DNA of 64,000 bases from positions 620,001-684,000 of the forward strand of contig NZ_PNFD01000001.1 of the NCBI RefSeq assembly GCF_003254645.1, written 5' to 3'. The stretch is from Microbacterium suaedae. GTDB lineage: Bacteria > Actinomycetota > Actinomycetes > Actinomycetales > Microbacteriaceae. Within the stretch, counting starts at the first letter, position 1, and the number at the start of each line of letters is the position of its first letter. The notes beneath the pieces are model-generated. The model was not told the origin of the DNA and did no database searches. It saw nothing but the letters and a program-made list of their open reading frames with translations. Positions 1-64,000 of the stretch are shown one piece after another. A program made the position numbers and the translations under genes.

Positions 1-830
1 CGCGGCGCGACCTCGGCGCCGGTCTGGTGCGTTCGCGCGGCGGCCGCGCCCGGGCGAGCCGTGCCCTGGCCTCACCGTTCGCGCTCGCCTGGCGCCAGCA
101 GCGGGCCGCCCTCGCATGGACCGCGCTCGGGCTCGGGCTGCTGTGGTTCGCCAGCGGCACGATGATGTCGACGCTCGACGACATGATGCGAGACCTCGTC
201 GCGACCACCCCGGCGCTCGGGGCACTCTTCGGCACGGATCCCACCGAGTTCACGGTGAGCTTCCTCGGCATGCTCATGCTGTTCGTCGGGCTGTGCGCGG
301 CGGCGTACGCGATCGTCGCCGGCCAGCGAGCGCGTGAGGAGGAGTCGTCCGGACGGCTCGAGATCGTCGCGGCGGCACCCGTGTCGCGAGGGGGCTGGTT
401 CACCGCGCAGATGCTCGTCGCCGCCCTCGGATCCCTCCTCGTGCTCGCCGTGTCAGTCGGCGCCCTCTGGCTGGGCGGCTTCCTGGTCGGCATTGAGGAT
501 CCCGGTCCCGCCGACTTCGGGCGCGTGCTCGCGTTCTCCGCCCCCGGCGTGCTCGTGTTCCTCGCGGTGACGGCGGCGCTGTATGCGTGGCTCCCCCGCG
601 CGATGGGCGTCTCGTGGGCGGCCTTCGCCGCCGTCTTCGTCATCGGGATGTTCGGTGCGGTCTTCGACCTTCCCGAGTGGTTCCTCCGGATCTCACCGTT
701 CCACGGCATCGCCGATGCGTTCCGCAACGATGCGAGCGTCCTGCCGCCTGTCATCGTCGCTGCGGTGGCGGCCGGTCTCTTCGCCCTCGCGCTGCTGGGA
801 TTCCGGCGCCGCGAGCTGCGCACCGGATAG
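1..830 (+). CDS. ABC exporter permease, C-terminal part (5' truncated by window edge)
   Basis: The open frame runs back to the window edge without a stop, through residues RRDLGAGL, so the GTG at 27 is probably internal. The visible 270 or so residues contain six hydrophobic segments and the motif RRDxGAGL...SRALxSPxxLAWRxQR. That motif is typical of the second half of two-unit ABC-2-type permeases annotated as exporters of polyketide antibiotics, which normally have about 530 residues. The partner ATPase would lie upstream, outside the window. It acts in the cytoplasmic membrane and its substrate is unknown. Its 3' end overlaps the convergent LuxR-type gene by about 138 bp. Confidence 0.8.
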   Translation, partial: RRDLGAGLVRSRGGRARASRALASPFALAWRQQRAALAWTALGLGLLWFASGTMMSTLDDMMRDLVATTPALGALFGTDPTEFTVSFLGMLMLFVGLCAAAYAIVAGQRAREEESSGRLEIVAAAPVSRGGWFTAQMLVAALGSLLVLAVSVGALWLGGFLVGIEDPGPADFGRVLAFSAPGVLVFLAVTAALYAWLPRAMGVSWAAFAAVFVIGMFGAVFDLPEWFLRISPFHGIADAFRNDASVLPPVIVAAVAAGLFALALLGFRRRELRTG

Positions 831-3410
831 CCGTTCGCCCGACGGGTGAAGGAGGTCGCGGAGCTCGGATCGGCTCGCGACTCCCAGCTTCCGAAAGGCG
901 GAGGCAAGCTGGTTCGCAACCGTATTGACCGAGACCTCGTTCATCTCGGCGATCTCCTTCGTGGAGTATCTGTCCGCGGCGAGCCGAACGACGCAATGCT
1001 CCCGCTCGGTCAGCAGGTTCGAACGTTCCGGCGCCGCGTTCCACAACGCCATCGTCGGCAGGTGGACACGCATCTCATCCGCCGCGAGGAGGAACCGCCG
1101 AGCCGCCAGCGCGGGCACCCTCCGTCGATCCTTGATGCCCGCCAGCCACAGCCGAGAGTCGGCCGCAGTGCTCGCAAGGCCCCAATCAGCCGCGTCCGCG
1201 GCGACCTGCTCCAGTTTCGAGAGATCGCCACGCGCCACCGCGTCGGCATGGTTCGCGAAGAGCTGCAGAAGCCCACCGCCCGCCCGATCGGACGCGGATC
1301 GCAGAAGTGAGGCGACTTCGTCCGCCCTCCGCCCCGTGCGCGCGACGCAGTGCGCGATCATTCCAGCGAAGTACGTGTGCTGGGCCGCCAGGAGACGGTG
1401 CGCCGCGTCGAGCAGCAGACCGGCGCTCTGATCAGCGCGCCGTTCCGCATTCGCCTGCCACGCCTCCGCCCAGGCACGCAGCATGACGACCTTGGGATCC
1501 TCTGCCGCCGATGCGGGGATGCTGTCGAGTTCTCGGTGTGCCTCGATGCTTCGACCCGTCGCGATTGCGGCAGCGGCCGTGAGGGCGTGAGCGGCGGGAA
1601 GCAGGCCTGTGCTGTCTCGCCATCCGAGGTGCACGACGGCGGCTCTGCCGAGCGAGTAAGCTTCCTCGGCATCTGCAGACAGGAACTCGAGGAACCCGAG
1701 GGCGTACTCCCAGATGCCGAGCGATTCCGGCCTGCTCTCTCGAGAAAGCGCAATGGCCTGCGTCAATCGGCGGCGCGTGGCGAACGCGTCTCCGCTGTAA
1801 GACAAGGCCATGATCTCGGTGAGCTCGATCAGTGAATCGCCACCGGGAACGAGCGCGAGGACCTCCGGGGGAAGCTGCCGCATTCGGGGCAGCAGTGCTG
1901 TGGTCTCGTGCAGGGGACCGGAGATCACTCCCGAGACCCCGGCCGTGATCAGGCTCATCACGCCCTCAGGGCTGTGGGACTCCTGCGGTGCGGCAATCGG
2001 ACCCTGCGCTTGCCCGGCATCCGCGGCCCAACGTACGCTCGCGCCCTGAAGGTGCGAGACGCACGCGTCGTCGTGCACCACTTCGAGCGCATCGCGAATC
2101 GTCTGGAGTGCCGATGCTGCGTCACGGCGCCGGATGCCGAGATGCTGTGCGCGGGCGAGTGCGGCAGACGTCATTTCAACATCGGTACGCGCGTGCCTCT
2201 GCGCCTCACTGAGATGCCGGTCCGCGACCTCGACCTGGTCGAGCAGGGAGGCTGCAAGACCGGCCACCCGTTGGGCCGCCGAGCGCTCCGGTTCGATCTC
2301 CAGAACAGCGGTTGCCGCGCGAAGCGCGAGCCGTGCATCGAAGGATCCGAGGGCGTACTCGGCGAGCGCCGTCAGAGAGGCCGTCTCGAAATCGCATCCG
2401 TGATCCAAAGCCAGAACGTCCGCCTGACGCACCGCATGGGGGCGGGCGGCAGCGATGGGACCCCGCAGGACATCGATCGCACGGTGCGCGATCTCGTGCT
2501 GAAAGGCGGAGGAGGCACGCGCGAGGAGATACGGCGCATCGAGCGGGTGCGCCAGTCTCACCCACCCGCAATCTGTGGCCTCGACGACGTCCGCACCCGC
2601 CAGGGCGTTCCGATCATCGACGTCGATCGCCTCGGACGGACATTCTCCGGTCATCGCGATGAGGGTGGCGACTTCCATCGTGCGGGCGGACAGTCGGTCG
2701 AAACGCTCCGCGACGAGACCCGCCAGTCGCGGCGTCGTCGCAGGCTGCCCATGAAGCTCCCACCCGTGCGGCGTGTACGCAAGGCGGCCGTCATCTCGCG
2801 AACCTCGAACGATCTCACGCAGATACAGCGGGTTCCCGCGCGCCGCCGCGAGGATCTCGGCCTGCGCCCGAGGCGTGACCTCTCCGCCGACGAGCTCAGA
2901 AACCAGCCTGGCAGCTTCGTCGTCCGACAGCGCCGTGAGCGCCGTCTCGGTGAGATGGCCTCCGTCGTAGAGTTCGTGGACACCCTGTGGTGCCGCGGTC
3001 AGGTCTCGGACTGTCAGGATCGCTGGGTACCGAGCCGTCGCGATCAGCTGCGTGACGACGTACAGCGAGGCGTCGTCCAGAAGATCCACGTTGTCGACCA
3101 AGAGCACGCTCCGTCGGGGGCAGCGCGCGAAGGCGTCGACGACGGCTGCCGGAGACTCCGACGCCGCGGTGGGTGCATCCTCGATCCCCGCGAACGCCCC
3201 CAGAGGCACCGACGATCCCGTCGCGGTTCCGACCACGAGATGCGTCTCTTCGCCGACAGAGATCAGCGCCGCGTGCGTCTGCCGCAGAGTGTGGGATTTG
3301 CCGATGCCGCCCGGGCCCGTGAGCACGGTGGATCGACCGCGAGCGGCTGTCTCTTCCACCAGGTGATCCACCGTGGCACGGCGTGATGATCGTCCATTCA
3401 CGCGCGACAC
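693..3410 (-). CDS. LuxR-family LAL-type transcriptional regulator
   Basis: This is a large ATP-binding LuxR-type regulator of about 905 residues, the usual LAL length. A Walker A motif GPGGIGKS lies at residues 32-39 and a Walker B-like SVLLVDNVD near 95. A long helical, TPR-like middle follows. The C-terminal LuxR helix-turn-helix (TEREHCVVRLAADRYSTKEI onward) lies near 795-855. I chose GTG at 3410, preceded by GGAG about 5 nt away; GTG 3401 and ATG 3512 are alternatives. About 50 residues after the HTH are encoded antisense to the ABC permease and look unconserved, so the natural stop may have been lost. It is divergent from the surface-protein gene at 3549 and could control it. Confidence 0.85.
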   Translation of the reverse strand: MSRVNGRSSRRATVDHLVEETAARGRSTVLTGPGGIGKSHTLRQTHAALISVGEETHLVVGTATGSSVPLGAFAGIEDAPTAASESPAAVVDAFARCPRRSVLLVDNVDLLDDASLYVVTQLIATARYPAILTVRDLTAAPQGVHELYDGGHLTETALTALSDDEAARLVSELVGGEVTPRAQAEILAAARGNPLYLREIVRGSRDDGRLAYTPHGWELHGQPATTPRLAGLVAERFDRLSARTMEVATLIAMTGECPSEAIDVDDRNALAGADVVEATDCGWVRLAHPLDAPYLLARASSAFQHEIAHRAIDVLRGPIAAARPHAVRQADVLALDHGCDFETASLTALAEYALGSFDARLALRAATAVLEIEPERSAAQRVAGLAASLLDQVEVADRHLSEAQRHARTDVEMTSAALARAQHLGIRRRDAASALQTIRDALEVVHDDACVSHLQGASVRWAADAGQAQGPIAAPQESHSPEGVMSLITAGVSGVISGPLHETTALLPRMRQLPPEVLALVPGGDSLIELTEIMALSYSGDAFATRRRLTQAIALSRESRPESLGIWEYALGFLEFLSADAEEAYSLGRAAVVHLGWRDSTGLLPAAHALTAAAAIATGRSIEAHRELDSIPASAAEDPKVVMLRAWAEAWQANAERRADQSAGLLLDAAHRLLAAQHTYFAGMIAHCVARTGRRADEVASLLRSASDRAGGGLLQLFANHADAVARGDLSKLEQVAADAADWGLASTAADSRLWLAGIKDRRRVPALAARRFLLAADEMRVHLPTMALWNAAPERSNLLTEREHCVVRLAADRYSTKEIAEMNEVSVNTVANQLASAFRKLGVASRSELRDLLHPSGERLSGAQLAAPESQQREGEETGRHRSDDDRRQDARIVAERIGDAVER

Positions 3411-3548
3411 GTCCTCTCCGCCCCGAGAAGTCACGTCACGCTCTGTGGCCCTCGTCTGTATAGCCAATTTCTCACTATGGCTTCGGTCTGAGGCAGATCT
3501 TAGCGTTGGCATCGCTCGTCCTGTCCATAGCATCCACGAAAGCTCCAC

Positions 3549-5375
3549 ATGCCCACACATCGATATGCCGGATCCCCTTTCCCCGCGCTCGCGACAGGGA
3601 TCACCCTGCTCGGCCTTCTCACCCTCGGTGCCTCCGCACCCTCGTACGCGGCCGATGAACTGGTCGTCGACGGCGTGAGCTACGGGCTCTTCGACCCGGA
3701 GGATCCGTCGCAGGGAGTCTCCGCCGACGCTTATGACCCCGCCGCCAACCCGGGGCACCCGGAGGTGGTGATCCCGTCCGTGGTGGAGATCGACGGGCAG
3801 ACGGCGCCCGTGGTCGAGGTGGGAGAGGGGGCATTCCGAGAGGCCGGAATCGCTTCGGCGACCGTCCCGGATTCCGTCGTCACGCTGAGAAGGCACGCAT
3901 TCTCGCGCAACCCGGGCCTGGAGTCCGTCCACCTCTCCGAGGGGCTCGAGCTCATCGGCACGGAGGCTTTCAGCTACGGCGCGCTGACGGAGGTCACCCT
4001 CCCCGATTCGCTGTCTGTGATCCACCCTCAGGCGTTCTTGTCGAACAAACTGACCGACATCATCATTCCGCCTCAGGTGGACACCTTGGCGACGGGAGTC
4101 TTTCGGCGAAACTCCCTGACGCAGATCGATATTCCCGCGCACGTCACGAAGATCCGACAGAGCGTTTTCGCGGAGAATCCCCTCACGCAGGTGACGCTCC
4201 CTGAAGAGCTCATCGAGATGGGCCCCGGCGTGTTCACCGGCATTCGGACGCTGGAAACCGTGCGCTTCCTGGGGCCAGAACCAGCCTTCGTCAATCCCGA
4301 CACGAGTCAGCCGCCGGAGCAGACGAATCCGATCGCCTCCGGTACATGGTCCAACCCCCGCATCGAATTCCTGTGGCGCCACGGCGAAGCTCAGGCAAGC
4401 TCCGGAGGCTTCACCACACCCCAGTGGTACGGATACGACAGCGTGCCGTTGGCGGAAGTGACATTCATCCCCGGGGGCGAATCCGATGTTTCCACTACCC
4501 GATTTGCGCCGCTCGATCAGCACGGGGCCGAAGGCCCCTGGGGCACCCTCGCTGCCAGCGACATGCCGGATGAGCCCACGCGCCCTGGACACGAGTTCGC
4601 CCTCTGGCACGAATACGGCGTCCCCTGGGCTCCCGGCGACCCGATCACGGCCGACCTCACTTTGAACGCCAGCTGGATCGACCTGGCCCAGGTGCAGAAC
4701 ATCGTTCTCACTGCCGCACCGGACGAGGCGATCGTGGGCGAGCCCGTCACTCTGACCGCTGAGGCGTTCAACGCCCACGGCGACTCGCTGGGCGATATCA
4801 CCGACGAGATCGTCTTCGACGATCCTGCCGACAGCACAATCACATTCGACGGCGACCAGGTCACGTTCGCCGAGGTCGGCGTCTTCACGATCTCGGGTGA
4901 GCACACGGGGACTGAACGCCGAGTGTCCCTCGAGATCGAGGTACGGCCTGCTCCCCCGACCATCCCCGACGAGGAGGAGCCGGCGACCCCGGAGGATCCG
5001 GCGACCCCGGAGGATCCCGCCACTCCGGACGATCCCGCCACTCCGGACGATCCCGCCACTCCGGAAGACGAAGAGCCGACCGTTCCCGAGGACACAGAGC
5101 CGACCGTCCCGGAGGAAGAACCGGCTACTTCCGAGGAGGATGAACCGTCCGCTCCCGAGGAAGAAGAACCGTCCGTCCTCGAGGACACAACGCCTGCGGC
5201 ACTCGAGGACACAGAACCGGCCGCTTCTGAGAACGCAGAACGTCAGGCTCTCGCCGCGACGGGCGCGGAGTTCACCCCATGGGCAGGAGCCGTCGGAGCA
5301 GTGTCGCTCCTCCTCGGATCGTCGCTGCTCATCGCCAATCGCCGCACACGCCGTGGAATGGAGACCACGCGATGA
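3549..5375 (+). CDS. Cell-wall-anchored leucine-rich-repeat protein with LAATG sortase motif
   Basis: A 608-residue secreted protein. Residues 1-34 form a signal peptide ending in SYAA. Residues about 85-230 are BspA-type leucine-rich repeats (LRR_5; recurrent LxxVxLPxxLxxIGxxAF patterns). An InlB-B-repeat-like segment (EVTFIPGG...TLNASW) lies near 300-380 and a bacterial-Ig-like domain near 385-470. An acidic, proline-rich spacer of repeated PATPDD/PEEEP units follows. LAATG at 568-572, a hydrophobic helix and a basic tail form a class-E-type LAxTG sorting signal. The spacer comes from an imperfect 18-bp DNA repeat. The stop overlaps the next start (ATGA), so it heads a three-gene unit with two lipoproteins. 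It is probably displayed on the wall as an adhesin or binding protein; no ligand can be inferred. Confidence 0.85.
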   Translation: MPTHRYAGSPFPALATGITLLGLLTLGASAPSYAADELVVDGVSYGLFDPEDPSQGVSADAYDPAANPGHPEVVIPSVVEIDGQTAPVVEVGEGAFREAGIASATVPDSVVTLRRHAFSRNPGLESVHLSEGLELIGTEAFSYGALTEVTLPDSLSVIHPQAFLSNKLTDIIIPPQVDTLATGVFRRNSLTQIDIPAHVTKIRQSVFAENPLTQVTLPEELIEMGPGVFTGIRTLETVRFLGPEPAFVNPDTSQPPEQTNPIASGTWSNPRIEFLWRHGEAQASSGGFTTPQWYGYDSVPLAEVTFIPGGESDVSTTRFAPLDQHGAEGPWGTLAASDMPDEPTRPGHEFALWHEYGVPWAPGDPITADLTLNASWIDLAQVQNIVLTAAPDEAIVGEPVTLTAEAFNAHGDSLGDITDEIVFDDPADSTITFDGDQVTFAEVGVFTISGEHTGTERRVSLEIEVRPAPPTIPDEEEPATPEDPATPEDPATPDDPATPDDPATPEDEEPTVPEDTEPTVPEEEPATSEEDEPSAPEEEEPSVLEDTTPAALEDTEPAASENAERQALAATGAEFTPWAGAVGAVSLLLGSSLLIANRRTRRGMETTR

Positions 5376-6007
5376 AAAGACGAACAGCCACAATGGGAGC
5401 AATTGCCGGGATCATCCTTCTCTCCGGATGCGCCCCCGGCGCCGCCGACGAGAGCGAACCGTCGCAATCGGCGGGCACTGCACCCTCATCCGAGAGCGCC
5501 CCAAGCGCCGCGCCCGAGGGATCCGCCGACTATCTGGACGAGCTCTCTTCCGAGAGCCTGCATGAGGGCGTTGCACCTGCAGCTCCGGGAACCGCATACA
5601 TCGAGGTCGCCGGCGAACGCTTCGAGTTCGAGAGCCTCACCTGCACGCTCGCTGATGAACCCGATATCGGGCAGTTCATCGCGGCTGCGAACGGCGAGAC
5701 CACTGGCAGCGGGCACTCGATGTACCTCAGCCGTGAGATCGGCACAGACATCGGCTTTCACTTCGAAGATGAGTACGTCCAATTGGCTCTGTTGGTCACG
5801 GAGGGCGGCGAGGACCGGATGAGCAATTCGATGGCGCAGCACGAGCGCGAACAGGGCACCTCCCCGGAGTGGGTGCGCGGTTCGGGCACGCACCCCTTGA
5901 TCCGCGTCGTGGGCAACGAGGCGACCGCGATGGGCGTCCTGGACGGAGTTCCTTTCGCACCCGACCCTGCGGAGGCCGAGTTCATCGCCGCCGCGACCTG
6001 CCCATGA
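5372..6007 (+). CDS. Secreted lipoprotein, unknown function
   Basis: The 211-residue product starts at ATG 5372, which overlaps the preceding stop as ATGA. The N-terminus has a lipobox IILLSGC with the lipidated Cys at residue 20. An Ala/Ser/Glu-rich linker and a globular domain of about 140 residues follow. Cysteines occur in the CTLADEP segment and at the very C-terminus (TCP), and could form a disulfide. I do not recognise the family. Tight coupling to the wall-anchored LRR protein suggests a shared envelope role. Confidence 0.7.
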   Translation: MKRRTATMGAIAGIILLSGCAPGAADESEPSQSAGTAPSSESAPSAAPEGSADYLDELSSESLHEGVAPAAPGTAYIEVAGERFEFESLTCTLADEPDIGQFIAAANGETTGSGHSMYLSREIGTDIGFHFEDEYVQLALLVTEGGEDRMSNSMAQHEREQGTSPEWVRGSGTHPLIRVVGNEATAMGVLDGVPFAPDPAEAEFIAAATCP

Positions 6008-6047
6008 CCAGACTGAGTGATTCCTCGCTACACCCCCAGGAGAACGC

Positions 6048-6602
6048 ATGAAGAAGATTCCCCACGGGCTCGCCGTCATCGCCGCGACAGCCCTGTTCCT
6101 CGCAGGCTGCGCGCCGGCCGCGGAGATCCCCGCCGCTTCTGAGAACGATCAGGATCCGCCTGTCGCCGCCGATGAAGACTCGACGGAGACCGGTGAGACC
6201 GGTGACGACTCCCCCGAAGACGCCGATTTCGGCGAGGTCCTCGGCGTCGTCAAGATCAACGACTTCACCACCTACGCCATCACGGAGCTTCGCAACTGCG
6301 AGCCACTGAACGACGGCACCATCGAGCGCGAACTGGAGCTTCAGGGCTTTGGCGAGCATGAAGGCACGCCGATACAGATCGATGTCTACAAGCAGATGGT
6401 CGCTGGGTCCGCCGGCAACGAAGTGTCCTGGTCAGGCCCCGAAGGAGTCTTCGGGAGCTCCGACATCGCGAGCATCACATGGGCGGGAGAAGGCGACAAT
6501 GTTCTCGGCTCGTCCACCTTGGTCGACGGCGCAACCCAATCCGAGAAGATCATGGTCGGCTTCGATCTGCAGGTGCCGGCCGAGACCGTCGCCTGCCGGT
6601 GA
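6048..6602 (+). CDS. Secreted lipoprotein, unknown function
   Basis: The 184-residue product starts at ATG 6048 behind the ribosome site AGGAG, 6 nt away. The lipobox LFLAGC puts the lipidated Cys at residue 21. A Glu/Asp/Thr-rich spacer follows, then a small domain. Like the neighbouring 5372-6007 lipoprotein it has a Cys mid-domain (LRNCEP) and a Cys near the C-terminus (ETVACR), so the two may be distant paralogues. It is the last gene of the LRR protein unit. No function can be assigned. Confidence 0.7.
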   Translation: MKKIPHGLAVIAATALFLAGCAPAAEIPAASENDQDPPVAADEDSTETGETGDDSPEDADFGEVLGVVKINDFTTYAITELRNCEPLNDGTIERELELQGFGEHEGTPIQIDVYKQMVAGSAGNEVSWSGPEGVFGSSDIASITWAGEGDNVLGSSTLVDGATQSEKIMVGFDLQVPAETVACR

Positions 6603-6644
6603 AGCGGCGGGTGGGGGCGAGCTGACCGCTCCCCCCGTGAGGCC

Positions 6645-6844
6645 CTTCCGGAGGGCAAGGATCCTCCTCCCGGAGGAGACCTGCACACAGGAGGAGAGAT
6701 ACGAGGACCTCACCCTCCGGAACGCAATCCTCCTCCGGAAGGGAAGGCCCCTCGCCCCGGAGGAGATCTACACACAGGAGGAGGGATACGAGGACCTCAC
6801 CCTCCGGAACGCAATCCTCCTCCGGAGGGCAAGGGTCCACCCTC
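6645..6844. repeat. 87-bp tandem repeat, two full copies plus a partial one
   Basis: Copies lie at 6671-6757 and 6758-6844; their first 69 bases differ at only three positions. A partial, degenerate copy of the unit's end precedes them (6645-6670). Each unit carries several GGAGGA-type motifs and the reverse CCTCC motifs, so both strands are rich in Shine-Dalgarno-like and complementary sequence and can form CTCCGGAG hairpins. The 371-base gap 6603-6973 holds nothing else I can identify. Confidence 0.8.
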
Positions 6845-6973
6845 CGGAATCGATGCTGGCCCCGTCACGATCGCCGGGCGTGTGCGGAACAGTGCCGTAG
6901 GTCTTCCCTCAACATCCATGATCCGCTGCACAGTGCATCACCACTGCTACTGCGCGCGGGGAGGCGTTCGCAG

Positions 6974-7324
6974 TCATGCGGGCCAGACGGCGCGGAGGAT
7001 GCGGATCGCCTCGTCCAGATCGGTGCCAGTCTGGACGCACGTCTCGGTCAGCGACCTCGCGGCTTCGATTACCTCGCGAGGCGTCGTCGCCGCGCGGGGC
7101 GAGACGCGCGTGCCTCCTCCCGTACGGGTGATGACGATCTCCTCGGCCTCGAGCGCCTTATACGCCTTCGCGACCGTTCCAGGCGCGACGCCGAGGTCCT
7201 TCGCGAGCTGCCGCACCGAGGGCAGACGTTGGTCCGCCGCGAGTCGTCCCGACGACACGAGGCCACGGATCTGATCCCGGATCTGATCGGTCGGCGCGGC
7301 GGCCCCCGAGAGCGTGATGATCAT
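6974..7324 (-). CDS. GntR-family (YtrA-type) transcriptional regulator
   Basis: This 116-residue protein has a winged helix over residues 10-75 (RLPSVRQLAKDLGVAPGTV...) and only a short helical C-terminus. That is the size and shape of the YtrA subfamily, which usually represses adjacent transporter or membrane-protein genes. Its start overlaps the stop of the upstream membrane-protein gene (7321), so the two are co-transcribed with the regulator second. The inverted repeat at 8253-8272 ahead of the operon is a likely operator. Confidence 0.85.
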   Translation of the reverse strand: MIITLSGAAAPTDQIRDQIRGLVSSGRLAADQRLPSVRQLAKDLGVAPGTVAKAYKALEAEEIVITRTGGGTRVSPRAATTPREVIEAARSLTETCVQTGTDLDEAIRILRAVWPA

Positions 7325-8238
7325 GACACCGCTCGCGTGCGCGTGCGCCGCCGTGCGGGAAGCGCCGAGAGCGCGACGGACGCCCAGAATGCGATCCCCA
7401 GGGCGACTGCGGCGATGGCGCCCCAGCGAAGGACATGCTCGAGCGCCGCGAACGGCGTCCAGACGCTCACGCCGCCCTCGGAGGTCGCGAACGATCCTCT
7501 GAGCGACGCCGTGTCGCCGAGCGAGCTCAGAACACTCCCGAGGTGGACAAGCAACGCACCGGTCGCGACGGAGACCACGTTCCGCGTCCGGATCCGGCGC
7601 TGCCGAGCGTCCTGTTCGCGATCCGCATCGAGCGCAGGACGGGCGATAAGAACGAGATCGAGCGCGACGACGACGATCATCACGGCGATGAGGACGAGGC
7701 TCGGAAGGGAGTGATACCAGCCGTAGATCGTCGTCCCGAGCAGATTCTCGCCACCCGGCTCGACGAAATAGAACGTGTGCCGCCCAGTCTGCGGATCGGG
7801 CCGGGACGCACGACCGGCCACGACCGTGAGCGATGCGATGACGGCGAGCACGAGCGTCGGGACGACCAACCAGCTTCCCCGCGCGAAGCTCATCGGCGTG
7901 CGCGGCGCCAGGTCCGCGGTCCGGCCGCGCCGGCGGGGCTCAATGGGGAAGGCAAGAGCGAGGAGCGCACCGATCCCGAGCACCAGAGGTGCGGTGAAGC
8001 GCACGTCCGACACGAATTCCCACGCCTCCGTCGACAGAACGGGGAGCAGGATGCCGCCGGTCTCGCCGACGCGCTGCGCGGCAGTTGCGACGATGAGCAG
8101 CGTTCCGACGAGGATCGCGGCAGCGCGCGGCGCACGTCCGTGGAGGCCGGCGCGGCTGCCACGGATCGACCACCATCCGGCGGCGAGGACGACCCCGCCC
8201 AGGATGGGGCCGAGCATCATCGCCCAGAGAATCGTCAT
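7321..8238 (-). CDS. Polytopic membrane protein, unknown function
   Basis: The 305-residue product has about seven predicted membrane helices, the first at the N-terminus. The ATG at 8238 has a strong GGAGGAG ribosome site. It is the first gene of a two-gene operon with the YtrA-type regulator. I do not recognise the family. The pairing resembles stress- or antibiotic-responsive membrane protein/GntR cassettes. No ATPase or catalytic motif is visible. Confidence 0.75.
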   Translation of the reverse strand: MTILWAMMLGPILGGVVLAAGWWSIRGSRAGLHGRAPRAAAILVGTLLIVATAAQRVGETGGILLPVLSTEAWEFVSDVRFTAPLVLGIGALLALAFPIEPRRRGRTADLAPRTPMSFARGSWLVVPTLVLAVIASLTVVAGRASRPDPQTGRHTFYFVEPGGENLLGTTIYGWYHSLPSLVLIAVMIVVVALDLVLIARPALDADREQDARQRRIRTRNVVSVATGALLVHLGSVLSSLGDTASLRGSFATSEGGVSVWTPFAALEHVLRWGAIAAVALGIAFWASVALSALPARRRTRTRAVS

Positions 8239-8252
8239 GACTCCTCCAAATT

Positions 8253-8272
8253 TGTATCAATCAAGTGACACA
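8253..8272. promoter_or_regulatory. Candidate GntR operator
   Basis: The inverted repeat TGTATCA-N6-TGACACA has one mismatched pair. It sits 15-34 nt upstream of the ATG at 8238, just outside the ribosome site. Its position and dyad form suit autoregulation by the YtrA-type regulator encoded in the same operon. Confidence 0.5.
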
Positions 8273-8431
8273 CAATGTAGCACCCCACTGACACATTCAC
8301 CCGCGGCGAACCAGACAACACGATGTGATCCGCGAGCAGAGACGCCAGTCCCGTTTCGAGAGTCATCCACACCGTGACGAGCCCGCCACTCCCAGCTTCC
8401 GGAACGCGAAGGCGCGCCACACCGACGAGCA

Positions 8432-8720
8432 CTACTGGCGGAACGCCTCGACAGGCTCGATTCGCGCAGCCCGTAGGGCGGGGTACAGGCCCGCGATGCC
8501 CCCCCAGCAGCATCCCGAAGAGCGGTGCGAGGAGGAACATCCAGAGGCCGAATACCGGCGTCCACCCCCTTGCGAGTGAAACTCCGATAATCACCAAGAG
8601 ACCGGCCATCGCGCCGATTGCTCCACCGAGCAGACCCCTGGTCGCCGCTCTGCGTATCCAGTTGCTCTCTGATGCCCAGTGGTCGTTGACTGAGTCGATG
8701 CTGCCGCACCGAGCATTGAC
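8432..8720 (-). pseudogene. Remnant of a MacB/FtsX-type ABC transporter permease
   Basis: In the minus frame, residues LLGGAIGAMAGLLVIIGVSL and ARGWTPVFGLWMFLLAPLFG are followed, after a one-base frame change, by IAGLYPALRAARIEPVEAFR, a glutamine and a stop. This is the characteristic last transmembrane helix and C-terminus of MacB-like permeases. The frame change falls in a seven-base C run (8499-8505); six bases would restore the frame. Nothing recognisable precedes the fragment, so this is a truncated relic. The rest of the gap 8239-8820 shows no gene. Confidence 0.7.
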
Positions 8721-8820
8721 GCGGCCCCGCCACCCGCTACGTAAAACACGCGATCGCCTACCGCGCCGCCGTCCTCATCCGCGCCGCCATCGCCTGGACT
8801 CAAGGGCTTTCGAATGCGTC

Positions 8821-9258
8821 CTAGCGCTTGGGGGCACGCGAGGATAACCACAGCGCAAAACCCAGGAGCGCAGTGAGCGGGCGATAGAAGCGACTGTCAA
8901 GCCGCCGGAACGTGCCACCCGCGGGAGGAAGACCCATCGCGGCGAGAGCTGGGCCACCGCCCAACAGCGCGCGCATCAGCATAACTGTCCCTAGAGCCCG
9001 AAGGCCGAACCGTTGTACACGACCGTCTCGCCCGCCTCCCGCCGCGAGAAACGCTGCGCCGGCCGTCCCGCCAGCGACCACCAACGTCGGAGCAACGCCA
9101 GGCATCGGCCCGTGCGACCCGATCACAGCCTCAGCAAGGCGCTTCTTATCCCTTGCCGGCCACGCTGAACCGGACGCCCACACCACGTGGAGTGCGGACA
9201 CACCAGCCAACCCGGCCGAACTGATGATTCGGGCTACCGTCCCGGTTACTTTGCGCAT
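8821..9258 (-). CDS. DUF3995 family membrane protein
   Basis: The 145-residue product has four hydrophobic segments and the arrangement seen in DUF3995 proteins: an N-terminal helix with ALHVVWASGS, a central GGTAGAAFLAAGG helix and a C-terminal RFYRPLTALLGFALWLSS. Its function is unknown. A TAGGAT hexamer 6 nt before the ATG suggests a leaderless transcript. It stands alone. Confidence 0.65.
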   Translation of the reverse strand: MRKVTGTVARIISSAGLAGVSALHVVWASGSAWPARDKKRLAEAVIGSHGPMPGVAPTLVVAGGTAGAAFLAAGGGRDGRVQRFGLRALGTVMLMRALLGGGPALAAMGLPPAGGTFRRLDSRFYRPLTALLGFALWLSSRAPKR

Positions 9259-9441
9259 GCCGCGATCCTAGATGAGCGACGAAGAGCGCCCGTCGCCTGC
9301 AGTGCATGAGGGTGTGCCGTTGATGGCGCGAGCGTGGACGAACCGCACGCGCCGAGGAGCAGCAGGCCGGCGAGAAGATCGCACGCCGTAGCGACGGTCC
9401 TCATGCCGCCACCGCGACACACGCACGAGCGCGAAATGAGA

Positions 9442-9468
9442 AACCCCCAGGCCGCTGGCCTGGGGGTT
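9442..9468 (-). terminator. Intrinsic terminator downstream of tRNA-Ala
   Basis: A perfect 12-bp stem (AACCCCCAGGCC and its complement) with a 3-nt loop. On the minus strand it is followed by TTTCTCATTTC. It lies 53 nt past the tRNA 3' end. The rest of 9259-9520 shows no gene. Confidence 0.7.
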
Positions 9469-9520
9469 CGTGAGATCTCTCTCGGTGAGTCAGGAACTAC
9501 GTCCCGACACCATCACATTG

Positions 9521-9593
9521 TGGAGCTAAGGGGATTCGAACCCCTGACCTTCTCATTGCGAACGAGACGCGCTACCAACTGCGCCATAGCCCC
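9521..9593 (-). tRNA. tRNA-Ala (anticodon CGC)
   Basis: The 73-nt sequence folds as a full cloverleaf: acceptor GGGGCTA/TAGCTCC, D arm GCGC-AGTTGGTA-GCGC, anticodon loop TTCGCAA, and T arm GGGGTTCGAATCCCC. The anticodon CGC reads GCG. The 3' CCA is not encoded. Confidence 0.95.
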
Positions 9594-9644
9594 TTGCAAC
9601 CCGATCAACTTTACCAGAGCCCGCGAGAGGCGGGAAATCGATCC

Positions 9645-10574
9645 TCAGACCGCGGCGCGTCGCGCGAGCAGCTCGCGCACCTGCTGTTCGATTTCGGCGT
9701 CGTCCTCGCTCCGAGGCGGTAGCGCGACTGGCTGTTGACGGGCAACGAGCCGGGCTCGTGCCGCCTCCTCGCGCGCCGCCCTCTGCAGATTGTTGCGCGC
9801 GTTCGCCGCTTCTACCTCGCTCGACGCCCGCGACCCGGAGGTCGCCGTCAGCGGCGTGGGCAGGCGACGCGGCGTCCACCCACGGTCGGCCGGATCGATG
9901 ATCTGGGACTGGGAACGTGCCCTTTCGGCCTGGCGGGGGGCTGCGGACACGGCCACCTGCGGCGCGCGAGACGCGACATCGGCCATGCGCCGAAGCAAAG
10001 CGAATCCGGCAAGAATCGCAACCGCGCCGACCGCGACCCAGGCCCATCGCCCCGCCACGACAAACTGCCACGCCCCGAGACCGAGTGCCGCGAGGCCGAC
10101 GATAGCGAGGGACGTCGCCGCGAGGCGCAGGCGGCGGCGGGCACGCGCCTGCCGTGCCCGAGGATCCGCCCGAAGTGCCGCCACTCGCGCACGCTGCTCT
10201 TCTGCTGTGATCGCGCGTTCGAGCCTCTCGGCCTCCGCGTCGCGTCGCGTCCGCTCGACACGCGCCTCGACCTCGCGGCGCTTACGTTCGACCTCAGCGC
10301 GTTCGTACGATCGGCGCAATCGGTCATCCTCGGCTTCAAGACGCCTGACGAGCCGATGCTGCTTCGCCGCCTCACGACGCGACAGCTCGACGCGCACCTC
10401 GTCCGGCGTCTCGCTCGACTCGGCAAGCACGCGCAGCGCCTGGTTGAGCCGAACAGCGTTGCGCTCGGCCGCGTTGTCACGCATCCTGGCGTGCCACGAC
10501 GGCAGCAGATAGGCGAGCCAGAGCACGGCGATCACCAGCGCGATCGCACCGCCTCCGAGAATCTGCCCACCCAT
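9645..10574 (-). CDS. Membrane/coiled-coil protein, probable SepX/GlpR-type division protein
   Basis: The 309-residue product has an N-terminal membrane helix (about 6-26, ending LAYLLPSW) and a long Arg/Glu-rich coiled coil (about 60-150). Two further membrane helices (about 153-195) and a basic low-complexity tail follow. The N-terminal helix followed by Pro-Ser-Trp resembles Rv0996/SepX/GlpR. The neighbourhood (rimJ, galU, 5-formyl-THF cyclo-ligase, fmdB, mscL) matches the mycobacterial block around Rv0991c-Rv0996. GlpR is the membrane receptor of the gephyrin-like protein Glp in corynebacterial division. A TACGGT hexamer 7 nt before the ATG suggests a leaderless start. The assignment is inferred from synteny and topology. 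Confidence 0.55.
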   Translation of the reverse strand: MGGQILGGGAIALVIAVLWLAYLLPSWHARMRDNAAERNAVRLNQALRVLAESSETPDEVRVELSRREAAKQHRLVRRLEAEDDRLRRSYERAEVERKRREVEARVERTRRDAEAERLERAITAEEQRARVAALRADPRARQARARRRLRLAATSLAIVGLAALGLGAWQFVVAGRWAWVAVGAVAILAGFALLRRMADVASRAPQVAVSAAPRQAERARSQSQIIDPADRGWTPRRLPTPLTATSGSRASSEVEAANARNNLQRAAREEAARARLVARQQPVALPPRSEDDAEIEQQVRELLARRAAV

Positions 10575-10667
10575 GTGATAAACCGTAGGCGACGCACGCC
10601 CGCGAACGACGGAGGCCCTCGCGTGTCGGCGGCGTGTTCGTGCCTCCCGAGTAGCCGAACAGCCCGC

Positions 10668-11282
10668 TTAGGCCGAATCTGGCACGCGGGACGCACCGAC
10701 GGGAACTCCGCCCGTCACCCATCGATGAAGGACGCCCCGCGGGACCTCCTCGCGGGTGAGAGCGAACGCGTAGTGATCCCGCCAGGCGCCATTGATGTGA
10801 ATGTAGCGCGGACGATAGCCCTCATATCGGAACCCGAGCTTCTCGACGACGCGCAGACTCGGCCCGTTCTCGGGACGGATGCAGATCTCCATCCGGTGCA
10901 GACGCAACTGTGTGAAGCACAGATCGGTCGCGAGCGCGACCGCCGTGGGCGTGATCCCCCGCCCTGCGAAGCGCTCGGATACCCAGTATCCGACCGTCGC
11001 GGACGACAAGGATCCGCGCGCAATTCCCCACACGTTGAGTTGGCCCGCGACCTCTCCGGCGTGCTCCATAACGAACGGCACGCCCGCACCGTCGCGATAC
11101 TGCTGCAGAAGACGCCGGATCGAGCCGCGCATATCGAACGAGACAGCACCATCCGGATTCGTCGCCTCCCACGGAAGGAGCCACGACCGATTCGTGAGGA
11201 GCTCATGCTGAAGGACGCGCGCATCCTTGGGACGGATGAGCCGAATGGACACCGCCCCGTGCGAGCTCTCGAGCGCATCCAT
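10668..11282 (-). CDS. GNAT family N-acetyltransferase (RimJ/RimL type)
   Basis: The 204-residue product has the GNAT fold. The acetyl-CoA loop is ERFAGRGITPTAVALATDLCF (about 108-128), followed by LHRMEICIRPENGPSLRVVEKLGF, the classic RimJ-like end of the domain. RimJ-type enzymes acetylate protein N-termini such as ribosomal S5, but the target here is unknown. It lies between the SepX-like gene and galU, the same relative position as Rv0995. Confidence 0.85.
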   Translation of the reverse strand: MDALESSHGAVSIRLIRPKDARVLQHELLTNRSWLLPWEATNPDGAVSFDMRGSIRRLLQQYRDGAGVPFVMEHAGEVAGQLNVWGIARGSLSSATVGYWVSERFAGRGITPTAVALATDLCFTQLRLHRMEICIRPENGPSLRVVEKLGFRYEGYRPRYIHINGAWRDHYAFALTREEVPRGVLHRWVTGGVPVGASRVPDSA

Positions 11283-11330
11283 CCGGCTCTCCTGTCACGA
11301 CGCCGAGGCGCCGCCTGAGTACGCCTCTCG

Positions 11331-12218
11331 CTAAAGCGTAGCCGCGAATTCCTTGATCCAGGGGCGCAGCTCGGGGCCGAGGTCCTCTCGATCGGACGCG
11401 AGCTGCATGATCGCCTTGATGTAGTCGAGCTTGTCGCCCGTGTCGTACCGGCGTCCGCGGAAGATGACTCCATACACGTCGACGTTCGCGTCATCCGCCG
11501 CGACGTCCTTGAGCGCATCGGTGAGCTGGATCTCGTTGCCCTTGCCCGGCTCGGTGCGTTCGAGGACCGGGAAGATCTCGGGGGTCAGCAGGTAACGGCC
11601 GATGATCGCGAGGTTGCTCGGCGCGTCTTCCTTCGCCGGCTTCTCGACGAGGTCGAGCACCTTGACAACGTCGGGGTCGTCCGTCGCCTCGACTGACGCG
11701 CATCCGTACATGCTGATGTGCTCGGGGTCGACCTCCATGAGCGCGACGACCATCGCCCCGCGCTGCTCGTTCACCTCGATCATCTTCGGGAGCAGCGGGT
11801 CTCGCTCGTCGATGAGATCGTCGCCGAGCATGACCGCGAACGGCGAGTTCCCGACATGCTGCTTCGCACGAGCGACCGCATGTCCGAGCCCCTTCGGCTC
11901 ACCCTGGCGCAGCAGGTGCACATCGGCGAGATCGCTCGACTTGCGCACATTTCCGAGCTTGCTGTCGTCGCCCTTCGCCGTGAGCTTCTCCTCCAGCTCG
12001 GGAACCGAGTCGAAGTGGTTGGCGATCGCGTTCTTGTTGCGGCCGATGATCATGAGCACATCGCGGATGCCTGCGGCCACCGCTTCTTCGACGACGTACT
12101 GGATCGCGGGCTTGTCGACGACCGGGAGCATCTCCTTCGGCGTCGCCTTCGTCGCCGGGAGGAAACGGGTGCCGAGACCCGCAACCGGCATAACAGCTTT
12201 GATCTGCGCAGGTTCCAT
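11331..12218 (-). CDS. galU: UTP--glucose-1-phosphate uridylyltransferase
   Basis: This 295-residue enzyme makes UDP-glucose from UTP and glucose-1-phosphate for envelope glycans. The nucleotide-binding signature GLGTRFLPATKATPKEMLPV starts at residue 14. VMLGDDLID (metal and nucleotide site) and VEKP occur in the expected order. I chose ATG 12218 because a TATGGT hexamer lies exactly 7 nt before it, a leaderless arrangement; ATG-encoded residues 4 codons upstream are an alternative. It is divergent from the cyclo-ligase gene at 12303. Confidence 0.93.
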   Translation of the reverse strand: MEPAQIKAVMPVAGLGTRFLPATKATPKEMLPVVDKPAIQYVVEEAVAAGIRDVLMIIGRNKNAIANHFDSVPELEEKLTAKGDDSKLGNVRKSSDLADVHLLRQGEPKGLGHAVARAKQHVGNSPFAVMLGDDLIDERDPLLPKMIEVNEQRGAMVVALMEVDPEHISMYGCASVEATDDPDVVKVLDLVEKPAKEDAPSNLAIIGRYLLTPEIFPVLERTEPGKGNEIQLTDALKDVAADDANVDVYGVIFRGRRYDTGDKLDYIKAIMQLASDREDLGPELRPWIKEFAATL

Positions 12219-12302
12219 GACACTCACCATAGGCGACGCGCCCGCAAGGCCCGCGAACGGCACGGCACTCGAGGGCCCGAGCGCCCCCCTAACGTGGTGC
12301 GT

Positions 12303-12884
12303 ATGGCGACTTCGACCGGCGCCGCGAAAGCGGCGATGCGTCAACGGATCCGCGCATCACGACGTGCGATGACGGATGAGCAGCGGGGCCTCGCCGAAAA
12401 GGGGATCGCACGCGAGGCTTCGGCGCTTCTCGCGCGCACGGGCGCACGCACGCTCGCGTGCTATCTGTCGTCTCCGACTGAGCCTCCGACCCGGCAATTG
12501 CTCGCTCACGCCGCCGCCGAGGGGATCCGCGTGATTCTGCCGATCATCCGCCCACACGGCGAGCTCGACTGGGCCGAGCACACCGGCGGCGAACGCATCG
12601 CCGCACTGGGGGTTCCCGAGACGACGGGAAGGCCGCTCGGCGTCGAGGCTCTCGCCGACGCCGATCTGGTGCTCGTTCCCGCGGCTGCGGCCGATGAATC
12701 GGGGATGCGCCTGGGCTGGGGCGGAGGGTTCTACGACCGTGCGCTCGCGAAGCTGCCCTCACGGGGATCCGTGTACGCGGTGATCTATGATTCCGAGGTG
12801 GTCGCTCGCGTTCCCCACGAGACGCACGACGTGTCGGTGAGGGGAATCGTGACGCCGACCCGCACGCTCACGTTCGAACGCTGA
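12303..12884 (+). CDS. 5-formyltetrahydrofolate cyclo-ligase
   Basis: The 193-residue product converts 5-formyl-THF to 5,10-methenyl-THF using ATP. The family signature GMRLGWGGGFYDRAL is near residues 138-152, and a basic N-terminus (RQRIRASRRAM) precedes it. TAACGT lies exactly 7 nt before the ATG, pointing to a leaderless transcript. It is divergent from galU, as in mycobacteria (Rv0992c/Rv0993). Confidence 0.92.
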   Translation: MATSTGAAKAAMRQRIRASRRAMTDEQRGLAEKGIAREASALLARTGARTLACYLSSPTEPPTRQLLAHAAAEGIRVILPIIRPHGELDWAEHTGGERIAALGVPETTGRPLGVEALADADLVLVPAAAADESGMRLGWGGGFYDRALAKLPSRGSVYAVIYDSEVVARVPHETHDVSVRGIVTPTRTLTFER

Positions 12885-12935
12885 AGCGCGCCCCACGGGC
12901 GTGCCAGGCGGCCCACCGGAGAGGCCCATACCTTC

Positions 12936-13226
12936 ATGCCCACATATGCATACGCCTGCACCGACTGCGGTCACGCCTTCGACGCCGTCCAGTCGTTCAG
13001 CGAGGCTTCGCTGACAACATGCCCCTCCTGCGAGGGTCGCCTGCGCAAGCAGTACGGATCCATCGGCGTCACGTTCAACGGCTCGGGCTTCTACCGCACC
13101 GACTCGCGCGCGACGAACAACACCTCCTCCAGCGCGTCCACCGCGGATTCCTCCTCCGGCAGTGCATCATCGACCTCGGCGACGTCGTCACCCGCGACGG
13201 CGAGCGCCGCGGCGTCGAGCGACTGA
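12936..13226 (+). CDS. FmdB-family zinc-ribbon protein
   Basis: The 96-residue product has an N-terminal zinc ribbon with two CxxC pairs (ACTDCGHAF and TCPSCEGRL) and the FmdB signature MPTYAYACTDCG. A Ser/Ala/Thr-rich disordered tail follows from about residue 60. The mycobacterial homologue is Rv0991c, reported as a chaperone-related zinc-ribbon protein. It lies between the cyclo-ligase and mscL genes on the same strand. Confidence 0.88.
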   Translation: MPTYAYACTDCGHAFDAVQSFSEASLTTCPSCEGRLRKQYGSIGVTFNGSGFYRTDSRATNNTSSSASTADSSSGSASSTSATSSPATASAAASSD

Positions 13227-13279
13227 TCCGTCGCACGGCGAACTCGGTCCGAGGGCCCACGCCCAGAGGGAAGGCAGAA

Positions 13280-13669
13280 ATGTTCCAGGGATTCAAAGAG
13301 TTCATCATGCGAGGCAGCGTCGTCGAACTGGCGGTTGCGGTCGTCATCGGCACGGCGTTCACCGCGATCGTCACCGCCTTCGTCGAGTTCATCGTGAACC
13401 CGTTGCTCGGCGCCTTCGTCCCGACCGGGAACCTGTCCGAGTGGGTGATCGAGATCCCCGGGATCTTCGCGACCGCCCAACTCGGCATCGGCGGCATCAT
13501 CCAGGCCATCATCAACTTCCTCGCGATCGCGCTCGTCGTCTACCTCGCGCTCGTCATGCCGATGAACAAGCTCGCCGCGCGCCGTGCCGCCGGCGCACCC
13601 GCCGAGGAGATCCCCCCGACGCAGGAAGAGCTGCTGACGGAGATCCGCGACCTCCTCGCCAAGAAGTAG
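13280..13669 (+). CDS. mscL: Large-conductance mechanosensitive channel
   Basis: The 129-residue product has the MscL layout. An amphipathic N-terminus (FQGFKEFIMRGSVVELAVAVV) leads into TM1, then a periplasmic loop with NLSEWVIEIPG, TM2 (AIINFLAIALVVYLALVMPM) and a C-terminal helical bundle. It forms the pressure-release pore for hypo-osmotic shock. The ribosome site GAGGGAAGG precedes ATG 13280. Confidence 0.95.
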   Translation: MFQGFKEFIMRGSVVELAVAVVIGTAFTAIVTAFVEFIVNPLLGAFVPTGNLSEWVIEIPGIFATAQLGIGGIIQAIINFLAIALVVYLALVMPMNKLAARRAAGAPAEEIPPTQEELLTEIRDLLAKK

Positions 13670-13684
13670 CCCCGGACGCCCGGA

Positions 13685-13764
13685 CACAACGACGCCAGAA
13701 CTCACGGTCGACGCCGCAGAAATCGCTTCCGCGGCCCGCTCCGGCGAATTCTGGCGTCGTTGTG
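13685..13764. repeat. Long inverted repeat between mscL and a convergent small gene
   Basis: Two perfect 16-base arms (CACAACGACGCCAGAA at 13685-13700 and its complement at 13749-13764) enclose 48 nt. The structure could act as a bidirectional terminator for mscL and the minus-strand gene ending at 13787, although neither side has a clear T run. Confidence 0.6.
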
Positions 13765-13786
13765 CATTCGGCGCCCCGCGCACGAC

Positions 13787-13981
13787 TCAATAGTGCGGCG
13801 GCTTGTCCTGCCTCAGCCGCTCGTCGTTCGCGCCCTTCTCCCCCGTCGCCTGCGGCTCCGGCTCGTCGTCTCGCAGCGTCGCCTCGGCGTCGGAGTCACC
13901 GAGCGTGCCCTCGACAGGTGTGAGCCGCGCGCGACGGGATCCGCGCACCCGCTCGACCCGCTGACGCTTGTCGTCGCCCAC
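13787..13981 (-). CDS. Small charged protein, unknown function
   Basis: The 64-residue product starts at GTG 13981, only 4 nt after the stop of the helicase-like gene. It is highly charged (VGDDKRQRVERVRGSRRARL then an acidic middle) and ends in LRQDKPPHY. Similar short proteins with a C-terminal PPHY occur in Microbacteriaceae to my recollection. Its position makes it the last gene of the helicase transcript. No domain is recognisable. Confidence 0.6.
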   Translation of the reverse strand: MGDDKRQRVERVRGSRRARLTPVEGTLGDSDAEATLRDDEPEPQATGEKGANDERLRQDKPPHY

Positions 13982-13985
13982 CGGA

Positions 13986-16900
13986 TCAGTCCAGCGGCGC
14001 GGTCTCTTCGCCGACACGGGAGATGTCCGCGCGGATTCCGAGGACGGCGGCGACGCGCTCCGCGACGGCTCGCGGTTCGCTGTAAATGTCGAATGCGTGC
14101 ACCCGGATGTAGTGCCAGCCGAGGCGGCGCAGCACCTGCGGGCGCAGCCGAAGCGACTCACGCAGCGACTCTTCACGCGATTCGGGATCGGACTCGACCA
14201 CGACGGCTTTGCCGTTCGCCTGCGCGACAAGGGGCAGGAGGCCGCGATAGTCGACTTCGACGGCCGCTCCCATCGCACGCAGCTCGCGCGCCAGAGCGCG
14301 GGTGAGCGGATCGGCGTCGACCTCCTGACGGAGCTCCTTCGCGCGCTCCTCGTAGCTGCGCAGAAGGTCCATGAGCATCGCGGCGCCGTGCGAGAAGCGT
14401 CCGTCGTCGATGTCCGGAGGACGCACGCAGGTGACGATGACCATCGAGCGCCGGGCGCGCGTCATTCCGACGGTGAGCAGCCGCTCGCCGTCTTCGCCGG
14501 ACAGGTCGCCCAACTCACTCAGCACGCGGCCGTGACGTGTCGTGCCGTATCCGAGTGAGAACACGACACGATCACGGCTCTCCGCGACAGACTCCTCGAG
14601 CGTGAGCACAGCGAGCGGTTCGGCGGTCTCGCGCGAGACGAAGTCGGCGACGTCTCCGCGCCCTGCGAAAGCCGCCGTGACGGCCGCGCGCACCCGATCG
14701 GCGTGGCGACGGCTCGCGGTGACGACCATGAGCGATTCGCGAGGGCGGTTGATCGCATGCTCGACGACGAGCGTGACGACGCGCGCAACCTCGGCATCGG
14801 GGCTCTCGACCGCGCCCGTCACGGGGTCGGGCGCCCCGCTCCCACCCTCGACGTAGTCGACGGACAGGCTGCCCCGCCCGAGATACGAGCCCGCCCACGG
14901 CAGCGACTGGATCTCACCGCCATAGAAGGCGTCATTGACGAGATGCGCAAGGTCTTCGCCCCCCGCGCGATAGCTGCGCGTGAGCGTCTCAACCGGGAGG
15001 ATCTCCGCAACGCGCTCGAATGCGCTGCGGGCGTCCGCCGGCACCGCGGCTGCATCGGACGCTCGCGTCGATGCCGTCGAGACCTCGAAGCACGTCGGCT
15101 TCTGCGTCACGGGGTCGCCGAATGCGACGATCTGCGATGCCCGACGGATCGCGGGTGCCGCCTCGGCGAGTCCGATCGCCGCCGAATCGACGAGCATGAC
15201 GGTGTCGAAACGCTCATCGTCGGGCAGCTGAGGCACATCGTACGGCGACGCGAGCCACACCGGGGCGAGTGTGCGCAACAGGCGCGGCGCGTCCGCATGA
15301 ACCTGCGCGGGTGTCACATCGCCGCGCATGAGCGCGCGTCGCAGCCGATCCGATTCGTCGGGCTCGTCCACGATGCCGATCTTCCACTGCGCCGCGAGCT
15401 GCCACGCAAGCAGACGTCCCGATGCTGCGGCGTGGGCCTCGTCGACGAGCCGGAAGTCCTTCTCCAGCCGGTCGACGACGCTCGTCGACGCGCCGAGGAG
15501 CGAGGTGTCGGTCCGGAGCAGGTGTTCGAGGGCCGACTGCCACCACGCGAACTCGAGCTCCTCCCCGACACGCGCCTCGTCGACGTGGCGCACCGAGAGC
15601 TCCGTGAGAAGGGGCGACAGGCCGAGCTCGTCAAGCGTCGCGCGGAGTTCGGCGCGTTCCACGATGTTCTCGAACACATCGGATTCGGCCGCGAGGCCCG
15701 CGAGCGTGCGGATGAGACGTGTGACGGGGAGGGCCGCGAGCCGCGTGCCGCGCCCGAGCGCCTCGTCGAGCTTCCCCAGATCGTCCTCGATCCGCTGCCA
15801 TTCGACCTGCACATCGGCGAGCCCGAGGGGGATCTCCGGAGCGCTGACGCTCTCGACGAGATGCTGCCACTGGGAGCGCTGATGCTGGATCCGCGTGAGC
15901 GCGGCATGCATGTCAGCGACGTGCACGCCCGGTCGCACGAGCTCGCGCGAGAGGCGCTTGAGCCGGCGACGCTGGGCGCCGGACATACCGACGGCATCGC
16001 GACGGGATCCGTGCGCCTTGATCATGTCGGACAGGGGGCGCTCGAACGCCACCGGCTGGAATCTGTCGAGCGAATCGCGAATCCCGTGCAGGAGACGCAG
16101 ATACTCGCCGAGCTCGTCGAGCGTCGCGAAAGGCCGCATGCGCGTCTGGGAGATGAGCTCGTAGCCGCGTTCGAGCAGTTCGGGAACGCCGGTGCGGTGC
16201 AGGCGCCCGGCGAGCGCGTGGGCGTCGCGCGCAGCTTCCGTCGTCTCGAAGCTCACTCCGTACCAGGGCGAGTCGTCGGGACCGACGCGGAACTCGCCCA
16301 GGCGGGCGGCGAGCGCCAGTGTACGAGCGGCATCGCTCCGATCTCCCGCGAGCTTCGTCAGGGCGGAGGCGCTGAGCCGAGCGGTGGATGACGGCGGAAC
16401 CGGGAGGCTCGCGAGCCGCGTCAGCTCGCGCGTGATGTCGAGGACGGACACTCCGAGATCTTCGCGCGTGCGCACGAGCGCGTCCCTGTAGTCGCGGAGC
16501 ACCGAACGCAGCCGCACGAGCGCATCGTCGACGTCCGAAACGCTGGGCTGGGCAGCCTTCTCGTTGCGCCCGATCGCCCGGATGAGATCGGACCGCAGAG
16601 ACGTCGGCGAAACGGCGAGTCCGTCGAGATGGATCCCTCGGAGCCGGTGCGCGACACCGTCGAGGGTCGAGCGGCGAGCGCTCACGACGAGCACGCGCTT
16701 GCCCGCGCGGACGAGCTCTCCGACGGCGTTGATGACGGTCTGCGTGCCCCCCGTCCCCGGGAGGGTGTGCACGGCGAGCGACTGACCGGCCATGATCCGG
16801 GCGAGGACTGTCTCCTGCTCGGCGTCCGCGTCGAGAAGCAGAGTGTCGGAGGCTGGTGCGCGGTCGTCGGGCGCCGTGGGCATGGCAACCGGACGAGGTT

Positions 16901-17636
16901 CCCGCACTGCCCGCAGATCGTCCTCATGTCCGCCGAGCGCGTTGAGGAGCACGTGGTCGACGCGGGCGAGATCTCGAGACATCGGCCCTGCGACGTCGGC
17001 GAACGTCGACACGACGAGGCGCGCCTTGACCGAGAACGTCTCGACGTGCGACGTCAGCGCGCGCAGACGGTCGATGACGGGCTGCGGCTGGAACAGGCCA
17101 TCCTGGTAGGCGAGCGAGGCGAGCGCCTCACCGTCGAGTTCGATGCCGAAGTGGTCGCGTGCGGCACGCAGCAGTTCGGGATTGACGACGAAGCCCCCGC
17201 GCAGCTTGAGCTCGAAGTCGGCATGGTGGCGGCGAAGGCCGAGCGGACGAAGCAGGACGGGCGCTGTGAAGCGCTCGGTCCCGACGCGCCAGGATGCGAG
17301 TCCGACAGCGAGGCGTACGGCGTCGATTCCGCGGGCTGTGCGCAGCTCGACGTTCTTTGCGGCGATCCGCTCGGCAGCCAGGCGCGCTCCGCGCAGCGCG
17401 ACCTCGTCGCGGAACAGGTTCGACAGCAGCGTCGAGCGCCCCGTGATGAACTGCGGCAGGCTGCCGGGGTGCGCGGTCGTGATCTCGACGAAGGATCCCG
17501 GCTCCTCCCGGTATCGCAGGAGCGCGGACTCGCCACCCAGTCCCCCGGCGCACTCGCGCAACCGCTCGCGCTCTTCATCCGCGACGTGCGCGATCGGCAC
17601 GCCGGGCTCGGCCACCTGGAGATCGCTCGGATTCAC
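13986..17636 (-). CDS. SF1-helicase-like protein with degenerate ATPase and C-terminal nuclease-like domain
   Basis: About 1216 residues, starting at GTG 17636 behind GGAGG (5 nt). The Walker A site reads LPGTGGTQT near residues 292-300: the invariant Lys is replaced by Gly. Motif II is LVDSAAI (DEx to DSA). Motif III-like VAFGDPVTQKP and motif VI-like GMTRARRSMVIV are kept. The last 100 or so residues (VEVDYRGLLPLVAQANGKAV onward, ending in the HYIRVHAFDIYSEP region) resemble the Vsr/REase-fold domain at the end of DUF4011-type helicases. ATP binding is therefore probably lost, leaving a structural or nucleic-acid-binding role. The ancestral role may be DNA repair or defence. Confidence 0.75.
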   Translation of the reverse strand: MNPSDLQVAEPGVPIAHVADEERERLRECAGGLGGESALLRYREEPGSFVEITTAHPGSLPQFITGRSTLLSNLFRDEVALRGARLAAERIAAKNVELRTARGIDAVRLAVGLASWRVGTERFTAPVLLRPLGLRRHHADFELKLRGGFVVNPELLRAARDHFGIELDGEALASLAYQDGLFQPQPVIDRLRALTSHVETFSVKARLVVSTFADVAGPMSRDLARVDHVLLNALGGHEDDLRAVREPRPVAMPTAPDDRAPASDTLLLDADAEQETVLARIMAGQSLAVHTLPGTGGTQTVINAVGELVRAGKRVLVVSARRSTLDGVAHRLRGIHLDGLAVSPTSLRSDLIRAIGRNEKAAQPSVSDVDDALVRLRSVLRDYRDALVRTREDLGVSVLDITRELTRLASLPVPPSSTARLSASALTKLAGDRSDAARTLALAARLGEFRVGPDDSPWYGVSFETTEAARDAHALAGRLHRTGVPELLERGYELISQTRMRPFATLDELGEYLRLLHGIRDSLDRFQPVAFERPLSDMIKAHGSRRDAVGMSGAQRRRLKRLSRELVRPGVHVADMHAALTRIQHQRSQWQHLVESVSAPEIPLGLADVQVEWQRIEDDLGKLDEALGRGTRLAALPVTRLIRTLAGLAAESDVFENIVERAELRATLDELGLSPLLTELSVRHVDEARVGEELEFAWWQSALEHLLRTDTSLLGASTSVVDRLEKDFRLVDEAHAAASGRLLAWQLAAQWKIGIVDEPDESDRLRRALMRGDVTPAQVHADAPRLLRTLAPVWLASPYDVPQLPDDERFDTVMLVDSAAIGLAEAAPAIRRASQIVAFGDPVTQKPTCFEVSTASTRASDAAAVPADARSAFERVAEILPVETLTRSYRAGGEDLAHLVNDAFYGGEIQSLPWAGSYLGRGSLSVDYVEGGSGAPDPVTGAVESPDAEVARVVTLVVEHAINRPRESLMVVTASRRHADRVRAAVTAAFAGRGDVADFVSRETAEPLAVLTLEESVAESRDRVVFSLGYGTTRHGRVLSELGDLSGEDGERLLTVGMTRARRSMVIVTCVRPPDIDDGRFSHGAAMLMDLLRSYEERAKELRQEVDADPLTRALARELRAMGAAVEVDYRGLLPLVAQANGKAVVVESDPESREESLRESLRLRPQVLRRLGWHYIRVHAFDIYSEPRAVAERVAAVLGIRADISRVGEETAPLD

Positions 17637-17875
17637 GCCGTCCTCCGATCCGGACAGCGCCGCAGAGCCCTTGATACGCCACACACGCGCAAGGCTACGC
17701 GCGGCCTCGCCGATTCTTGCGTCGGATCGCCGCGGTTCCCGCGATTGAGCGCCCGAATTCAGGTCCCCGCGCATCCGGGGTCAGCGTGCACACATCGACG
17801 GATCTCGCCGCTCTCTCCACAACGCCCTCCCCGCGGGCCCCGCGCTCGACGACGAGAGCGGCGAGGATGGGGAGC

Positions 17876-18493
17876 ATGAGCGATGACGAGACATCCACGA
17901 CTGGGGTCATCACGGGCGCCGACGGGCTGACCCGACCGACCTGGGCCGAGCTGAGCGACCTCCTGCGCGAGTACTACGACACCGAGTGGGGCATGCCCGT
18001 CCGCGACGAACAGGGCGTCTTCGAACGGCTCAGCCTCGAGGCTTTCCAATCCGGGCTCAGCTGGGCCACCGTGCTCGCGAAACGTCCCGCCTTCCGACAT
18101 GCGTTCGCGGGATTCGACCCCGATGCCGTGGCGGAGTTCGGGGATGACGACGTGGACCGGCTTATCGGCGACGCAGGGATCATCCGCAATCGCGCGAAGA
18201 TCCTCGCCACGATCGATAACGCGCGGGCGACCGTCGCCCTCCGTGAGCAGGGCACCGACCTCGCAGAGCTGGTGTGGAGCTACCAACCGGACGAGACTCC
18301 TGCGCCGGTCACGGCCGCGGAGGTTCCGTCGACGAGCGACGAGTCCGTCGCTCTCTCGAAGGAGCTCAAGCGTCGTGGCTTCCGCTGGGTCGGCCCCACG
18401 ACGATGTTCGCGTTGATGGAGGCCATCGGGATCATCGACACACACCTGATCGGAAGCCATCGCCGCGGCACGAGCGGCGTCTGGACGAACTGA
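17876..18493 (+). CDS. tagI: DNA-3-methyladenine glycosylase I
   Basis: The 205-residue product removes 3-methyladenine from DNA. Family motifs are present: YYDTEWGMPVRDEQGVFERL, LEAFQSGLSWATVLAKRPAF with the catalytic Glu of LSLEAFQSGLSW, and the C-terminal GFRWVGPTTMFALMEAIGIIDTH. The start is taken at ATG 17876; an in-frame ATG at 17867 is possible. It stands alone between the helicase-like gene and tRNA-Arg. Confidence 0.93.
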   Translation: MSDDETSTTGVITGADGLTRPTWAELSDLLREYYDTEWGMPVRDEQGVFERLSLEAFQSGLSWATVLAKRPAFRHAFAGFDPDAVAEFGDDDVDRLIGDAGIIRNRAKILATIDNARATVALREQGTDLAELVWSYQPDETPAPVTAAEVPSTSDESVALSKELKRRGFRWVGPTTMFALMEAIGIIDTHLIGSHRRGTSGVWTN

Positions 18494-18518
18494 GACAGTC
18501 ATCCCGACGACGCTCTGG

Positions 18519-18591
18519 TGCCCCCGACAGGACTCGAACCTGCGACGCACGGTTTAGGAAACCGACGCTCTATCCACTGAGCTACGGGGGC
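18519..18591 (-). tRNA. tRNA-Arg (anticodon CCT)
   Basis: A 73-nt cloverleaf with acceptor GCCCCCG/CGGGGGC, D arm GCTC...GAGC, anticodon loop TTCCTAA, and T arm with GGTTCGAGTCC. The anticodon CCT reads AGG. CCA is not encoded. Confidence 0.95.
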
Positions 18592-18599
18592 GTGCACGA

Positions 18600-18631
18600 A
18601 GCGCCCGCCCCATATTACTGGGGCGGGCGCT
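18600..18631 (-). terminator. Terminator of lsr2
   Basis: A perfect 12-bp GC-rich stem (AGCGCCCGCCCC) with an 8-nt A/T-rich loop, 14 nt past the lsr2 stop. There is little U tract. Confidence 0.65.
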
Positions 18632-18645
18632 ATCGGCGTGTCGCG

Positions 18646-18993
18646 TCAGTGTGCGGCGTCGTACGCTTCGAGGATGGCGGCGGGGATGCGCCCGCGGTCG
18701 CTCACCTCGTGCCCGTTCTCACGAGCCCATGCGCGCACCGCGGCCAGATCGTACTTCGCGGAGGCCGCACCGCTCGTGCTGCGCCCGCGCGTTCCTCGCG
18801 TGCCACCGGTCGCCCGGCGTCCCGCCTTGATGAAGGGAGCGAGGGCCTCGCGGATCTCGTTCGCGTGCTCATCCGTGAGGTCGATCTCATAGCTCTTGCC
18901 GTCGAGCGAGAAATGAACACTCTCTCCCTGACCGATCTCGAGAACTGTACCGTCGATATCGTCGACGAGCTGGTGAATGATCTTCCGTGCCAT
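18646..18993 (-). CDS. lsr2: Lsr2 nucleoid-associated protein
   Basis: The 115-residue product has the Lsr2 layout. The N-terminal dimerisation domain is [15 protein letters not shown]...[18 protein letters not shown] basic Gly/Thr/Arg linker follows, then the C-terminal DNA-binding domain [20 protein letters not shown] with the RGR minor-groove clamp. Lsr2 bridges DNA and silences AT-rich and horizontally acquired genes, which is relevant to the island at the right of this window. The start is at ATG 18993 behind GGGGGA. Confidence 0.95.
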
Positions 18994-19057
18994 GTCCCCC
19001 ACAGTAAAGCATTCGCGGGACGAGTTCGATCAATCGACGTTCTTTTGCAGTTCTTCG

Positions 19058-19555
19058 TCACGCCGCCATTTCCAAGTAGGGGCCCCACGAGGGCTCTGCT
19101 CGCTCGGAACCTCGCACCACCCACGTCGCCCCTCGAGGCGGTTCAGGACGAATTCTCAGCGTCCACCCCATTTCCTGAGGAGTGCGATCGCTTTTGACGT
19201 TATTGCATCGCACGCAGGCGGCGACAAGGTTCTCCCACGAATCCGCGCCTCCCCGGGAGCGCGGCTGCACGTGATCGATCGTCGTCGCGTTGCGCCCACA
19301 GTACGCACAGCGGTGCGCGTCGCGTCGCAGCACTCCGCGACGAGTGACGGGCACCCGTCGCACATGCGGCACGCGCACATATCTCGTCAGAACGATGACG
19401 GCCGGTCTGTCGTACGCATCCGTCGCGGCCCAGACAGGCGAATTCTCATCGTGTTCGATGACATTCGCCTTGTCATTCATGACGAGCACGAGGGCTCGTT
19501 TGAACGAGACCACGGCGAGGGGTTCATATCCCGCATTCAGAACGAGGGTACGCAC
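19058..19555 (-). CDS. HNH endonuclease family protein
   Basis: The 165-residue product begins MRTLVLNAGYEPLAVVSFKR, as in a widely conserved actinobacterial HNH family. The HNH core follows: RRDAHRCAYCGRNATTIDHV, then RSRGGADSWENLVAACVRCN, with CxxC zinc pairs and catalytic His in the DHV motif. It is a single-copy housekeeping-type gene rather than an intron homing enzyme; its function is not established. Confidence 0.88.
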   Translation of the reverse strand: MRTLVLNAGYEPLAVVSFKRALVLVMNDKANVIEHDENSPVWAATDAYDRPAVIVLTRYVRVPHVRRVPVTRRGVLRRDAHRCAYCGRNATTIDHVQPRSRGGADSWENLVAACVRCNNVKSDRTPQEMGWTLRIRPEPPRGATWVVRGSERAEPSWGPYLEMAA

Positions 19556-19630
19556 GGGCGGCTACCTTTCTTCACTTCCCGGATGGCTTCCGGGTCCAGT
19601 CGAATGACGCCGCGGAGCCACGTGAAGACG

Positions 19631-19660
19631 AAAAAAGGCGCTGTCGCACGGACAGCGCCT
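19631..19660 (-). terminator. Strong intrinsic terminator without an assigned gene
   Basis: A perfect 10-bp stem (AGGCGCTGTC and complement) with a 5-nt loop, followed on the minus strand by six T. It lies between the M23 gene, which has its own terminator at 19876-19907, and the HNH gene. It must therefore end a short separate transcript or attenuate one running into the HNH gene. Confidence 0.8.
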
Positions 19661-19830
19661 GTGAGTGAGCCACGATCGTCTCGTGGCCCGCATGCACACG
19701 ATGCCTGAGGACATAGCGACCGAGCGCATCCGTGGTTCGAATGCTCGGGCAGATGTCCATGGCCATTCCTCTCGCACTTTTGTCTGCGGGCGACGCGAAC
19801 AGAGTAACGCATGCGACACGCCCGAACGGC
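19661..19830 (-). other. Candidate short transcript or leader region
   Basis: On the minus strand, a GTTACTCT -10-like element near 19805 is followed by GAGAGGA and ATGGCCATG. The ATG opens a 60-odd-codon frame (MAMDICPSIRTTDALGRYVL...) that ends at 19572, 17 nt before the HNH start. The terminator at 19631-19660 lies inside this frame, so transcription would usually stop before its end. It could be a small RNA or an attenuator leader peptide. Third-position GC bias is weaker than in neighbouring genes. Confidence 0.35.
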
Positions 19831-19875
19831 GACGCGACGGTGAATTCTTTCCGCACGCCCCCACCCGAAACGCGA

Positions 19876-19907
19876 ATCGCCCGCCTCGCGGAAGCGAGGC
19901 GGGCGAT
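19876..19907 (-). terminator. Terminator of the M23 peptidase gene
   Basis: A perfect 14-bp stem (ATCGCCCGCCTCGC) with a GNRA-like 4-nt loop, 17 nt past the stop on the minus strand. The following sequence is only moderately T-rich. Confidence 0.7.
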
Positions 19908-19923
19908 GGCGCTGAGCGAAGGG

Positions 19924-20862
19924 TCACACCGGGAGGTAGTACAGGGGGTCGACAAGCCCGCCGTTGACGCGGATCTCGATGTGAAGGTGCGGTGCCGTCG
20001 AGCGACCCGTGGATCCGACAGCGCCGATCTGCTGCCCCGCGGAGACCGTCTGGCCCGTGCTGACGTTGATCGCACTCATGTGCGCATTGCGCACCTCGAC
20101 GCTGTTCCCGTTGACGGTGCAGTTCAGCGTGACGAGGTTGCCGTAGGCGCCGGAGTAGCCGGCGTAGGTGACCACGCACCCATGCACGGCGTAGATGGGA
20201 GTTCCGGTCGCGACCAGCAGGTCGAGGCCCTCGTGACCGCGGCCGGAACCGAGGCTCTGGCCGATCGTGTACCCACCGGGGAGGGGTGCCGTCGCACCGC
20301 CGGACGTCGCCGGCGCAGCCGGCGCGGCGGGAGCATCGGAAGTCGCAGGAGACTCTGCAACTGCCGCCGGAGCGCCCGCTGCAGCCTGCTGCTCCGCCTG
20401 AAGGCGTGCTTCCTCCTCCGCCTGGCGCTTCGCCTCGCGAGCGCGCTCAAGGGCTTCGCGCTCGGCCTCGATCTGCTCGATCTCCTCGGCCGTGCGAGCC
20501 GCGTAGCTCGTGGAGGCGAGATCGGCCGTCGCCACATCGGAGTCGGCCTCGAAGAGCTGCGCGTCGGCCGCAGCCTCGTCGCGCACGCTCGCGTTCGTGG
20601 TCTCGTCCTGCTGAGTCGCCGCGTAGGCGGGAATCGCCACACCGGCGATCAGGGCACACACAGCCGCCAAAGTGCCGGCGGCCCTGGCGGGTCGGAGACG
20701 ACGGGGCGCGGGTGCGGTCGCGGTTCGCCGTGCGGCGCGCTCTGCGCGGCGCATGTCCTTCCGCGCGGCCGCCACCACCTGACGACTGCTCAGGGGACGC
20801 TCGGCAGGGTTCGGGGCATCCGTGGGAGTGAGCTCGTTCCGAGCCGAATCGTTCTCTGTCAA
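19924..20862 (-). CDS. Secreted M23-family metallopeptidase (cell-wall hydrolase)
   Basis: About 312 residues from TTG 20862, behind GGAGG (9 nt). An N-terminal basic stretch and one membrane/signal helix (about 60-85) precede an Ala/Glu-rich coiled coil (about 110-160). The C-terminal LytM/M23 domain has the zinc ligands HEGLD and HLHIEI and ends NGGLVDPLYYLPV. It is likely to cleave peptidoglycan peptide bridges during growth. Its own terminator follows. Confidence 0.88.
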   Translation of the reverse strand: MTENDSARNELTPTDAPNPAERPLSSRQVVAAARKDMRRAERAARRTATAPAPRRLRPARAAGTLAAVCALIAGVAIPAYAATQQDETTNASVRDEAAADAQLFEADSDVATADLASTSYAARTAEEIEQIEAEREALERAREAKRQAEEEARLQAEQQAAAGAPAAVAESPATSDAPAAPAAPATSGGATAPLPGGYTIGQSLGSGRGHEGLDLLVATGTPIYAVHGCVVTYAGYSGAYGNLVTLNCTVNGNSVEVRNAHMSAINVSTGQTVSAGQQIGAVGSTGRSTAPHLHIEIRVNGGLVDPLYYLPV

Positions 20863-21059
20863 GATCAGGTTCCTCCGTCGCCTCGCACGTCGGGCCGTGC
20901 AGGTTCGCAGCACTGGGTTGGGGGGCACAGTGTGACCCTGCGAGAAGAGCGAACCACTCGAGGCGATTCCCACAGGGAGCACCCGACTCGGTTGCCGGGT
21001 GTCACCATACGGTAACGAAAGATAACGACTTTGTCACGTTGGCGACGAGAAAATCTTCC

Positions 21060-21779
21060 TCACGTCTCTGCCGGCGCGGGTTCTTCCGCGACGAGGAACA
21101 CGTGGGAAGCCAGCTCCACGGGTAGTTCGAGCGCCTCGTCGACGCCCTCCATCTGCGCGAGGACATAGCCCTCGTTGAAGCGGAAGTTGCCCCGCGCACC
21201 GGGCACGACGCCCGCATCGCGCAGCTGCCGCAGCAGCTCCGGATCGACCTGAACCGGCTCGGCGAGACGGCGCACGGTTCCCGTCACGGGCACCCCCTCG
21301 GCCTCGAGCTTCTTGACAACGCACACGACGCCCTCGTCGAACCGGCGGGCCTCCCCCGACTCGCCGATCTCGCCCAGACCAGGAATCGGGTTTCCGTACG
21401 GAGACTCGTCCGGATGTCCGAGCAGTTCGACGAGACGACGCTCGACGAGCTCGCTCATCACATGCTCCCACCGGCAGGCCTCTTCGTGGACGTAGGCCCA
21501 GTCGAGCCCGATCACGTCACTGAGCAGGCGCTCCGCGAGACGGTGCTTGCGCATCACCTCGATCGCCTTGCGACGCCCCTCGGCCGTGAGTTCGAGCCGC
21601 CGATCGTCGCCCACGCGGATGAGTCCATCGCGATCCATGCGCCCGACCGTCTGCGACACGGTCGGACCCGAGTGTCCGAGCCTCTCGGAGATGCGAGCGC
21701 GCAGAGGCACGATCCCCTCTTCTTCGAGCTCGAGGACGGTACGGAGATACATCTCGGTCGTGTCGATCAGATCGGTCAT
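21060..21779 (-). CDS. DtxR/IdeR-family metal-dependent regulator
   Basis: The 239-residue product has an N-terminal helix-turn-helix (TEMYLRTVLELEEEGIVPLR, GHSGPTVSQTVGRMDRDGLI). The metal-binding dimerisation domain follows (HRLAERLLSDVIGLDWAYVH, EACRWEHVMS with Cys/Glu/His ligands), then a C-terminal SH3-like domain. Its size fits IdeR/DtxR rather than short MntR. A good iron-box match lies just upstream, suggesting autoregulation. The partner metal (iron or manganese) cannot be fixed from sequence. Confidence 0.88.
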   Translation of the reverse strand: MTDLIDTTEMYLRTVLELEEEGIVPLRARISERLGHSGPTVSQTVGRMDRDGLIRVGDDRRLELTAEGRRKAIEVMRKHRLAERLLSDVIGLDWAYVHEEACRWEHVMSELVERRLVELLGHPDESPYGNPIPGLGEIGESGEARRFDEGVVCVVKKLEAEGVPVTGTVRRLAEPVQVDPELLRQLRDAGVVPGARGNFRFNEGYVLAQMEGVDEALELPVELASHVFLVAEEPAPAET

Positions 21780-21802
21780 CGCTGCGCTTTCGTCACCAGA
21801 AC

Positions 21803-21820
21803 GGGGTAAGGCAATCCTAA
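21803..21820 (-). promoter_or_regulatory. Candidate DtxR/IdeR box
   Basis: Read on the minus strand, TTAGGATTGCCTTACCCC matches the IdeR consensus TWAGGTWAGSCTWACCTWA at about 15 of 18 comparable positions. It lies about 24 nt upstream of the regulator's ATG at 21779. Confidence 0.6.
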
Positions 21821-21862
21821 TCCCCTCGGCGCCCCACGGAGCCGAGCGACGGATGGGAGGTG

Positions 21863-22972
21863 TCAGCTGTTCTCGAGGACGTACTCGATGCTCTGCACGA
21901 GGCGGCGCACGTCGTCGGGCTCGATCGACACGAACGTCGACATACGCAGCTGGTTGCGGCCGAGCTTGCGGTACGGCTCGGTGTCGACGATGCCGTTGGC
22001 ACGCAGCGTCGCCGCGATCGCGGCGGCGTCCACATCGTCCGAGAAGTCGATGGTTGCGACGACGGGCGAACGGTGCGCCGGATCCTGCACGAAAGGCGTC
22101 GCAACGGCGGATGCCTCGGCCCAGTCGTAGAGCACGCTCGACGACTCTCGCGTCCGGGCATCGGCCCACGCGAGCCCGCCGTTCTCGAGAATCCATGCGA
22201 GCTGGCTGTCGAGCAGGTGAAGCGTCGCAACCGCCGGCGTGTTGTAGGTCTGATTCTTGCGCGAGTTGTCGAGCGCCGTCTTGAGGTCGAGCGACGCGGG
22301 GATGTAGCGGCCGGACGCCGCGATCTTCTCGATCCGCTCGATCGCGGCCGGCGAGACAGCGGCGAGCCACAGCCCGCCGTCCGAGCCGAGGTTCTTCTGC
22401 GGTGCGAAGTAGTAGACGTCGGCCTGCGAGGCGTCGAAGTCGATGCCGCCAGCAGCGCTCGTCGCGTCGATGACGGTCAGCGCCCCCTCATCGCCCGAGA
22501 CGCGCGTCACGGGTGCGGCAGCGCCCGTCGACGTCTCGTTGTGCGGCCACGCGTAGACGTCGACGCCCGCGACCGGCTCCGGGAGCGCGATCGTCCCCGG
22601 CTCGGCCTGGCGCACGTCGGGCGCCTCGAGCCACGGCGCACCGGCTGCCTTCGCGAACTTCCCGCCGAACTCACCGAACGTGAGGTTCTGGCTGCGCTTC
22701 TCGACCAGCCCGAACGCAGCGGCGTCCCAGAAGGCGGTCGAGCCACCGTTGCCCAGGATGATCTCGTAGCCCTCGGGCACGCGGAACAGTTGCGCGAGGC
22801 GCTCGCGCACGCTGCCGACGAGCCCCTTGACCGCGGCCTGGCGGTGCGAGGTGCCCAGGATCGCGGATCCGGCCGACGCGAGCGCCGAGATCTGCTCGGC
22901 GCGCACCTTCGACGGGCCGCACCCGAATCGTCCGTCGGCGGGCAGCAGGTCGGCGGGGATCTGGAGCGTCAT
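21863..22972 (-). CDS. serC: Phosphoserine aminotransferase
   Basis: The 369-residue PLP enzyme of serine biosynthesis converts 3-phosphohydroxypyruvate plus glutamate to phosphoserine. It begins MTLQIPADLLPADGRFGCGP and has GTSHRQ, the PLP-Lys segment YFAPQKNLGSDGG and TYNTPAV, all typical of the actinobacterial SerC group. It stands alone between the DtxR regulator and DUF3027. Confidence 0.93.
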   Translation of the reverse strand: MTLQIPADLLPADGRFGCGPSKVRAEQISALASAGSAILGTSHRQAAVKGLVGSVRERLAQLFRVPEGYEIILGNGGSTAFWDAAAFGLVEKRSQNLTFGEFGGKFAKAAGAPWLEAPDVRQAEPGTIALPEPVAGVDVYAWPHNETSTGAAAPVTRVSGDEGALTVIDATSAAGGIDFDASQADVYYFAPQKNLGSDGGLWLAAVSPAAIERIEKIAASGRYIPASLDLKTALDNSRKNQTYNTPAVATLHLLDSQLAWILENGGLAWADARTRESSSVLYDWAEASAVATPFVQDPAHRSPVVATIDFSDDVDAAAIAATLRANGIVDTEPYRKLGRNQLRMSTFVSIEPDDVRRLVQSIEYVLENS

Positions 22973-23003
22973 GGTGCCATCCTATGGCCCCGCCGCGCGC
23001 GTC

Positions 23004-23480
23004 TCAGTCCTCGTCGTCCTCGTCGTCGGACTCATCGTCCAACTCGTCGATGTCGACCCCGTCGACGTCTCCCGCGTGCAGGAAAGCGGATCCGTCTTCG
23101 TGCACGTCATCGTCGAGCTCGTCGTCGTCCTCATCGCGCGCGGCCTCCTCGGCTTTCGCCGCGGCCTGCTGCGCCTTGTACTCCTCGAGCCGCTGGGACC
23201 ACGGGATCCAATCGGGTGCGAGAAGCGCGTCATCGCCGGGAAGCAGCTCCGCTTCAAGGACCGTCGGATCCTCACCCTCGACCGCCGCGAGTGACACCGT
23301 CCAGAACCAGCCCGGATACCCGAGCAAGGTCGTGCGGAAACGCAGCGAGACGACCCCGTCGACGACCGTGTGACCCGCGGGCCCGCCGATCGTCTCCTCG
23401 GGCGTGATCTCACGCAATGCCGCGAGCGCGAGGTCTCGCGAGGCGAGCAGTCGCTCGTCGGTGTCAGCTGTCGATGTCAT
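23004..23480 (-). CDS. DUF3027 family protein
   Basis: The 158-residue product has a compact N-terminal domain (FRTTLLGYPGWFWTVSLAAV...LLPGDDALLAPDWIPWSQRL), which is the DUF3027 signature, and a very acidic Asp/Glu tail. Its function is unknown. It overlaps the upstream cold-shock gene by 17 bp, so the two are translated from one message, an arrangement common in Actinobacteria. Confidence 0.88.
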   Translation of the reverse strand: MTSTADTDERLLASRDLALAALREITPEETIGGPAGHTVVDGVVSLRFRTTLLGYPGWFWTVSLAAVEGEDPTVLEAELLPGDDALLAPDWIPWSQRLEEYKAQQAAAKAEEAARDEDDDELDDDVHEDGSAFLHAGDVDGVDIDELDDESDDEDDED

Positions 23481-23844
23481 CAGCGACCTTTCTCAGCACG
23501 GCCGCGACCTTCCGCGCGTGGGAGTTCGGGGGATAGTGACCCCGGCGCAGATCCGCGCCGATGTCGTCGAGAAGCCGCACGAGGTCCTCGACGATCACGG
23601 CCATGTCGTCGGGCTTCTTCCGCTGCGTCTTCGTGGCCTTGCGGGGCGCGTCGAGGACGCGCACCGACAGGGCGGAAGGACCGCGACGGCCGTCCGCGAC
23701 ACCGAACTCGAGTCGCATGCCGCTGCGCACGGCCGTGTCGGCGGGCACCGCACTTGCGTGCAGGAAGACATCCTGACCGTCATCGGACGTGATGAAGCCG
23801 AAGCCCTTCTCCTCGTCGTAGAACCTGACCTTGCCGGTGGGCAT
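23464..23844 (-). CDS. Cold-shock-domain protein with C-terminal extension
   Basis: The 126-residue product has a cold-shock domain at residues 1-65 with the RNA-binding motifs KGFGFI and DVFLHASAV, shortened compared with CspA. A helical extension of about 60 residues (KPDDMAVIVEDLVRLLDDIG...KVAAVLRKVADDI) follows. It starts at ATG 23844 behind GCGAGG and heads a two-gene unit with DUF3027. Confidence 0.9.
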   Translation of the reverse strand: MPTGKVRFYDEEKGFGFITSDDGQDVFLHASAVPADTAVRSGMRLEFGVADGRRGPSALSVRVLDAPRKATKTQRKKPDDMAVIVEDLVRLLDDIGADLRRGHYPPNSHARKVAAVLRKVADDIDS

Positions 23845-23952
23845 CGTGACCTCGCTGAAAACTGCCGTGGATCGAGAAAAGGGGAGCTCGCGCTTCCCCC
23901 ACCTCCAGATTAGCGCGGGCTCGGCTCGCGAGACGTGCCGTAGTGTGGAGGT

Positions 23953-24213
23953 GTGAGCAGCAAGTCCGACGACGCCCCCGCAGTGCGGCGCATCGACAAG
24001 ATCCTCGCGGCGATGTCGCTCGGGATCCTCGTCCTCTCGATCGGCTGCTTCGCCGCGGTGATCATCGCTGGCGTCAACGGCGTCGAAGAGTACGACGGCG
24101 TCTGGCCGGCCGTCTTCCTCGTCCAGACGATCGGGCCGATCATCTCGTTCCTGCTCCTGCTCGCGCTCCTCATCATGAGCTTCGTCCGACGGAGCAGGGC
24201 GAACCGGCAGTGA
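23953..24213 (+). CDS. Small two-helix membrane protein
   Basis: The 86-residue product starts at GTG 23953 with GGAGGT immediately upstream. It has two membrane helices (about 19-40 and 53-76). Its stop overlaps the GTG of the next gene (GTGA), so it heads a unit with the helicase-associated protein and XPB helicase. I recognise no function. Confidence 0.75.
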   Translation: MSSKSDDAPAVRRIDKILAAMSLGILVLSIGCFAAVIIAGVNGVEEYDGVWPAVFLVQTIGPIISFLLLLALLIMSFVRRSRANRQ

Positions 24214-25907
24214 CATCCGCGGACAGCACCGTCGCACGGATGATCGCCGAACGGCTCGCGGCCGCCGACGATCACGCGCTGACGGAGCTGTTCGCCGAAC
24301 GCCGACTGTCTCCCTCGGCGAATCCCGCCGCCGGCTGGCACGACTTCTTCGACGTTGCCGAGACACTGTTGCATCCAGATGCCGTCACGTCTGCTCTCTC
24401 CGGTCTCCCCCGCGACGATCTCGCAGCGCTCACGTCCGGCGTCCCCCGCCGCACGCTCGCCCTCACCGACGACGACGGCCTTGCCCTGCCGTCTGTGCGG
24501 AGGGCGCTCGGAGAGGCCACGATCCAGCCGACGCCGACCTCAACGCCGGCCCCCGCAGACCCTGTCGCGGCAGGGCACGCGGCAGAACGCGCGTTCACGA
24601 CCATCACCTCGCTCGCCGACATCATGATCGCGGCCCTGCAGACGCCGCTCGCGCGCATCGGGACGGGGGCGCTCGGCAAGACCGACCGTCGCCGGCTCGT
24701 CGAGCAGCAGGTCGTCGAGAGTGCCGAAGAGGCCGACGCGCTCGTGCGGCTCGCGGCGGCAACCGGATTGATGCGCGGACGGGATCGGCGGATCAGCACC
24801 ACCCGCACGGGCGCCGAATGGGTGCGAATGTCGACGCCCGAGCGATGGGCGACCCTCGCCGATCTTCTCCGCTCCGCTCTCCCGCCTGGGCTGCGGTCGG
24901 CGGACGGCGGATGGATCGACCCGGCACTCTGGGACGGCGCCTATCCCCGCGACACCGCCTGGCCCGACAAGGCGCGAGGTTGGCTGGAGTTCGCCCGTCT
25001 CGCCGGCCTCGTCGCCGACGGCGATCCTCCTACTGAGCCGGCATGGGCTCGTCCCGCCCGCGAGGGTTCGGCTCCCGATCCCGAGCCCCTCGTCGCGTTG
25101 CTGCCGCACGAGGTCGACCGGGTCTATCTGCAGAACGACCTCACGGCGATCAGCCCCGGCCCGCTCGTGCCGACGCTCGATGTGCGGCTGCGCCGGATGG
25201 CCTCACGCGAGTCCCACGCGCAGGCGTCGACCTACCGGTTCACGGAGGCGACGCTCTCTCAGGCTCTGAGCGCAGGAGAGACGGCGCAGAGCCTGCACGC
25301 GTTCCTCGCCGAACTGTCCCTGACGGGCCTCCCCCAGCCTCTCGCCTACCTGATCGAGCGCACAGCAGACCGCCACGGCCTCGTCCGCGTCTCCCGCGAC
25401 CTCTCGACGGGGCACACGATCGTCTCGAGCCCGGACCACGACCTGCTCCGCACGCTGTCGGTCGACCAGGCGCTCCGACCGCTCGGGCTCGTCCTCGATG
25501 GAGCCCTCCTGCGCACGCGGGCGCCGCGCGACACCGCATACTGGGCGCTCGCCGACGCGCGCTACCCCGCCGTTGTGCTCGACGATGACGGCGCGATCGT
25601 ATCGCCCGACCGGCATCGCGTGGCCGACGACCCCTCGCCGCAGCAGGATTACGCAGAGCTCCTCGAGAGGCTGCGTGCCGCGCAGGGATCCGACGCCGAC
25701 GCCGCGTGGCTCGAGCGCGAGCTGGAGAGCGCCATCAAGGAGCGCACGACGCTCATCGTCTCGGTGGACATGCCCGACGGCGGCGTCCGCGAGCTCACGC
25801 TCGAACCGACGGGCCTCGGCGGGGGACGACTGCGCGGCCGCGACGCCGCTGCGGACGTCGAGCGCACCCTCCCCGTCTCGCTCATCTCGGGCGTGCGGCG
25901 CGTATGA
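24210..25907 (+). CDS. Helicase-associated (XPB-partner) domain protein
   Basis: About 565 residues from GTG 24210, overlapping the previous stop. The N-terminal half has helical, winged-helix-like repeats (DADALVRLAAATGLMRGRDR region). The C-terminal half resembles the helicase-associated domain found beside actinobacterial XPB: VYLQNDLTAISPGPLVPTLD, YRFTEATLSQALSAGETAQS and LRPLGLVLDGALLRTRAPRD. It probably regulates or loads the XPB helicase encoded 27 bp downstream. Confidence 0.85.
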   Translation: MTSADSTVARMIAERLAAADDHALTELFAERRLSPSANPAAGWHDFFDVAETLLHPDAVTSALSGLPRDDLAALTSGVPRRTLALTDDDGLALPSVRRALGEATIQPTPTSTPAPADPVAAGHAAERAFTTITSLADIMIAALQTPLARIGTGALGKTDRRRLVEQQVVESAEEADALVRLAAATGLMRGRDRRISTTRTGAEWVRMSTPERWATLADLLRSALPPGLRSADGGWIDPALWDGAYPRDTAWPDKARGWLEFARLAGLVADGDPPTEPAWARPAREGSAPDPEPLVALLPHEVDRVYLQNDLTAISPGPLVPTLDVRLRRMASRESHAQASTYRFTEATLSQALSAGETAQSLHAFLAELSLTGLPQPLAYLIERTADRHGLVRVSRDLSTGHTIVSSPDHDLLRTLSVDQALRPLGLVLDGALLRTRAPRDTAYWALADARYPAVVLDDDGAIVSPDRHRVADDPSPQQDYAELLERLRAAQGSDADAAWLERELESAIKERTTLIVSVDMPDGGVRELTLEPTGLGGGRLRGRDAAADVERTLPVSLISGVRRV

Positions 25908-25934
25908 CGCAGATCCGGCGTAAACTGGACCGCT

Positions 25935-27575
25935 ATGGCTGATGGCCCGCTGATCGTCCAAAGTGACCGCACGGTTCTGCTCGAGGTCGCCCACCCCGAT
26001 GCCGAGACCGCACGTCACGATCTCGCTGTGTTCGCCGAACTCGAACGTGCGCCCGAACACATCCACACCTACCGCATCACGCGGCTCGGGCTGTGGAACG
26101 CGCGCGCCGCCGGGCATACGGCCGACGACATGCTCGGCACGCTCGAGAAGTACACGCGGTTTCCCGTCCCGCCCTCGGTCTCGACCGATCTGCGTGAAAC
26201 GGTCGATCGATATGGCCGACTCACGATCGAGCGCGGAGACGACGGAGAGCTTCTCCTGCGGACGACCGACCGCGCGGTCATCGCTGAGGTGGCCCGCAAC
26301 AAGCGGATCCAGAATCTTCTGATCGGGCACCCGGATCCCGACACGTTCGTCATCGACGCGTGGGCGCGCGGTCAGATCAAGCAGGAGCTGCTGAAGATCG
26401 GGTGGCCCGCCGAGGACCTCGCCGGCTACACGCCCGGCACCCCGCACGAGATCGCGCTCGACGAGAGCGATTGGCACCTGCGTCCGTACCAGCAGCAGGC
26501 CGTCGAGACCTTTTCGCACGACGGATCCGGCGTCGTCGTGCTGCCGTGCGGCGCGGGCAAGACGCTCGTGGGGGCGGGCGCGATGGCGCAGACGAAGACG
26601 ACGACACTCATCCTCGTCACCAACACCGTGTCGGCCCGGCAGTGGCGCGATGAACTGCTGAAGCGCACCTCACTCACGGAAGACGAGATCGGCGAGTACT
26701 CGGGTCAGGTCAAGGAGATCAAGCCCGTCACGATCGCGACATATCAGATCCTCACGTCCAAGAGGAAGGGCCAGTATGCGCACCTCGACGTGCTCGACGC
26801 GCTCGACTGGGGCCTCATCGTGTACGACGAGGTGCATCTGCTTCCGGCACCCGTGTTCAAGCTGACGGCCGATCTGCAGGCCAGGCGACGCCTCGGCCTC
26901 ACGGCCACACTCGTGCGCGAGGACGGCCGCGAGGGCGATGTGTTCAGCCTCATCGGCCCCAAGAGGTTCGACGCTCCGTGGAAGGAGATCGAGCAGCAGG
27001 GGTACATCTCTCCCGCCGCGTGCTACGAGGTGCGCGTCGACCTGCCCGCGTCCGAGCGCCTCGAGTACGCGGCCGCAGCCGACGATCAGCGCTACCGTCT
27101 CGCGGCGACGGCCCCTGCGAAGATCGACGCCGTGCGAGACATCGTCGCGCGGCACCCCGGCGAGCAGATCCTCGTGATCGGCCAGTATCTTGATCAGCTC
27201 GAAGAGCTCTCGGACGCGCTCGATGCTCCGCAGATCACGGGGTCCACGCCCGTCGACGAGCGCGAGAGACTCTTCCAGGCATTCCGCGACGGATCCCTGA
27301 ATCTCCTCGTCGTCTCGAAGGTCGCGAACTTCTCCGTCGATCTGCCGGAGGCATCGGTCGCGATCCAGGTCTCGGGATCCTTCGGCTCGCGCCAGGAGGA
27401 GGCGCAGCGCCTCGGCCGCCTCCTGCGCCCCAAGGAGAGCGACCACACGGCCAGCTTCTACACGCTCATCGCCCGCGACACGGTCGACCAGGAGTTCGCC
27501 CAGAACCGGCAGCGCTTCCTCGCCGAGCAGGGCTACAGCTACACGATCCTCGACACGCAGGACATCGCCGCCTGA
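25935..27575 (+). CDS. DNA repair helicase XPB
   Basis: The 546-residue SF2 helicase has Walker A LPCGAGKT near residues 203-210, motif II DEVH near 298-301, GLTATLVREDGREGD (motif III and RED motif) and C-terminal motif VI QEEAQRLGRLLRPK. The N-terminal damage-recognition-like domain spans about 1-170. It is the bacterial homologue of the TFIIH XPB subunit, a 3'-5' helicase. It ends 15 bp from the convergent phosphodiesterase gene. Confidence 0.95.
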   Translation: MADGPLIVQSDRTVLLEVAHPDAETARHDLAVFAELERAPEHIHTYRITRLGLWNARAAGHTADDMLGTLEKYTRFPVPPSVSTDLRETVDRYGRLTIERGDDGELLLRTTDRAVIAEVARNKRIQNLLIGHPDPDTFVIDAWARGQIKQELLKIGWPAEDLAGYTPGTPHEIALDESDWHLRPYQQQAVETFSHDGSGVVVLPCGAGKTLVGAGAMAQTKTTTLILVTNTVSARQWRDELLKRTSLTEDEIGEYSGQVKEIKPVTIATYQILTSKRKGQYAHLDVLDALDWGLIVYDEVHLLPAPVFKLTADLQARRRLGLTATLVREDGREGDVFSLIGPKRFDAPWKEIEQQGYISPAACYEVRVDLPASERLEYAAAADDQRYRLAATAPAKIDAVRDIVARHPGEQILVIGQYLDQLEELSDALDAPQITGSTPVDERERLFQAFRDGSLNLLVVSKVANFSVDLPEASVAIQVSGSFGSRQEEAQRLGRLLRPKESDHTASFYTLIARDTVDQEFAQNRQRFLAEQGYSYTILDTQDIAA

Positions 27576-27590
27576 TCGGCACGTCCGTCG

Positions 27591-29039
27591 TCACTCCAGC
27601 AGGGCCTCGAGACGAGACGCCACCTCCTCGTTTGCGCCCGTCAGCGCGATCCCCGAGGGCAGCACGCGAGCGACACCCCCCGATTCGCGCGCGATGACGA
27701 AGCTCGCGGCATGGTCGATGGCACTGTATCGATGGACGAGCGCCGCGATTCCTCGCCCGAGGGCGGGGCCCGCGAGCGTCGCCGTGCCCGAGCCCATCAC
27801 CCGGAGCGTGCAGTGCTTCTCTGCGAGCCGCTCGAGCAGCGGGACGAATCCCTCCCACGGCACGGCGCCAGCGAGTTCCGTCGCGACCATGCGCCCCGTG
27901 AGGGGGTCGCCCTGATGAGTCGGCGCAACGACCGGCTCCCCCGCGCGCCACACCCCGCGCCCGCGGGCGGCGACGATGGGTTCTCCCTCCACCGGGTCGA
28001 TGATCGCGCCGACGACGGGCTCTCCCTCCTCGACGAGCGCGAGCGAGAAGCTCGTCCACGGCATCCCGTTCGCCAGGTTGGCGGTCCCGTCGACAGGATC
28101 GAGGTACCAGCAGGGCGTTGCCCCGTCGGCCACGCCACCGTATTCCTCGCCGACGACGTCGTGCTCGGGAAACTGCGCGCCGAGGACGCTCCGCACCCAG
28201 CGTTCGACCGCGCGGTCCACCTCCGTCACGTGATCGGCGGGATCGCGCTTCGTGTCGACGACCCCGACCCCGTCACGTCTCGCACGCCGGACGGCGTCGG
28301 CGGCGTGACCGGCGAGCTCGCCGACGATCGCAAGACGCCTGCCGGTCTCATCCGGCGCCGCCTCTCGCGCGCCATCGAGATCGTTCGACGTGATCGAGTC
28401 GACGCCGATCTCCCCGAGATGAGCGACCTGCGCACCGTCGTCGACCGTCCAGCACGACACTCGAGCACCAAGCTCATGTACGGCGTCGACGAGAGCCGGG
28501 CCTGCGAGCAGATGAGGCAGGTTCACGAACGCAGGACGCAGTCCGGTCAGATCCTCGGCGGTGGGAGGAGTGGACGAATGCCACGGCTGGTGGATCACGG
28601 CGTCCGGGAGCGTCTCACGGATCGCGTGCATGGCGTTCCCCGCCCCGCACCACTCCGTGAACTCCTCCGCAGCACACGCGCGCACGATGCGCGCCGCCGG
28701 CCGCGCGAACTCCGCGTCCTCCATGTCGATGAGGAGGCGTGCGCCCGTTCCGCGGACGACATCCAGCGCGGCTTCGAGGGTGGGGATCCGCCGTTCGCCG
28801 CCTCCGATCTCGCCGACCTCATCGAGGCTCACCTCCGCGATCGCCCGCGGATCCCCCCACAGCCTCTCGAGAGTCGGATCGTGGAGCAGGACGACGGCCG
28901 CGTCCGACGTGAGCCGGACGTCGATCTCGACCGCATCCGCGCCCCACTCGATCGCGTCTCGGATCGAGGCCAGCGTGTTCTCCCTCGCCATGCCGACGCC
29001 GTGGCGACCGCGATGCGCGACGAGACGCGGCCCCGTCAC
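27591..29039 (-). CDS. Fused glycerophosphodiester phosphodiesterase / inositol monophosphatase
   Basis: 482 residues with two catalytic domains. Residues 1-225 are a GDPD: HRG at 9-11, RENTLASI, VEIDVRLT and LHDPTLER. This half hydrolyses glycerophosphodiesters. Residues about 230-482 are an IMPase: KRDPADHVTEVDRAVE, GEEYG, the metal motif LDPVDGTANLANGMPWTSFS and IDHAASFVIARESGG. The GTG start overlaps the ABC ATPase stop, making it the last gene of the importer operon. The fusion suggests sequential action on one substrate: glycerophosphoinositol to inositol phosphate to inositol. This pathway is inferred; a sugar phosphate is the main alternative. Confidence 0.9.
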   Translation of the reverse strand: MTGPRLVAHRGRHGVGMARENTLASIRDAIEWGADAVEIDVRLTSDAAVVLLHDPTLERLWGDPRAIAEVSLDEVGEIGGGERRIPTLEAALDVVRGTGARLLIDMEDAEFARPAARIVRACAAEEFTEWCGAGNAMHAIRETLPDAVIHQPWHSSTPPTAEDLTGLRPAFVNLPHLLAGPALVDAVHELGARVSCWTVDDGAQVAHLGEIGVDSITSNDLDGAREAAPDETGRRLAIVGELAGHAADAVRRARRDGVGVVDTKRDPADHVTEVDRAVERWVRSVLGAQFPEHDVVGEEYGGVADGATPCWYLDPVDGTANLANGMPWTSFSLALVEEGEPVVGAIIDPVEGEPIVAARGRGVWRAGEPVVAPTHQGDPLTGRMVATELAGAVPWEGFVPLLERLAEKHCTLRVMGSGTATLAGPALGRGIAALVHRYSAIDHAASFVIARESGGVARVLPSGIALTGANEEVASRLEALLE

Positions 29040-30070
29040 GCGGCGACCTCCTCGACGGCGGCGCCGTGGACGCCGTCGAGCCGTCCGTCCACATATCGGA
29101 GGGCGCGTTCGATGCGGATCCGCACCTCGTCTCCCACCGCGGGGGCTGATCCGCTGAGGTAGGCACGCAGCTCGTGTCCGCGCACCGACACGGCGACCTC
29201 GGCGAAGTGGCCGTGCGGCAGCACTCGCGTCACCCGAGCCGGAATTCCGTCCGCCGCGAAGGCGATGTCCTCCGGCCGAACGACATACTCCACGCCGTCC
29301 GCCCCGTCTCCGAGGTCGAGCGTCGCGATCCGGTTGCTCGCGCCGACGAATCCCGCAACGAAACCGGTCGCCGGGGCGCGATACAGCTCACCGGGAGTCG
29401 AGACCTGCTCGATCCTCCCGTGGTTCATGACCGCGACACGATCCGACACCGCCATCGCCTCGTCCTGGTCGTGCGTGACGAGCACGGTCGTGATGCCGAG
29501 CCGCTGCTGGATATCGCGGATCTCCTCTCGCACGCGCACGCGCAGCTTCGCATCGAGGTTCGACAGGGGCTCGTCGAGGAGAAGCAGCTGCGGTCGCTGC
29601 ACGAGCGCACGCGCGAGCGACGCCCGCTGCTGCTCTCCGCCCGAGATCCGAGCCGGGCGGCTCTCGGCATGATGCGAGAGGCCGACGAGTTCGAGCACCT
29701 CGGCGACGCGTTCGGCGATCTCACGGCGCGGTCTCCGCGCGACCCGCAGCGGGTACGCGACGTTCTTGGCGACCGTCATATGCGGCCACAGCGCATAGTT
29801 CTGGAACACCATGGCGCTCGGCCGCCGCTCCGGGCCGAGCGGCGTGACGTCGCGTCCCGCGACCTCGACGCTTCCGCTCTCGGGGGCGAGGAACCCGGCG
29901 ATCATGCGCAGCGTCGTCGTCTTGCCGCACCCCGATGGGCCGAGGAGAGAGACGAGCTCTCCCGGCGCGATCGAGAGCGAGAGGTCGTCGACGATCGTCC
30001 GTCCGCCGAGGACCTTCGTCAATCCGGCGAGTCGCAAGCCGGGGGCGGTCGAGTCTGTCATGTCGGGCAC
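29036..30070 (-). CDS. ABC importer ATPase (PotA/FbpC-like, with TOBE domain)
   Basis: The 344-residue product has Walker A GPSGCGKTT near 42-50, signature RISGGEQQRASLARAL, Walker B LLLLDEPLSNLD and the H-loop in TTVLVTHDQDE. A C-terminal TOBE-type domain (about 245-335) follows. The start is GTG 30070 behind AGGAG. It energises the two permeases just upstream. It is the only one of the three importers in this window with its own ATPase. Confidence 0.92.
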   Translation of the reverse strand: MPDMTDSTAPGLRLAGLTKVLGGRTIVDDLSLSIAPGELVSLLGPSGCGKTTTLRMIAGFLAPESGSVEVAGRDVTPLGPERRPSAMVFQNYALWPHMTVAKNVAYPLRVARRPRREIAERVAEVLELVGLSHHAESRPARISGGEQQRASLARALVQRPQLLLLDEPLSNLDAKLRVRVREEIRDIQQRLGITTVLVTHDQDEAMAVSDRVAVMNHGRIEQVSTPGELYRAPATGFVAGFVGASNRIATLDLGDGADGVEYVVRPEDIAFAADGIPARVTRVLPHGHFAEVAVSVRGHELRAYLSGSAPAVGDEVRIRIERALRYVDGRLDGVHGAAVEEVAA

Positions 30071-30077
30071 GGTTCTC

Positions 30078-30899
30078 CTAGCGGATCTGGAAGCCGTCGG
30101 CGAGCTGCCCGCCCATGATGTATCGGCGGGTCAGCAGCAGGAGGACGACGGAGGGGATGGACAGCAGGAGCGCGAAGACGGCGGCGACCTGCTTGGGATA
30201 GTTCAGGACGAGCGAGTACATCTCGGTCGGCATGGTCATGAACGACGGCGCACCGACGAGGTACGTCCCCTGCGACTCGTCGAACGAGGCGAGGTAGGAC
30301 ATCACGGCGGCGACGAGGATCCCCGGCAGCGCCATCGGAAGCGTCACAGTGAGGAAGACACGCAGCCGTCCGGCGCCCGCGTCTCGCGCCGCCTCCTCGA
30401 GCGATCGAGGAACGGCGGAGAACGCGGCCGCGGGGATCCACGTCATGAACACGACCGTGCCGATGACGTGCACGATGATGATGCCGAGCGCGGTCTCCAT
30501 GAGGCGCAGACCGTAGAACACCGTCGCCATCGAGACGAAGAGGCCCATCTTGGGGAAGGCGTTCGTCGCGAAGAGCCCGATGAGAAAGATCCGTCGTCCG
30601 GGAAACTCGAAGCGGGAGAACGCGTAGGCGGCGGGAAGGCAGACGACGGCCGACACCAAGACCGTGACGGGTGCGAAGAACAGGGAGTTCTGGATCGCGC
30701 TGAAAAGCCCCGGGTCCGAGAGCACGACTCGCCACCAGTCGAACGTGAGCCCGTCCGGCAGCAGCGACGGATACGTCCATTCCGTCGCGAACGCGTGCGC
30801 CGCGAGCCAGAGGAGGGGGCCGAGGATGAACCCGGCCACGACGATCACGAGCGCGGCGACGAGGACGCGGCCGCCGATGCGGCGCATGAGCAGCGGCAT
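30078..30899 (-). CDS. ABC importer permease (second subunit)
   Basis: The 273-residue product has six membrane helices and the EAA coupling loop (SLEEAARDAGAGRLRVFLTV). Its ATG overlaps the stop of the upstream permease (TGATG). It belongs to the spermidine/iron/phosphonate-type permease family that pairs with PotA-like ATPases. Confidence 0.9.
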   Translation of the reverse strand: MPLLMRRIGGRVLVAALVIVVAGFILGPLLWLAAHAFATEWTYPSLLPDGLTFDWWRVVLSDPGLFSAIQNSLFFAPVTVLVSAVVCLPAAYAFSRFEFPGRRIFLIGLFATNAFPKMGLFVSMATVFYGLRLMETALGIIIVHVIGTVVFMTWIPAAAFSAVPRSLEEAARDAGAGRLRVFLTVTLPMALPGILVAAVMSYLASFDESQGTYLVGAPSFMTMPTEMYSLVLNYPKQVAAVFALLLSIPSVVLLLLTRRYIMGGQLADGFQIR

Positions 30900-31873
30900 C
30901 AGACTCGCCCCTCCTTCGCGGCACTGCGGAAGTTCGCCCAGACGTAGAGCGCCGCGACGCCGGACGCGATGAGGAACACGATGACCGCGATCGCGGCCGC
31001 CTGCTGCGGCTGGTTGAACGACTGGAAGTACTTGCTGATGTCGACTCCGAGCTGCTGCGGCGCGTTCGGCCCCGTGAAGTAGGGCACGGTGAACTGGCCG
31101 AGCACGCCGATCGCCGTGAACGTCGCCGCGATCACGAGCGGGATCCCGGCGATCGGCACGAGCACATCCCGGATGACGGCCGCGGTCGATGCACCCGCAT
31201 CGCGCGCCGCATCGATCAGCGCGTCAGGCACCGCCTGCATGCCGGAGGCCGCCATGAGAAGAGCGAACGGGAGGTTCACCCAGACGGAGGCGATGATCAC
31301 ACCAGTGAGCGTGAACCCGAGAACGGGCCCCTCTCCCCCGAACTGCGCGAAGACGCTGCGCACGAATCCATCTCCCGAGTAGAAGGTCAGGATCGCCCAG
31401 GAGGCGATCACGACCGGGATGAACAGGGGCACGACCCCGAGACCGGCCAGGAGACTCGCAGACCACCCGCCCCGCAACCGCAGAAGCACGGCGATCCCGA
31501 TGGCGAGTGCGAGCGTCAGCGTGGTCGTGACGAGAGTGACGAAAACGGTCGCCACGAGGTCGCGGCCGAATCGGACGTCCGCGAACAGCTGTGCGTAGGC
31601 GTCGAACGTGACGAGCCCATCGGCCTCGTAGACGTTCTGTCCGATAGCCGCTGCCGTGCTGTTGAGCCCGCCCGTCATTCCGAAGCTGAAGCCGATCGAC
31701 AGGATGACGGGCAGTCCCACGAAGAGCGCGATGAGGAGAGTGGGCGGCAATGCCATCGAGAAACCCACGGCCCGTCGACGGTGCTCCGCTCGGCGGGCGG
31801 CGGAGCGGGCGTGACGCGTGCTGGTCTCCCCTCGCGCCTCGCCCGCCGCCGCGGTCAGAACTGCGCCACTCAC
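30899..31873 (-). CDS. ABC importer permease (first subunit)
   Basis: About 324 residues from GTG 31873, overlapping the binding-protein stop (GTGA). After a basic cytoplasmic N-terminus of about 45 residues there are six membrane helices and the EAA loop (ALIDAARDAGASTAAVIRDV). The start was placed by the overlap; an upstream extension reads antisense-like sequence. Confidence 0.9.
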   Translation of the reverse strand: MSGAVLTAAAGEARGETSTRHARSAARRAEHRRRAVGFSMALPPTLLIALFVGLPVILSIGFSFGMTGGLNSTAAAIGQNVYEADGLVTFDAYAQLFADVRFGRDLVATVFVTLVTTTLTLALAIGIAVLLRLRGGWSASLLAGLGVVPLFIPVVIASWAILTFYSGDGFVRSVFAQFGGEGPVLGFTLTGVIIASVWVNLPFALLMAASGMQAVPDALIDAARDAGASTAAVIRDVLVPIAGIPLVIAATFTAIGVLGQFTVPYFTGPNAPQQLGVDISKYFQSFNQPQQAAAIAVIVFLIASGVAALYVWANFRSAAKEGRV

Positions 31874-33027
31874 GGGACGCGCTGATCCCACTCGTTGGCC
31901 ATATCGGCGGAGATCTCGCTGAAGTACCCGGGGCGCAGCGCGGACGGATCGGCGTCGACGAACCGATCGGCGACCTCGCTCGGCAGCGTGTCGAGCGACA
32001 CGACGGGGTAGCCCGAGATCTGCTCGGCGATGATCTGCTGCCCCTCGTCGCTCAGCACGAAGTTTGCCAGATCGATCGCGGCCTCCGTGTTCGCGCTCGT
32101 CTTCGGGATCCCGAGATACGAGGCGCTCCCGTTGAAGCTCGGGTCGCTGATCTGGGTGTACGCGACCGTGTCGGGGATCATGCCGGTGGCCTGCCCCGTG
32201 ATGAACTGGTCGCTCCAGACCGGAGCCATCGAGATCTCGCCGCTGGCGAGCAGCTCGAGCACCTGATTGTTCCCGTTCGGGTACACCCCGCCCTGGTAGA
32301 CGAACTCCCCGAGCTCCACGAGCTTCTCGAAGCCCGGCTCCCACCCCGCCTCGAGCTCCTTCGCGTATCCGCTGCGCATCGCCTGCTGGTCCTCGGTCGA
32401 GAGATAGCTGTCGAGCACCGTCGTCACGAACGCGCCGCCCGATCCGCCGGTCGACGGCGAGTTGTACGCGAACTCGCCCGGATTCTCCTCGATCCACGCG
32501 AGAAGGTCGTCGAGGGTCTTCGGGGGATCGGCGATCTTCGCGGTGTCATAGGCGAGAAGGACGGACGACGCCCGATAGGGGATCCCGACGCCCTTGCCCG
32601 CTTCGATCGTTCCCTGGGGAACCGTCTCGAGCCCGCTGACCGAGGCAGCGTCGACGTCGAGCAGAGTGCCCGCTTCCGCGGCGCTCGACACGACGAAACC
32701 GGCATCGACGAGATCGTATCCCGGTGATTCGCCGGCCTCGGTCGCGGTCGTCAGCTTCGCCACCGTCTGCTGATCGTGTTCGCCGTGGAGGTCGATCGTG
32801 GTGCTGACCGACGTGCCGGGGTTCTCTTCCTCGTACGCGGGGATGATGCCCTTCTCCCACAGCGTCTCGATATTCGTGTCGCCGGAGATGAAGACCGTGA
32901 GGTTCGTGCCGTCCTCCGTCGAGGAGTCACCGGACGTGCCTGTGGCGGAGACGGGGCCGCACGCGGCCAGAGCGCCGACGGCGCAGAGACCGATCGCCGC
33001 GGTCGAGAGTGCGCGTTTGGTATTCAC
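31870..33027 (-). CDS. ABC importer substrate-binding lipoprotein
   Basis: The 385-residue product starts at GTG 33027 behind AGAAGGA. The lipobox GALAAC puts the lipidated Cys near residue 23. The mature part has the bilobed type 2 periplasmic-binding fold (LTVFISGDTNIETLWEKGII..., SAPSTGGSGG-like phosphate-binding loop NSPSTGGSGGAF). That glycine/serine-rich loop occurs in binding proteins for iron, phosphonates and similar anionic ligands, which fits a phosphodiester ligand. It is the first gene of a five-gene operon. Confidence 0.9.
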   Translation of the reverse strand: MNTKRALSTAAIGLCAVGALAACGPVSATGTSGDSSTEDGTNLTVFISGDTNIETLWEKGIIPAYEEENPGTSVSTTIDLHGEHDQQTVAKLTTATEAGESPGYDLVDAGFVVSSAAEAGTLLDVDAASVSGLETVPQGTIEAGKGVGIPYRASSVLLAYDTAKIADPPKTLDDLLAWIEENPGEFAYNSPSTGGSGGAFVTTVLDSYLSTEDQQAMRSGYAKELEAGWEPGFEKLVELGEFVYQGGVYPNGNNQVLELLASGEISMAPVWSDQFITGQATGMIPDTVAYTQISDPSFNGSASYLGIPKTSANTEAAIDLANFVLSDEGQQIIAEQISGYPVVSLDTLPSEVADRFVDADPSALRPGYFSEISADMANEWDQRVP

Positions 33028-33066
33028 TGTGCACGTTTCCTTCTGTCGGGGAGCGGTGCGACGACC

Positions 33067-33082
33067 ATCGCACCGTTTCGAT
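33067..33082. promoter_or_regulatory. LacI-type operator candidate O1
   Basis: A 16-bp dyad ATCGCACC-GTTTCGAT with CG centre, six of eight pairs matched, 40 nt upstream of the binding-protein GTG. It shares ATCGAAACGnTG (in inverted orientation) with O2 at 33149, as expected if both bind the same LacI-family protein. Confidence 0.55.
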
Positions 33083-33148
33083 GATCCGCACGACGGGTAG
33101 CCGAACGATGAACGCACAGCGAAGGAATATCGGTCGCAAGGAGAACGT

Positions 33149-33164
33149 ATCGAAACGTTGTGAT
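33149..33164. promoter_or_regulatory. LacI-type operator candidate O2
   Basis: A 16-bp dyad ATCGAAAC-GTTGTGAT with CG centre, six of eight pairs matched, 82 bp from O1. It lies just upstream of the GTG at 33184 and overlaps the GTG at 33160, which argues that 33184 is the true start of the regulator. Confidence 0.55.
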
Positions 33165-33183
33165 CACCCGATACGGTGTCACC

Positions 33184-34281
33184 GTGAGCAACAACGCACC
33201 AGCGGATCCCTTCACGGGGCGCGGACGCGCGGGACGCCCGACGATCGCCGATGTCGCGGAGCGCGCCGGCGTCTCGACATCGACCGCCTCCCTGGCGTTC
33301 CGCGGATCGGATCGCGTGCGCGACGGGACGCGGGAGCGCATCTTCGCCGCGGCGACCGCGCTGGGCTACGACGGCCCCCACCCCGTCGCGCGGTCCCTGC
33401 GCCAAGGGCGCAGCGGCATCGTCGGGATCGTCATCGCGGAGCGCGTCGGCCTCGCCTTCCAGAACCCTGTGGCGCTCGCGACGATGGACGGCCTCTCCGA
33501 TCGCCTGGATGAACTCGGGTACGGACAGCTGCTCGTCCCCGGCAGGGCGCCGACGCGCGAGCGCCCCGAGGCCCTCGCCTCCCTCCCCGTCGATGCGGTC
33601 GTCTTCGCCACGCGCGGAGAGCAGTTCGACTCCCTTCTCGCGACAGTGCGCGCACGAGGCGTTCCGATGATCGGGATCGAGGGGCCGTTCGCAGACGATG
33701 TCGCCCTCGTCGAGATCGACGATCACAGCGGGATGACGCGTGTCGCGAAGCACGTTGCCGATCTCGGCCACTCTCGCGTCGGCGTCCTCATGCGCACGAC
33801 CGACCTCGGATCCGCGCGCCCCCCGGGACCGATCGAGGAGATCGGCTCCGGCCTCGACGACATCGCGAATCGCACGATCCGCAGACGGCTCGCCGCTGTC
33901 GCGCAGGTCTTTCCGCAGGCCGTCCGCGTCGAGGCCGGCGGACGCGACGCCGCGGCGGGCGCCCAGGCGGCGCACGTCCTCCTCTCCCGCCCCGACCGGC
34001 CCACGGCGATCCTCGCGCAGAACGACATCCTCGCGGCCGGCGCCATCTCCGCGGCCAGGGATCTGGGGATCCGCGTTCCCGAAGAGCTCACCGTCACGGG
34101 CTTCGACGGCATCGACATCCCGTGGCTCGATCTGCCGCTCACGACCGTCCGACAGCCCCTCCGCGAGCGAGGTCGCGAGGCGGGCCGGCTCGTCGGTGAT
34201 CTGCTCTCCGGCCGCGACCCAGGGCACGTCCTGCTGCCCGTCGAGTTCGTCCCCGGAGGCACCTCCGCCCCACCGTCCTGA
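33184..34281 (+). CDS. LacI-family transcriptional regulator of the adjacent importer
   Basis: About 365 residues from GTG 33184. The N-terminal LacI helix-turn-helix is RPTIADVAERAGVSTSTASL, followed by the hinge helix and a periplasmic-binding-like effector domain (HSRVGVLMRT, AILAQNDILAAGAISAARDL, TVTGFDGIDIPWLDLPLTTV). It is divergent from the importer operon, with two dyads between them. It probably represses the operon until the imported substrate or a product binds. Confidence 0.88.
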   Translation: MSNNAPADPFTGRGRAGRPTIADVAERAGVSTSTASLAFRGSDRVRDGTRERIFAAATALGYDGPHPVARSLRQGRSGIVGIVIAERVGLAFQNPVALATMDGLSDRLDELGYGQLLVPGRAPTRERPEALASLPVDAVVFATRGEQFDSLLATVRARGVPMIGIEGPFADDVALVEIDDHSGMTRVAKHVADLGHSRVGVLMRTTDLGSARPPGPIEEIGSGLDDIANRTIRRRLAAVAQVFPQAVRVEAGGRDAAAGAQAAHVLLSRPDRPTAILAQNDILAAGAISAARDLGIRVPEELTVTGFDGIDIPWLDLPLTTVRQPLRERGREAGRLVGDLLSGRDPGHVLLPVEFVPGGTSAPPS

Positions 34282-34336
34282 CCCCGATTCGAGCGTCCCT
34301 CGCCCGAAACGGCCGTATCATCGACATAATGGGGGC

Positions 34337-35029
34337 ATGACCGCACCGCGCATCCTCGTAGTCGACGACGAGCCCAATATCCGCGACCTGCTCTCGCAGA
34401 GCCTGCGATTCGCCGGTTTCCAGGTGAGGACCGTCATCAACGGCGCACAGACGATCTCGGCCGTGCTCGAAGAGGAGCCCGATCTGATCGTGCTCGACGT
34501 CATGCTCCCCGACATGAACGGCTTCAGCGTCACCAAGCGCCTGCGTGACGCGGGATACACCGCACCGATCATCTTCCTCACCGCGAAAGACGAGACCGAC
34601 GACAAGATCAAGGGCCTCAACGTCGGCGGAGACGACTACGTCACGAAGCCGTTCAGCCTCGACGAGATCGTCGCCCGCATCCAGGCGGTGCTGCGTCGCA
34701 CGATGCAGTCCGAAGACGAGGAGTCGGTGATCCGCACGGGCGAGCTCACGATGGATCAGGACACGCACGACGTCTACGTCGGCGACACCGCGATCGATCT
34801 CAGCCCGACCGAGTTCAAGCTGCTTCGGTACCTCATGCTGAACCCGAACCGTGTGCTCTCGAAGGCCCAGATCCTCGATCACGTCTGGGAATACGACTTC
34901 AACGGCGACGCGGGCATCGTCGAGAGCTACATCTCGTACCTGCGCCGCAAGATCGATCCGCACGCGGCTGAGTCGCTCATCCAGACCAAGCGCGGCTTCG
35001 GCTACATGCTCAAGGTCGACAAGATCTGA
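34337..35029 (+). CDS. OmpR/PhoB-family response regulator
   Basis: The 230-residue product has a receiver domain with Asp10-Asp11 acidic pocket, phospho-acceptor Asp54 (LIVLDVMLPD) and Lys in VTKPFSL. The C-terminal winged helix (LSPTEFKLLRYLMLNPNRVL...YISYLRRKID) binds DNA. It is followed 29 bp later by its cognate kinase. It resembles the TcrX/PrrA/MprA type of actinobacterial regulators; the stimulus is unknown. Confidence 0.93.
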   Translation: MTAPRILVVDDEPNIRDLLSQSLRFAGFQVRTVINGAQTISAVLEEEPDLIVLDVMLPDMNGFSVTKRLRDAGYTAPIIFLTAKDETDDKIKGLNVGGDDYVTKPFSLDEIVARIQAVLRRTMQSEDEESVIRTGELTMDQDTHDVYVGDTAIDLSPTEFKLLRYLMLNPNRVLSKAQILDHVWEYDFNGDAGIVESYISYLRRKIDPHAAESLIQTKRGFGYMLKVDKI

Positions 35030-35058
35030 TCCACCCGCTCCCGAAGGGACGCACCGCC

Positions 35059-36846
35059 CTGGCCGCCCGCTCCGACGCCTTCACCCGCTGGTGGCGCCGC
35101 ACGAGCCTGCGCGCCAAGATCACGGGTGTCACGGTCGGCGTCCTCGCGGCCGGGCTCATTTCGGCAGGACTCGGCGCGATGCCCGTCCTGCAGTCGATGC
35201 TGCGCGGCTATGTCGACACCTCTGTGCTGCAGCTCGTGGGCACCGACGTCTACGAGACCGTCTTCGATGTCATCGAGCATCCCGAGACCGGCGAGATCTC
35301 TCTCTCGCCAAAGTCGCCTGAGCCGCGCACAGAGTACGTCGTCGCCGTCTACGACGCGTCGGGCGAGCTCACCGATGTCGCAGGCGGCGCAGAGGGCGCC
35401 GGGCGCGATCCGCTCTTTCCCACCGAGCTCACGGTGCAGGATGCCTTCCTGAATCAGGACAGGCCGTTCACGCTCGAGGCTCTCACGGGCTCGGAGTACC
35501 GCGCGGCCGTCATGCCCATCCAGGTGAGCGGATCCGAGTCGAGCACTCTTTACGCCCAGCTCGTCGCGATGCCGCTGAACGACGTCGACTCATTCGTCAC
35601 GACGTACATCGGCGTGTTCACCACGATGACCGTACTCACGCTCATCGTCGGCGCCCTCGGCACTCGCTGGCTCGTCACGCTCGCGTTCCGCCGGCTCGGA
35701 CAGGTCGAGTCCACCGCTATGAGCATCGCCGACGGCGACTTTGCGCAGCGCATGACCGATATCGAGCCGACGACCGAGGTCGGACGCCTCAAGATCGCGA
35801 TCAACACGATGCTCGACCGCCTCGACGAATCGTTCGCGGAGCGCGACGCGACTGTCGAGAAGATGCGACGCTTCATCGGCGACGCGAGCCACGAGCTGCG
35901 CACGCCCCTCGTGAGCGTCCGCGGATACGCCGAGCTGTACCGGATGGGCGCCATGCAGACGCCCGAGGATACTGCTCGGGCGATGGAGCGCATCGAGAAG
36001 GAAGCGCAGCGCATGACCTCCCTCGTCGAGGACCTTCTCTCGCTGGCCCGGCTCGACGAACGGCGCGAGCTCGAGATCGTCGACGTCGATCTGCGTCGGA
36101 TCGCCCACGATGCCGCGCTCGACGTCCGCGCCGCGGACCCGACGCGTCAGGTTGCCGTCAATGACACGACGTTCGAAGCCCTCACGGGCCCGATCACGAT
36201 CCTGTCCGAGGGAGCGCGCGACCAGATCGAACCGTCCGGCTCCGACAGGGCTCCCACTGAGGAGCCGCCCGCGCCACGTGAGGACCCCGCGCCGCCGACG
36301 GGGATCCTCGGCGCCCTCACCGCTGGGTCGGCCGCTTTCACACGCGCCCAGCAGTCCACGCGCGGATTCTGGCGACGCCGTTCCGCGCAGGACACGGCGT
36401 CGAACGACGACGGTGGCGACGCGATCGCCCCCCTCGACTTCTCGGAGCCCGAGGAAGGCAAGCCCGTCGACGTGCCTCCCATCGTTCGCGGTGCGGAGGA
36501 GAAGATCCAGCAGGTCGTCGCCAATCTTCTCGGCAACGCTCGCCGCTACAGTTCCCCCGACTCCCCCATCGAGATCGAGGTCGGCGTCGACGTCGACACC
36601 GATATGGGATGGATCTCGGTCGTTGACCACGGGGAGGGGATCCCCGCGGAGATCCGCGAAAAGATCTTCGAGAGGTTCTGGCGGGCCGACACGTCGCGCA
36701 CCCGCGAGACGGGCGGGAGCGGTCTCGGCCTCGCGATCGTCGCGTCGATCGTCGAACGGCTCGACGGATCAGTGGCGGTGTTCGAGACGCCCGGCGGTGG
36801 ATCGACCTTCCAGGTGGCCTTCCCTCTCGCGAAGTCGACAGGCTGA
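35059..36846 (+). CDS. Sensor histidine kinase
   Basis: About 595 residues if translation starts at CTG 35059, preceded by GAAGGGA. No ATG, GTG or TTG lies in frame between the regulator stop and ATG 35179, and starting at 35179 would cut off TM1. Order: TM1 (about 20-45), extracellular sensor (about 45-175), TM2 (about 180-210), HAMP, DHp with H-box GDASHELRTP (His278), then the ATPase domain with N-box (Asn493, LLGNARRYS) and G boxes (DHGEGIP, GGSGLGLAIV). A disordered Pro/Glu/Arg insertion (about 385-475) separates DHp from the N box. Confidence 0.88.
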   Translation: MAARSDAFTRWWRRTSLRAKITGVTVGVLAAGLISAGLGAMPVLQSMLRGYVDTSVLQLVGTDVYETVFDVIEHPETGEISLSPKSPEPRTEYVVAVYDASGELTDVAGGAEGAGRDPLFPTELTVQDAFLNQDRPFTLEALTGSEYRAAVMPIQVSGSESSTLYAQLVAMPLNDVDSFVTTYIGVFTTMTVLTLIVGALGTRWLVTLAFRRLGQVESTAMSIADGDFAQRMTDIEPTTEVGRLKIAINTMLDRLDESFAERDATVEKMRRFIGDASHELRTPLVSVRGYAELYRMGAMQTPEDTARAMERIEKEAQRMTSLVEDLLSLARLDERRELEIVDVDLRRIAHDAALDVRAADPTRQVAVNDTTFEALTGPITILSEGARDQIEPSGSDRAPTEEPPAPREDPAPPTGILGALTAGSAAFTRAQQSTRGFWRRRSAQDTASNDDGGDAIAPLDFSEPEEGKPVDVPPIVRGAEEKIQQVVANLLGNARRYSSPDSPIEIEVGVDVDTDMGWISVVDHGEGIPAEIREKIFERFWRADTSRTRETGGSGLGLAIVASIVERLDGSVAVFETPGGGSTFQVAFPLAKSTG

Positions 36847-36977
36847 CCGCGCCGCGACCGGGTCAGCGTGTCCACAGGCACCGATCTCACGGAGTTATCT
36901 GACGATCCCGGTTGCCAGGACCGGCGAGGGCCTTCCCCGTTCCCTAGCGTGGCCTCACCTACGCGAAAGGAATCCAG

Positions 36978-37265
36978 ATGGCACAGTTCACCGTCGACAG
37001 CGAATCACTCATCAGCACGAAGGCCGAGGTGCAGGCGGGCTCCGAGCGCCTGCGCAGCGAGGTCACCTTCATCATGGGCCGCGTGCAGCAGCTCGAAGCC
37101 GCTTGGCAGGGCAGCGCCTCGCAGGCGTTTCAGGGCATCGCGGCCGAGTGGCAGATGCTTCACCTGCAGGTCGAGGAGTCTCTGCAGAATCTCGCACATC
37201 GCCTCGAGATAGCGGGCGCCGGCTATCAGCAGGTCGAAGCGGACGTTGCGAACATGTTCCGCTGA
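36978..37265 (+). CDS. WXG100-family (ESAT-6-like) protein
   Basis: The 95-residue helical hairpin has the central W-x-G (Trp43-Gly45, AAWQGSAS) and a C-terminal YQQVEADVANMF, close to the YxxxD/E export signal. Such proteins are exported by type VII secretion systems. No esx secretion gene is in the window, so this is an orphan gene between the kinase and groEL. The ribosome site GAAAGGA precedes ATG 36978. Confidence 0.92.
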   Translation: MAQFTVDSESLISTKAEVQAGSERLRSEVTFIMGRVQQLEAAWQGSASQAFQGIAAEWQMLHLQVEESLQNLAHRLEIAGAGYQQVEADVANMFR

Positions 37266-37268
37266 TGC

Positions 37269-37311
37269 ACGAAGCGGCCCCTCCTCCGCACGGGAGAAGG
37301 GGCCGCTTCGT
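37269..37311. terminator. Bidirectional terminator between WXG100 and groEL genes
   Basis: Perfect 14-bp arms (ACGAAGCGGCCCCT and complement) with a 15-nt loop sit 3 bp past the WXG100 stop and 21 bp past the groEL stop, so they can serve both convergent genes. Confidence 0.75.
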
Positions 37312-37332
37312 TCAGGCGTCAGCCGGAGTGGA

Positions 37333-38988
<1,656 letters not shown>

Positions 38989-38991
38989 TCA

Positions 38992-39018
38992 TTAGCACTC
39001 AATCATGCTGAGTGCTAA
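38992..39018 (-). promoter_or_regulatory. CIRCE operator (HrcA site)
   Basis: Perfect consensus TTAGCACTC-N9-GAGTGCTAA, 37 nt upstream of the groEL ATG. Confidence 0.97.
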
Positions 39019-39021
39019 CAG

Positions 39022-39052
39022 CATTCTGGCACTCGCCCCCGGCGAGTGCAAA
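39022..39052 (-). promoter_or_regulatory. groEL promoter overlapping a second CIRCE-like site
   Basis: Minus strand: -35 TTGCAC (39046-39051), 18-nt spacer, -10 AGAATG (39022-39027). The spacer and -35 coincide with a degenerate CIRCE copy (CTGGCACTC-N9-GAGTGCAAA, 39026-39052), which matches 15 of 18 consensus arm bases. Confidence 0.65.
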
Positions 39053-39073
39053 CCCCTTGCGTGCGGAGTGCCG

Positions 39074-39631
39074 TTAGGAGGCGTCGACGCGATCGAGCCC
39101 GACCACGACCGTCAGACCGCCGCCGCTCACCTCCGCGAACTCGGCGTTCTGCTCGACCCGTTCGATCCCCAGCTCGGCCGCGAGCCCTCGCGCAGCCGCC
39201 GCGTCACCCTCGTCGATGTAGACCACGGTCGACTCCTCGACGTCGGCGCGATCGGCGTCCAGCACGGCGACCGACTCCTCCGGCCACCCCGCCCCCGTCA
39301 CGGCTTCGCTCACGGCCTCGGCCGCCGCCCCGTCGGGGGTGCCGTTGAGAACGAGCACGACGTAGTCGGTGTCGACGACCGCTTCCTCCTCGACCGACTG
39401 CTGCGACGAGCTCGCGGGAGTCGGCAGGTCCAGCGCGTTCGTGTTCGACAGGGCGAGGAATGCAAGGATCCCCGCCCCCGTCAGAACCGCGACGGACAGG
39501 AGCCACCACAGCAAGACAACGAGCCAACGCAGTCGCGGCCGCGGCGCCCTGTGGGCGCCTACGCGCGCAGAGTCGTTCGGGATCTCGTCGAAACGGTCGC
39601 GCGGGAAGGTGTGCTGCGGCATTCGGCTCAT
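39074..39631 (-). CDS. LytR C-terminal domain protein
   Basis: The 185-residue product has a cytoplasmic basic N-terminus, one membrane helix (about 36-62), a Ser/Gln linker and an extracellular LytR_C domain (VVLVLNGTPDGAAAEAVSEA...TVVYIDEGDAAAARGLAAEL). Such proteins are linked to cell-wall assembly but have no known catalysis. The start is ATG 39631 or ATG 39622. Confidence 0.85.
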   Translation of the reverse strand: MSRMPQHTFPRDRFDEIPNDSARVGAHRAPRPRLRWLVVLLWWLLSVAVLTGAGILAFLALSNTNALDLPTPASSSQQSVEEEAVVDTDYVVLVLNGTPDGAAAEAVSEAVTGAGWPEESVAVLDADRADVEESTVVYIDEGDAAAARGLAAELGIERVEQNAEFAEVSGGGLTVVVGLDRVDAS

Positions 39632-39645
39632 CGTAGTGGGCGCGG

Positions 39646-39930
39646 TTATCCGAGCAGCCGCGCGCGGCGCGCGCTGCGGGCCTCGCGGAGTCTCCGCAGC
39701 CGCCCGATCAGCAGGGGCGCATGCGCCTGCGCGGCCGGTTCATCGACGAGACGAGCGAGAAGCTGGTAGTAACGCGCGGGCTCCAGCACGAGACGCGCCC
39801 GCATCGCTTCCTCCTTCTCGCCCGTGTGCTTCGGCCACTCGGATTCGAAGGACAGGATCGCGCGCGACAGATCGTCGAGGACGACCGTCTCGGAGTCGGC
39901 TCGGGAGCCCTCGACGTGCACGTTCGACAT
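39646..39930 (-). CDS. DUF3263 family protein
   Basis: The 94-residue product has the DUF3263 core (ILSFESEWPKHTGEKEEAMR, RYYQLLARLVD). These are small helix-turn-helix-like actinobacterial proteins of unknown role, usually found next to the LytR_C gene as here. The two are probably co-transcribed, with a 14-bp gap. Confidence 0.87.
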   Translation of the reverse strand: MSNVHVEGSRADSETVVLDDLSRAILSFESEWPKHTGEKEEAMRARLVLEPARYYQLLARLVDEPAAQAHAPLLIGRLRRLREARSARRARLLG

Positions 39931-40012
39931 GCCACGAGAGTAAGCCTCGCGCGCTGGACGGCGGCCGAGACATGCCGTTGTCGTGCCACGTTGACGCAGT
40001 CCGGCACCAGCG

Positions 40013-41065
40013 CTATCGACGGGCGGGCGCTGCCACGGATTCGCGCACGACGACCGGACACGGCAGCAGGCACGACATCGCCGGTTCGTCGCCCGGCGAA
40101 CCTGCGCGGATGCGCGCCGTCAGCGTCGCTACCGCCCACTCGCCCATCTCGTAGTGCGGCAGCGCGACCGTGGTCAGGGTCGGGTGCATGCTCGTGGGCA
40201 ATGGATCCTGATCGTCGAATCCGACGACCGATACGTCCTCGGGAATCCTCAGACCACGCTCGGCCGCCGCCCGGTACGCACCCATCGCCATGCGGTCATC
40301 GAAGCAGAACAGCGCCGTCGGCGGGTCGTGCTGATCGAGTAGCTGTGCGGCAGCCCGATATCCACCGGCGGCGTCCGGCGTCCCCGCGACGATGCGCGCG
40401 TCCGGTGAGAACCCCACGGCCTCCATGCCGTCGCGATAGCCGCGCACGCGACCGCGCGTCGCGGGGATGTCCTCGGCACTGTCGATGAAGGCGATGCTGC
40501 GATGTCCGTACTCGACAAGCATGCCCACGACGTCCGCGGCCCCCGTCCGCTCGTCTGGCAGGACTGACGGGAGTCGCTCGTCCCGATCACGCGCGCCGAT
40601 CAGCACCGCGGGGATGCCCTGCAGCGCCGGCGGCACGACGACCTCGTCGTGATAGACCGTGGCGTAGACGATGCCGTCGACCTGACGATCGAGGAACGCG
40701 TGAACTGAGCGAGGCGGGACGGTCGGCTCACGCTGGAGATCCGAGTTGATGATGGCGAGAGCGAGACCGTCCGCGTCAGCGCGCTTCTGCGCACCGAGGA
40801 TGATCCGCCCTGCGTGCGGGGTGGCGGCGATCTCCTCGGCGACGAGGCCGATCATCTCGGAGGCGTGCGTGCGGAGACCGCGTGCGAGTCGGTTCGGTCG
40901 ATAGCCGAGCTCCTCGGCAGCCGCTCGCACACGGTCAACCGTCTCCTCCTTGACCCGCGTATGGGGGGTCTCGTTGAGGACGTGCGAGACCGTCGTAACG
41001 GACACCCCTGCGTGCTTCGCCACGTCGCGGATCCCGGCTTTGCTCCGAGCCACTTGATTCCCCAT
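40013..41065 (-). CDS. LacI-family regulator of the difructose-anhydride operon
   Basis: The 350-residue product has the LacI helix-turn-helix GIRDVAKHAGVSVTTVSHVL, hinge and effector domain (ALFCFDDRMAMGAYRAAAER, VSVVGFDDQDPLPTSMHPTL). It is the last gene of the operon, 24 bp after the beta-helix enzyme. It probably binds the palindrome at 45615-45645 in front of the first gene, with the imported sugar or its cleavage product as inducer. Confidence 0.9.
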   Translation of the reverse strand: MGNQVARSKAGIRDVAKHAGVSVTTVSHVLNETPHTRVKEETVDRVRAAAEELGYRPNRLARGLRTHASEMIGLVAEEIAATPHAGRIILGAQKRADADGLALAIINSDLQREPTVPPRSVHAFLDRQVDGIVYATVYHDEVVVPPALQGIPAVLIGARDRDERLPSVLPDERTGAADVVGMLVEYGHRSIAFIDSAEDIPATRGRVRGYRDGMEAVGFSPDARIVAGTPDAAGGYRAAAQLLDQHDPPTALFCFDDRMAMGAYRAAAERGLRIPEDVSVVGFDDQDPLPTSMHPTLTTVALPHYEMGEWAVATLTARIRAGSPGDEPAMSCLLPCPVVVRESVAAPARR

Positions 41066-41089
41066 CTCTGTCTTCCCTCGTCATTGTTA

Positions 41090-42424
41090 TCAGAGCGCGA
41101 CGGCCGGCGTCGGGCGGACCGCATTCGCCGCGCGGTCGCCGACAACCTGCGCATCGGTGCCGGAGTCGAGGACCGTGTTTCGCGTCGCCGCCGCATCGAC
41201 CTTCACGGCGACGACGTGAAGGTCGCGCGCGTCGCGCGCCGCTAGAAGTGCCCCCACCTGCGCCTCGAAGCACGAATCTCCGGCCGACGCGCTGACATCC
41301 CGCGCCACAATGTGATTGGCCGACAGATGATTGTCACTGCCGTCGACAAGCCGGATGATGACGGGAGGCTCACCGGCGGGCCGGACGCGCCGCGCGTCGA
41401 CGATCTCGGAGAAGTGATTGCCGACCACGGAGTTGCCGCTGCCGATGATTCGGAGCAGGCCGTACGTGTCATCGCGACCGTTGTCGACGCCGAGGAACGG
41501 AGTCCACGGCTCATGGTCGCGCAGGAGGTGGTTCGACGCGACGAGGTTCTCCGAGCTGTTCCCCGACAAGACGACGGTCCCCGGATAGAACGAGTGCAGG
41601 CGATTGCCCGTCACGTTCGAGCGCACGACGCCGTCGAGGTGGACGCAGCTCGCCCCTCGCGGAAACACGTTGTTCGAGGCGATCAGCAGCCCGCCGTGGT
41701 TCTCGGCGTAGATGGACGACCCGAACGGGCCGGCTCCGATCAGGTTGTCGGTGACCTTCGACGCCTGCCCCCAGCCGAGCAGCTCGATGCAGCTGCCGCA
41801 TTCGGCGATGAAGTTGTCATGGACCGACAGGGCATCGGCTCGGTGGATCGTGAGCGCGTGCTCGAGATAGACAAACCCCATCCCCGTGATCCGGAACGAG
41901 TCGTTCGCGTCCTCGACGCAGACGCCGGTCTTCCCGTTGACGTACGAGTTCTCGGGCGCGCCACCCCCCTCACCGGTGAATCGCATCCCGTCGATGCAGA
42001 AGTCGACGAACTCGACCGAGCTGATCCGCGGGCTGCCCTCCCGTGCCACGCGGAATGCCGCCCCGTCGGCCGGGTCATCACCGGGCGGGAGGTCAACGAG
42101 GACGCGACTTCCCCCGGGCCACAGCTCGTGTAGTCCGGGAAGCTCATCCTCCGGCACGTTGAAGCGGATGCTCGACGAGCTGAACCCGTGGCCTGCCCCC
42201 TGGATTCTGAGGAAGCTGATATCGACGAGGACCTGCGTGCGCAGCCGGTAGTCCCCGGGCGGGATCTCGATGACGGCGCCCGGCTTCCCACCGTCGTTGA
42301 CATCGGCCTGGTTCTGGCGTGCCTTGACGTCGGCGATGATGCTGTTGATGACCTCACCGATGTCGTCATGCGGGTCGCCGTGCGGCCACGTCGTCACGTC
42401 GTATCGATTGCTGCTGCGGGTCAT
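41090..42424 (-). CDS. Right-handed beta-helix enzyme, probable difructose-anhydride hydrolase (inulin fructotransferase family)
   Basis: 444 residues from ATG 42424 behind GGAGA. The sequence follows inulin fructotransferase throughout: YDVTTWPHG, IGEVINSIIADVKARQ, KPGAVIEIPPGDY, NFIAECGSC, GQASKVTDNLIGAG and SIYAENHGGLL. Asp203 and Glu214 form an acidic pair spaced as I recall for the catalytic pair of this family. Extracellular fructotransferases carry a signal peptide; this one has none. An importer also precedes it in the operon. That favours the intracellular relative, difructose anhydride III hydrolase, which opens the dianhydride to inulobiose. DFA-I specificity or a cytoplasmic fructotransferase cannot be excluded. 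Confidence 0.82.
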   Translation of the reverse strand: MTRSSNRYDVTTWPHGDPHDDIGEVINSIIADVKARQNQADVNDGGKPGAVIEIPPGDYRLRTQVLVDISFLRIQGAGHGFSSSSIRFNVPEDELPGLHELWPGGSRVLVDLPPGDDPADGAAFRVAREGSPRISSVEFVDFCIDGMRFTGEGGGAPENSYVNGKTGVCVEDANDSFRITGMGFVYLEHALTIHRADALSVHDNFIAECGSCIELLGWGQASKVTDNLIGAGPFGSSIYAENHGGLLIASNNVFPRGASCVHLDGVVRSNVTGNRLHSFYPGTVVLSGNSSENLVASNHLLRDHEPWTPFLGVDNGRDDTYGLLRIIGSGNSVVGNHFSEIVDARRVRPAGEPPVIIRLVDGSDNHLSANHIVARDVSASAGDSCFEAQVGALLAARDARDLHVVAVKVDAAATRNTVLDSGTDAQVVGDRAANAVRPTPAVAL

Positions 42425-42449
42425 GGTTCTCCGTTCGCGTGGCACGTGC

Positions 42450-43286
42450 TCAGCCCTTCACAGCGCCGAGGGTGAGGCCGGCGACGATGTGCCTCTGCAG
42501 GAAGAGCGTGAGGAGAATGACGGGGATCGAGTAGAGGGCCGCCAACGCGGTCATCCCGCCCCAGTCAAGCCCGAACTGACTCTGGAAATTCGCGATGACC
42601 ACGGGAGTCGTCTGCGCTCGTACGGACGTCAACAAAAGGGCGAAGAGGAACTCGTTCCAGCTTGCGAGGAAGGCGAAGATCGCCGTCACGGACAGCCCGC
42701 CGCTCACGACCGGAAGGACGACGCTCCACAACGCGCGCAGTCGCCCGGCCCCGTCGATCTTCGCGGCCTCGTCGAGCTCGTCGGGGACCGCCTCGAAAAA
42801 GCTCGTCATGAGCCAGATCGACAGGGGCAGTGACACCGTGGTGTGTGCGATCGCGAGCCCGAACGACGTGTCTGTGAGCCCCAACGCGCGCATCACTTCG
42901 ATGAGCGGCGCACCCACCGCGATGAGCGGCACCATGCGAGTGACGAGGGCGGCGATGACGAACACTCGTCCACTCGGAGTGCGAAATCGCGTGATCGCGT
43001 AGGCGGCCGGCACAGCGAGCACGAGGGAGAGACCCGTGGAGACCACCGCCGTGACGACGCTGTTCACGAGAGACGCGATCACCCCGTCGCGGCTCAGGGC
43101 CGCGACGTAGTTCTCCAGTGTCCACGGGTCCGGGAGGATCGTGGGCGGCACGGCGATGGTGTCGAGCGGCGTCTTGAACGACGTCATCAACAAGTAAACG
43201 AACGGGAAGCCGTACAGGACGACGACAGCGGCGAGGATCAGCCAGAGGAGGATCCGGCTCCGACCCCGGGTTTCGAGAGGATTCAT
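42450..43286 (-). CDS. ABC sugar importer permease (MalG type)
   Basis: The 278-residue product has six membrane helices and the EAA loop ELDEAAKIDGAGRLRALWSV. It overlaps the upstream permease stop by 4 bp and ends LTLGAVKG, typical of CUT1 sugar permeases. It lies 25 bp before the beta-helix enzyme gene. Confidence 0.92.
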   Translation of the reverse strand: MNPLETRGRSRILLWLILAAVVVLYGFPFVYLLMTSFKTPLDTIAVPPTILPDPWTLENYVAALSRDGVIASLVNSVVTAVVSTGLSLVLAVPAAYAITRFRTPSGRVFVIAALVTRMVPLIAVGAPLIEVMRALGLTDTSFGLAIAHTTVSLPLSIWLMTSFFEAVPDELDEAAKIDGAGRLRALWSVVLPVVSGGLSVTAIFAFLASWNEFLFALLLTSVRAQTTPVVIANFQSQFGLDWGGMTALAALYSIPVILLTLFLQRHIVAGLTLGAVKG

Positions 43287-44251
43287 CGTGCTGTGCTCCC
43301 TGGTCGCCAGATCGTGAGGATCGCGACGATCGCCACGGCGAGCATCGCGATCAGGTAGACGGTGCCCATGGCGCTGGCGAGCCCTGGGTCGCCGAACCGG
43401 GTCATGGTGCGGTAGACGAGCAGGCTGAGCGTCGTTGTCGACTCCTGAGGCCCGCCATCCGTCTGGATGAGGATGATGTCGAAGGCCCGCGCCGCATCAA
43501 TGCCGCGGACGATGAGGGCAACCGCGATGACGGGGCGCAGCAGCGGCAGGATCACGCTGACGAGCATCCGCGGGTATCGCGCACCGTCGAGTCGCGCGGC
43601 CTCGATGACGTCGCCCGGGATGTTCTGCAGCCCCGCGAACAGCACGAGCGTGATGAATGAGGTCGTGAGCCAGATGTCCGGAATCGCCACCGCGAAAAGG
43701 GCGATGTCGGGGTCGCTGAGCCACGGGATCTGCCCGCTGGACGACAGCACGCCGAGCCGCACGAGCAGCTCGTTGACGATGCCGAAGTTGTCGATCAGCA
43801 GGAAGCGCCACAGCAGCCCGGCGACGACGGGGGCGATCATCAGCGGGTACATGAACAGCGTCCGGAACACCGACGACCGCTGCCCCAGCGCCGCGAAGAG
43901 CAGCGCGACCGCGAGGCCGAAGGAGAACTCGCAGAATACGACGATGGCCGTGTATGCGATCGTGCGGATCGAGGCGTTCTGGAAGGACTCCGACGCGAAC
44001 GCGCGCACATAGTTGTCGAATCCGACGAACGTGCGTTCTCCTCCCGCGAACGGGGAGATCTCGAAGAAACTGTCGGCGATGAACTTCCCCAGCGGAACCA
44101 GGACGAACACCAGCAGGAATACCGCAGCGGGAACCATCAGCAGCAGGGCGAACCGAGCGTCGGTCAGCGTATGGCGCCGGCGCGGCGCGCGGGCGTACGG
44201 CCTCAGCGGGGGCGCGGTTCGCGCGACGCTGCGTATCGTCGTCGTCTCCAT
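43283..44251 (-). CDS. ABC sugar importer permease (MalF type)
   Basis: The 322-residue product has a basic cytoplasmic N-terminus, six membrane helices and the EAA-type loop (DVIEAARLDGARYPRMLVSV). It pairs with the MalG-type permease. The operon has no ATPase, so a shared MsiK-like ATPase encoded elsewhere is expected. Confidence 0.92.
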   Translation of the reverse strand: METTTIRSVARTAPPLRPYARAPRRRHTLTDARFALLLMVPAAVFLLVFVLVPLGKFIADSFFEISPFAGGERTFVGFDNYVRAFASESFQNASIRTIAYTAIVVFCEFSFGLAVALLFAALGQRSSVFRTLFMYPLMIAPVVAGLLWRFLLIDNFGIVNELLVRLGVLSSSGQIPWLSDPDIALFAVAIPDIWLTTSFITLVLFAGLQNIPGDVIEAARLDGARYPRMLVSVILPLLRPVIAVALIVRGIDAARAFDIILIQTDGGPQESTTTLSLLVYRTMTRFGDPGLASAMGTVYLIAMLAVAIVAILTIWRPGSTAR

Positions 44252-44262
44252 CTCCTCGCGCC

Positions 44263-45579
44263 CTATCGGACGATGTCTTCGATCTGCGTCTCGGCGTCGG
44301 ACAGCAGCGCGGCCGTGTCCGCTCCGGGCTCGACAGCTTTCTGCACGAGCGGGATGAGGACGCTGTCTGTAATCTCCTGCCAGCTCTCCGACTGCGGGCG
44401 TGGCAGCGACTGCGGCGCCTCGAGCGTCTCGAGCAGCGCACCGTAGTTCTCGAATCCCTCCTCACCAGCGCGCGCTTCGAACGCGCTCTTGCGGGCAACG
44501 AGGCCGAGCGAGGTGTCGGCCGAGAGCGCGTTGTGCTCGATGGCGTACGCGATGAAGTCGGACGCGGCCTCCTGCTGGTCGCCTGCGGACGGCGCCGCGA
44601 GATACCACGCACCCGGGACCGCCCCGACCCCACCGGCCCCGGAGATCATCGGTGCGACGCCGATCGAGTCCGCGACCGGGGAGTCGGCTGGAGTCTGTCG
44701 GTAGGCATGTCCCCAGAACCGCATCATTGCAAGCTCGCCCTGGTAGAACAGATTCTGTGCGCCGGCCCAGTCCAGCTGGGATGCCCCGGCTGGCGCGAAG
44801 TCGAGCAGGCTCACGTAGAAGTCGAGAGCGTCGCGGTGCTCCTCGCTGGCGATGGTCGCCTCGCCGGATTCCGCGTCGAGCACCATCTGGTCCGCGCCGG
44901 CCTGCGACACGGTCGCCAACCACTCCGTCTCGACCGCACCCTTGACGTCAGTGCCGTAGAGGTCGACGGATCCGTCACCATCGGTGTCGCGCGTGAAGAA
45001 CTCCGCCGCGTCGCGGTACTCCTCCCACGTCGTCGGCGGGGCGAGGGCATAGCCGTACTCGGCCGCGAAGTCTTCCTGGTTCTGCGGATCCTCGAAGAGG
45101 TCGGTGCGATAGAACAGCACCTCGGCGTTCGTCCACACGGGCATGCCCACGAATCGTCCCTCGACCTGGGCCTCGGCCAGCAGGCCGTCGAATAGGTCGG
45201 CCTGCAGCTCGGGCGTGAAGAGGTCATCGAGCGGGGCGAGCGCGTCGGCGAAGGCGGGAAGCCAGATCGCATCGAGCGCCGCCACGTCGAACGACGGTGT
45301 CCCTGCCTGGAGCTCCGAGGAGACCCGGTCATAGAGGCCGTCGTACGGCAGCTCAACGAACGTCACACTCGTGCCGGTCTCTTCCTCGTACTGCGTCGCA
45401 ATCGGCTCGAGCTCGGCCTTGCCGCCACCCTCGACCACGACCGTGATCCCCTCGGCGTCGCCGCCGCCTGCGGGGTCGCCTCCCACTCCGCATCCGGTGA
45501 GCGCGAGCCCAGCGGCAGCCGCGCCCGCGGCGAACACGAACCTCCGGCGCGACCCTCGCGTCGTCCTGTGAAGCATCAT
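44263..45579 (-). CDS. ABC sugar-binding lipoprotein
   Basis: The 438-residue product starts at ATG 45579. A twin-Arg-like basic start (RGSRRRFVFAAG) is followed by lipobox LALTGC. The mature part is a type 1 extracellular solute-binding protein (TSVTFVELPYDGLYDRVSSE..., WNxxFYRTDLF-like NAEVLFYRTDLFEDP), as in oligosaccharide importers. It is the first gene of the operon and lies 36 nt from the operator palindrome. The proposed ligand is difructose anhydride. Confidence 0.9.
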   Translation of the reverse strand: MMLHRTTRGSRRRFVFAAGAAAAGLALTGCGVGGDPAGGGDAEGITVVVEGGGKAELEPIATQYEEETGTSVTFVELPYDGLYDRVSSELQAGTPSFDVAALDAIWLPAFADALAPLDDLFTPELQADLFDGLLAEAQVEGRFVGMPVWTNAEVLFYRTDLFEDPQNQEDFAAEYGYALAPPTTWEEYRDAAEFFTRDTDGDGSVDLYGTDVKGAVETEWLATVSQAGADQMVLDAESGEATIASEEHRDALDFYVSLLDFAPAGASQLDWAGAQNLFYQGELAMMRFWGHAYRQTPADSPVADSIGVAPMISGAGGVGAVPGAWYLAAPSAGDQQEAASDFIAYAIEHNALSADTSLGLVARKSAFEARAGEEGFENYGALLETLEAPQSLPRPQSESWQEITDSVLIPLVQKAVEPGADTAALLSDAETQIEDIVR

Positions 45580-45614
45580 TACTTCGTCCCCAATCTCCGT
45601 CGATCCGGTTACGT

Positions 45615-45645
45615 TGCCAATACGTTTTGGCAAAACGTCTTGGCA
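45615..45645. promoter_or_regulatory. LacI-type operator, long near-perfect palindrome
   Basis: Centred on G45630, 14 of 15 base pairs on each side are complementary (arms TTGCCAATACGTTTT.. and its mirror). It can also be read as two overlapping 16-bp CG-centred LacI sites, GCCAATAC-GTTTTGGC (45616-45631, 7/8 pairs) and GGCAAAAC-GTCTTGGC (45629-45644, 6/8), offset by 13 bp. Confidence 0.75.
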
Positions 45646-45711
45646 GAAGTATGACCGAAGTGCACTTTCCCGTCAAGACACGAAATCGTCGCAGACAGGA
45701 TGGCGACTCGA

Positions 45712-46695
45712 CTACGCGTTGGGGCGGCCCTCCGGCACGGCATGGGCCCAGCCGCCGAGCGGGTCGACGGCGGCGAGCGGGCGGCTGTCGAGGGCGAGGA
45801 CGAAGCCGTCCCACCTGTCCGCCGCGATCGGCGGATCCCACGCGTCATGCAGGGCAGGGCTGTCGATCGTGATCCACCGGGCGGGAAGGCGGCGGATCTC
45901 GTCGATCAGCCACGTGCGCGCCGCCCGCGGAACGTGGGGAAGGACGCCCGGCGTCGTGATCACGACCGTCGCGTCCTCCGGTGCCCGCGCAACGAGGTCC
46001 GCGAGAACGCCGGGCTCAGCCGCATCGCCGGCGACGAGCAGCGGCGGATCCGCTGCCACGACGTCGAGCGCCGCGCCGATCCGCTGCTCGCGCTGGGTCT
46101 CGCCTGGCCACACCAGTCCCGCGATCCACGCGCGGTCGTCGGGATCCCGCGCGTCCCGCGGCTGCACGTCGATTCCCGCCCGCCAGGCGATGTCCGGAAG
46201 CCGCTCCGGCGCGCGGATCCCTCCCCGCATCTCGCAGTCGAGACGTACGGGCCCGCTCCCCCGCGCCGCTTCGCCGTCCTCGCCGCGGAATCGGTACGCG
46301 TAGCGATCGGGGTATAGGCAGAGACCTGCCGATGCGCCGATCTCGATCAGCGCGATGGGGCCGCGCACGCGCTCAAGCGCGAGGACGAGCGGGGCACAGC
46401 GCAGCGGCTCGTTCGTCTGGGTTGTCCGGGCCGCACATTCGGCGACAACCCGATCCGCGTTCTCGCGCACGAAGCGCGCCCATTCCGCGTAGCCCGCGAG
46501 GGGTGCGCCGAGCATGCGCGTGACCGCGAAGACGACGGGAGGCTGACGATGAGGAGACGGCAACGGAGCGAGGATCCGCGCGATCGAATCGTCGTCCGCG
46601 ACGCCGGCCGCCCACTCCGCGTACAGCTCGCTGCGGCCGGGCGCTTCCTCCCGCGCAAATCGTTCGTATCGCGCACGGACGTCGTCGAGATCCAT
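45712..46695 (-). CDS. DUF2332 family protein
   Basis: About 327 residues from ATG 46695. Family features are RYERFAREEAPGRSELYAEW at the N-terminus, LIEIGASAGLCLYPDRYAYR (a SAM-like glycine loop) and CEMRGG/RAGIDVQPRDARDPD. The family's function is unknown; a methyltransferase-like fold is suggested by the glycine loop only. It is divergent from msrB. Confidence 0.87.
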   Translation of the reverse strand: MDLDDVRARYERFAREEAPGRSELYAEWAAGVADDDSIARILAPLPSPHRQPPVVFAVTRMLGAPLAGYAEWARFVRENADRVVAECAARTTQTNEPLRCAPLVLALERVRGPIALIEIGASAGLCLYPDRYAYRFRGEDGEAARGSGPVRLDCEMRGGIRAPERLPDIAWRAGIDVQPRDARDPDDRAWIAGLVWPGETQREQRIGAALDVVAADPPLLVAGDAAEPGVLADLVARAPEDATVVITTPGVLPHVPRAARTWLIDEIRRLPARWITIDSPALHDAWDPPIAADRWDGFVLALDSRPLAAVDPLGGWAHAVPEGRPNA

Positions 46696-46822
46696 CGTCC
46701 CAGTCTCGCGCACCCGGGCGGCGCAGACGCAGCTCCCTCCGCACGGATCGCCCGCTTCTTCGCGCCCGGGCCGACACACGGATGCCGGAGCCGCGCCGCG
46801 CCACGCGACGTACCCTGGAGGC

Positions 46823-47227
46823 ATGGGTTACGACGTCGAGAAGACCGATGATGAGTGGCGCGCAGAGCTGACTCCCGAGCAGTTCGCAGTCCTGCGCGAA
46901 GCGGGCACCGAGCGCGCCTGGACGGGCGAGCTGCTCGACGAGGAGCGGTCGGGACTGTACACATGCGCGGCGTGCGGAGCCGAGCTGTTCGTCAGCGGCA
47001 CGAAGTTCGACTCGCACTGCGGATGGCCGAGCTTCTACGAGTCGGTTCGCCCCGACGCGGTCGAGCTGCTCGACGACAGCAGCCACGGGATGCAGCGGAC
47101 AGAGGTGCGATGCGCACGGTGTGGCGGGCACCTCGGCCACGTGTTCCCCGACGGCTTCGGCACCCCCACGGGCGACCGCTACTGCATGAACTCGCTCTCG
47201 CTGAACTTCACGCCCCAGGAAGACTGA
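46823..47227 (+). CDS. msrB: Peptide-methionine (R)-S-oxide reductase
   Basis: The 134-residue product has zinc ligands Cys48/Cys51 and Cys97/Cys100, the HCGWPSF motif and catalytic Cys121 in RYCMNSLSLNF. It repairs methionine-R-sulfoxide in proteins. The ribosome site TGGAGG lies directly before ATG 46823. Confidence 0.96.
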   Translation: MGYDVEKTDDEWRAELTPEQFAVLREAGTERAWTGELLDEERSGLYTCAACGAELFVSGTKFDSHCGWPSFYESVRPDAVELLDDSSHGMQRTEVRCARCGGHLGHVFPDGFGTPTGDRYCMNSLSLNFTPQED

Positions 47228-47263
47228 CGGGACCCGCGAATTCGTCGGCGACGTTCTGCGCGA

Positions 47264-48010
47264 TCAGATCACGTGGATCCCGCACTCGACCTTCGTGCTT
47301 CCGGCCCAGCGGCCCGATCGCGGATCGGCCCCCTCTTCGACGGGCTGCGTGCAGGGCTCACAGCCGATCGACGGGTACCCGGCGCTGAGCAGCAGGTTCA
47401 TCGGCACGCCGTGGTCCGCGGCATAGCCGTACAGCTCGTCACTCGTCCACTGCACGAACGGGTTCACCTTCACGAGGCCGTTCTTCGCGTCGAAGGTCAC
47501 GAGCGGAGCGAACGCCCGCGTCGGCGATTCGTCGCGGCGCACACCAGAGATCCACACCTCGTAGCCTCGCAGTGAGTCGCGCAGCGGCTCGACCTTGCGC
47601 ATCGCGCAGCAGTACTCGGCATTGCGCGAGAAGAGCTCTTTGCCATAGGCGGCGTCCTGCTCGGCGACGCTCAGCTCGGGCGTCACGTCGACGACGCGGA
47701 TGTCGAGCTGCCGTTGGGCCTCGTCACGTGTCGCGAGCGTCTCGACGAAATGGTATCCGGTGTCGAGGAACAGCACATCGACGCCGGGGATGCTCTGCGA
47801 CACGAAATGCGGGAGCACGGTGTTGGCCATCGACGAGGCGACAGAGACCGCCCCGGGATCGAAGGTGCGCGCGACCCACTCGATCGCCGCGCGCGCGTCT
47901 ACCTCCCGGTCGGTGCCGCTGCCGAGCTCGGCGATGCCCTGCCGGGCGACCTCCTCGAGCTCTTCCGCCGTGCGGCGCGCCCCGGCGCGGGGCGCCAGGC
48001 TGACGGTCAC
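47264..48010 (-). CDS. cysH: Adenylylsulfate (APS/PAPS) reductase
   Basis: About 248 residues from GTG 48010, which overlaps the sulfite-reductase stop (GTGA). Cysteine motifs EYCCAMRKVEPL and IGCEPCTQPV provide four [4Fe-4S] ligands, which points to the APS-reducing type. The catalytic Cys is in the C-terminal ECGIH. It reduces activated sulfate to sulfite, the substrate of the enzyme encoded just upstream. Confidence 0.93.
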   Translation of the reverse strand: MTVSLAPRAGARRTAEELEEVARQGIAELGSGTDREVDARAAIEWVARTFDPGAVSVASSMANTVLPHFVSQSIPGVDVLFLDTGYHFVETLATRDEAQRQLDIRVVDVTPELSVAEQDAAYGKELFSRNAEYCCAMRKVEPLRDSLRGYEVWISGVRRDESPTRAFAPLVTFDAKNGLVKVNPFVQWTSDELYGYAADHGVPMNLLLSAGYPSIGCEPCTQPVEEGADPRSGRWAGSTKVECGIHVI

Positions 48011-49725
48011 AGGAGAGCCTCCTCGTCGACGCGGTGCGCCCACTGAGCGAACGTCTCGTCACCGTCGTGCTGATCGGCGTAGCGGCGAGCGACGCGCTCG
48101 ACGTAGTCGGCGATGCCGTCGGCCGTGACCTTGAGACCGCGCACCGTCCGGCCGAGGCCGGCCTCCTCGCGGTCGTGTGAGGCGAGCCCGCCGCCGAGGT
48201 GCACCTGGAAACCAGGAACCTTGTTCCCCTCGTCGTCCGTGATCATCTGCCCCTTGAGGCCGACGTCGGCGGTCTGGATGCGGGCGCACGAGTTGGGGCA
48301 GCCGTTGATGTTCAGGCTCAGCGGCGCCGGCAGATCCGTCTCCTCGAAGCGCTTCTCGAGGTCGAGAACCGCGTTCTTCGCCGTCTCCTTCGTCTCGACG
48401 ATCGCGAGCTTGCAGAACTCGATCCCCGTGCAGGCGATCGTGCCGCGGCGGATGAGGCTCGGGCGAGCGTTGAGGCCCACCTCGTCGAGCCCCGCAATGA
48501 GCGACTCGGTGCGGTCTTCCGGAACGTCGAGGATGACGAGCTTCTGATGGGGCGTCGTCCGCAGGCGGGTGGACCCGTTCTCCTCGATGAGGTCGGCGAG
48601 GCGCGTCAGCTGCTCGCCCGAGATCCGGCCCACGATCGGCGTCGCGCCGACGTAGTTACGGCCATCCTTCTGCTTGTGCACGCCGACGTGGTCACCGGGA
48701 CCTGTCGGACGCGTCGGGGCCGGGCCGTCCGCGAGCGCGTAGCCGAGGTACTCCGTCTCGAGCACCTCGCGGAACTTCTCGGGGCCCCAATCGGCGAGGA
48801 GGAACTTGAGGCGCGCCTTGTTGCGCAGGCGTCGGTATCCGTAGTCGCGGAAGATTCGCACGACGCCGTGCCAGACCTCGGCCACCTGATCAGGAGCCGC
48901 CCATGCGCCGAGGCGCTCGCCCAGCCGGGGGACAGTCGAGAGCGCGCCGCCGACCCACACGTCGTAGCCGATGCCGTGCTCCGGGTGATCGATCGCGACG
49001 AACGAGACGTCGTTGATCTCGTGCACGACGTCCTGGCTCGGGTGGCCCGTGATCGCCGTCTTGAACTTGCGCGGGAGGTTGGCCAGCTCGGGATCCCCGA
49101 TGAAGCGATCGGTGATCTCGTCGATCTGCGGGGTCGGGTCGATAAGCTCATCGACCGAGATCCCGGCGACGGGCGAGCCGAGCACGACGCGCGGCACGTC
49201 GCCGCACGCCTCCGTCGTCCCCAGCCCGACGGCCTCGAGCCGACGCCAGATCTCGGGCATCGACTCGACCTCGATCCAGTGCAGCTGGATGTTCTGCCGG
49301 TCGGTGAGATCGGCGGTACCCCGGGCGAATTCGGTCGAGATCTCGCCAATCACGCGCAGCTGCTCGGTCGTGAGCTGGCCGCCGTCGATGCGCACGCGGA
49401 GCATGAAGTACTCGTCCTCGAGCTCATGCGGCTCGAGGGTCGCCGTCTTGCCGCCGTCGATCCCGGGCTTGCGCTGCGTGTACAGCCCCCACCAGCGGAA
49501 TCGGCCGTGCAGATCGGTCGGATCGATCGACGCGAAGCCACCCTTCGCGTAGACGTTCTCGATGCGCTCGCGCACATTGAGACCGCCGTCGGCGAGCTTG
49601 AACTCCTCGTTGGCGTTGAGCGGCTCGGTGCCGTCGATCTTCCACTGCCCGTGCGGCTTCTTCGCCCCACGTGCGGCGCGCGTGCGCGCTCCGCGGTTCG
49701 CCGTCTGGCTGTTGTCGACGCTCAT
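48007..49725 (-). CDS. Ferredoxin-dependent sulfite reductase (nitrite/sulfite reductase family)
   Basis: The 572-residue product reduces sulfite to sulfide. Siroheme/[4Fe-4S] ligands are in CTGIEFCKLA and NGCPNSCAR. The two ferredoxin-like half-domains (LRVIGEISTEFARGTADLTD... and LTRLADLIEENGSTRLRTTP) repeat as in the family. The start is ATG 49725; GTG 49731 with GGGAG is an alternative. It is first in a two-gene assimilatory unit with cysH. The sulfate adenylyltransferase genes are not in the window. Confidence 0.93.
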   Translation of the reverse strand: MSVDNSQTANRGARTRAARGAKKPHGQWKIDGTEPLNANEEFKLADGGLNVRERIENVYAKGGFASIDPTDLHGRFRWWGLYTQRKPGIDGGKTATLEPHELEDEYFMLRVRIDGGQLTTEQLRVIGEISTEFARGTADLTDRQNIQLHWIEVESMPEIWRRLEAVGLGTTEACGDVPRVVLGSPVAGISVDELIDPTPQIDEITDRFIGDPELANLPRKFKTAITGHPSQDVVHEINDVSFVAIDHPEHGIGYDVWVGGALSTVPRLGERLGAWAAPDQVAEVWHGVVRIFRDYGYRRLRNKARLKFLLADWGPEKFREVLETEYLGYALADGPAPTRPTGPGDHVGVHKQKDGRNYVGATPIVGRISGEQLTRLADLIEENGSTRLRTTPHQKLVILDVPEDRTESLIAGLDEVGLNARPSLIRRGTIACTGIEFCKLAIVETKETAKNAVLDLEKRFEETDLPAPLSLNINGCPNSCARIQTADVGLKGQMITDDEGNKVPGFQVHLGGGLASHDREEAGLGRTVRGLKVTADGIADYVERVARRYADQHDGDETFAQWAHRVDEEALL

Positions 49726-49840
49726 GGCCACCCCACTCCCTGCTCGGATGTGAGTACGAGCCTAAGGACGCGACGACGGGGCCGCCCCAATGTGACGCCC
49801 TGAGACAGTCATGGCGCGTAACAGTTGGGGCGGGGCCCGC

Positions 49841-50734
49841 CTACTCCTTGACGGATCCTGCGGTGAGGCCCTCCACGATCCAGCGGCTCGCGAGGGCGAA
49901 CAGCACCATCGTCGGCAGGATCGTGAGAACGGCCGCGGCCGCCATCGGGCCCCACGCGATATTGAACGTCGAGATAAACCCGTTGAGCGCCGACGGCACC
50001 GTGCGGTTCTCGTCGGAGTTGATGAGGATCACCGAGAGGAACAGCTCGTTCCAGCAGTTGACGAAGTTGAAGATGAACGCCGCGACGATGCCAGGCGTCA
50101 TGACGGGAACGAGCACACGGAACAGCGCCCCGAGGCGCGAACAGCCGTCGATCATGGCGGCCTCCTCGAGCGCATCCGGGACGTTCTCGAAGAACCCCCG
50201 CAGCATCACCGTCGAGAAGGGGATGCAGATCGCGATGTACACGAGCACGAGTCCGAACTTCGAATCCACGATCCCGAGGTCCGCCATCATCGAGTACAAC
50301 GGCCCGAGCGCGATGAATGTCGGGATCATCTGCGTGACCAGGAACGCCACGAGGACCGCGCCCTTGCTGCGGAACTCGAATCGCGCGAGAACGTACGCGC
50401 TCAGGAGCGCGATCAGGGTCGCCAGCGCCCCGGCAGTCAGCGCGATGCCCGCCGAGTTGGCGAGGAACACACCGAAGTCCGATGTCTCGAACAGTCCCGT
50501 GTAGTTCTCGAGGGATGGTTCGGTCGGCCAGTACTCGAGCGGAAATCGATTGATCGATCCCGGGGATTTGAACGATGTGATCGCGATCCAGTACAGCGGG
50601 AACAGCGTCAAGACGAGCCACAGCGCAAGGAAAGCGATCTTGACGGCGCCTCCGATGGAGACCTTCCGGGAGGGGGATCCCTGCGGGCGCGACGGCGCGG
50701 CGGATCCGGTCGTGAGCACCTGGGTAGCAGTCAT
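49841..50734 (-). CDS. ABC importer permease (MalG type)
   Basis: About 297 residues from ATG 50734, overlapping the upstream permease stop. Six membrane helices, the EAA loop ALEEAAMIDGCSRLGALFRV and a C-terminal GLTAGSVKE identify a CUT1-type carbohydrate permease. Confidence 0.92.
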   Translation of the reverse strand: MTATQVLTTGSAAPSRPQGSPSRKVSIGGAVKIAFLALWLVLTLFPLYWIAITSFKSPGSINRFPLEYWPTEPSLENYTGLFETSDFGVFLANSAGIALTAGALATLIALLSAYVLARFEFRSKGAVLVAFLVTQMIPTFIALGPLYSMMADLGIVDSKFGLVLVYIAICIPFSTVMLRGFFENVPDALEEAAMIDGCSRLGALFRVLVPVMTPGIVAAFIFNFVNCWNELFLSVILINSDENRTVPSALNGFISTFNIAWGPMAAAAVLTILPTMVLFALASRWIVEGLTAGSVKE

Positions 50735-51699
50735 GATCTCGTCGCCCTCTTCATCGCCATGAGATAGAACGCGCAGAAGATCAGCAGCATGGCCATGACG
50801 ATGAGCCCGATCGCGCTCGCGAGGCCGTACGACCCCTGCTGGGTGTAGTTGATCATCCACGTCGTGATGATGTGCGTCTGGTTCGCGGGTCCGCCGCCCG
50901 TCATCGCGTAGATGATGTCCGGGAAGTTGAAGATCCAGATCACCCGAAGCAGGACCGTGAGGAACAGGGTCGTCGCAATGTACGGAATGATGATCGAGAA
51001 CAGCTGCCGGAACCGCCCCGCACCGTCGAGGCTGGCCGCTTCGAGCACCTCCTCGGGAACCGACTGCAGCGCCGCGAGGATCATGATCGCGAAGAACGTC
51101 ACCCCGTACCAGATGTTCGCGACGAGAACCGCGATCATCGCGAGCTTCGGGTCCGCGAGCCACGGGAGCGGCGCCTCGACGAGACCTGCCTTCATCAACA
51201 GGTCGTTGACGACGCCGAACTCGGCATTGAACATCCAGCGGAACAGCATGCCGATGAGAAAGCCCGAGACCGCCCAGGGGAAGAACACAAGCGCCTGGTA
51301 GACGCCACGGAATCGGAACCGCCGGCGCAGTGCGAGCGCGATGAGGAAGCCGATCGTGAATTGAGGCACGAGGGATCCCACGACCCAGAGGACGGTGTTC
51401 CCCGCGACGGTCGAGAACACGGGATCCGACACGATCGTCGCGAAGTTCTGCAGACCAACCCACGGAGTCGCGGTGAGATCCCAGAGGTTCCAGTCGTGGA
51501 ATGCCATCCGGGAGCCCTGCAGCATCGGCCAGTAAGTGAACCAGCCGACGAACACGATCGCGGGTGAGAGGAACGCGAGGATCGTGAACGCCTGCCGTGC
51601 GCCGAAGGCGCGCCGTCTGGGTCCCGTCGCGCGCCGAGGGGGCGATTCCCCTGCCGTTCCTCGCGGCTCAGCCGCGGTGCGAAGAGCTGTGACGGTCAC
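50731..51699 (-). CDS. ABC importer permease (MalF type)
   Basis: About 322 residues from GTG 51699, 4 nt after the binding-protein stop, with GGGGGAG as ribosome site. A basic, disordered N-terminus of about 40 residues precedes six membrane helices and the EAA-type loop EEVLEAASLDGAGRFRQLFS. Confidence 0.92.
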   Translation of the reverse strand: MTVTALRTAAEPRGTAGESPPRRATGPRRRAFGARQAFTILAFLSPAIVFVGWFTYWPMLQGSRMAFHDWNLWDLTATPWVGLQNFATIVSDPVFSTVAGNTVLWVVGSLVPQFTIGFLIALALRRRFRFRGVYQALVFFPWAVSGFLIGMLFRWMFNAEFGVVNDLLMKAGLVEAPLPWLADPKLAMIAVLVANIWYGVTFFAIMILAALQSVPEEVLEAASLDGAGRFRQLFSIIIPYIATTLFLTVLLRVIWIFNFPDIIYAMTGGGPANQTHIITTWMINYTQQGSYGLASAIGLIVMAMLLIFCAFYLMAMKRATRS

Positions 51700-51703
51700 C
51701 CGA

Positions 51704-53017
51704 TCACTCCCCCGCGTACTTCTCGGTCCAGTACGCATCCCAGTCCGTGAGGAGCTCGGACGTCGTCATGTTCCCGAGCAGCACGTTCTGCACGTCCTGG
51801 TCGGCCTTCTGTCCCCATTCGGTCCACCAGCTCTCGCCGCGCGGCTGTTCGACGTTCACATAGGTCTCGGGATCCTCGGTCATCGCCACGTAGCTCTGCC
51901 ACGGACCCTCAGAGTAGAAGTCGTCGTCGCTCGCCTCGGCGATGATCGGCACGAGGCTGTTCGTCTGTGCGAATTCCGTCGCCGGTCCGGCGCTCGAGAG
52001 GAACTCCACGAGGGCCACGGCCTCATCGGTGTGCTCGCTCGACTCCGCGACGCCCCATCCCGCTGTCGCGAGCGGCTGCGCGGCCTGGCCGGACGGCCCC
52101 TGCAGCAGCGGGGCCGTCGCCCACTGATCGTCAGCGATCGTCGTCGACTGCTGCACCGTCGCGATCACCTCGGGGTCCTGCAGCAGGAACGCCGTCGTCC
52201 CGTTGGTGAAGCCTTCAACCATCTCGGGGTATCCCCACGAGACCGCCGAGGGCGGGGCCGCTTCCTCGAACAACGCGAAGTATGTATCGAGCGCTTCCTG
52301 CGCCTCGGGCGCCGAGAAGATCGTCGATCCGTCTTCGAGAAGAAACGCGTTCGAGACGTCGAGATCGTCCATCACGTACGCTTCGATCGCCACAACGACG
52401 TTCGAGTACCCGTTCACGCCTCCACGGAACGCATATCCGTATGTGTTGTTCGACGGGTCCTGGATCGCGGACGCCTGTTCGAGCAGTTCCTCCCACGTCT
52501 CGGGAGGACCGTCGAATCCGGCCTGCTCGACGAGGTCAGTGCGGTAGAAGAGCGACAGCCCGTAGAAGCCGTAGGGCACGAAGTAGGTGCCGTCAGCCTG
52601 TTCGGCCGCTGCTCGCGCGTTGTCGGTCAGCGCGTCCCAGCCGTCCCAGCCGGAAAGATCATCCGACATGTCGTACAACCAACCGTTGTTCGTGAATGGC
52701 CCAACCGTGAGATCGCGCACCTCGAGCACGTCGATCCCGGTGCCCGATTGCAGCATCTGCTGGAGCTTCTGATCCGCCTGGTCCGTCGGCGGCGAGACCA
52801 GATCGACCTGCACACCGGGATTCTCCGCCTCGAAGTCGTCGAGGAGCCCGCGGATGAGATCCGTCCGCGCCGGATTCGTGAGGCTCTCGACCATCTGCAG
52901 CGTCACCTCGCCGTCGGCTGAACCGGAGGCTCCCGTGCCGCCCGAGCATCCGGACAGCGTGAGGATGGCGGCGGTTCCGACGGCGACGGTGCCGAGAGTC
53001 TTTCGCGTGGGGGTCAT
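51704..53017 (-). CDS. ABC importer substrate-binding lipoprotein
   Basis: The 437-residue product has lipobox LTLSGC near residue 24. The mature part is a CUT1-type solute-binding protein (MLQSGTGIDVLEVRDLTVGP, FVPYGFYGLSLFYRTDLVEQ, TAFLLQDPEVIATVQQ). The transported compound is not identifiable. No ATPase is encoded in the operon. Confidence 0.9.
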   Translation of the reverse strand: MTPTRKTLGTVAVGTAAILTLSGCSGGTGASGSADGEVTLQMVESLTNPARTDLIRGLLDDFEAENPGVQVDLVSPPTDQADQKLQQMLQSGTGIDVLEVRDLTVGPFTNNGWLYDMSDDLSGWDGWDALTDNARAAAEQADGTYFVPYGFYGLSLFYRTDLVEQAGFDGPPETWEELLEQASAIQDPSNNTYGYAFRGGVNGYSNVVVAIEAYVMDDLDVSNAFLLEDGSTIFSAPEAQEALDTYFALFEEAAPPSAVSWGYPEMVEGFTNGTTAFLLQDPEVIATVQQSTTIADDQWATAPLLQGPSGQAAQPLATAGWGVAESSEHTDEAVALVEFLSSAGPATEFAQTNSLVPIIAEASDDDFYSEGPWQSYVAMTEDPETYVNVEQPRGESWWTEWGQKADQDVQNVLLGNMTTSELLTDWDAYWTEKYAGE

Positions 53018-53059
53018 GTCACGCCTTTCTGTTTCGCGATCTTGGTGGAGTGGGGACGG

Positions 53060-54289
53060 TCAGTGCGCGGGCCTGCGCTCGCCGGCGAGTCGGACGATCT
53101 GAGGGATGGCGTGATCGATGAACGCCTCGAAGTCGCGCGCTTCGGTGTAGAGGTGCACCGACAGGCGCAGGTAGCCGACGCCGGCGAAGCTCGTGAACGC
53201 CGCTTCGATACCCGTCAGATCGAGCAGGCGCATTCGCAGCTCGTCGGCGTCTTCACGTGCACGGCCGAGACCGTCAGGAAGACGCACAAGGCGCATGGAC
53301 GGCACCGGTGAGGGAGACGCGTGGAGCGCTTCGTCCGAGACGTAGGGCTGCATCGCCGCCGCGATGGCACGGGCGCCTTCGTCTGCCGCCGCGCGCATCG
53401 CCTCCCGAGCGCGGCTCCAGCCGTACTCCCGCTCGACGAACTCGATCGCGCGTGGCGCGGCGATGTAGCTCGTGGCGTCCAGAGTCCCCTGCGTATCGAA
53501 GCGGGTCGGGTACGGGTCATCCGCAGCCCATGAGTCGATGAGCGGCCACAGATCGTCGCGATCGGAAGCGGAGGTGACGAGCACGGCAGACCCGCGTGGC
53601 GCGCAGGGCCACTTGTGCAGGTTCCCGAACCACCAGTCACCGCCGGTCCCGCGTGCCGCATCGGGAACGAGGCCAGGACCGTGGGCGCCGTCGACGAGCA
53701 CGCGGGCCCCACGCTCGCGAGCGACGTGCGCGATCCGCTCTGTGGGGAGCAAGCGCGCGGTCGGCGAAGTGATCTGATCGACGACGACGAGGCGGGCACG
53801 ATCCGTGAGCTGTTCCCGGAAGCAGTCGACGACCTCGTCGTCGGTGGCGGAAAGGGGGATCCGCACGGTGCGCAGATCCGCACCGAAACGTCGGGCAAGG
53901 CGGCGCGCCCCCATGGACACGGCACCGTAGCCGTGATCGGTGACGACGACCTCGTCACCGGGGCGGAGCCGCAGCGCGTTGTAGACGACGGTCGCGGCGG
54001 CCGAGGCGTTCGGAACGAACACGAGGTCGTCCGCCGACGCCCCGACGAACGGAGCAACCTCCTCACGCGCCTGCGCCACACGCTCCGCGACACGCGGAAA
54101 CCACGAGACGGGGCTGAGATCCGCGAGAGCGCGCAGCTCTTCCTGGGCGCGGACGACCTCCGATGGGACCGCCCCGAACGAACCGTGATTCAGATGGACG
54201 ATGTCGGGATCCAGCGGCCAGGCGTCGCGCGCGTGCCGCCCGTCGGCGAGCGTCACGGGTGCGAACGGAGTGGCGACATCGTGAGACAT
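53060..54289 (-). CDS. PLP-dependent class V aminotransferase (isopenicillin-N-epimerase-like)
   Basis: The 409-residue product has the fold-type I class V pattern: HLNHGSFGAVPSEVVRAQEE, FVPNASAAATVVYNALRLRP, LVDGAHGPG and the PLP-Lys segment NLHKWPCAPRG. This subgroup includes epimerases, lyases and desulfurase-like enzymes, so the reaction is open. It is the first gene of the operon with the importer, suggesting that it processes an imported amino compound. Two FadR-type operators lie upstream. Confidence 0.88.
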   Translation of the reverse strand: MSHDVATPFAPVTLADGRHARDAWPLDPDIVHLNHGSFGAVPSEVVRAQEELRALADLSPVSWFPRVAERVAQAREEVAPFVGASADDLVFVPNASAAATVVYNALRLRPGDEVVVTDHGYGAVSMGARRLARRFGADLRTVRIPLSATDDEVVDCFREQLTDRARLVVVDQITSPTARLLPTERIAHVARERGARVLVDGAHGPGLVPDAARGTGGDWWFGNLHKWPCAPRGSAVLVTSASDRDDLWPLIDSWAADDPYPTRFDTQGTLDATSYIAAPRAIEFVEREYGWSRAREAMRAAADEGARAIAAAMQPYVSDEALHASPSPVPSMRLVRLPDGLGRAREDADELRMRLLDLTGIEAAFTSFAGVGYLRLSVHLYTEARDFEAFIDHAIPQIVRLAGERRPAH

Positions 54290-54307
54290 TCAGGTTCCTC
54301 TCGGCTT

Positions 54308-54320
54308 CTTGTCGGACAAG
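54308..54320. promoter_or_regulatory. FadR-type GntR operator 1
   Basis: The palindrome CTTGTCGGACAAG contains TTGTCGGACAA, a full match to the FadR-subfamily consensus TnGTnnnACnA. It lies 19 bp from the aminotransferase ATG. Confidence 0.65.
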
Positions 54321-54372
54321 AGTGCCAGCAGCGACGCGAAATCACCACCCTTTTCTGGCAAACTTGGCAAAT

Positions 54373-54383
54373 TCGTCGGACAA
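54373..54383. promoter_or_regulatory. FadR-type GntR operator 2
   Basis: TCGTCGGACAA matches TnGTnnnACnA and shares GTCGGACAA with operator 1, 64 bp away. It lies 50 bp before the regulator's ATG, so both divergent promoters could be covered. Confidence 0.6.
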
Positions 54384-54433
54384 CTGAAACACGATCGACA
54401 CGCGAACACGGCCGACGATGGGAGACTTTCTGC

Positions 54434-55132
54434 ATGGACGGCACAACCGCAGTCGACGTGGCACTGCAACGCGTGCGCGCACTGATCGCCGACGGAACGC
54501 TGCGCACCGGAGACCGGCTCCCGAGCGAGGGCGTGCTCAGCGAGCAGCTCGGCGTCTCGCGTGGTTCGATCCGCGAGGCGATCCGTATGCTCGCCGCACT
54601 CGGCGTCGTCGACACACGCCACGGATCCGGCAGTTTCGTCGCGGAGCTCCGGGCCGCCGACGTGATCGAAAGCCTGTCCCTCACCGTCGGCCTGCTGCCG
54701 CTCGAGTCGGTGCTCGAGCTGTACGAGCTGCGGCGCGTGCTCGAATCCCACGCCGCATCTCTCGCGGCAGCACGCGCCGCCCCGGAAGATCTCGCCGCGC
54801 TCGCACAGACCCTCGACGACCTTGAACGGGCCGGAAACGACGAACGCCAATCACAGCTCGACCACGAGTTTCACATGCGCATCGCGCGCGTCGGCGGAAA
54901 CGACGCCCTCGGAGCGCTCGTGTCCGTGCTGCGCTCGCGCTCCCGCGCCTACAAGCTGTTCACATCCGATTCCGCAGACGAGATCAAGCGCCTGTCCGAC
55001 GCGGGGCACCGCGCGATCCTCCGCGGAATCGAGGCTCAGGATCCTGTCGCCGCGGCGGCGGCAGCGGCCGCGCACGTGACGCAGACCGAAGTCTGGCTGC
55101 GCAAGCTGCGGCCCGCCGCCCAACCGGAATGA
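54434..55132 (+). CDS. GntR-family (FadR subfamily) transcriptional regulator
   Basis: The 232-residue product has the winged helix at about 8-75 (DRLPSEGVLSEQLGVSRGSI) and an all-helical FCD effector domain (ELRRVLESHAASLAAARAAP, LDHEFHMRIARVGGND, HRAILRGIEAQDP with metal-binding Asp/His residues). It is divergent from the aminotransferase/importer operon and the probable repressor of it. Confidence 0.92.
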   Translation: MDGTTAVDVALQRVRALIADGTLRTGDRLPSEGVLSEQLGVSRGSIREAIRMLAALGVVDTRHGSGSFVAELRAADVIESLSLTVGLLPLESVLELYELRRVLESHAASLAAARAAPEDLAALAQTLDDLERAGNDERQSQLDHEFHMRIARVGGNDALGALVSVLRSRSRAYKLFTSDSADEIKRLSDAGHRAILRGIEAQDPVAAAAAAAAHVTQTEVWLRKLRPAAQPE

Positions 55133-55147
55133 CCGGCGAGGGGATGA

Positions 55148-55185
55148 TGGTGCCGGCTGCGGGGCTCGAACCCACGACCCCCTGA
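55148..55185 (-). other. 3' end of a tRNA gene, candidate attachment-site scar
   Basis: On the minus strand, TCAGG, GGGTC, T arm GTGGG-TTCGAGC-CCCGC, acceptor AGCCGGC and an encoded ACCA are all in register for the last 38 nt of a tRNA. The 5' half (matching CCTGA and GCCGGCT) is absent from the expected distance. Integrases recombine at exactly such 3' tRNA segments. The sequence to the right differs in character from the left. Confidence 0.55.
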
Positions 55186-55351
55186 CGACTTCGGGCTGAA
55201 GCACACGCGCCGACAAGGAACCACATCTGACTGCAGTTGCACCCGCTGATCAGGCAATTAACCACAACGCGAAGCCACATCGGCACACATCGAATATCGC
55301 CCGCGAACATCGACATGTGAGACGAATATGAGACGGGTCCACCGTCTCCCC

Positions 55352-55510
55352 ATGGATGATCTCAATCCCGCGCAGCCTCGTCGTCTGGTCTGGTCTGAGG
55401 TGCGTGACCTCCTCGACCTCGCCGCATGCGACAGCGTCGACGAGTTGATCGGGGCGCTCGAGACATACCGGGCGGATCCGTCGCTACCGAACGAGCCTTT
55501 GGATGTTTGA
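55352..55510 (+). CDS. Small hypothetical protein
   Basis: A frame of 52 codons (MDDLNPAQPRRLVWSEVRDL...) encodes an acidic, mostly helical peptide with no recognisable family. The ribosome site is weak. An upstream ATG at 55328 is in frame. Confidence 0.35.
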   Translation: MDDLNPAQPRRLVWSEVRDLLDLAACDSVDELIGALETYRADPSLPNEPLDV

Positions 55511-55535
55511 TCAGGATTTTCCCAGTTAAAGGCAC

Positions 55536-55564
55536 TTGACATACCTCTGTTAAAATGTTATAGG
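55536..55564 (+). promoter_or_regulatory. Sigma-70-type promoter
   Basis: Consensus -35 TTGACA (55536-55541), 17-nt spacer and -10-like TATAGG (55559-55564), in an AT-rich stretch that is unusual for this window. It lies 38 nt before the zinc-ribbon gene's ATG. Confidence 0.65.
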
Positions 55565-55601
55565 GAGATGTTCTCCCCGTGTGCTATCGAAAGGAACCAA
55601 C

Positions 55602-55904
55602 ATGCCCGACCTGCACTGCGTCTCCTGCGGCGAAACCAGTCCGCACGACCTCCCCGCCCTCGACGAAATCCCCGACCTCACACCTGAGTGCTCCCCGTGC
55701 TCAGACGACCTCGGATATGCCGAGTTCTTCCAGGGTGGACACCTCATCGGCAGCGGTCGCGTCGACATAATCAACGGGACCTTCCCGCCGGAGCAGGTTC
55801 GAGACGGCGTCCCGTTCAAGCTCGAGAAGCTGCTCAGCCGATGGACGCCCCACCCCAAGCGCGCACGCTACGCGTCTGAGGAGACGTATACCTTCGTCAG
55901 CTGA
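55602..55904 (+). CDS. Small zinc-ribbon-like protein
   Basis: The 100-residue product starts at ATG 55602 behind AAAGGA. Two CxxC pairs (LHCVSCGE and PECSPCSDD, about 22 residues apart) suggest a zinc-binding knuckle. A domain with YAEFFQGGHLIGSGRVDIIN follows. The family is not recognised. It has its own strong promoter. Confidence 0.65.
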   Translation: MPDLHCVSCGETSPHDLPALDEIPDLTPECSPCSDDLGYAEFFQGGHLIGSGRVDIINGTFPPEQVRDGVPFKLEKLLSRWTPHPKRARYASEETYTFVS

Positions 55905-56021
55905 CCTCGCCTCGCTCGAGCTCGACACGTGCGTGCTCGAGGATGGCAGGCCGTCAGCGCGCGAGGTGTAGCGCTCTGGCCGAGTCCATCGACGTCGCCA
56001 CATCACTGCCAGAATCGGATC

Positions 56022-56549
56022 ATGCCATCTCGCCTATCACCTACTCGCCCACACGCACTCCGTGGGCTAGCGAGACCACCAGTCGCTTCCGGCGCGTCAG
56101 ATGACGGATTGGCTCTCGGACATGCCGAGGTCGTCCGCCTCCGAGAGCAACAGGCAGCGCGCATATCCAGTCATAGGGCGCGTGCATCGAGCATCGTCGC
56201 CGCTGCAGGCATCGCAGCCACCATTGCGGGCACGGTCAGCATTAATCCCGGCTACTTCGTACCGATCCCTGCGTTCATATGTGCAGTGATCTATGCCGTG
56301 AAGTCGATGTTAGTCGTTCCTGTCGAGACGACCGACCCTGAGTTCATTGTGTCCAGGGCAGCGCACGCCAGCGAACGAGACGCACGAATCGAGATCCTCG
56401 GCCAACTCAACCGAGAATACTGGGATCATGAGAATGAGCTCGACAAGATGGCGAAGCATGTCCACGACTCACTTCGGTGGTTCATCGCAGGGACGTCCCT
56501 CATTGGTCTCGTCGCGCTCGTCAACGTTGGACTGGTTCTGGACAGCTAG
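56022..56549 (+). CDS. Three-helix membrane protein, resembles DUF5706/Pycsar-type effectors
   Basis: About 175 residues from ATG 56022. A cytoplasmic helix (ALGHAEVVRLREQQAARISS) is followed by a TM hairpin (about 76-96 and 101-122). A cytoplasmic helical segment (EILGQLNREYWDHENELDKMAKHVHDSLR) and a last TM helix (about 152-173) complete it. This layout is like the small membrane effectors of cyclic-nucleotide defence systems, but I see no cyclase gene and no diagnostic motif, so the likeness is topological only. A 48-residue gene follows 11 bp later. Confidence 0.6.
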   Translation: MPSRLSPTRPHALRGLARPPVASGASDDGLALGHAEVVRLREQQAARISSHRARASSIVAAAGIAATIAGTVSINPGYFVPIPAFICAVIYAVKSMLVVPVETTDPEFIVSRAAHASERDARIEILGQLNREYWDHENELDKMAKHVHDSLRWFIAGTSLIGLVALVNVGLVLDS

Positions 56550-56560
56550 AGGAGAAGGCA

Positions 56561-56707
56561 ATGAGCGACGAGTCAGCCGCGGACAGGATGAAGAATCTCA
56601 TCCGCACGAAGCCAACGAGCAACAAACCGAAGCCAACCCACCAGACGTCGTTCGAATCGAAAAGGCCACCGGCACCTCTCAAGCGGGACAACCCCGACGA
56701 GCGCTAG
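56561..56707 (+). CDS. Small basic hypothetical protein
   Basis: 48 residues (MSDESAADRMKNLIRTKPTS...), Lys/Pro-rich and probably disordered. A strong ribosome site AGGAGAAGG precedes the ATG. It is coupled to the membrane protein gene upstream. No family is recognised. Confidence 0.5.
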   Translation: MSDESAADRMKNLIRTKPTSNKPKPTHQTSFESKRPPAPLKRDNPDER

Positions 56708-56746
56708 GACGAAGGGCGTGAGAAACGAACTGGTGACAGGTTCGGT

Positions 56747-57622
56747 CTAGGCCGCGAGTGTGAGCGGCTCGGCTAGCTTGGCTTCGAACTCGAAGGGCGT
56801 CAACCCGCCGAGGGTGTCCTGAGATCGTTGGCGGTGGTACTTCCGCTCGATCCAGACGACGATGGCAAGCCGCAGCTCATGCCGCGTCGACCACCGTTGC
56901 TGGTTGAGCACGTTTGTCTGCAGCAACGACCAGAACGACTCCATGGCCGCGTTGTCTCCTGCAGCGCCGACGCGGCCCATCGATCCGACCATGTCGTGGC
57001 GGCGAAGCTCGCGGGCAACCGCTCGACTTCGAAATTGACTGCCGCGATCGGCATGCAGGGTGCATCCGGCGATATCACCGCGGCGAACGACGGCGTTTCG
57101 GACGGCGTCGACGGCGAGCTTCGCGGTCATCCGGTCCGAGATCGAGTAGCCGACGATGCGGTTGGAGAACACGTCTTTGATCGCGCAGCAGTAGAGCTTG
57201 CCTTCGCCCGTCCAATGCTCCGTGATGTCCGTGAGCCAGAGACGGTTCGGAGCATCGGCACGGAACACACGTTGGACGTGATCGTCGAACACGGGCGGGC
57301 CCACCTTCTTGCCCTTGCCACGCCGACGGCGCTGCGCGGACGAGAGAATCCCGGACTGCGAACACAGCTTCCACGCCGTCCGCCGACTCATCCGCCACCC
57401 TGCCCGCCGCGCCTCGTCGGTCAGGTATCGGTAGCCGAACGTCGGGTCGTCCGCATGAGCATCGTGGAGCGCGTTGATCCGATACGCGCGGACCAGGTCC
57501 GCCTCGCGGATCGGGTCATTCCGCCACCGGTAGTAGGGCTGCCTTGCGAGCTTGAGCACCCGGCACGACACCGTCACGGTGATCCCCGCGACGGCGAGCT
57601 CAGCAACGAGCGGGTATGTCAT
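56747..57622 (-). CDS. IS3-family transposase OrfB (catalytic)
   Basis: The 291-residue product has an N-terminal HTH_21-like region (LHDAHADDPTFGYRYLTDEA). The rve integrase core has D132 (WLTDITEHW), D192 (LHADRGSQF) and E228 (AAMESFW), the D-D(35)-E spacing of IS3. Its ATG overlaps the orfA stop as ATGA, after a run of four A that could allow frameshifting. The frame is intact. Confidence 0.93.
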   Translation of the reverse strand: MTYPLVAELAVAGITVTVSCRVLKLARQPYYRWRNDPIREADLVRAYRINALHDAHADDPTFGYRYLTDEARRAGWRMSRRTAWKLCSQSGILSSAQRRRRGKGKKVGPPVFDDHVQRVFRADAPNRLWLTDITEHWTGEGKLYCCAIKDVFSNRIVGYSISDRMTAKLAVDAVRNAVVRRGDIAGCTLHADRGSQFRSRAVARELRRHDMVGSMGRVGAAGDNAAMESFWSLLQTNVLNQQRWSTRHELRLAIVVWIERKYHRQRSQDTLGGLTPFEFEAKLAEPLTLAA

Positions 57623-57924
57623 TTTGGGGAGCCACCGAGCTTGAGGTTCGCTTGCGACAGATACGCCGCAGCCCTCCTGAGCACCTCGTGATCCTGATCG
57701 AGCAACCGAATCCGCTTCTTGAGTTCTCGGGCCTCCGCGGCGTCGGCCGCGGTCTGGCCTGGACGGTTACCGTTCTCGACATCAGCTTGGCGGAGCCAGT
57801 TCTGCAACGTCGCTTCGCTGATCCCGAAGTCGGTCGCGATCTGTTTGATAGTGACGCCGCTCTCACGGCTACGAGCAACCGCGACAACGTCCTCGCGGAA
57901 CTCCTTGGGGTATGGACCAGGCAT
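57619..57924 (-). CDS. IS3-family transposase OrfA
   Basis: 101 residues from ATG 57924 (MPGPYPKEFREDVVAVARSR). The HTH_Tnp_1 helix-turn-helix (GVTIKQIATDFGISEATLQN) is followed by a leucine-zipper region (LKKRIRLLDQDHEVLRRAAA). It is intact. Confidence 0.92.
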   Translation of the reverse strand: MPGPYPKEFREDVVAVARSRESGVTIKQIATDFGISEATLQNWLRQADVENGNRPGQTAADAAEARELKKRIRLLDQDHEVLRRAAAYLSQANLKLGGSPK

Positions 57925-58006
57925 GATGACATCCTCCCCGCCAACGCCTCCCAGCACTAACGATCAATCGTCACCGATCCGTTCCTCACGCCCCATCGAG
58001 GTCGAG

Positions 58007-58162
58007 ATGCCCGATGGGTCCACTCGCCCGCTCGGGATCGGCTACGAGACTCTTTCGGAGGTGCGTTCGTACCTCGCCGGTGCTGTGCGAGAGGACTGGA
58101 GCTTTCTCCCGATGTTCGGCGGCGCCGACCCGTACGACTCGCTGGTCCTTCAGCGATCCTGA
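58007..58162 (+). CDS. Short hypothetical frame beside the IS, possibly a truncated gene
   Basis: 51 codons (MPDGSTRPLGIGYETLSEVR...) end at 58162, followed by a strong terminator. The frame is open leftward to the IS edge, so this may be the 3' end of a gene cut by the insertion. No family is recognised. Confidence 0.4.
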   Translation: MPDGSTRPLGIGYETLSEVRSYLAGAVREDWSFLPMFGGADPYDSLVLQRS

Positions 58163-58224
58163 TGGGATCCCGCATAGCGAAACCCCGAGGTGACCCAAGG
58201 CGCTGACGATCCGTCAATCAGGGG

Positions 58225-58260
58225 AGAACCCCGCAGCACCACACGGTGCTGCGGGGTTCT
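58225..58260 (+). terminator. Intrinsic terminator
   Basis: A perfect 16-bp stem (AGAACCCCGCAGCACC and complement) with an ACAC loop and TTCGTTT after it. It follows the 58162 stop and separates the IS region from the SDP operon. Confidence 0.85.
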
Positions 58261-58340
58261 TCGTTTCGTGGCGATGGTCTAGATCGTGTCCGCAACCCGA
58301 TCGTCAGTAGGGGCGCAGTAGGGTTCGTAGCAACTCGAGA

Positions 58341-59315
58341 TCATGATGGTGAGGTGGGCGATGGCGAAGTCTGACGCAAAGCGCTGTCAGCCGCCGACGG
58401 TCGTATGGGGTGCGAGATTCTTTTCCCGAACGACAGGCCCCGCTGCTCATCCGGTCGAAGAAGCAGTAGGATATCGGCGGCGATCATCACGGCCGAGAAC
58501 GACCACAGTCCCATGACGATCGCAATCGCTCCATGAAACGCAATGCCTAGAATCAGCAGTACCTGTCGAGCTCGTCGACGCATGAATGGTCCGGCGACCA
58601 ACGCCAGTTGAAGAACAAGCGTTCCATAGCTGGCGATGATTGATATGACAGGAAACTGGAACACTAGTAGCGTGAGTGAGCGTATCGGTTCAGCAGGCCC
58701 GAAGGTGGGATTCTGCAACCAATACCAAAGGGCGGAACCGTCGGCCCATTCAGTGACAGCCATCTTCGCGATCGATGCCTGCAGGTAGACGCCCATCAGC
58801 TGAACTATCCACAATCCGAGGCATGCGTAGGCAATGTACTTAGCCACGAGGCTCGTTGACCGATATTGGTCGTCTCGTCGCCAGTGGGTCAACCGACCAT
58901 CAAACAAGCAGAATGGGATGAGGATCAGGGTGAGGTTGGATGCAAGGTGATCACCGCCATCGGGCAGCGGGCTACCCGCTGCGAGACTCCAGGTGAGATA
59001 CCAATGAGGAATGCAGGTCCACCGCGGCAGCACCCCGATGGCGGCGATGAACAACACGCCGATGGCAACGATCACAGACCAAGTGGGTACACCTTGGTCC
59101 GCAGTGAGGCAGAAGAAGGACAGGCTGGTCGCTTCAGTGCTACACGTCACCCCGTCCGGATAGTTCTCGCTTCGAAAGAACAGCTGGCTGCTCGGGGTGA
59201 ATGTCAAGGTGATGGCCGTGGATAAAGCCAGGATCGTTCGCGCAGTGCCGACGACTGGGGTGAACGGAGACGTTCTCGCGATGTAGCGATCGAGTTTCTG
59301 CGTCAGAGAAGTCAC
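58341..59315 (-). CDS. sdpB: SdpB-family membrane protein (SDP toxin maturation)
   Basis: About 324 residues from GTG 59315, overlapping the sdpA stop (GTGA). It has about seven to eight membrane helices of the HTTM (vitamin K-carboxylase-like) type, with the family pattern ARTILALSTAITLTFTPSSQ at the start, then YLTWSLAAGSPLPDGGDHLA and a conserved QASIAKMAVTEWADGSALWY. In Bacillus, SdpA and SdpB are needed to process SdpC into the active SDP peptide. It is the last gene of the C-A-B unit. Confidence 0.85.
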   Translation of the reverse strand: MTSLTQKLDRYIARTSPFTPVVGTARTILALSTAITLTFTPSSQLFFRSENYPDGVTCSTEATSLSFFCLTADQGVPTWSVIVAIGVLFIAAIGVLPRWTCIPHWYLTWSLAAGSPLPDGGDHLASNLTLILIPFCLFDGRLTHWRRDDQYRSTSLVAKYIAYACLGLWIVQLMGVYLQASIAKMAVTEWADGSALWYWLQNPTFGPAEPIRSLTLLVFQFPVISIIASYGTLVLQLALVAGPFMRRRARQVLLILGIAFHGAIAIVMGLWSFSAVMIAADILLLLRPDEQRGLSFGKRISHPIRPSAADSALRQTSPSPTSPS

Positions 59316-59950
59316 GACAGTAGCTCGCAATCAACGTCAAGAATCATACCGGACAATTCGGGTTTCCCTCCAAACCTGGCGTAGGAAAGCGGCACAGGAT
59401 CTTCCCTGATAAGCGCGATACGCTCGCAAAGTCGAAGGTCATACCCGGCCACGTTCGAAGCAAGGATCGGGCCAGACTCAAGTGTCTGAGCAATACAATC
59501 GAGCTCGGAGACTGTGCCGCACGAGACCCACTCCGGTGTCCCCTCCGCTCCAGATACAACCCCTTCGACATCGAACTCGGTGAGGCGGCCTTCGCGGTTC
59601 GCCCCGAACGCATACTGCGGCTGCACATTTGGGCCGCGTTTCGCGTTCACCCATTCATTGTTGACCCCCTCTGTGTAGGGCGTCACCGAAGGTTCGCGCG
59701 GGTCTCGCGTAAAGAACCCCCACCCTTGCGGAACGACGGACTGAACTACTGCCAGCCCGCCGTTCCACGAGCGAGGCGTATGCACTTGGGCGGGCAGCGA
59801 CGTCACCGCGATGACTGCAACGATGAGAAGTGTTGCCACCAGTACGGTGTTCCTGATCATTGCCGAACCCTCGGCAGCTTGCTGAGGCGCCGAGTTGTCG
59901 ACGGTCTCGTCATTGGTGGCGTTGCTCAATTCGTCGTTCTCCCCGCCCAT
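59312..59950 (-). CDS. sdpA: SdpA-family protein (SDP toxin maturation)
   Basis: About 212 residues from ATG 59950, 16 bp after the sdpC stop; ATG 59860 behind GAGGG would give 182. After an acidic N-terminus there is one membrane helix. An extracytoplasmic domain with the family hallmark VVPQGWGFFTRDPREP near its start and C-terminal LCERIALIREDPVPLSYARF follows. It acts with SdpB in the export and maturation of the toxin. Confidence 0.85.
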   Translation of the reverse strand: MGGENDELSNATNDETVDNSAPQQAAEGSAMIRNTVLVATLLIVAVIAVTSLPAQVHTPRSWNGGLAVVQSVVPQGWGFFTRDPREPSVTPYTEGVNNEWVNAKRGPNVQPQYAFGANREGRLTEFDVEGVVSGAEGTPEWVSCGTVSELDCIAQTLESGPILASNVAGYDLRLCERIALIREDPVPLSYARFGGKPELSGMILDVDCELLS

Positions 59951-59966
59951 GGTGCGCACGCAGATG

Positions 59967-60599
59967 TCAGTCGCGTGCCGCGACTGTGACCTCGGCCACG
60001 AACTGCTCCTGTGCAGCACGCGAGTTCTGGGTTGTCACAGCCGCGGAGTTCGCAGTGCAATCGACCCACCAGGCACCACAGGCGACCGCGGCGCCTACGA
60101 CGGCGCCCGCGAGTGCCGTGAGGGCGACCGTGTTGTGGACTGCAACCGCTGCATAGGCGACGCAGACGACTGCAACACCGCACGCCTGGGGGGTCACGCC
60201 CTGTTCCTCAGCTACAGCGGCCAGCGCCTCCTCGCCGACAGTCTCTTCCGCATGCGCCATATAGGTCTCAGCGAGACCATCGAGACCAGCGTCCACGCGA
60301 TTGATGTCGCCGCTGCGGATGTCGTTCGCGTATCCGGCGACGGCGTCGCTCTCTGCGTCGAGGAACTCATCGAGCGCTTCTTCGATCCCCTGTTCGTATT
60401 CAGCGCGTACCGCCGAGTCTTCGATGACGACCTCGTTGTTCACCTCGCTCGCAAACTCGCCGTTGCCGAAGAGAAGTCCCTGGACAACTTCCCGGTCAGT
60501 GGGCTCTGTGGTGTTGGCGGTTGCCGCAGTGATGCCGCCGCCCCCGACGAGCACCACTGCAGCAGCCGCTATTGTCGCCAGTTTGTTTCGAACCTTCAT
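59967..60599 (-). CDS. sdpC: SdpC-family antimicrobial peptide precursor
   Basis: 210 residues, starting at ATG 60599 behind GGAGA. Residues 1-28 are a signal peptide (MKVRNKLATIAAAAVVLVGG...). Residues 30-138 are an acidic helical pro-region. The hydrophobic core begins at Cys140 with CGVAVVCVAYAAVAVHNTVA. This matches Bacillus SDP (CGxxxVCVA, then N-x-VAL-x-TA), whose two cysteines form a six-residue-spaced disulfide. Two further cysteines (174, 181) and an Ala/Gln-rich tail follow. It is the first gene of the operon. It is predicted to give a secreted, pore-forming peptide of about 42 residues that kills related cells. Confidence 0.88.
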   Translation of the reverse strand: MKVRNKLATIAAAAVVLVGGGGITAATANTTEPTDREVVQGLLFGNGEFASEVNNEVVIEDSAVRAEYEQGIEEALDEFLDAESDAVAGYANDIRSGDINRVDAGLDGLAETYMAHAEETVGEEALAAVAEEQGVTPQACGVAVVCVAYAAVAVHNTVALTALAGAVVGAAVACGAWWVDCTANSAAVTTQNSRAAQEQFVAEVTVAARD

Positions 60600-60713
60600 T
60601 CGTTCTTCTCCAATCTCCTCCGCTGTATCTCAGGGAAGAAGCTCTATCAAGCTCGATTAGGCACGCCGACTCGCGCCCTCCACCTAGGAGAGGCTCGTGG
60701 AAGGCAGTCTTCG

Positions 60714-61733
60714 TCAGGTCGTAGGGAGCTTAGGAACGGATGCGCGAAGCACAGCCGCGGCATCGTCAGCGTTAGGTAGCGACACAATGAGATCGGCGTC
60801 CGGCTTCTGCGTTTGCACACGCAGCACTGGGCCGGAGTTCATGAGGATCGCGCGACTGCCATCATTGAGCAACCGGAACCCTCGGCCGGCTCCGGTCGGC
60901 GGTGTGCCGGTGCTGATCGCGGTGATCCGGTCGGCATCGATCCGACACAACGTCGTCCCCAATCCAGTGCGGACCCGGACACCGCGAGCACTCGCGGTCA
61001 CGCGGATGCGTCGGAGCGTGAAAGCCGTCAAGACAGCCAGCACCGCAACGGTCGCGAGGATCCAGGTCCACCAGCTCGAAGGCCTTGTCGCGACCAGGTA
61101 TGCGCCACAGGCGAGCGATGCGGTCGCGATGAACCAGAGAACGAGGCGGGCTTCCGTCTTCAGCGGCACAGTGCGGGACCAGACAAGACGTTCACCAGAC
61201 GCAACCTCGAGGCGCGCGGTCGCATCCTCTGTCGGTGATGCAGAGACGGAGTTCGCATCAGGCCGAGGCGCGACGACGACCCCGGCGACGGCCAGCAGTG
61301 CCGCGACGCCGGCGCCAACGCCGGCCCACGCCCCCATCCCCACGATCGGGTCGCCGGGCTCCAGGCCGCGCTGCAGGTACAGCGCCGCGGTCAGGCACGT
61401 GGCGAAGAAGCCGATGGTCGCCCACAGAATCGCTACGATAAATCGCAGATTCGTGGGAGGGACACCCTCTGCTGAGCGGGCGAACGACACGGTGATGGGT
61501 ACGCTGATCAACGCGGTGAATCCGGCCACGAGTCCGCCGGTCAGGGCCGGGAGGATCCACGCGGGCCCGAAGCCGTCTGGCCCGTCCGCTCCCCAGTTCA
61601 CTGCCACCTGCGTTGGCACGTCCGGGAGTATGAAGAGTTGCGCAGCAACCGCAATCGCTCCAATACCGAGCGGTACAGCGATCCCTGCGACGACGAAGCG
61701 TCTCACTGCACGTCGGTGACCAGCATCGATCAT
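60714..61733 (-). CDS. DUF1648-domain membrane protein, candidate SDP immunity factor
   Basis: 339 residues, with AGGGACG before ATG 61733. The N-terminal domain is DUF1648-like (FILPDVPTQVAVNWGADGPDGFG), the domain that also forms the start of SdpI immunity proteins. Further membrane helices and a C-terminal bacterial PH-like domain (LRRIRVTASARGVRVRTGLG) follow. DUF1648/GntR pairs also occur without SDP genes in Actinobacteria. The immunity role therefore rests on position, 114 bp upstream of sdpC on the same strand. Confidence 0.7.
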   Translation of the reverse strand: MIDAGHRRAVRRFVVAGIAVPLGIGAIAVAAQLFILPDVPTQVAVNWGADGPDGFGPAWILPALTGGLVAGFTALISVPITVSFARSAEGVPPTNLRFIVAILWATIGFFATCLTAALYLQRGLEPGDPIVGMGAWAGVGAGVAALLAVAGVVVAPRPDANSVSASPTEDATARLEVASGERLVWSRTVPLKTEARLVLWFIATASLACGAYLVATRPSSWWTWILATVAVLAVLTAFTLRRIRVTASARGVRVRTGLGTTLCRIDADRITAISTGTPPTGAGRGFRLLNDGSRAILMNSGPVLRVQTQKPDADLIVSLPNADDAAAVLRASVPKLPTT

Positions 61734-61791
61734 CGTCCCTATTTCCCCCCATTTTTACCCCCGCGATGACCGGCCTCCGGCCGCTATCGCG

Positions 61792-62172
61792 TCATGTGTG
61801 TTGGACAACTCCACCCAGCTGCGAATGGTGCGAAGCCATAATGTCCATGATCTGTTGACGACTGAGACCCAGCGTCGCCGCCTTCTGCACCGTCTGATCG
61901 ATCAGCGCAGACAACTCGACGAAGGCCGGCGACGGCTCCGCACATACACGCGTCCCCCGGCCCCGCCGCATCTCAATCAACCCTTCATCGCGCAACATGC
62001 CGTAGGCACGCAGGACGGTGTGGAGATTGACGTCCAGATCAGACGCAACCTCGCGCGCAGGCGGAAGTCGCTCACCGGCATCCAGTTCGCCCGTGGCGAT
62101 GCTCCGGCGGATCTGCACCGCGATCTGGATCCCCAAGGGGACCGAGCTCGCGTCGTCGACCCGGATCAACAT
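61792..62172 (-). CDS. GntR-family (YtrA-type) transcriptional regulator
   Basis: The 126-residue product has a winged helix (GELDAGERLPPAREVASDLD..., VNLHTVLRAYGMLRDEGLIE) with a short helical tail, as in YtrA-type repressors. It lies 58 bp upstream of the DUF1648 gene on the same strand and probably controls it, perhaps with the sdp genes. A TAACTT hexamer 7 nt before the ATG suggests a leaderless start. The inverted repeat at 62172-62193 covers this promoter. Confidence 0.85.
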   Translation of the reverse strand: MLIRVDDASSVPLGIQIAVQIRRSIATGELDAGERLPPAREVASDLDVNLHTVLRAYGMLRDEGLIEMRRGRGTRVCAEPSPAFVELSALIDQTVQKAATLGLSRQQIMDIMASHHSQLGGVVQHT

Positions 62173-62193
62173 GTTCTAGAAGTTAGCAGAACA
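62172..62193. promoter_or_regulatory. Candidate GntR operator at the regulator's own promoter
   Basis: A perfect inverted repeat TGTTCT-N10-AGAACA that spans the -10-like TAACTT and touches the ATG. This geometry would let the regulator block its own transcription. Confidence 0.55.
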
Positions 62194-62283
62194 AGTAGAT
62201 CCAATGGAAGGTTTCAAGCACGAGCTCGCCCGGATCGTGCGCAGAAAGGTCTCATGCAGAGTAGCGCGACGACTGTCGCTGGC

Positions 62284-63167
62284 TCACGGCTCCGCGGTCT
62301 CCTCTCCTGCCGGCTCCACATCGTGCTCGACGGTGTTGAGCTCGCCAGTCAGGGTCGTGGCGACATCGCGCTTGTCGAGGGGCATGGCCGCCAGCAGCTG
62401 CGCCTCACCGTCTGCCGAACGCAACGCGACCAACGCGAAGGTGTCGGTGTCGGTTCGAAGCAGCTCGGCTGCACCCTCGGGCGCAAACTCTTCGAGGCTC
62501 GCATAGGTGAGCACATTCGCATCGACGCCGGCGGGCCCGGCGAGGATCAGCGCCTCGCGGCCGCAGACGTCCGCGAGCTCGTAGACACCTCGCGCGGTGA
62601 GCTCGGCGAACTCTTCGACCGCCCATCCGGCGAGACAGCGGTCAGTGAAGACTGCGGGACGCGCTGTGCCTGCATCTCGCCACTCCCCTCCGCCTCCCCG
62701 CTTCCTCCGTTGCTCTGGCGAATGTCAGCGAGATTCCCGGCGAATGGCTGAACGTACTGGGCGGTCACCTCGCCGCGCGCAGGGTCGATCGCAGACCCAT
62801 CAGATGCGATGGTGCCGTTCCAAGCCGCGAACGGAGCGTCGGGGTCCGCCCCCGGGACGAAGATGCCGCTCCCGTCTTCACCTGCGACCTGTTCAGCTGC
62901 GCCACCAAATGACCCCACAGCCGCGCCACCAGACGACTCCTCGCCCGTGGGTACGTCAGCTGCGCCCGGAAGGGGGTGATCCCCCTCCGGGGCCGGGACA
63001 GCCGGATGCTCCAACGCGATCTTCGGGCCGGAGTGATCTGGTGTCGTGCCGTGCTTGATCTGCTCAGGCAACGGCTGTCTTCCTGAGGTCAACAGTAATG
63101 CTGCCCCGACGACAAGCCCCGCGACGGCGAGACCCGAGACACCGATGACCACGGACTTGACCTTCAC
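62284..63167 (-). pseudogene. Membrane-anchored secreted protein gene with a frameshift
   Basis: From GTG 63167 the frame encodes a membrane anchor (VKVKSVVIGVSGLAVAGLVV), a Pro/Gly-rich stalk and QYVQPFAGNLADIRQSNGG. Within the purine-rich run at about 62680-62705 the coding signal moves to another frame: EWRDAGTARPAVFTDRCLAG, then VYELADVCGREALILAGPAG, ending at 62284. Codon use is good on both sides. A one- or two-base indel in GGAGGCGGAGGGGAG is the likely cause. The original product would be about 290 residues; its function is not recognised. Confidence 0.65.
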
Positions 63168-63177
63168 GAGATCACCA

Positions 63178-64000
63178 CTACTTCTTCGAGTAGACCCAGA
63201 TGTCTGTCGTTCCGGCCGTCGCGCTCTGGACTTCACACCACGGTGTTGCGCACCGGTAGTGAGCGTTGCCGTAGGTGACGCGCGCGCTCGTAGCCCCCGA
63301 GCATCCAGTAGTCACGCCACCCGAACGAATGGCTGTAGGTCTGCGGGGTGCCCGGATCGTGCATCTGCGACTCGAAGCTCGACCAGCTCACCTTCGCCCC
63401 CGAGGTGCAGAACGTCCGGTAGTCGACCTTCATCGTCGGGCACTGGCAGAACGTCGACTCGTTGCCGAAGTCAGGGAGCTCCGTCCCGTAGAAGCACGTG
63501 CTCCACGTCCGGTTCTTGCCGACGATTTTGTCCTTGAGATTGTAGGTCGTCCAGACCGGCGCCTTCGGCTTCGGCAACGGCGTGACAAAGTCGACGCTCT
63601 GAACGGCATCGACGGAGCTCACGAGACCTGTGGTCGTCGATACGCAGCGCGTCTCCACACTCACTCCGTAGGCATATCCGTGCTTCGCACCGGACGGGTT
63701 CCAGCGGTAGCTCGTCGACCCCTTCCCCCACGAACCTCGGTGCGTGACACCCGTCTTCATCGATCCGTTCGACTGGCCGGCGCGATTCTCAATCACGCGC
63801 GACTGACGGAAGGTGCCATCCGTGCACCGTCCCGCGGTCGTCGTGATGTTCCAGGTGATCGTCCCCGCCACCGAAGTCTGCTTGTCGGCGGTGTAGGTGA
63901 TGTTCCGCGCCTTCGGAGGATGCGGCCACTTCGTGGTGGTCTTCTTCGTGCCGCTGGAGGCGCTCCCGTCGCCGGCCGTAGCCTCCACTCGATAGGTGAC
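63178..64000 (-). pseudogene. Secreted repeat-type protein, cut by window edge and carrying a frameshift
   Basis: The frame is open to the window edge (VTYRVEATAGDGSASSG at the edge) and encodes a Thr/Ser/Trp-rich extracellular protein with paired cysteines. Near 63275-63287 (a GCGCGCGC run) the coding signal shifts frame. The natural C-terminus ARVTYGNAHYRCATPWCEVQ...VYSKK then ends with TAG at 63178, whereas the unshifted frame stops at 63233. It lies 10 bp before the other frameshifted gene. No family assignment is possible; it is beta-sandwich-like in composition. Confidence 0.55.

Follow-up and report, generated by a model that had tools for sequence, protein, structure and literature searches.

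A helicase-like core gene of Microbacteriaceae that has lost its catalytic residues

Why should an actinobacterium keep a large and intact helicase gene from which the residues of the motor are gone? The question is raised by a gene in the stretch analysed here, a window of 64,000 nucleotides from Microbacterium suaedae. An earlier note on this DNA described a homologue of SF1 helicases without the Walker A lysine and suggested that it had been selected for a role other than ATP hydrolysis, as a DNA-binding scaffold or a decoy; as a whole, that interpretation is partly supported by our analyses.

The gene and its lost catalytic residues

The frame is intact, as the note had stated, and open over 1216 residues on the minus strand. 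An ORF reading of the window offers an alternative start, an ATG at 17774 giving 1262 residues; in a start check, the homology match begins no later than residue 12 for 52 of 55 loci. The parts of the gene are the following:

13986..17636 (-): pseudohelicase gene, open frame of 1216 residues from GTG 17636, single copy in its own genome
16827..17636 (-): N-terminal domain, residues 1-270, with conserved HPG(S) 56-59, W116 and N152; inside it, on the same strand, a weak DUF4011-like stretch, residues 90-156 (profile match)
16737..16766 (-): degenerate Walker A loop TLPGTGGTQT, residues 291-300 (alignments)
15534..15560 (-): ELEFAWWQS, residues 693-701, ranked first in conservation among 1208 nine-residue windows across 36 genera
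15186..15191 (-): degenerate motif II (Walker B), V816-D817 where D-E is expected (alignment with intact orthologues and IGHMBP2 profile)
15096..15122 (-): motif III-like FGDPVTQKP, residues 839-847, GD retained
14967..14984 (-): motif IV-like LTRSYR, residues 885-890, with R890 in 100% of the family genera examined
14547..14582 (-): motif V-like ESRDRVVFSLGY, residues 1019-1030 (alignment, conservation)
14445..14471 (-): motif VI-like VGMTRARRS, residues 1056-1064 (alignment, conservation)
13989..14351 (-): decayed MTES_1575/Vsr-like nuclease domain, residues 1096-1216 (profile and alignment)

The Walker A lysine, the Asp-Glu pair of Walker B and an Asp of the nuclease are lost, and the remainder of the protein is under purifying selection. 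The position of the lysine is taken by G297 (codon GGC at 16746-16748, within LPGTGGTQT, residues 292-300 at 16737-16763), and the loss reported in the note is confirmed by alignment: lysine is missing in all 54 rows covering the region (of 56 aligned; they are the window's own and those of 53 loci, almost entirely Microbacterium) and in all 97 distinct readable genes of the family, which represent 64 genera and include the window's own. Whether the change from lysine to glycine extends over the clade, as the note had asked, has a divided answer: the absence of lysine does, and glycine itself is found in 77 of the 97 genes, the others having A (6), V (4), Y (3), S (2), I (2) and, once each, L, T and R. 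Motif II is lost too, but the description 'DSA for DEx' was one residue off; in the alignment, and consistent with the match to the IGHMBP2 profile, V stands at the site of the Mg-binding Asp and D at that of the catalytic Glu. Throughout the family the Asp position is V, L, A, M or I (64 of 64 genera) and the Glu position holds D in all but one genus (63 of 64), with DE in none, while the motif is DE in 18 of 18 intact rows. Motifs III and VI are recognisable, as described, and the alignment adds motif IV; motif V retains its RD and has lost the QGxE of the intact orthologues. In the nuclease domain P1135 replaces the Asp of intact rows, and D1150 and GW1173-1174 are kept.

A functional P loop elsewhere in the protein, which the note had named as evidence against its reading, was sought and not found: a pattern scan of the whole window protein found no second GxxxxGK[ST]. 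Strings resembling this pattern occur in 6 of 69 family proteins checked (five AQFITGKT/ARFITGKS and one GYELIGKT) and were not found in the other 63.

Retention, neighbourhood and selection

Of 398 genomes searched in the family, 396 have a homologue, genomes of 0.9-1.5 Mb among them; for the order the count is 292 of 297. Re-searching mostly distant or small family genomes recovered the gene in 30 of 30, one of them a single contig of 927,303 bp. Among the matches listed in the family and order searches, about 150 each, all are open over the whole match. For two of the 30 re-searched genomes (G067 and G015) one stop was reported in the matched stretch; in both the frame runs open, for 1213 and 1175 amino acids respectively, which places the stop at an end. 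Two of 55 loci are imperfect, one split into frames (L052) and one without its end (L031), possibly through assembly errors.

The median dN/dS of the gene (Nei–Gojobori) is 0.270, indicating purifying selection, and the comparison genes gave 0.238 (galU), 0.214 (GNAT), 0.251 (tag), 0.174 (HNH), 0.307 (5-FCL) and 0.553 (mscL); the values for tag and HNH come from 85 and 38 pairs, 16 rows each, and all are to be read comparatively, given non-independent pairs, dS of 0.05-1 and GC-rich DNA. A pseudogene or a sequencing error is ruled out by this selection and by the agreement over 64 genera. Retention, purifying selection and a loss that is family-wide, and repeated in relatives, thus strongly support the note's central point, an intact and selected gene with an apparently dead motor.

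The window offers three neighbours for comparison:

12885..13223 (+): neighbour frame with what we take to be an FmdB-like zinc-ribbon gene, close to the pseudohelicase gene at 15 of 21 loci
13019..13669 (+): presumed mscL-like gene, its true start within the frame; its ORF cluster is found close by at 16 of 21 loci
17879..18493 (+): divergent neighbour, presumably DNA-3-methyladenine glycosylase I-like (tag), from the ORF translation

At least one window neighbour lies nearby in 17 of 20 loci from 14 families, and window neighbours were found beside both intact loci of family f5 and one of the two of family f18; at L197, L201 and L204 no window neighbour was seen in this 20-locus comparison. 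No operon partner could be read from the gene order of 21 loci by ORF clustering, a crude procedure in which antisense ORFs of the pseudohelicase gene form clusters too. Two same-strand ORF clusters, absent from the window and possibly antisense frames, occur at 12 and 9 of the 21 loci, about 0.5-5.5 kb downstream. Searches with DUF4011, the protein itself and ProA revealed no paralogous active partner in the window's genome; one genome of family f6 (G402) carries a dead orthologue together with a canonical ProA (L166).

Helicase-nuclease ancestry and loss of the lysine

The gene is an orthologue of an SF1B helicase-nuclease, ProA/PDC-S37-like and with an Upf1/IGHMBP2/Dna2 fold, that is near-universal and chromosomal in the order. 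The best profile matches of the window protein are ProA (NF058533; 280.1 bits, under the curated cut-off of 1500) and PADLOC PDC-S37 (283 bits), the best stretch running from the helical insert through the nuclease, and Hhe (NF042953) matches over the helicase core with 137.7 bits against a curated cut-off of 2000. The label 'DUF4011-type' given in the note does not hold for the window protein, which scores 13 bits against a gathering score of 22.2 (PF13195), and the Vsr/REase-like C-terminus stands as a resemblance only, at 24.3 bits below the 38.2 of REase_MTES_1575 (PF18741). Two intact orthologues tested, L141 and L137, pass both gathering scores, with 32.0 and 26.9 bits for DUF4011 and 70.7 and 73.7 bits for the nuclease, and reach 800-837 bits against the ProA/PDC-S37 helicase-nuclease models.

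The AF2 model, of modest quality (mean pLDDT 67, pTM 0.44), has two RecA-like lobes with Upf1-like topology, lobe 2A being poor and of low confidence, and a strand-loop-helix is still predicted at the degenerate Walker A loop. Compared with PDB structures, the model is closest to Ighmbp2 (Z 19.9), Dna2 (19.1) and Upf1 (18.9) over about 240-330 residues, and only 2 of its 277 Foldseek matches, both Senataxin, reach E <= 0.001. One weak Foldseek row was HelD of the M. smegmatis polymerase, which reached Z 12.9 in the PDB comparison. A single-sequence search of PDB gave no match at E <= 1; a profile built from 12 rows, both intact and dead, gave 18 sequences, with IGHMBP2, Dna2, Upf1/Nam7, Sen1 and Senataxin-like proteins. 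Helicase fold, loss of catalytic residues and retention of the gene, the marks of a pseudohelicase that sequence and model can show, are found together.

Orthologues with the lysine intact (GPPGTGKSQT, FDEASQ) occur in two families of the order, in f5 and in most f18 copies. The other rows from the order number 74, four of them repeats (L176, L185, L233 and L262), and the 70 distinct rows divide into 53 without lysine, 15 with it (one the ProA paralogue L166) and two without a readable loop (L150 and L223). In lysine-less lineages such as f9 and f14 the GTG of the loop is itself gone (PPGVDVPGT) and the gene is still kept, and ten f87 genomes of the same class have the lysine replaced by arginine. 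The number of lysine changes counted by parsimony varies with sampling: one and two on the smaller trees (10 of 70 and 24 of 90 rows left out), five and four on the better-sampled trees of 54 and 24 chosen rows. A single clade of all lysine-less rows is rejected on the 24-row tree (p-AU 0.000143). On the better-sampled trees the lysine thus appears to have been lost several separate times among the relatives, the losses within f18 being drawn from few rows and long branches.

A job without the motor

Near-universal retention and several apparently separate losses of the ATP-burning residues make a useful non-motor job probable. The explanation that we favour, and hold with some confidence, is an SF1B pseudohelicase whose ancestor, a helicase-nuclease of the ProA/PDC-S37-like kind, joined the core genes, and whose fold is retained for an ATP-independent task. 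ATP hydrolysis would be dispensable for that task and the fold itself would carry it; the likeliest contacts with nucleic acid, a partner enzyme or both would be those made by the RecA lobes, the nuclease-like domain and the large helical insert, conservation within the gene reading alike for the two kinds of interface. By analogy with AddB and RecC and their dead SF1 domains, the protein is probably an ATP-independent nucleic-acid- or partner-binding subunit, and in Microbacteriaceae the P-loop backbone may serve as a structural loop that leaves the lysine site unconstrained. A role as a subunit or as a scaffold, the latter being the note's first suggestion, would be in line with what is known of AddB, RecC and Utp25; its second, a decoy, is harder to square with a gene that genomes of about 1 Mb still keep. 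A fuller history can be offered only tentatively: the ancestor of the order may have captured a mobile-type helicase-nuclease as a core gene, with a parallel in f87 of the same class, and lysine losses, at least four and independent, may have left a pseudoenzyme that binds nucleic acid and is near-universal and possibly essential; in Microbacteriaceae a re-purposed pocket for a ligand perhaps stands where the ATPase site was.

The conservation of the degenerate site itself bears on an unlikely alternative, that the Microbacteriaceae form is a non-hydrolysing sensor of a nucleotide or other phosphate ligand, which when bound gates the binding of DNA or a partner. Pocket residues besides the lost K, D and E are kept across the 64 family genera (Q274 98%, R890 of motif IV 100%, R1060 of motif VI 94%), their roles being those we assume from SF1 helicases. 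In conservation across 36 genera the P-loop window comes 42nd of 1208, though the lysine site is only 52% G, and the residues flanking that site are P94 G100 G97 T94 Q97 T88 N100 (%); the dN/dS of the stretch is 0.118, against 0.196-0.295 in five other segments under the same calculation. In helicases, however, losing the Walker A lysine and the Mg-binding Asp usually abolishes nucleotide binding, and the kept genes of f9 and f14, with loops lacking GTG, imply that a ligand is not needed everywhere.

Descent from the ProA/Hhe/PDC-S37 defence group would also accommodate an anti-phage effector or decoy with no need of a motor, a reading that we regard as quite unlikely. The top family matches are indeed defence models (ProA 280, PDC-S37 283 and Hhe 138 bits), but the scores lie far under the ProA and Hhe cut-offs, and a near-universal gene with an often conserved neighbourhood, present in genomes of about 1 Mb too, is unlike the patchy genes of defence, canonical ProA exceeding its cut-off in only 3 of 198 genomes of the phylum. 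That the protein remains an ATPase, using a catalytic site of unconventional kind, is very improbable: the arginines of motifs IV and VI are kept, D817 occupies the Glu position and f87 rows carry arginine for lysine, yet the family has substitutes for lysine, Mg-binding Asp and Glu alike, that at the lysine site varies and the QGxE of motif V is gone. A decaying relic retained by chance, to which the further decay of motifs in several reduced genomes might point, can be dismissed almost entirely, given the open frames among the listed matches of family and order and a dN/dS similar to that of neighbouring core genes.

We found no account of this gene, and no paper on PDC-S37, in the open-licence PMC literature. 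The pseudohelicase that we propose points to a core gene that Microbacteriaceae share with relatives and that is still present at a genome size of about 1 Mb. Most pseudohelicases known to us are single subunits (AddB, RecC, Utp25), and an order with intact orthologues, intermediates and apparently independent losses makes it testable when motor proteins can stop being motors.

Among known systems, the ProA/PDC-S37 helicase-nucleases are nearest by profile, although ProA spans 1903 model positions against the 1216 residues of the window protein, which unlike them lacks the lysine, the DE and the nuclease Asp and is core rather than patchy; the Hhe and DUF4011 anti-phage helicases are matched over the helicase core (138 bits), with Hhe and DUF4011 scores below their cut-offs. 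IGHMBP2, Upf1 and Dna2, which the predicted fold resembles (Z 18-20) and with whose profile alignment the motif positions agree, are active ATP-driven motors with Walker A and B intact. In AddB and RecC, inactivated SF1 domains recognise Chi, according to the excerpted text of PMC4824097. They too keep an SF1 fold without most of its motifs, for DNA recognition, and RecC has, like the window protein, a dead nuclease-like domain (excerpts of PMC4824097; PMC1185551); they are of the UvrD-like class and sit inside a known complex, whereas the window protein, for which gene order showed no partner, is Upf1-like. Utp25 has been proposed to be an essential pseudohelicase with vestigial helicase motifs and a predicted helicase fold, and growth was unaffected when those motifs that were tested were mutated, though the protein is essential (PMC9539457, in excerpt); it is a eukaryotic SF2 DEAD-box relative acting in ribosome assembly, unlike the SF1B-like protein described here.

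Both catalytic centres of the helicase homologue

13986-17636 (-): open frame coding for 1216 aa, the pseudohelicase gene
16746-16748: GGC codon of G297, at the lysine site of Walker A
14703-16391 (+): 562-aa frame antisense to the pseudohelicase gene
13019-13669 (+): mscL-like gene

The frame is intact, as the earlier note held, and the claimed loss of the Walker A lysine is confirmed, the loop reading LPGTGGTQT (residues 292-300) with a glycine at the lysine site. Motif II is indeed lost, but its earlier reading as DSA was one residue off: in both the row alignment and the profile alignment, V816-D817 occupy the D-E site of intact relatives. A second P loop, sought across the whole protein, is absent. 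The proposed Vsr/REase-like C-terminus is recognizable as an MTES_1575/Vsr-like nuclease domain, but only weakly (24.3 bits vs. a cut-off of 38.2), and P1135 there replaces the Asp of intact rows. With the Walker A lysine, the motif II D-E and the nuclease Asp all gone, the motor and nuclease centres both look dead. In fold, the protein is a Upf1-like SF1B helicase: the AF2 model, built with 36 rows (mean pLDDT 67, pTM 0.44; good in lobe 1A and the helical insert, poor in lobe 2A), is closest to Ighmbp2, Dna2, Upf1 and Senataxin, Aquarius scores lower, and the profile search agrees. The antisense frame, with similar frames in relatives, is not taken as a gene; such frames are expected in GC-rich DNA.

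Retention of the gene and its surroundings

The gene has a match in 396 of 398 Microbacteriaceae genomes (85 of 85 genera), with a best E below 1e-70 in all but two, G124 and G387, both in more than 200 contigs; genomes G094 and G184 gave no match in this search. A re-search of 30 genomes picked as distant or small recovered it in every one, and the smallest single-contig genome met (G015; 927,303 bp) keeps it (L105, L212) as an open 1175-aa frame. Across the order, matches occur in 292 of 297 genomes, representing 94 of 95 genera. Lysine loss, which the earlier note had proposed to check, is clade-wide: none of 97 distinct family genes with a readable loop (64 genera) has K at the site. Nor has any of the 54 of 56 rows, nearly all Microbacterium loci, that cover the loop (all but L043 and L052); variants among them include GTGSMQT (L004, L005) and GTGGMQT (L046). 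The single-contig genome G030 (1,760,810 bp) has LPGTGSTQT (L099), and decay has gone further in several small genomes, for example LPGCGYTQT and the strongly decayed TPGAQVTQA of G015. Shifted or split frames were seen at two of 55 loci (L031, L052), perhaps through assembly errors.

Shared gene order backs the orthology of dead and intact copies. At least one window neighbour lies near the gene in 17 of 20 loci (14 families), with none nearby at L197, L201 and L204; the neighbours, which we take to be mscL, 5-FCL, galU, GNAT, HNH, mntR, serC and cold-shock genes, are represented at both intact loci of family f5 and at one of two in family f18. In an all-against-all ORF comparison of 21 loci, window included, an mscL-containing cluster lies near the gene in 16 and an FmdB-like frame in 15.

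Intact orthologues and repeated loss

The complete motor survives in two families of the order, in both rows of f5 and in part of f18 (genera g102, g116, g134, g140, g142 and g158), with motifs G[PA]PGTGK[ST]QT and DEAS. In 16 other families, several known from one or two rows, no readable orthologue row has K; f13 was unreadable. The replacements are diverse (most f6 rows have Q, those of f7 A or N, those of f16 H or L), and f9 and f14 have lost the GTG of the loop. Within the mostly intact f18, genera g110, g152 and g165 lack K; the g165 rows (L224, L226) read TPPGTGAS[QR]T with EE in motif II, as if at an early stage of decay in which the lysine went first. The f6 and f7 rows, L128 and L135 included, have a dead motor, and several keep the nuclease D and E-D positions; the two centres therefore decay separately, and such rows may hold a nuclease without a motor of its own. 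One f6 genome also carries a canonical intact ProA (L166, G402:C12:58648-64431), on a different contig from its dead orthologue.

With an intact orthologue as the query, 59 of 148 class genomes match, many via partial stretches only. Ten genomes of f87, in the same class and outside the order, have a full-length homologue (L280-L289), and, the non-matching class genomes being named only in part, other f87 genomes may be without one. All ten rows read GRTQ[TS], their motif II is ED or DD, and the change from lysine to arginine is probably a parallel loss; the f75 loop is GPPGTGRSQT, and f94 is intact. Of 198 genomes from the phylum, just 3 carry canonical ProA above its cut-off; patchy occurrence is thus the rule for the ancestral type, from which the order's version departs.

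Losses are repeated on the better-sampled trees. Built with the trait columns masked, four trees require 1, 2, 5 and 4 parsimony changes as f18 and f87 sampling improves, counts to be read with the long branches of dead copies and the quick tree searches in mind. Direction is beyond parsimony itself, and the changes are read as losses because every outgroup row, whether canonical ProA or a phylum-level relative, is intact. A single clade of all lysine-less rows is rejected in a 24-row set (log-likelihood 105 worse, p-AU 0.000143).

Selection, proposed role and known families

Catalytic residues have been lost from a gene that is retained and under selection. Its median pairwise dN/dS is 0.270 (1357 pairs, 54 rows), and the comparison genes give 0.238 (galU), 0.214 (GNAT), 0.251 (tag), 0.174 (HNH), 0.307 (5-FCL) and 0.553 (mscL); the window's mscL-like gene, at about 0.55, stands above its neighbours. 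As a ratio of means, the P-loop stretch has 0.118 and five other segments 0.196-0.295. Among 1208 windows across 36 genera, the P loop ranks 42nd in conservation, motif II 305th and the nuclease motifs 825th and 692nd, the top window being ELEFAWWQS (693-701); the lysine site is only 52% glycine, and the P loop is thus retained while its catalytic position is free to vary. Residues common to intact and dead rows include H56, P57, W116, N152, Q274, W458, W590, W698, D811, GD 840-841, E949, H978, R981, R1021-D1022, D1150 and G1173-W1174; those fixed in intact rows and lost in dead ones include K297, D816 and E817 as well as the motif V QGxE.

The protein would then have retained a job independent of ATP hydrolysis, its fold binding nucleic acid, a partner or both. 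The main rival is that the Microbacteriaceae protein has a ligand pocket without hydrolysis, for which Q274, R890 and R1060, kept in the family, leave room.

The window protein scores under the DUF4011 and MTES_1575 cut-offs and below both those of ProA and Hhe, whereas both intact orthologues tested clear the Pfam thresholds for DUF4011 and MTES_1575 but, at about 800 bits, stay under the ProA cut-off of 1500. On these scores we file it as a putative pseudohelicase derived from the ProA/Hhe group, and not as a ProA or Hhe member. PMC10250203 notes, in Pseudomonas aeruginosa, a DUF4011 core gene on the flank of a defence hotspot. According to PMC3710099, the Vsr-type REase MTES_1575 was described from a Microbacterium testaceum protein, which is longer than ours and differs from it in architecture.

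What the first reader, a model, noticed from the sequence alone, without database searches (positions are those of the whole stretch)
60054..60182. SDP-like peptide core with conserved disulfide cysteines plus a second cysteine pair
Cys140 and Cys146 in CGVAVVC sit at almost the same precursor position and the exact spacing of the Bacillus SDP disulfide, followed by matching N-x-VAL-x-TA. Unlike SDP there are also Cys174 and Cys181 near the end of the predicted peptide. A second loop would make a doubly bridged variant.
Basis: partly seen in the sequence, partly recalled or inferred. Interest (0 to 1): 0.72.

Follow-up and report, generated by a model that had tools for sequence, protein, structure and literature searches.

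The report
Doubly bridged SDP-like bacteriocin precursor
A soil-type actinobacterium (Microbacterium) carries a relative of the Bacillus 'cannibalism' peptide SDP whose predicted toxin has two pairs of cysteines instead of one, and because the extra pair is kept by seven relatives and is missing only as a whole in two others, it very probably forms a second disulfide loop.

Summary
The window is from Microbacterium; minus-strand 59967-60599 encodes a 210-aa SdpC-type precursor with Cys140, 146, 174 and 181 and no other Cys. It heads a sdpC-sdpA-sdpB operon; SdpA and SdpB pass NCBIfam cut-offs, SdpC is homologous (E 1.7e-12) but below its cut-off. B. subtilis SdpC, fetched here, has Cys141/147: same spacing, one residue apart. 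Seven related loci (Microbacterium, Cellulomonas, Curtobacterium, other Microbacteriaceae) keep all four Cys, with pair-to-pair spacing constant at 27 in the intact ones. The conserved block begins sharply at Cys140 and ends at the second pair: core about 72% identical, precursor about 27%, with many silent changes, so selection acts on a peptide that includes the second pair. In two nested relatives both second-pair Cys are gone while the first pair stays; never one alone. This supports a Cys174-Cys181 bond and a doubly bridged SDP subfamily. All four-Cys loci also carry a membrane protein with a PH-like domain beside the operon, a candidate immunity factor distinct from SdpI. Bonds, processing, toxicity and immunity are inferred, not shown. 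New variant of a known kind.

The parts
59967..60599 (-). sdpC-like gene: 210-aa precursor (N-terminal signal-like segment, helical pro-domain, hydrophobic core, C-terminal tail)
   Evidence: TIGR04032 E 1.7e-12, 47.6 bits over profile 2-171/172, below cut-off 99.2; AlphaFold model confident (pLDDT about 90) only for residues 31-120
60057..60182 (-). predicted mature peptide CGVAVVCVAYAAVAVHNTVALTALAGAVVGAAVACGAWWVDC (residues 140-181)
   Evidence: sharp conservation block in 9 relatives; alignment to B. subtilis SDP
60162..60182 (-). first Cys pair Cys140-Cys146 (CX5C), as in SDP
   Evidence: invariant in 9 aligned relatives
60057..60080 (-). second Cys pair Cys174-Cys181 (CX6C; CX5C in all relatives)
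   Evidence: both absent in L130 and L131
59312..59950 (-). sdpA
   Evidence: TIGR04034 63.9 bits, above cut-off 53.1; PF17418 57.4 bits, above 25
58341..59330 (-). sdpB (start overlaps sdpA stop)
   Evidence: TIGR04033 196.6 bits, above cut-off 178.4
60714..61733 (-). DUF1648 membrane protein with 2TM plus PH-like C-terminal domain: candidate immunity/sensor protein
   Evidence: PF07853 E 5e-5, below cut-off; family found in 36 of 76 sdp loci; model shows two helices and an 8-strand barrel plus helix at 193-332
61792..62172 (-). GntR-family regulator, first gene of the cluster
   Evidence: PF00392 E 6e-16; homologues beside the DUF1648 gene in most loci that have them
62163..62202 (.). inverted repeat GGATCTACTTGTTCT-N10-AGAACATGTTGATCC over the gntR start: candidate autoregulatory operator
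   Evidence: inference for function

Best explanation
The locus makes an SDP-type membrane-active bacteriocin with two disulfide loops. SdpC is exported (signal-like N-terminus), SdpA and SdpB are needed to mature it, and a hydrophobic helical-hairpin peptide of about 42 residues (Cys140 to about Cys181) is released. Cys140-Cys146 close the SDP-type N-terminal loop; Cys174-Cys181 close a second loop at the C-terminus, where SDP instead has a cationic WKYVAKYSS end. By analogy with SDP it collapses the proton motive force of sensitive Gram-positive cells. Self-protection is most likely given by the adjacent membrane protein with the PH-like domain (DUF1648 fusion here), transcribed with a GntR repressor that may act as SdpR does for SdpI. 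Shown: genes, cysteines, conservation, joint presence or absence of the second pair. Inferred: bonds, cleavage, toxicity, immunity.
For: Operon and profile hits. Direct comparison with B. subtilis SdpC. Four-Cys homologues in 7 other loci; Cys gaps 5,27,5 in the six intact ones, 5,27,6 in the window and 5,33,5 in L100. Both second-pair Cys replaced together in L130 (AGAWLWG) and L131 (TGKWVWM) while CX5C stays. SdpA+SdpB tree puts four-Cys and these two-Cys members in one clade with support 100/100, the two-Cys pair nested (93.4/89). Core identical 40/40 in three Microbacterium while 10-22 of those codons differ silently; window vs Microbacterium relatives core 0.72, precursor about 0.27. Block edges at Cys140 and at the second pair. 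VKOR present for extracytoplasmic disulfides. PH-like protein next to all 8 four-Cys systems.
Against: No experimental data. The joint loss is probably one event on the tree, so it is one observation of covariation. SdpC is below the curated TIGR04032 cut-off. The AlphaFold core has pLDDT about 41-58, so it says nothing on the bonds. The window's own second pair has an extra residue and lacks the Trp before Cys174, so it is the outlier of the group. In B. subtilis, as I recall, the SDP disulfide is not needed for activity.
Confidence: 0.66

Rival explanations
1. Both bonds exist but are crossed: Cys140-Cys181 and Cys146-Cys174 staple the two helices of a hairpin at its open end.
For: The model gives helices 143-153 and 158-178 with a break at His155-Asn156, so a hairpin would bring the two pairs together.
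Against: The first pair exists alone in SDP, L107 and the two-Cys relatives, so it can pair with itself; Cys 3 and 4 go together while 1 and 2 stay. Core model is low confidence.
Confidence: 0.15
2. The second pair is in the precursor but not in the mature peptide, or stays reduced; the active peptide is an ordinary single-loop SDP.
For: Two-Cys relatives with closely related SdpA/SdpB exist, so the pair is not needed for maturation in general; the window's pair is irregular.
Against: The conserved block runs through the second pair and decays just after it, at the position where SDP ends; the pair is kept across Microbacterium, Cellulomonas and Curtobacterium.
Confidence: 0.14
3. The operon is a decaying remnant or not a toxin (for example a signal peptide system).
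For: Sporadic: 4 of 369 genomes of the genus at strong E-values; an IS3-type element lies directly downstream; SdpC is below the curated cut-off.
Against: All three genes are intact with purifying selection on the core, plus the linked regulator and candidate immunity gene; sporadic presence is usual for bacteriocins.
Confidence: 0.08

Closest known systems
SDP (sdpABC-sdpRI) of Bacillus subtilis
   Same: SdpA, SdpB, exported precursor with pro-domain motif GLLFGxGE, CX5C at the start of a hydrophobic core of about 42 aa, N-x-VAL motif
   Different: second Cys pair in place of the Lys-containing C-terminus; gene order C-A-B instead of A-B-C; no SdpI (PF13630)/SdpR next door but a DUF1648-PH-like protein and a GntR regulator
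YIT (yitPOM-yitQ) of B. subtilis (PMC6818787)
   Same: paralogous SDP-type system with its own, SdpI-unrelated membrane immunity protein
   Different: the YitM-like SdpC paralogue read here (L127) has no Cys
sdp-like clusters noted in Brevibacterium (PMC5719810) and SdpC homologues in Streptomyces (PMC3924187)
   Same: actinobacterial sdp systems
   Different: the passages read there name weak sdpABC homology or SdpC homologues; no cysteine pairs or immunity genes described in those passages
Two-Cys sister group, G1482 (L134) and G1497 (L135)
   Same: same SdpA/SdpB clade and nearly same core
   Different: second pair absent; G1482 carries an SdpI-family protein (PF13630, 41.2 bits) and a DCC1-like oxidoreductase instead of the PH-like protein

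Membership tests
TIGR04032 SdpC toxin subfamily | score above curated cut-off (99.2 bits) | tested here: not met
   47.6 bits, E 1.7e-12, full length; three four-Cys homologues scored 38-53 bits
SDP-type systems (sdpABC) | adjacent SdpA and SdpB above curated cut-offs | tested here: met
   63.9 vs 53.1 and 196.6 vs 178.4 bits
SDP-type systems (sdpABC) | CX5C at the start of a hydrophobic C-terminal core of about 42 aa | tested here: met
SDP-type systems (sdpABC) | exported precursor | not tested
   N-terminus MKVRNKLATIAAAAVVLVGGGG looks like a signal peptide; no predictor was run
SDP-type systems (sdpABC) | proteolytic release of a disulfide-bonded toxic peptide | not testable with these tools
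   needs mass spectrometry and a killing assay
SDP proper (sdpABC-sdpRI) | linked SdpI (PF13630) immunity protein and SdpR | tested here: not met
   neighbour has weak DUF1648 only and no PF13630; regulator is GntR; B. subtilis SdpI has both domains

The most novel reading that the evidence does not exclude
A distinct subfamily of doubly bridged SDP-type bacteriocins exists in Micrococcales-type actinobacteria, protected by a previously unrecognised immunity family (two membrane helices plus PH-like domain, motif FGGWGIKGS) that replaces SdpI.
Probability: 0.5. Interest if true: 0.62.

Novelty: new variant of a known kind. Interest (0 to 1): 0.5.

Why it matters
SDP is the best-studied member of its family. 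A natural variant with a second loop, with close natural relatives that lack only that loop, gives a ready experiment on what the disulfides do (stability, target range, immunity recognition). The four-Cys SdpC proteins tested here score below the NCBIfam cut-off, so they are probably annotated as hypothetical. The linked PH-like membrane protein, present in about half of the sdp loci examined, is a testable candidate for immunity in actinobacterial systems.

Tried and rejected
Second SdpC-like hit in the same genome (C6, L015): Ala/Thr-rich low-complexity stretch of an HNH-type protein, rejected. Second SdpB-like hit (C9, L013): weak (66.6 bits), distant HTTM-like, not pursued. No SdpC relative in plasmids or phages; no SdpB relative in viral contigs. 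No solved structure by sequence or fold (nothing below E 0.9). PH-like fold: best PDB match E 8.5e-3 (p22phox complex chain), then GRK2, Sin1 and other PH-containing chains at E about 0.1-1, suggestive only. A leftover of the short PH-like gene downstream of the window's sdpB was sought and not found. Sigma-70 promoter and terminator scan gave no more than shuffles. The original SDP papers (Liu 2010, Perez Morales 2013) were not held, so facts on the SDP bond rest on general knowledge.

Full report
Check of the observation. Minus-strand ORF 59967-60599 encodes 210 residues with Cys at 140, 146, 174 and 181 only. Four Cys in 42 residues is unlikely at the local Cys frequency of 0.9% (P about 5e-4). 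The first pair has the same spacing and position within one residue, and VTP-x-CG...VCVA and N-x-VAL-(x)-TA are shared; the Asn lies two residues nearer and the x before TA is missing in the window.

Surroundings. Contigs of near genomes that also appear under organism names place the window in Microbacterium. On the minus strand the order is gntR (61792-62172), a DUF1648 membrane protein (60714-61733), sdpC, sdpA (59312-59950), sdpB (58341-59330). SdpA and SdpB pass the curated cut-offs, SdpC does not but matches over the full profile. GC content is 0.59-0.60 over sdpA/sdpB against about 0.65 nearby, and an IS3-type element with 24-nt inverted ends (56714-57993) lies just downstream, so recent arrival is possible.

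Homologues. A genus search (369 genomes) found three close SdpC homologues, all with four Cys. A scan of 84,980 species with SdpB gave 66 loci; reading the gene upstream of SdpA in each and searching family and order gave the four-Cys set: three Microbacterium, Cellulomonas timonensis, Curtobacterium sp. ER1/6, Microbacteriaceae PS02332 and G837 (the last with an in-frame TAG in the pro-region). Cys gaps are 5,27,5 in the six intact ones, 5,27,6 in the window and 5,33,5 in G837. Other SdpC proteins in the set have none, one, two or, rarely, three Cys in this region, and none has this pattern.

The second pair behaves as a unit. Two relatives, G1482 (L130) and G1497 (L131), keep CGAAVVC and the VHN motif but have AGAWLWG and TGKWVWM where the others have CGAWxWC. 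With the window that makes eight with both, two with none, none with one. On a tree of SdpA plus SdpB (443 columns, IQ-TREE) all ten form one clade (SH-aLRT 100, bootstrap 100); the two-Cys pair are sisters (91.1/88) nested inside (93.4/89). The simplest reading is one joint loss, so the covariation counts once.

The core is the selected product. Window against its four-Cys relatives: core identity 0.62-0.79, pro-region 0.24-0.36; three Microbacterium cores are identical over 40 residues although 10-22 of these codons differ silently. Column conservation jumps to 100% at Cys140 and falls just after the second pair, matching the ends of SDP. The core is hydrophobic (GRAVY 1.69) with no Lys or Arg, whereas SDP has two Lys.

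Structure. AlphaFold on 36 homologues gives a confident helical pro-domain (residues 31-120) and a poor core with helices 143-153 and 158-178. No PDB relative was found. The model does not decide which Cys pair. Crossed links in a helical hairpin remain possible.

Regulation and immunity. Homologues of the DUF1648 protein, or of its C-terminal half (two helices plus a PH-like barrel), occur in 36 of 76 sdp loci examined, and GntR homologues in 20, mostly beside it. In all seven other four-Cys loci a short form (about 150-176 aa, motif FGGWGIKGS, weaker in G837) follows sdpB directly. The two-Cys relative G1482 instead has an SdpI-family protein. B. subtilis SdpI carries DUF1648 and SdpI domains, and its helices 1-3 are reported to bind SdpC, helices 4-6 the repressor SdpR (PMC11995493, citing Ellermeier 2006). 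By analogy the window protein may sense or sequester the toxin through its DUF1648 part. A palindrome over the gntR start is a candidate operator. These roles are inferred from linkage.

Mode of action. SDP collapses the proton motive force and induces lysis (PMC6818787; PMC6027536); that the four-Cys peptides do the same is inference from homology.

Verdict. SDP-type precursor: very likely. Second pair part of the mature peptide: likely. Cys174-Cys181 disulfide: more likely than not. No published description of a doubly bridged SDP was found in the open library, which lacks most subscription papers.

Noticed in passing
56714-57993: IS3-type element with 24-nt imperfect inverted ends (83%); two overlapping ORFs (57619-57957 and 56747-57622, rve domain) as expected for orfA/orfB.
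   Followed up: partly
62163-62202: 15-nt inverted repeat over the gntR start codon, candidate autoregulatory operator.
   Followed up: partly
L092 (Chryseotalea sanaruensis), 3661-4455: Bacteroidota SdpC with only the first pair but the same CX5C-VAY-xxxAVHN half, although its SdpA/SdpB are distant: the first loop and VHN motif seem to be the shared part.
   Followed up: no
L134 4814-5230 and 8613-9320 (G1482): ORFs with nearly the same sequence flank the sdp operon, as if an island had inserted with a duplicated edge; inside lie an SdpI-family and a DCC1-like oxidoreductase gene.
   Followed up: no
L080 5514-5915, L091 5819-6220, L103 3062-3493, L106 5283-5669: DCC1-like (DUF393) thiol-disulfide oxidoreductases next to sdp operons in 9 of 76 loci, a possible dedicated disulfide factor.
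   Followed up: partly
L101 1420-2091, L046, L049, L051 and other Streptomyces/Curtobacterium loci: Many actinobacterial SdpC cores have exactly one Cys, which could give dimers or another modification.
   Followed up: no
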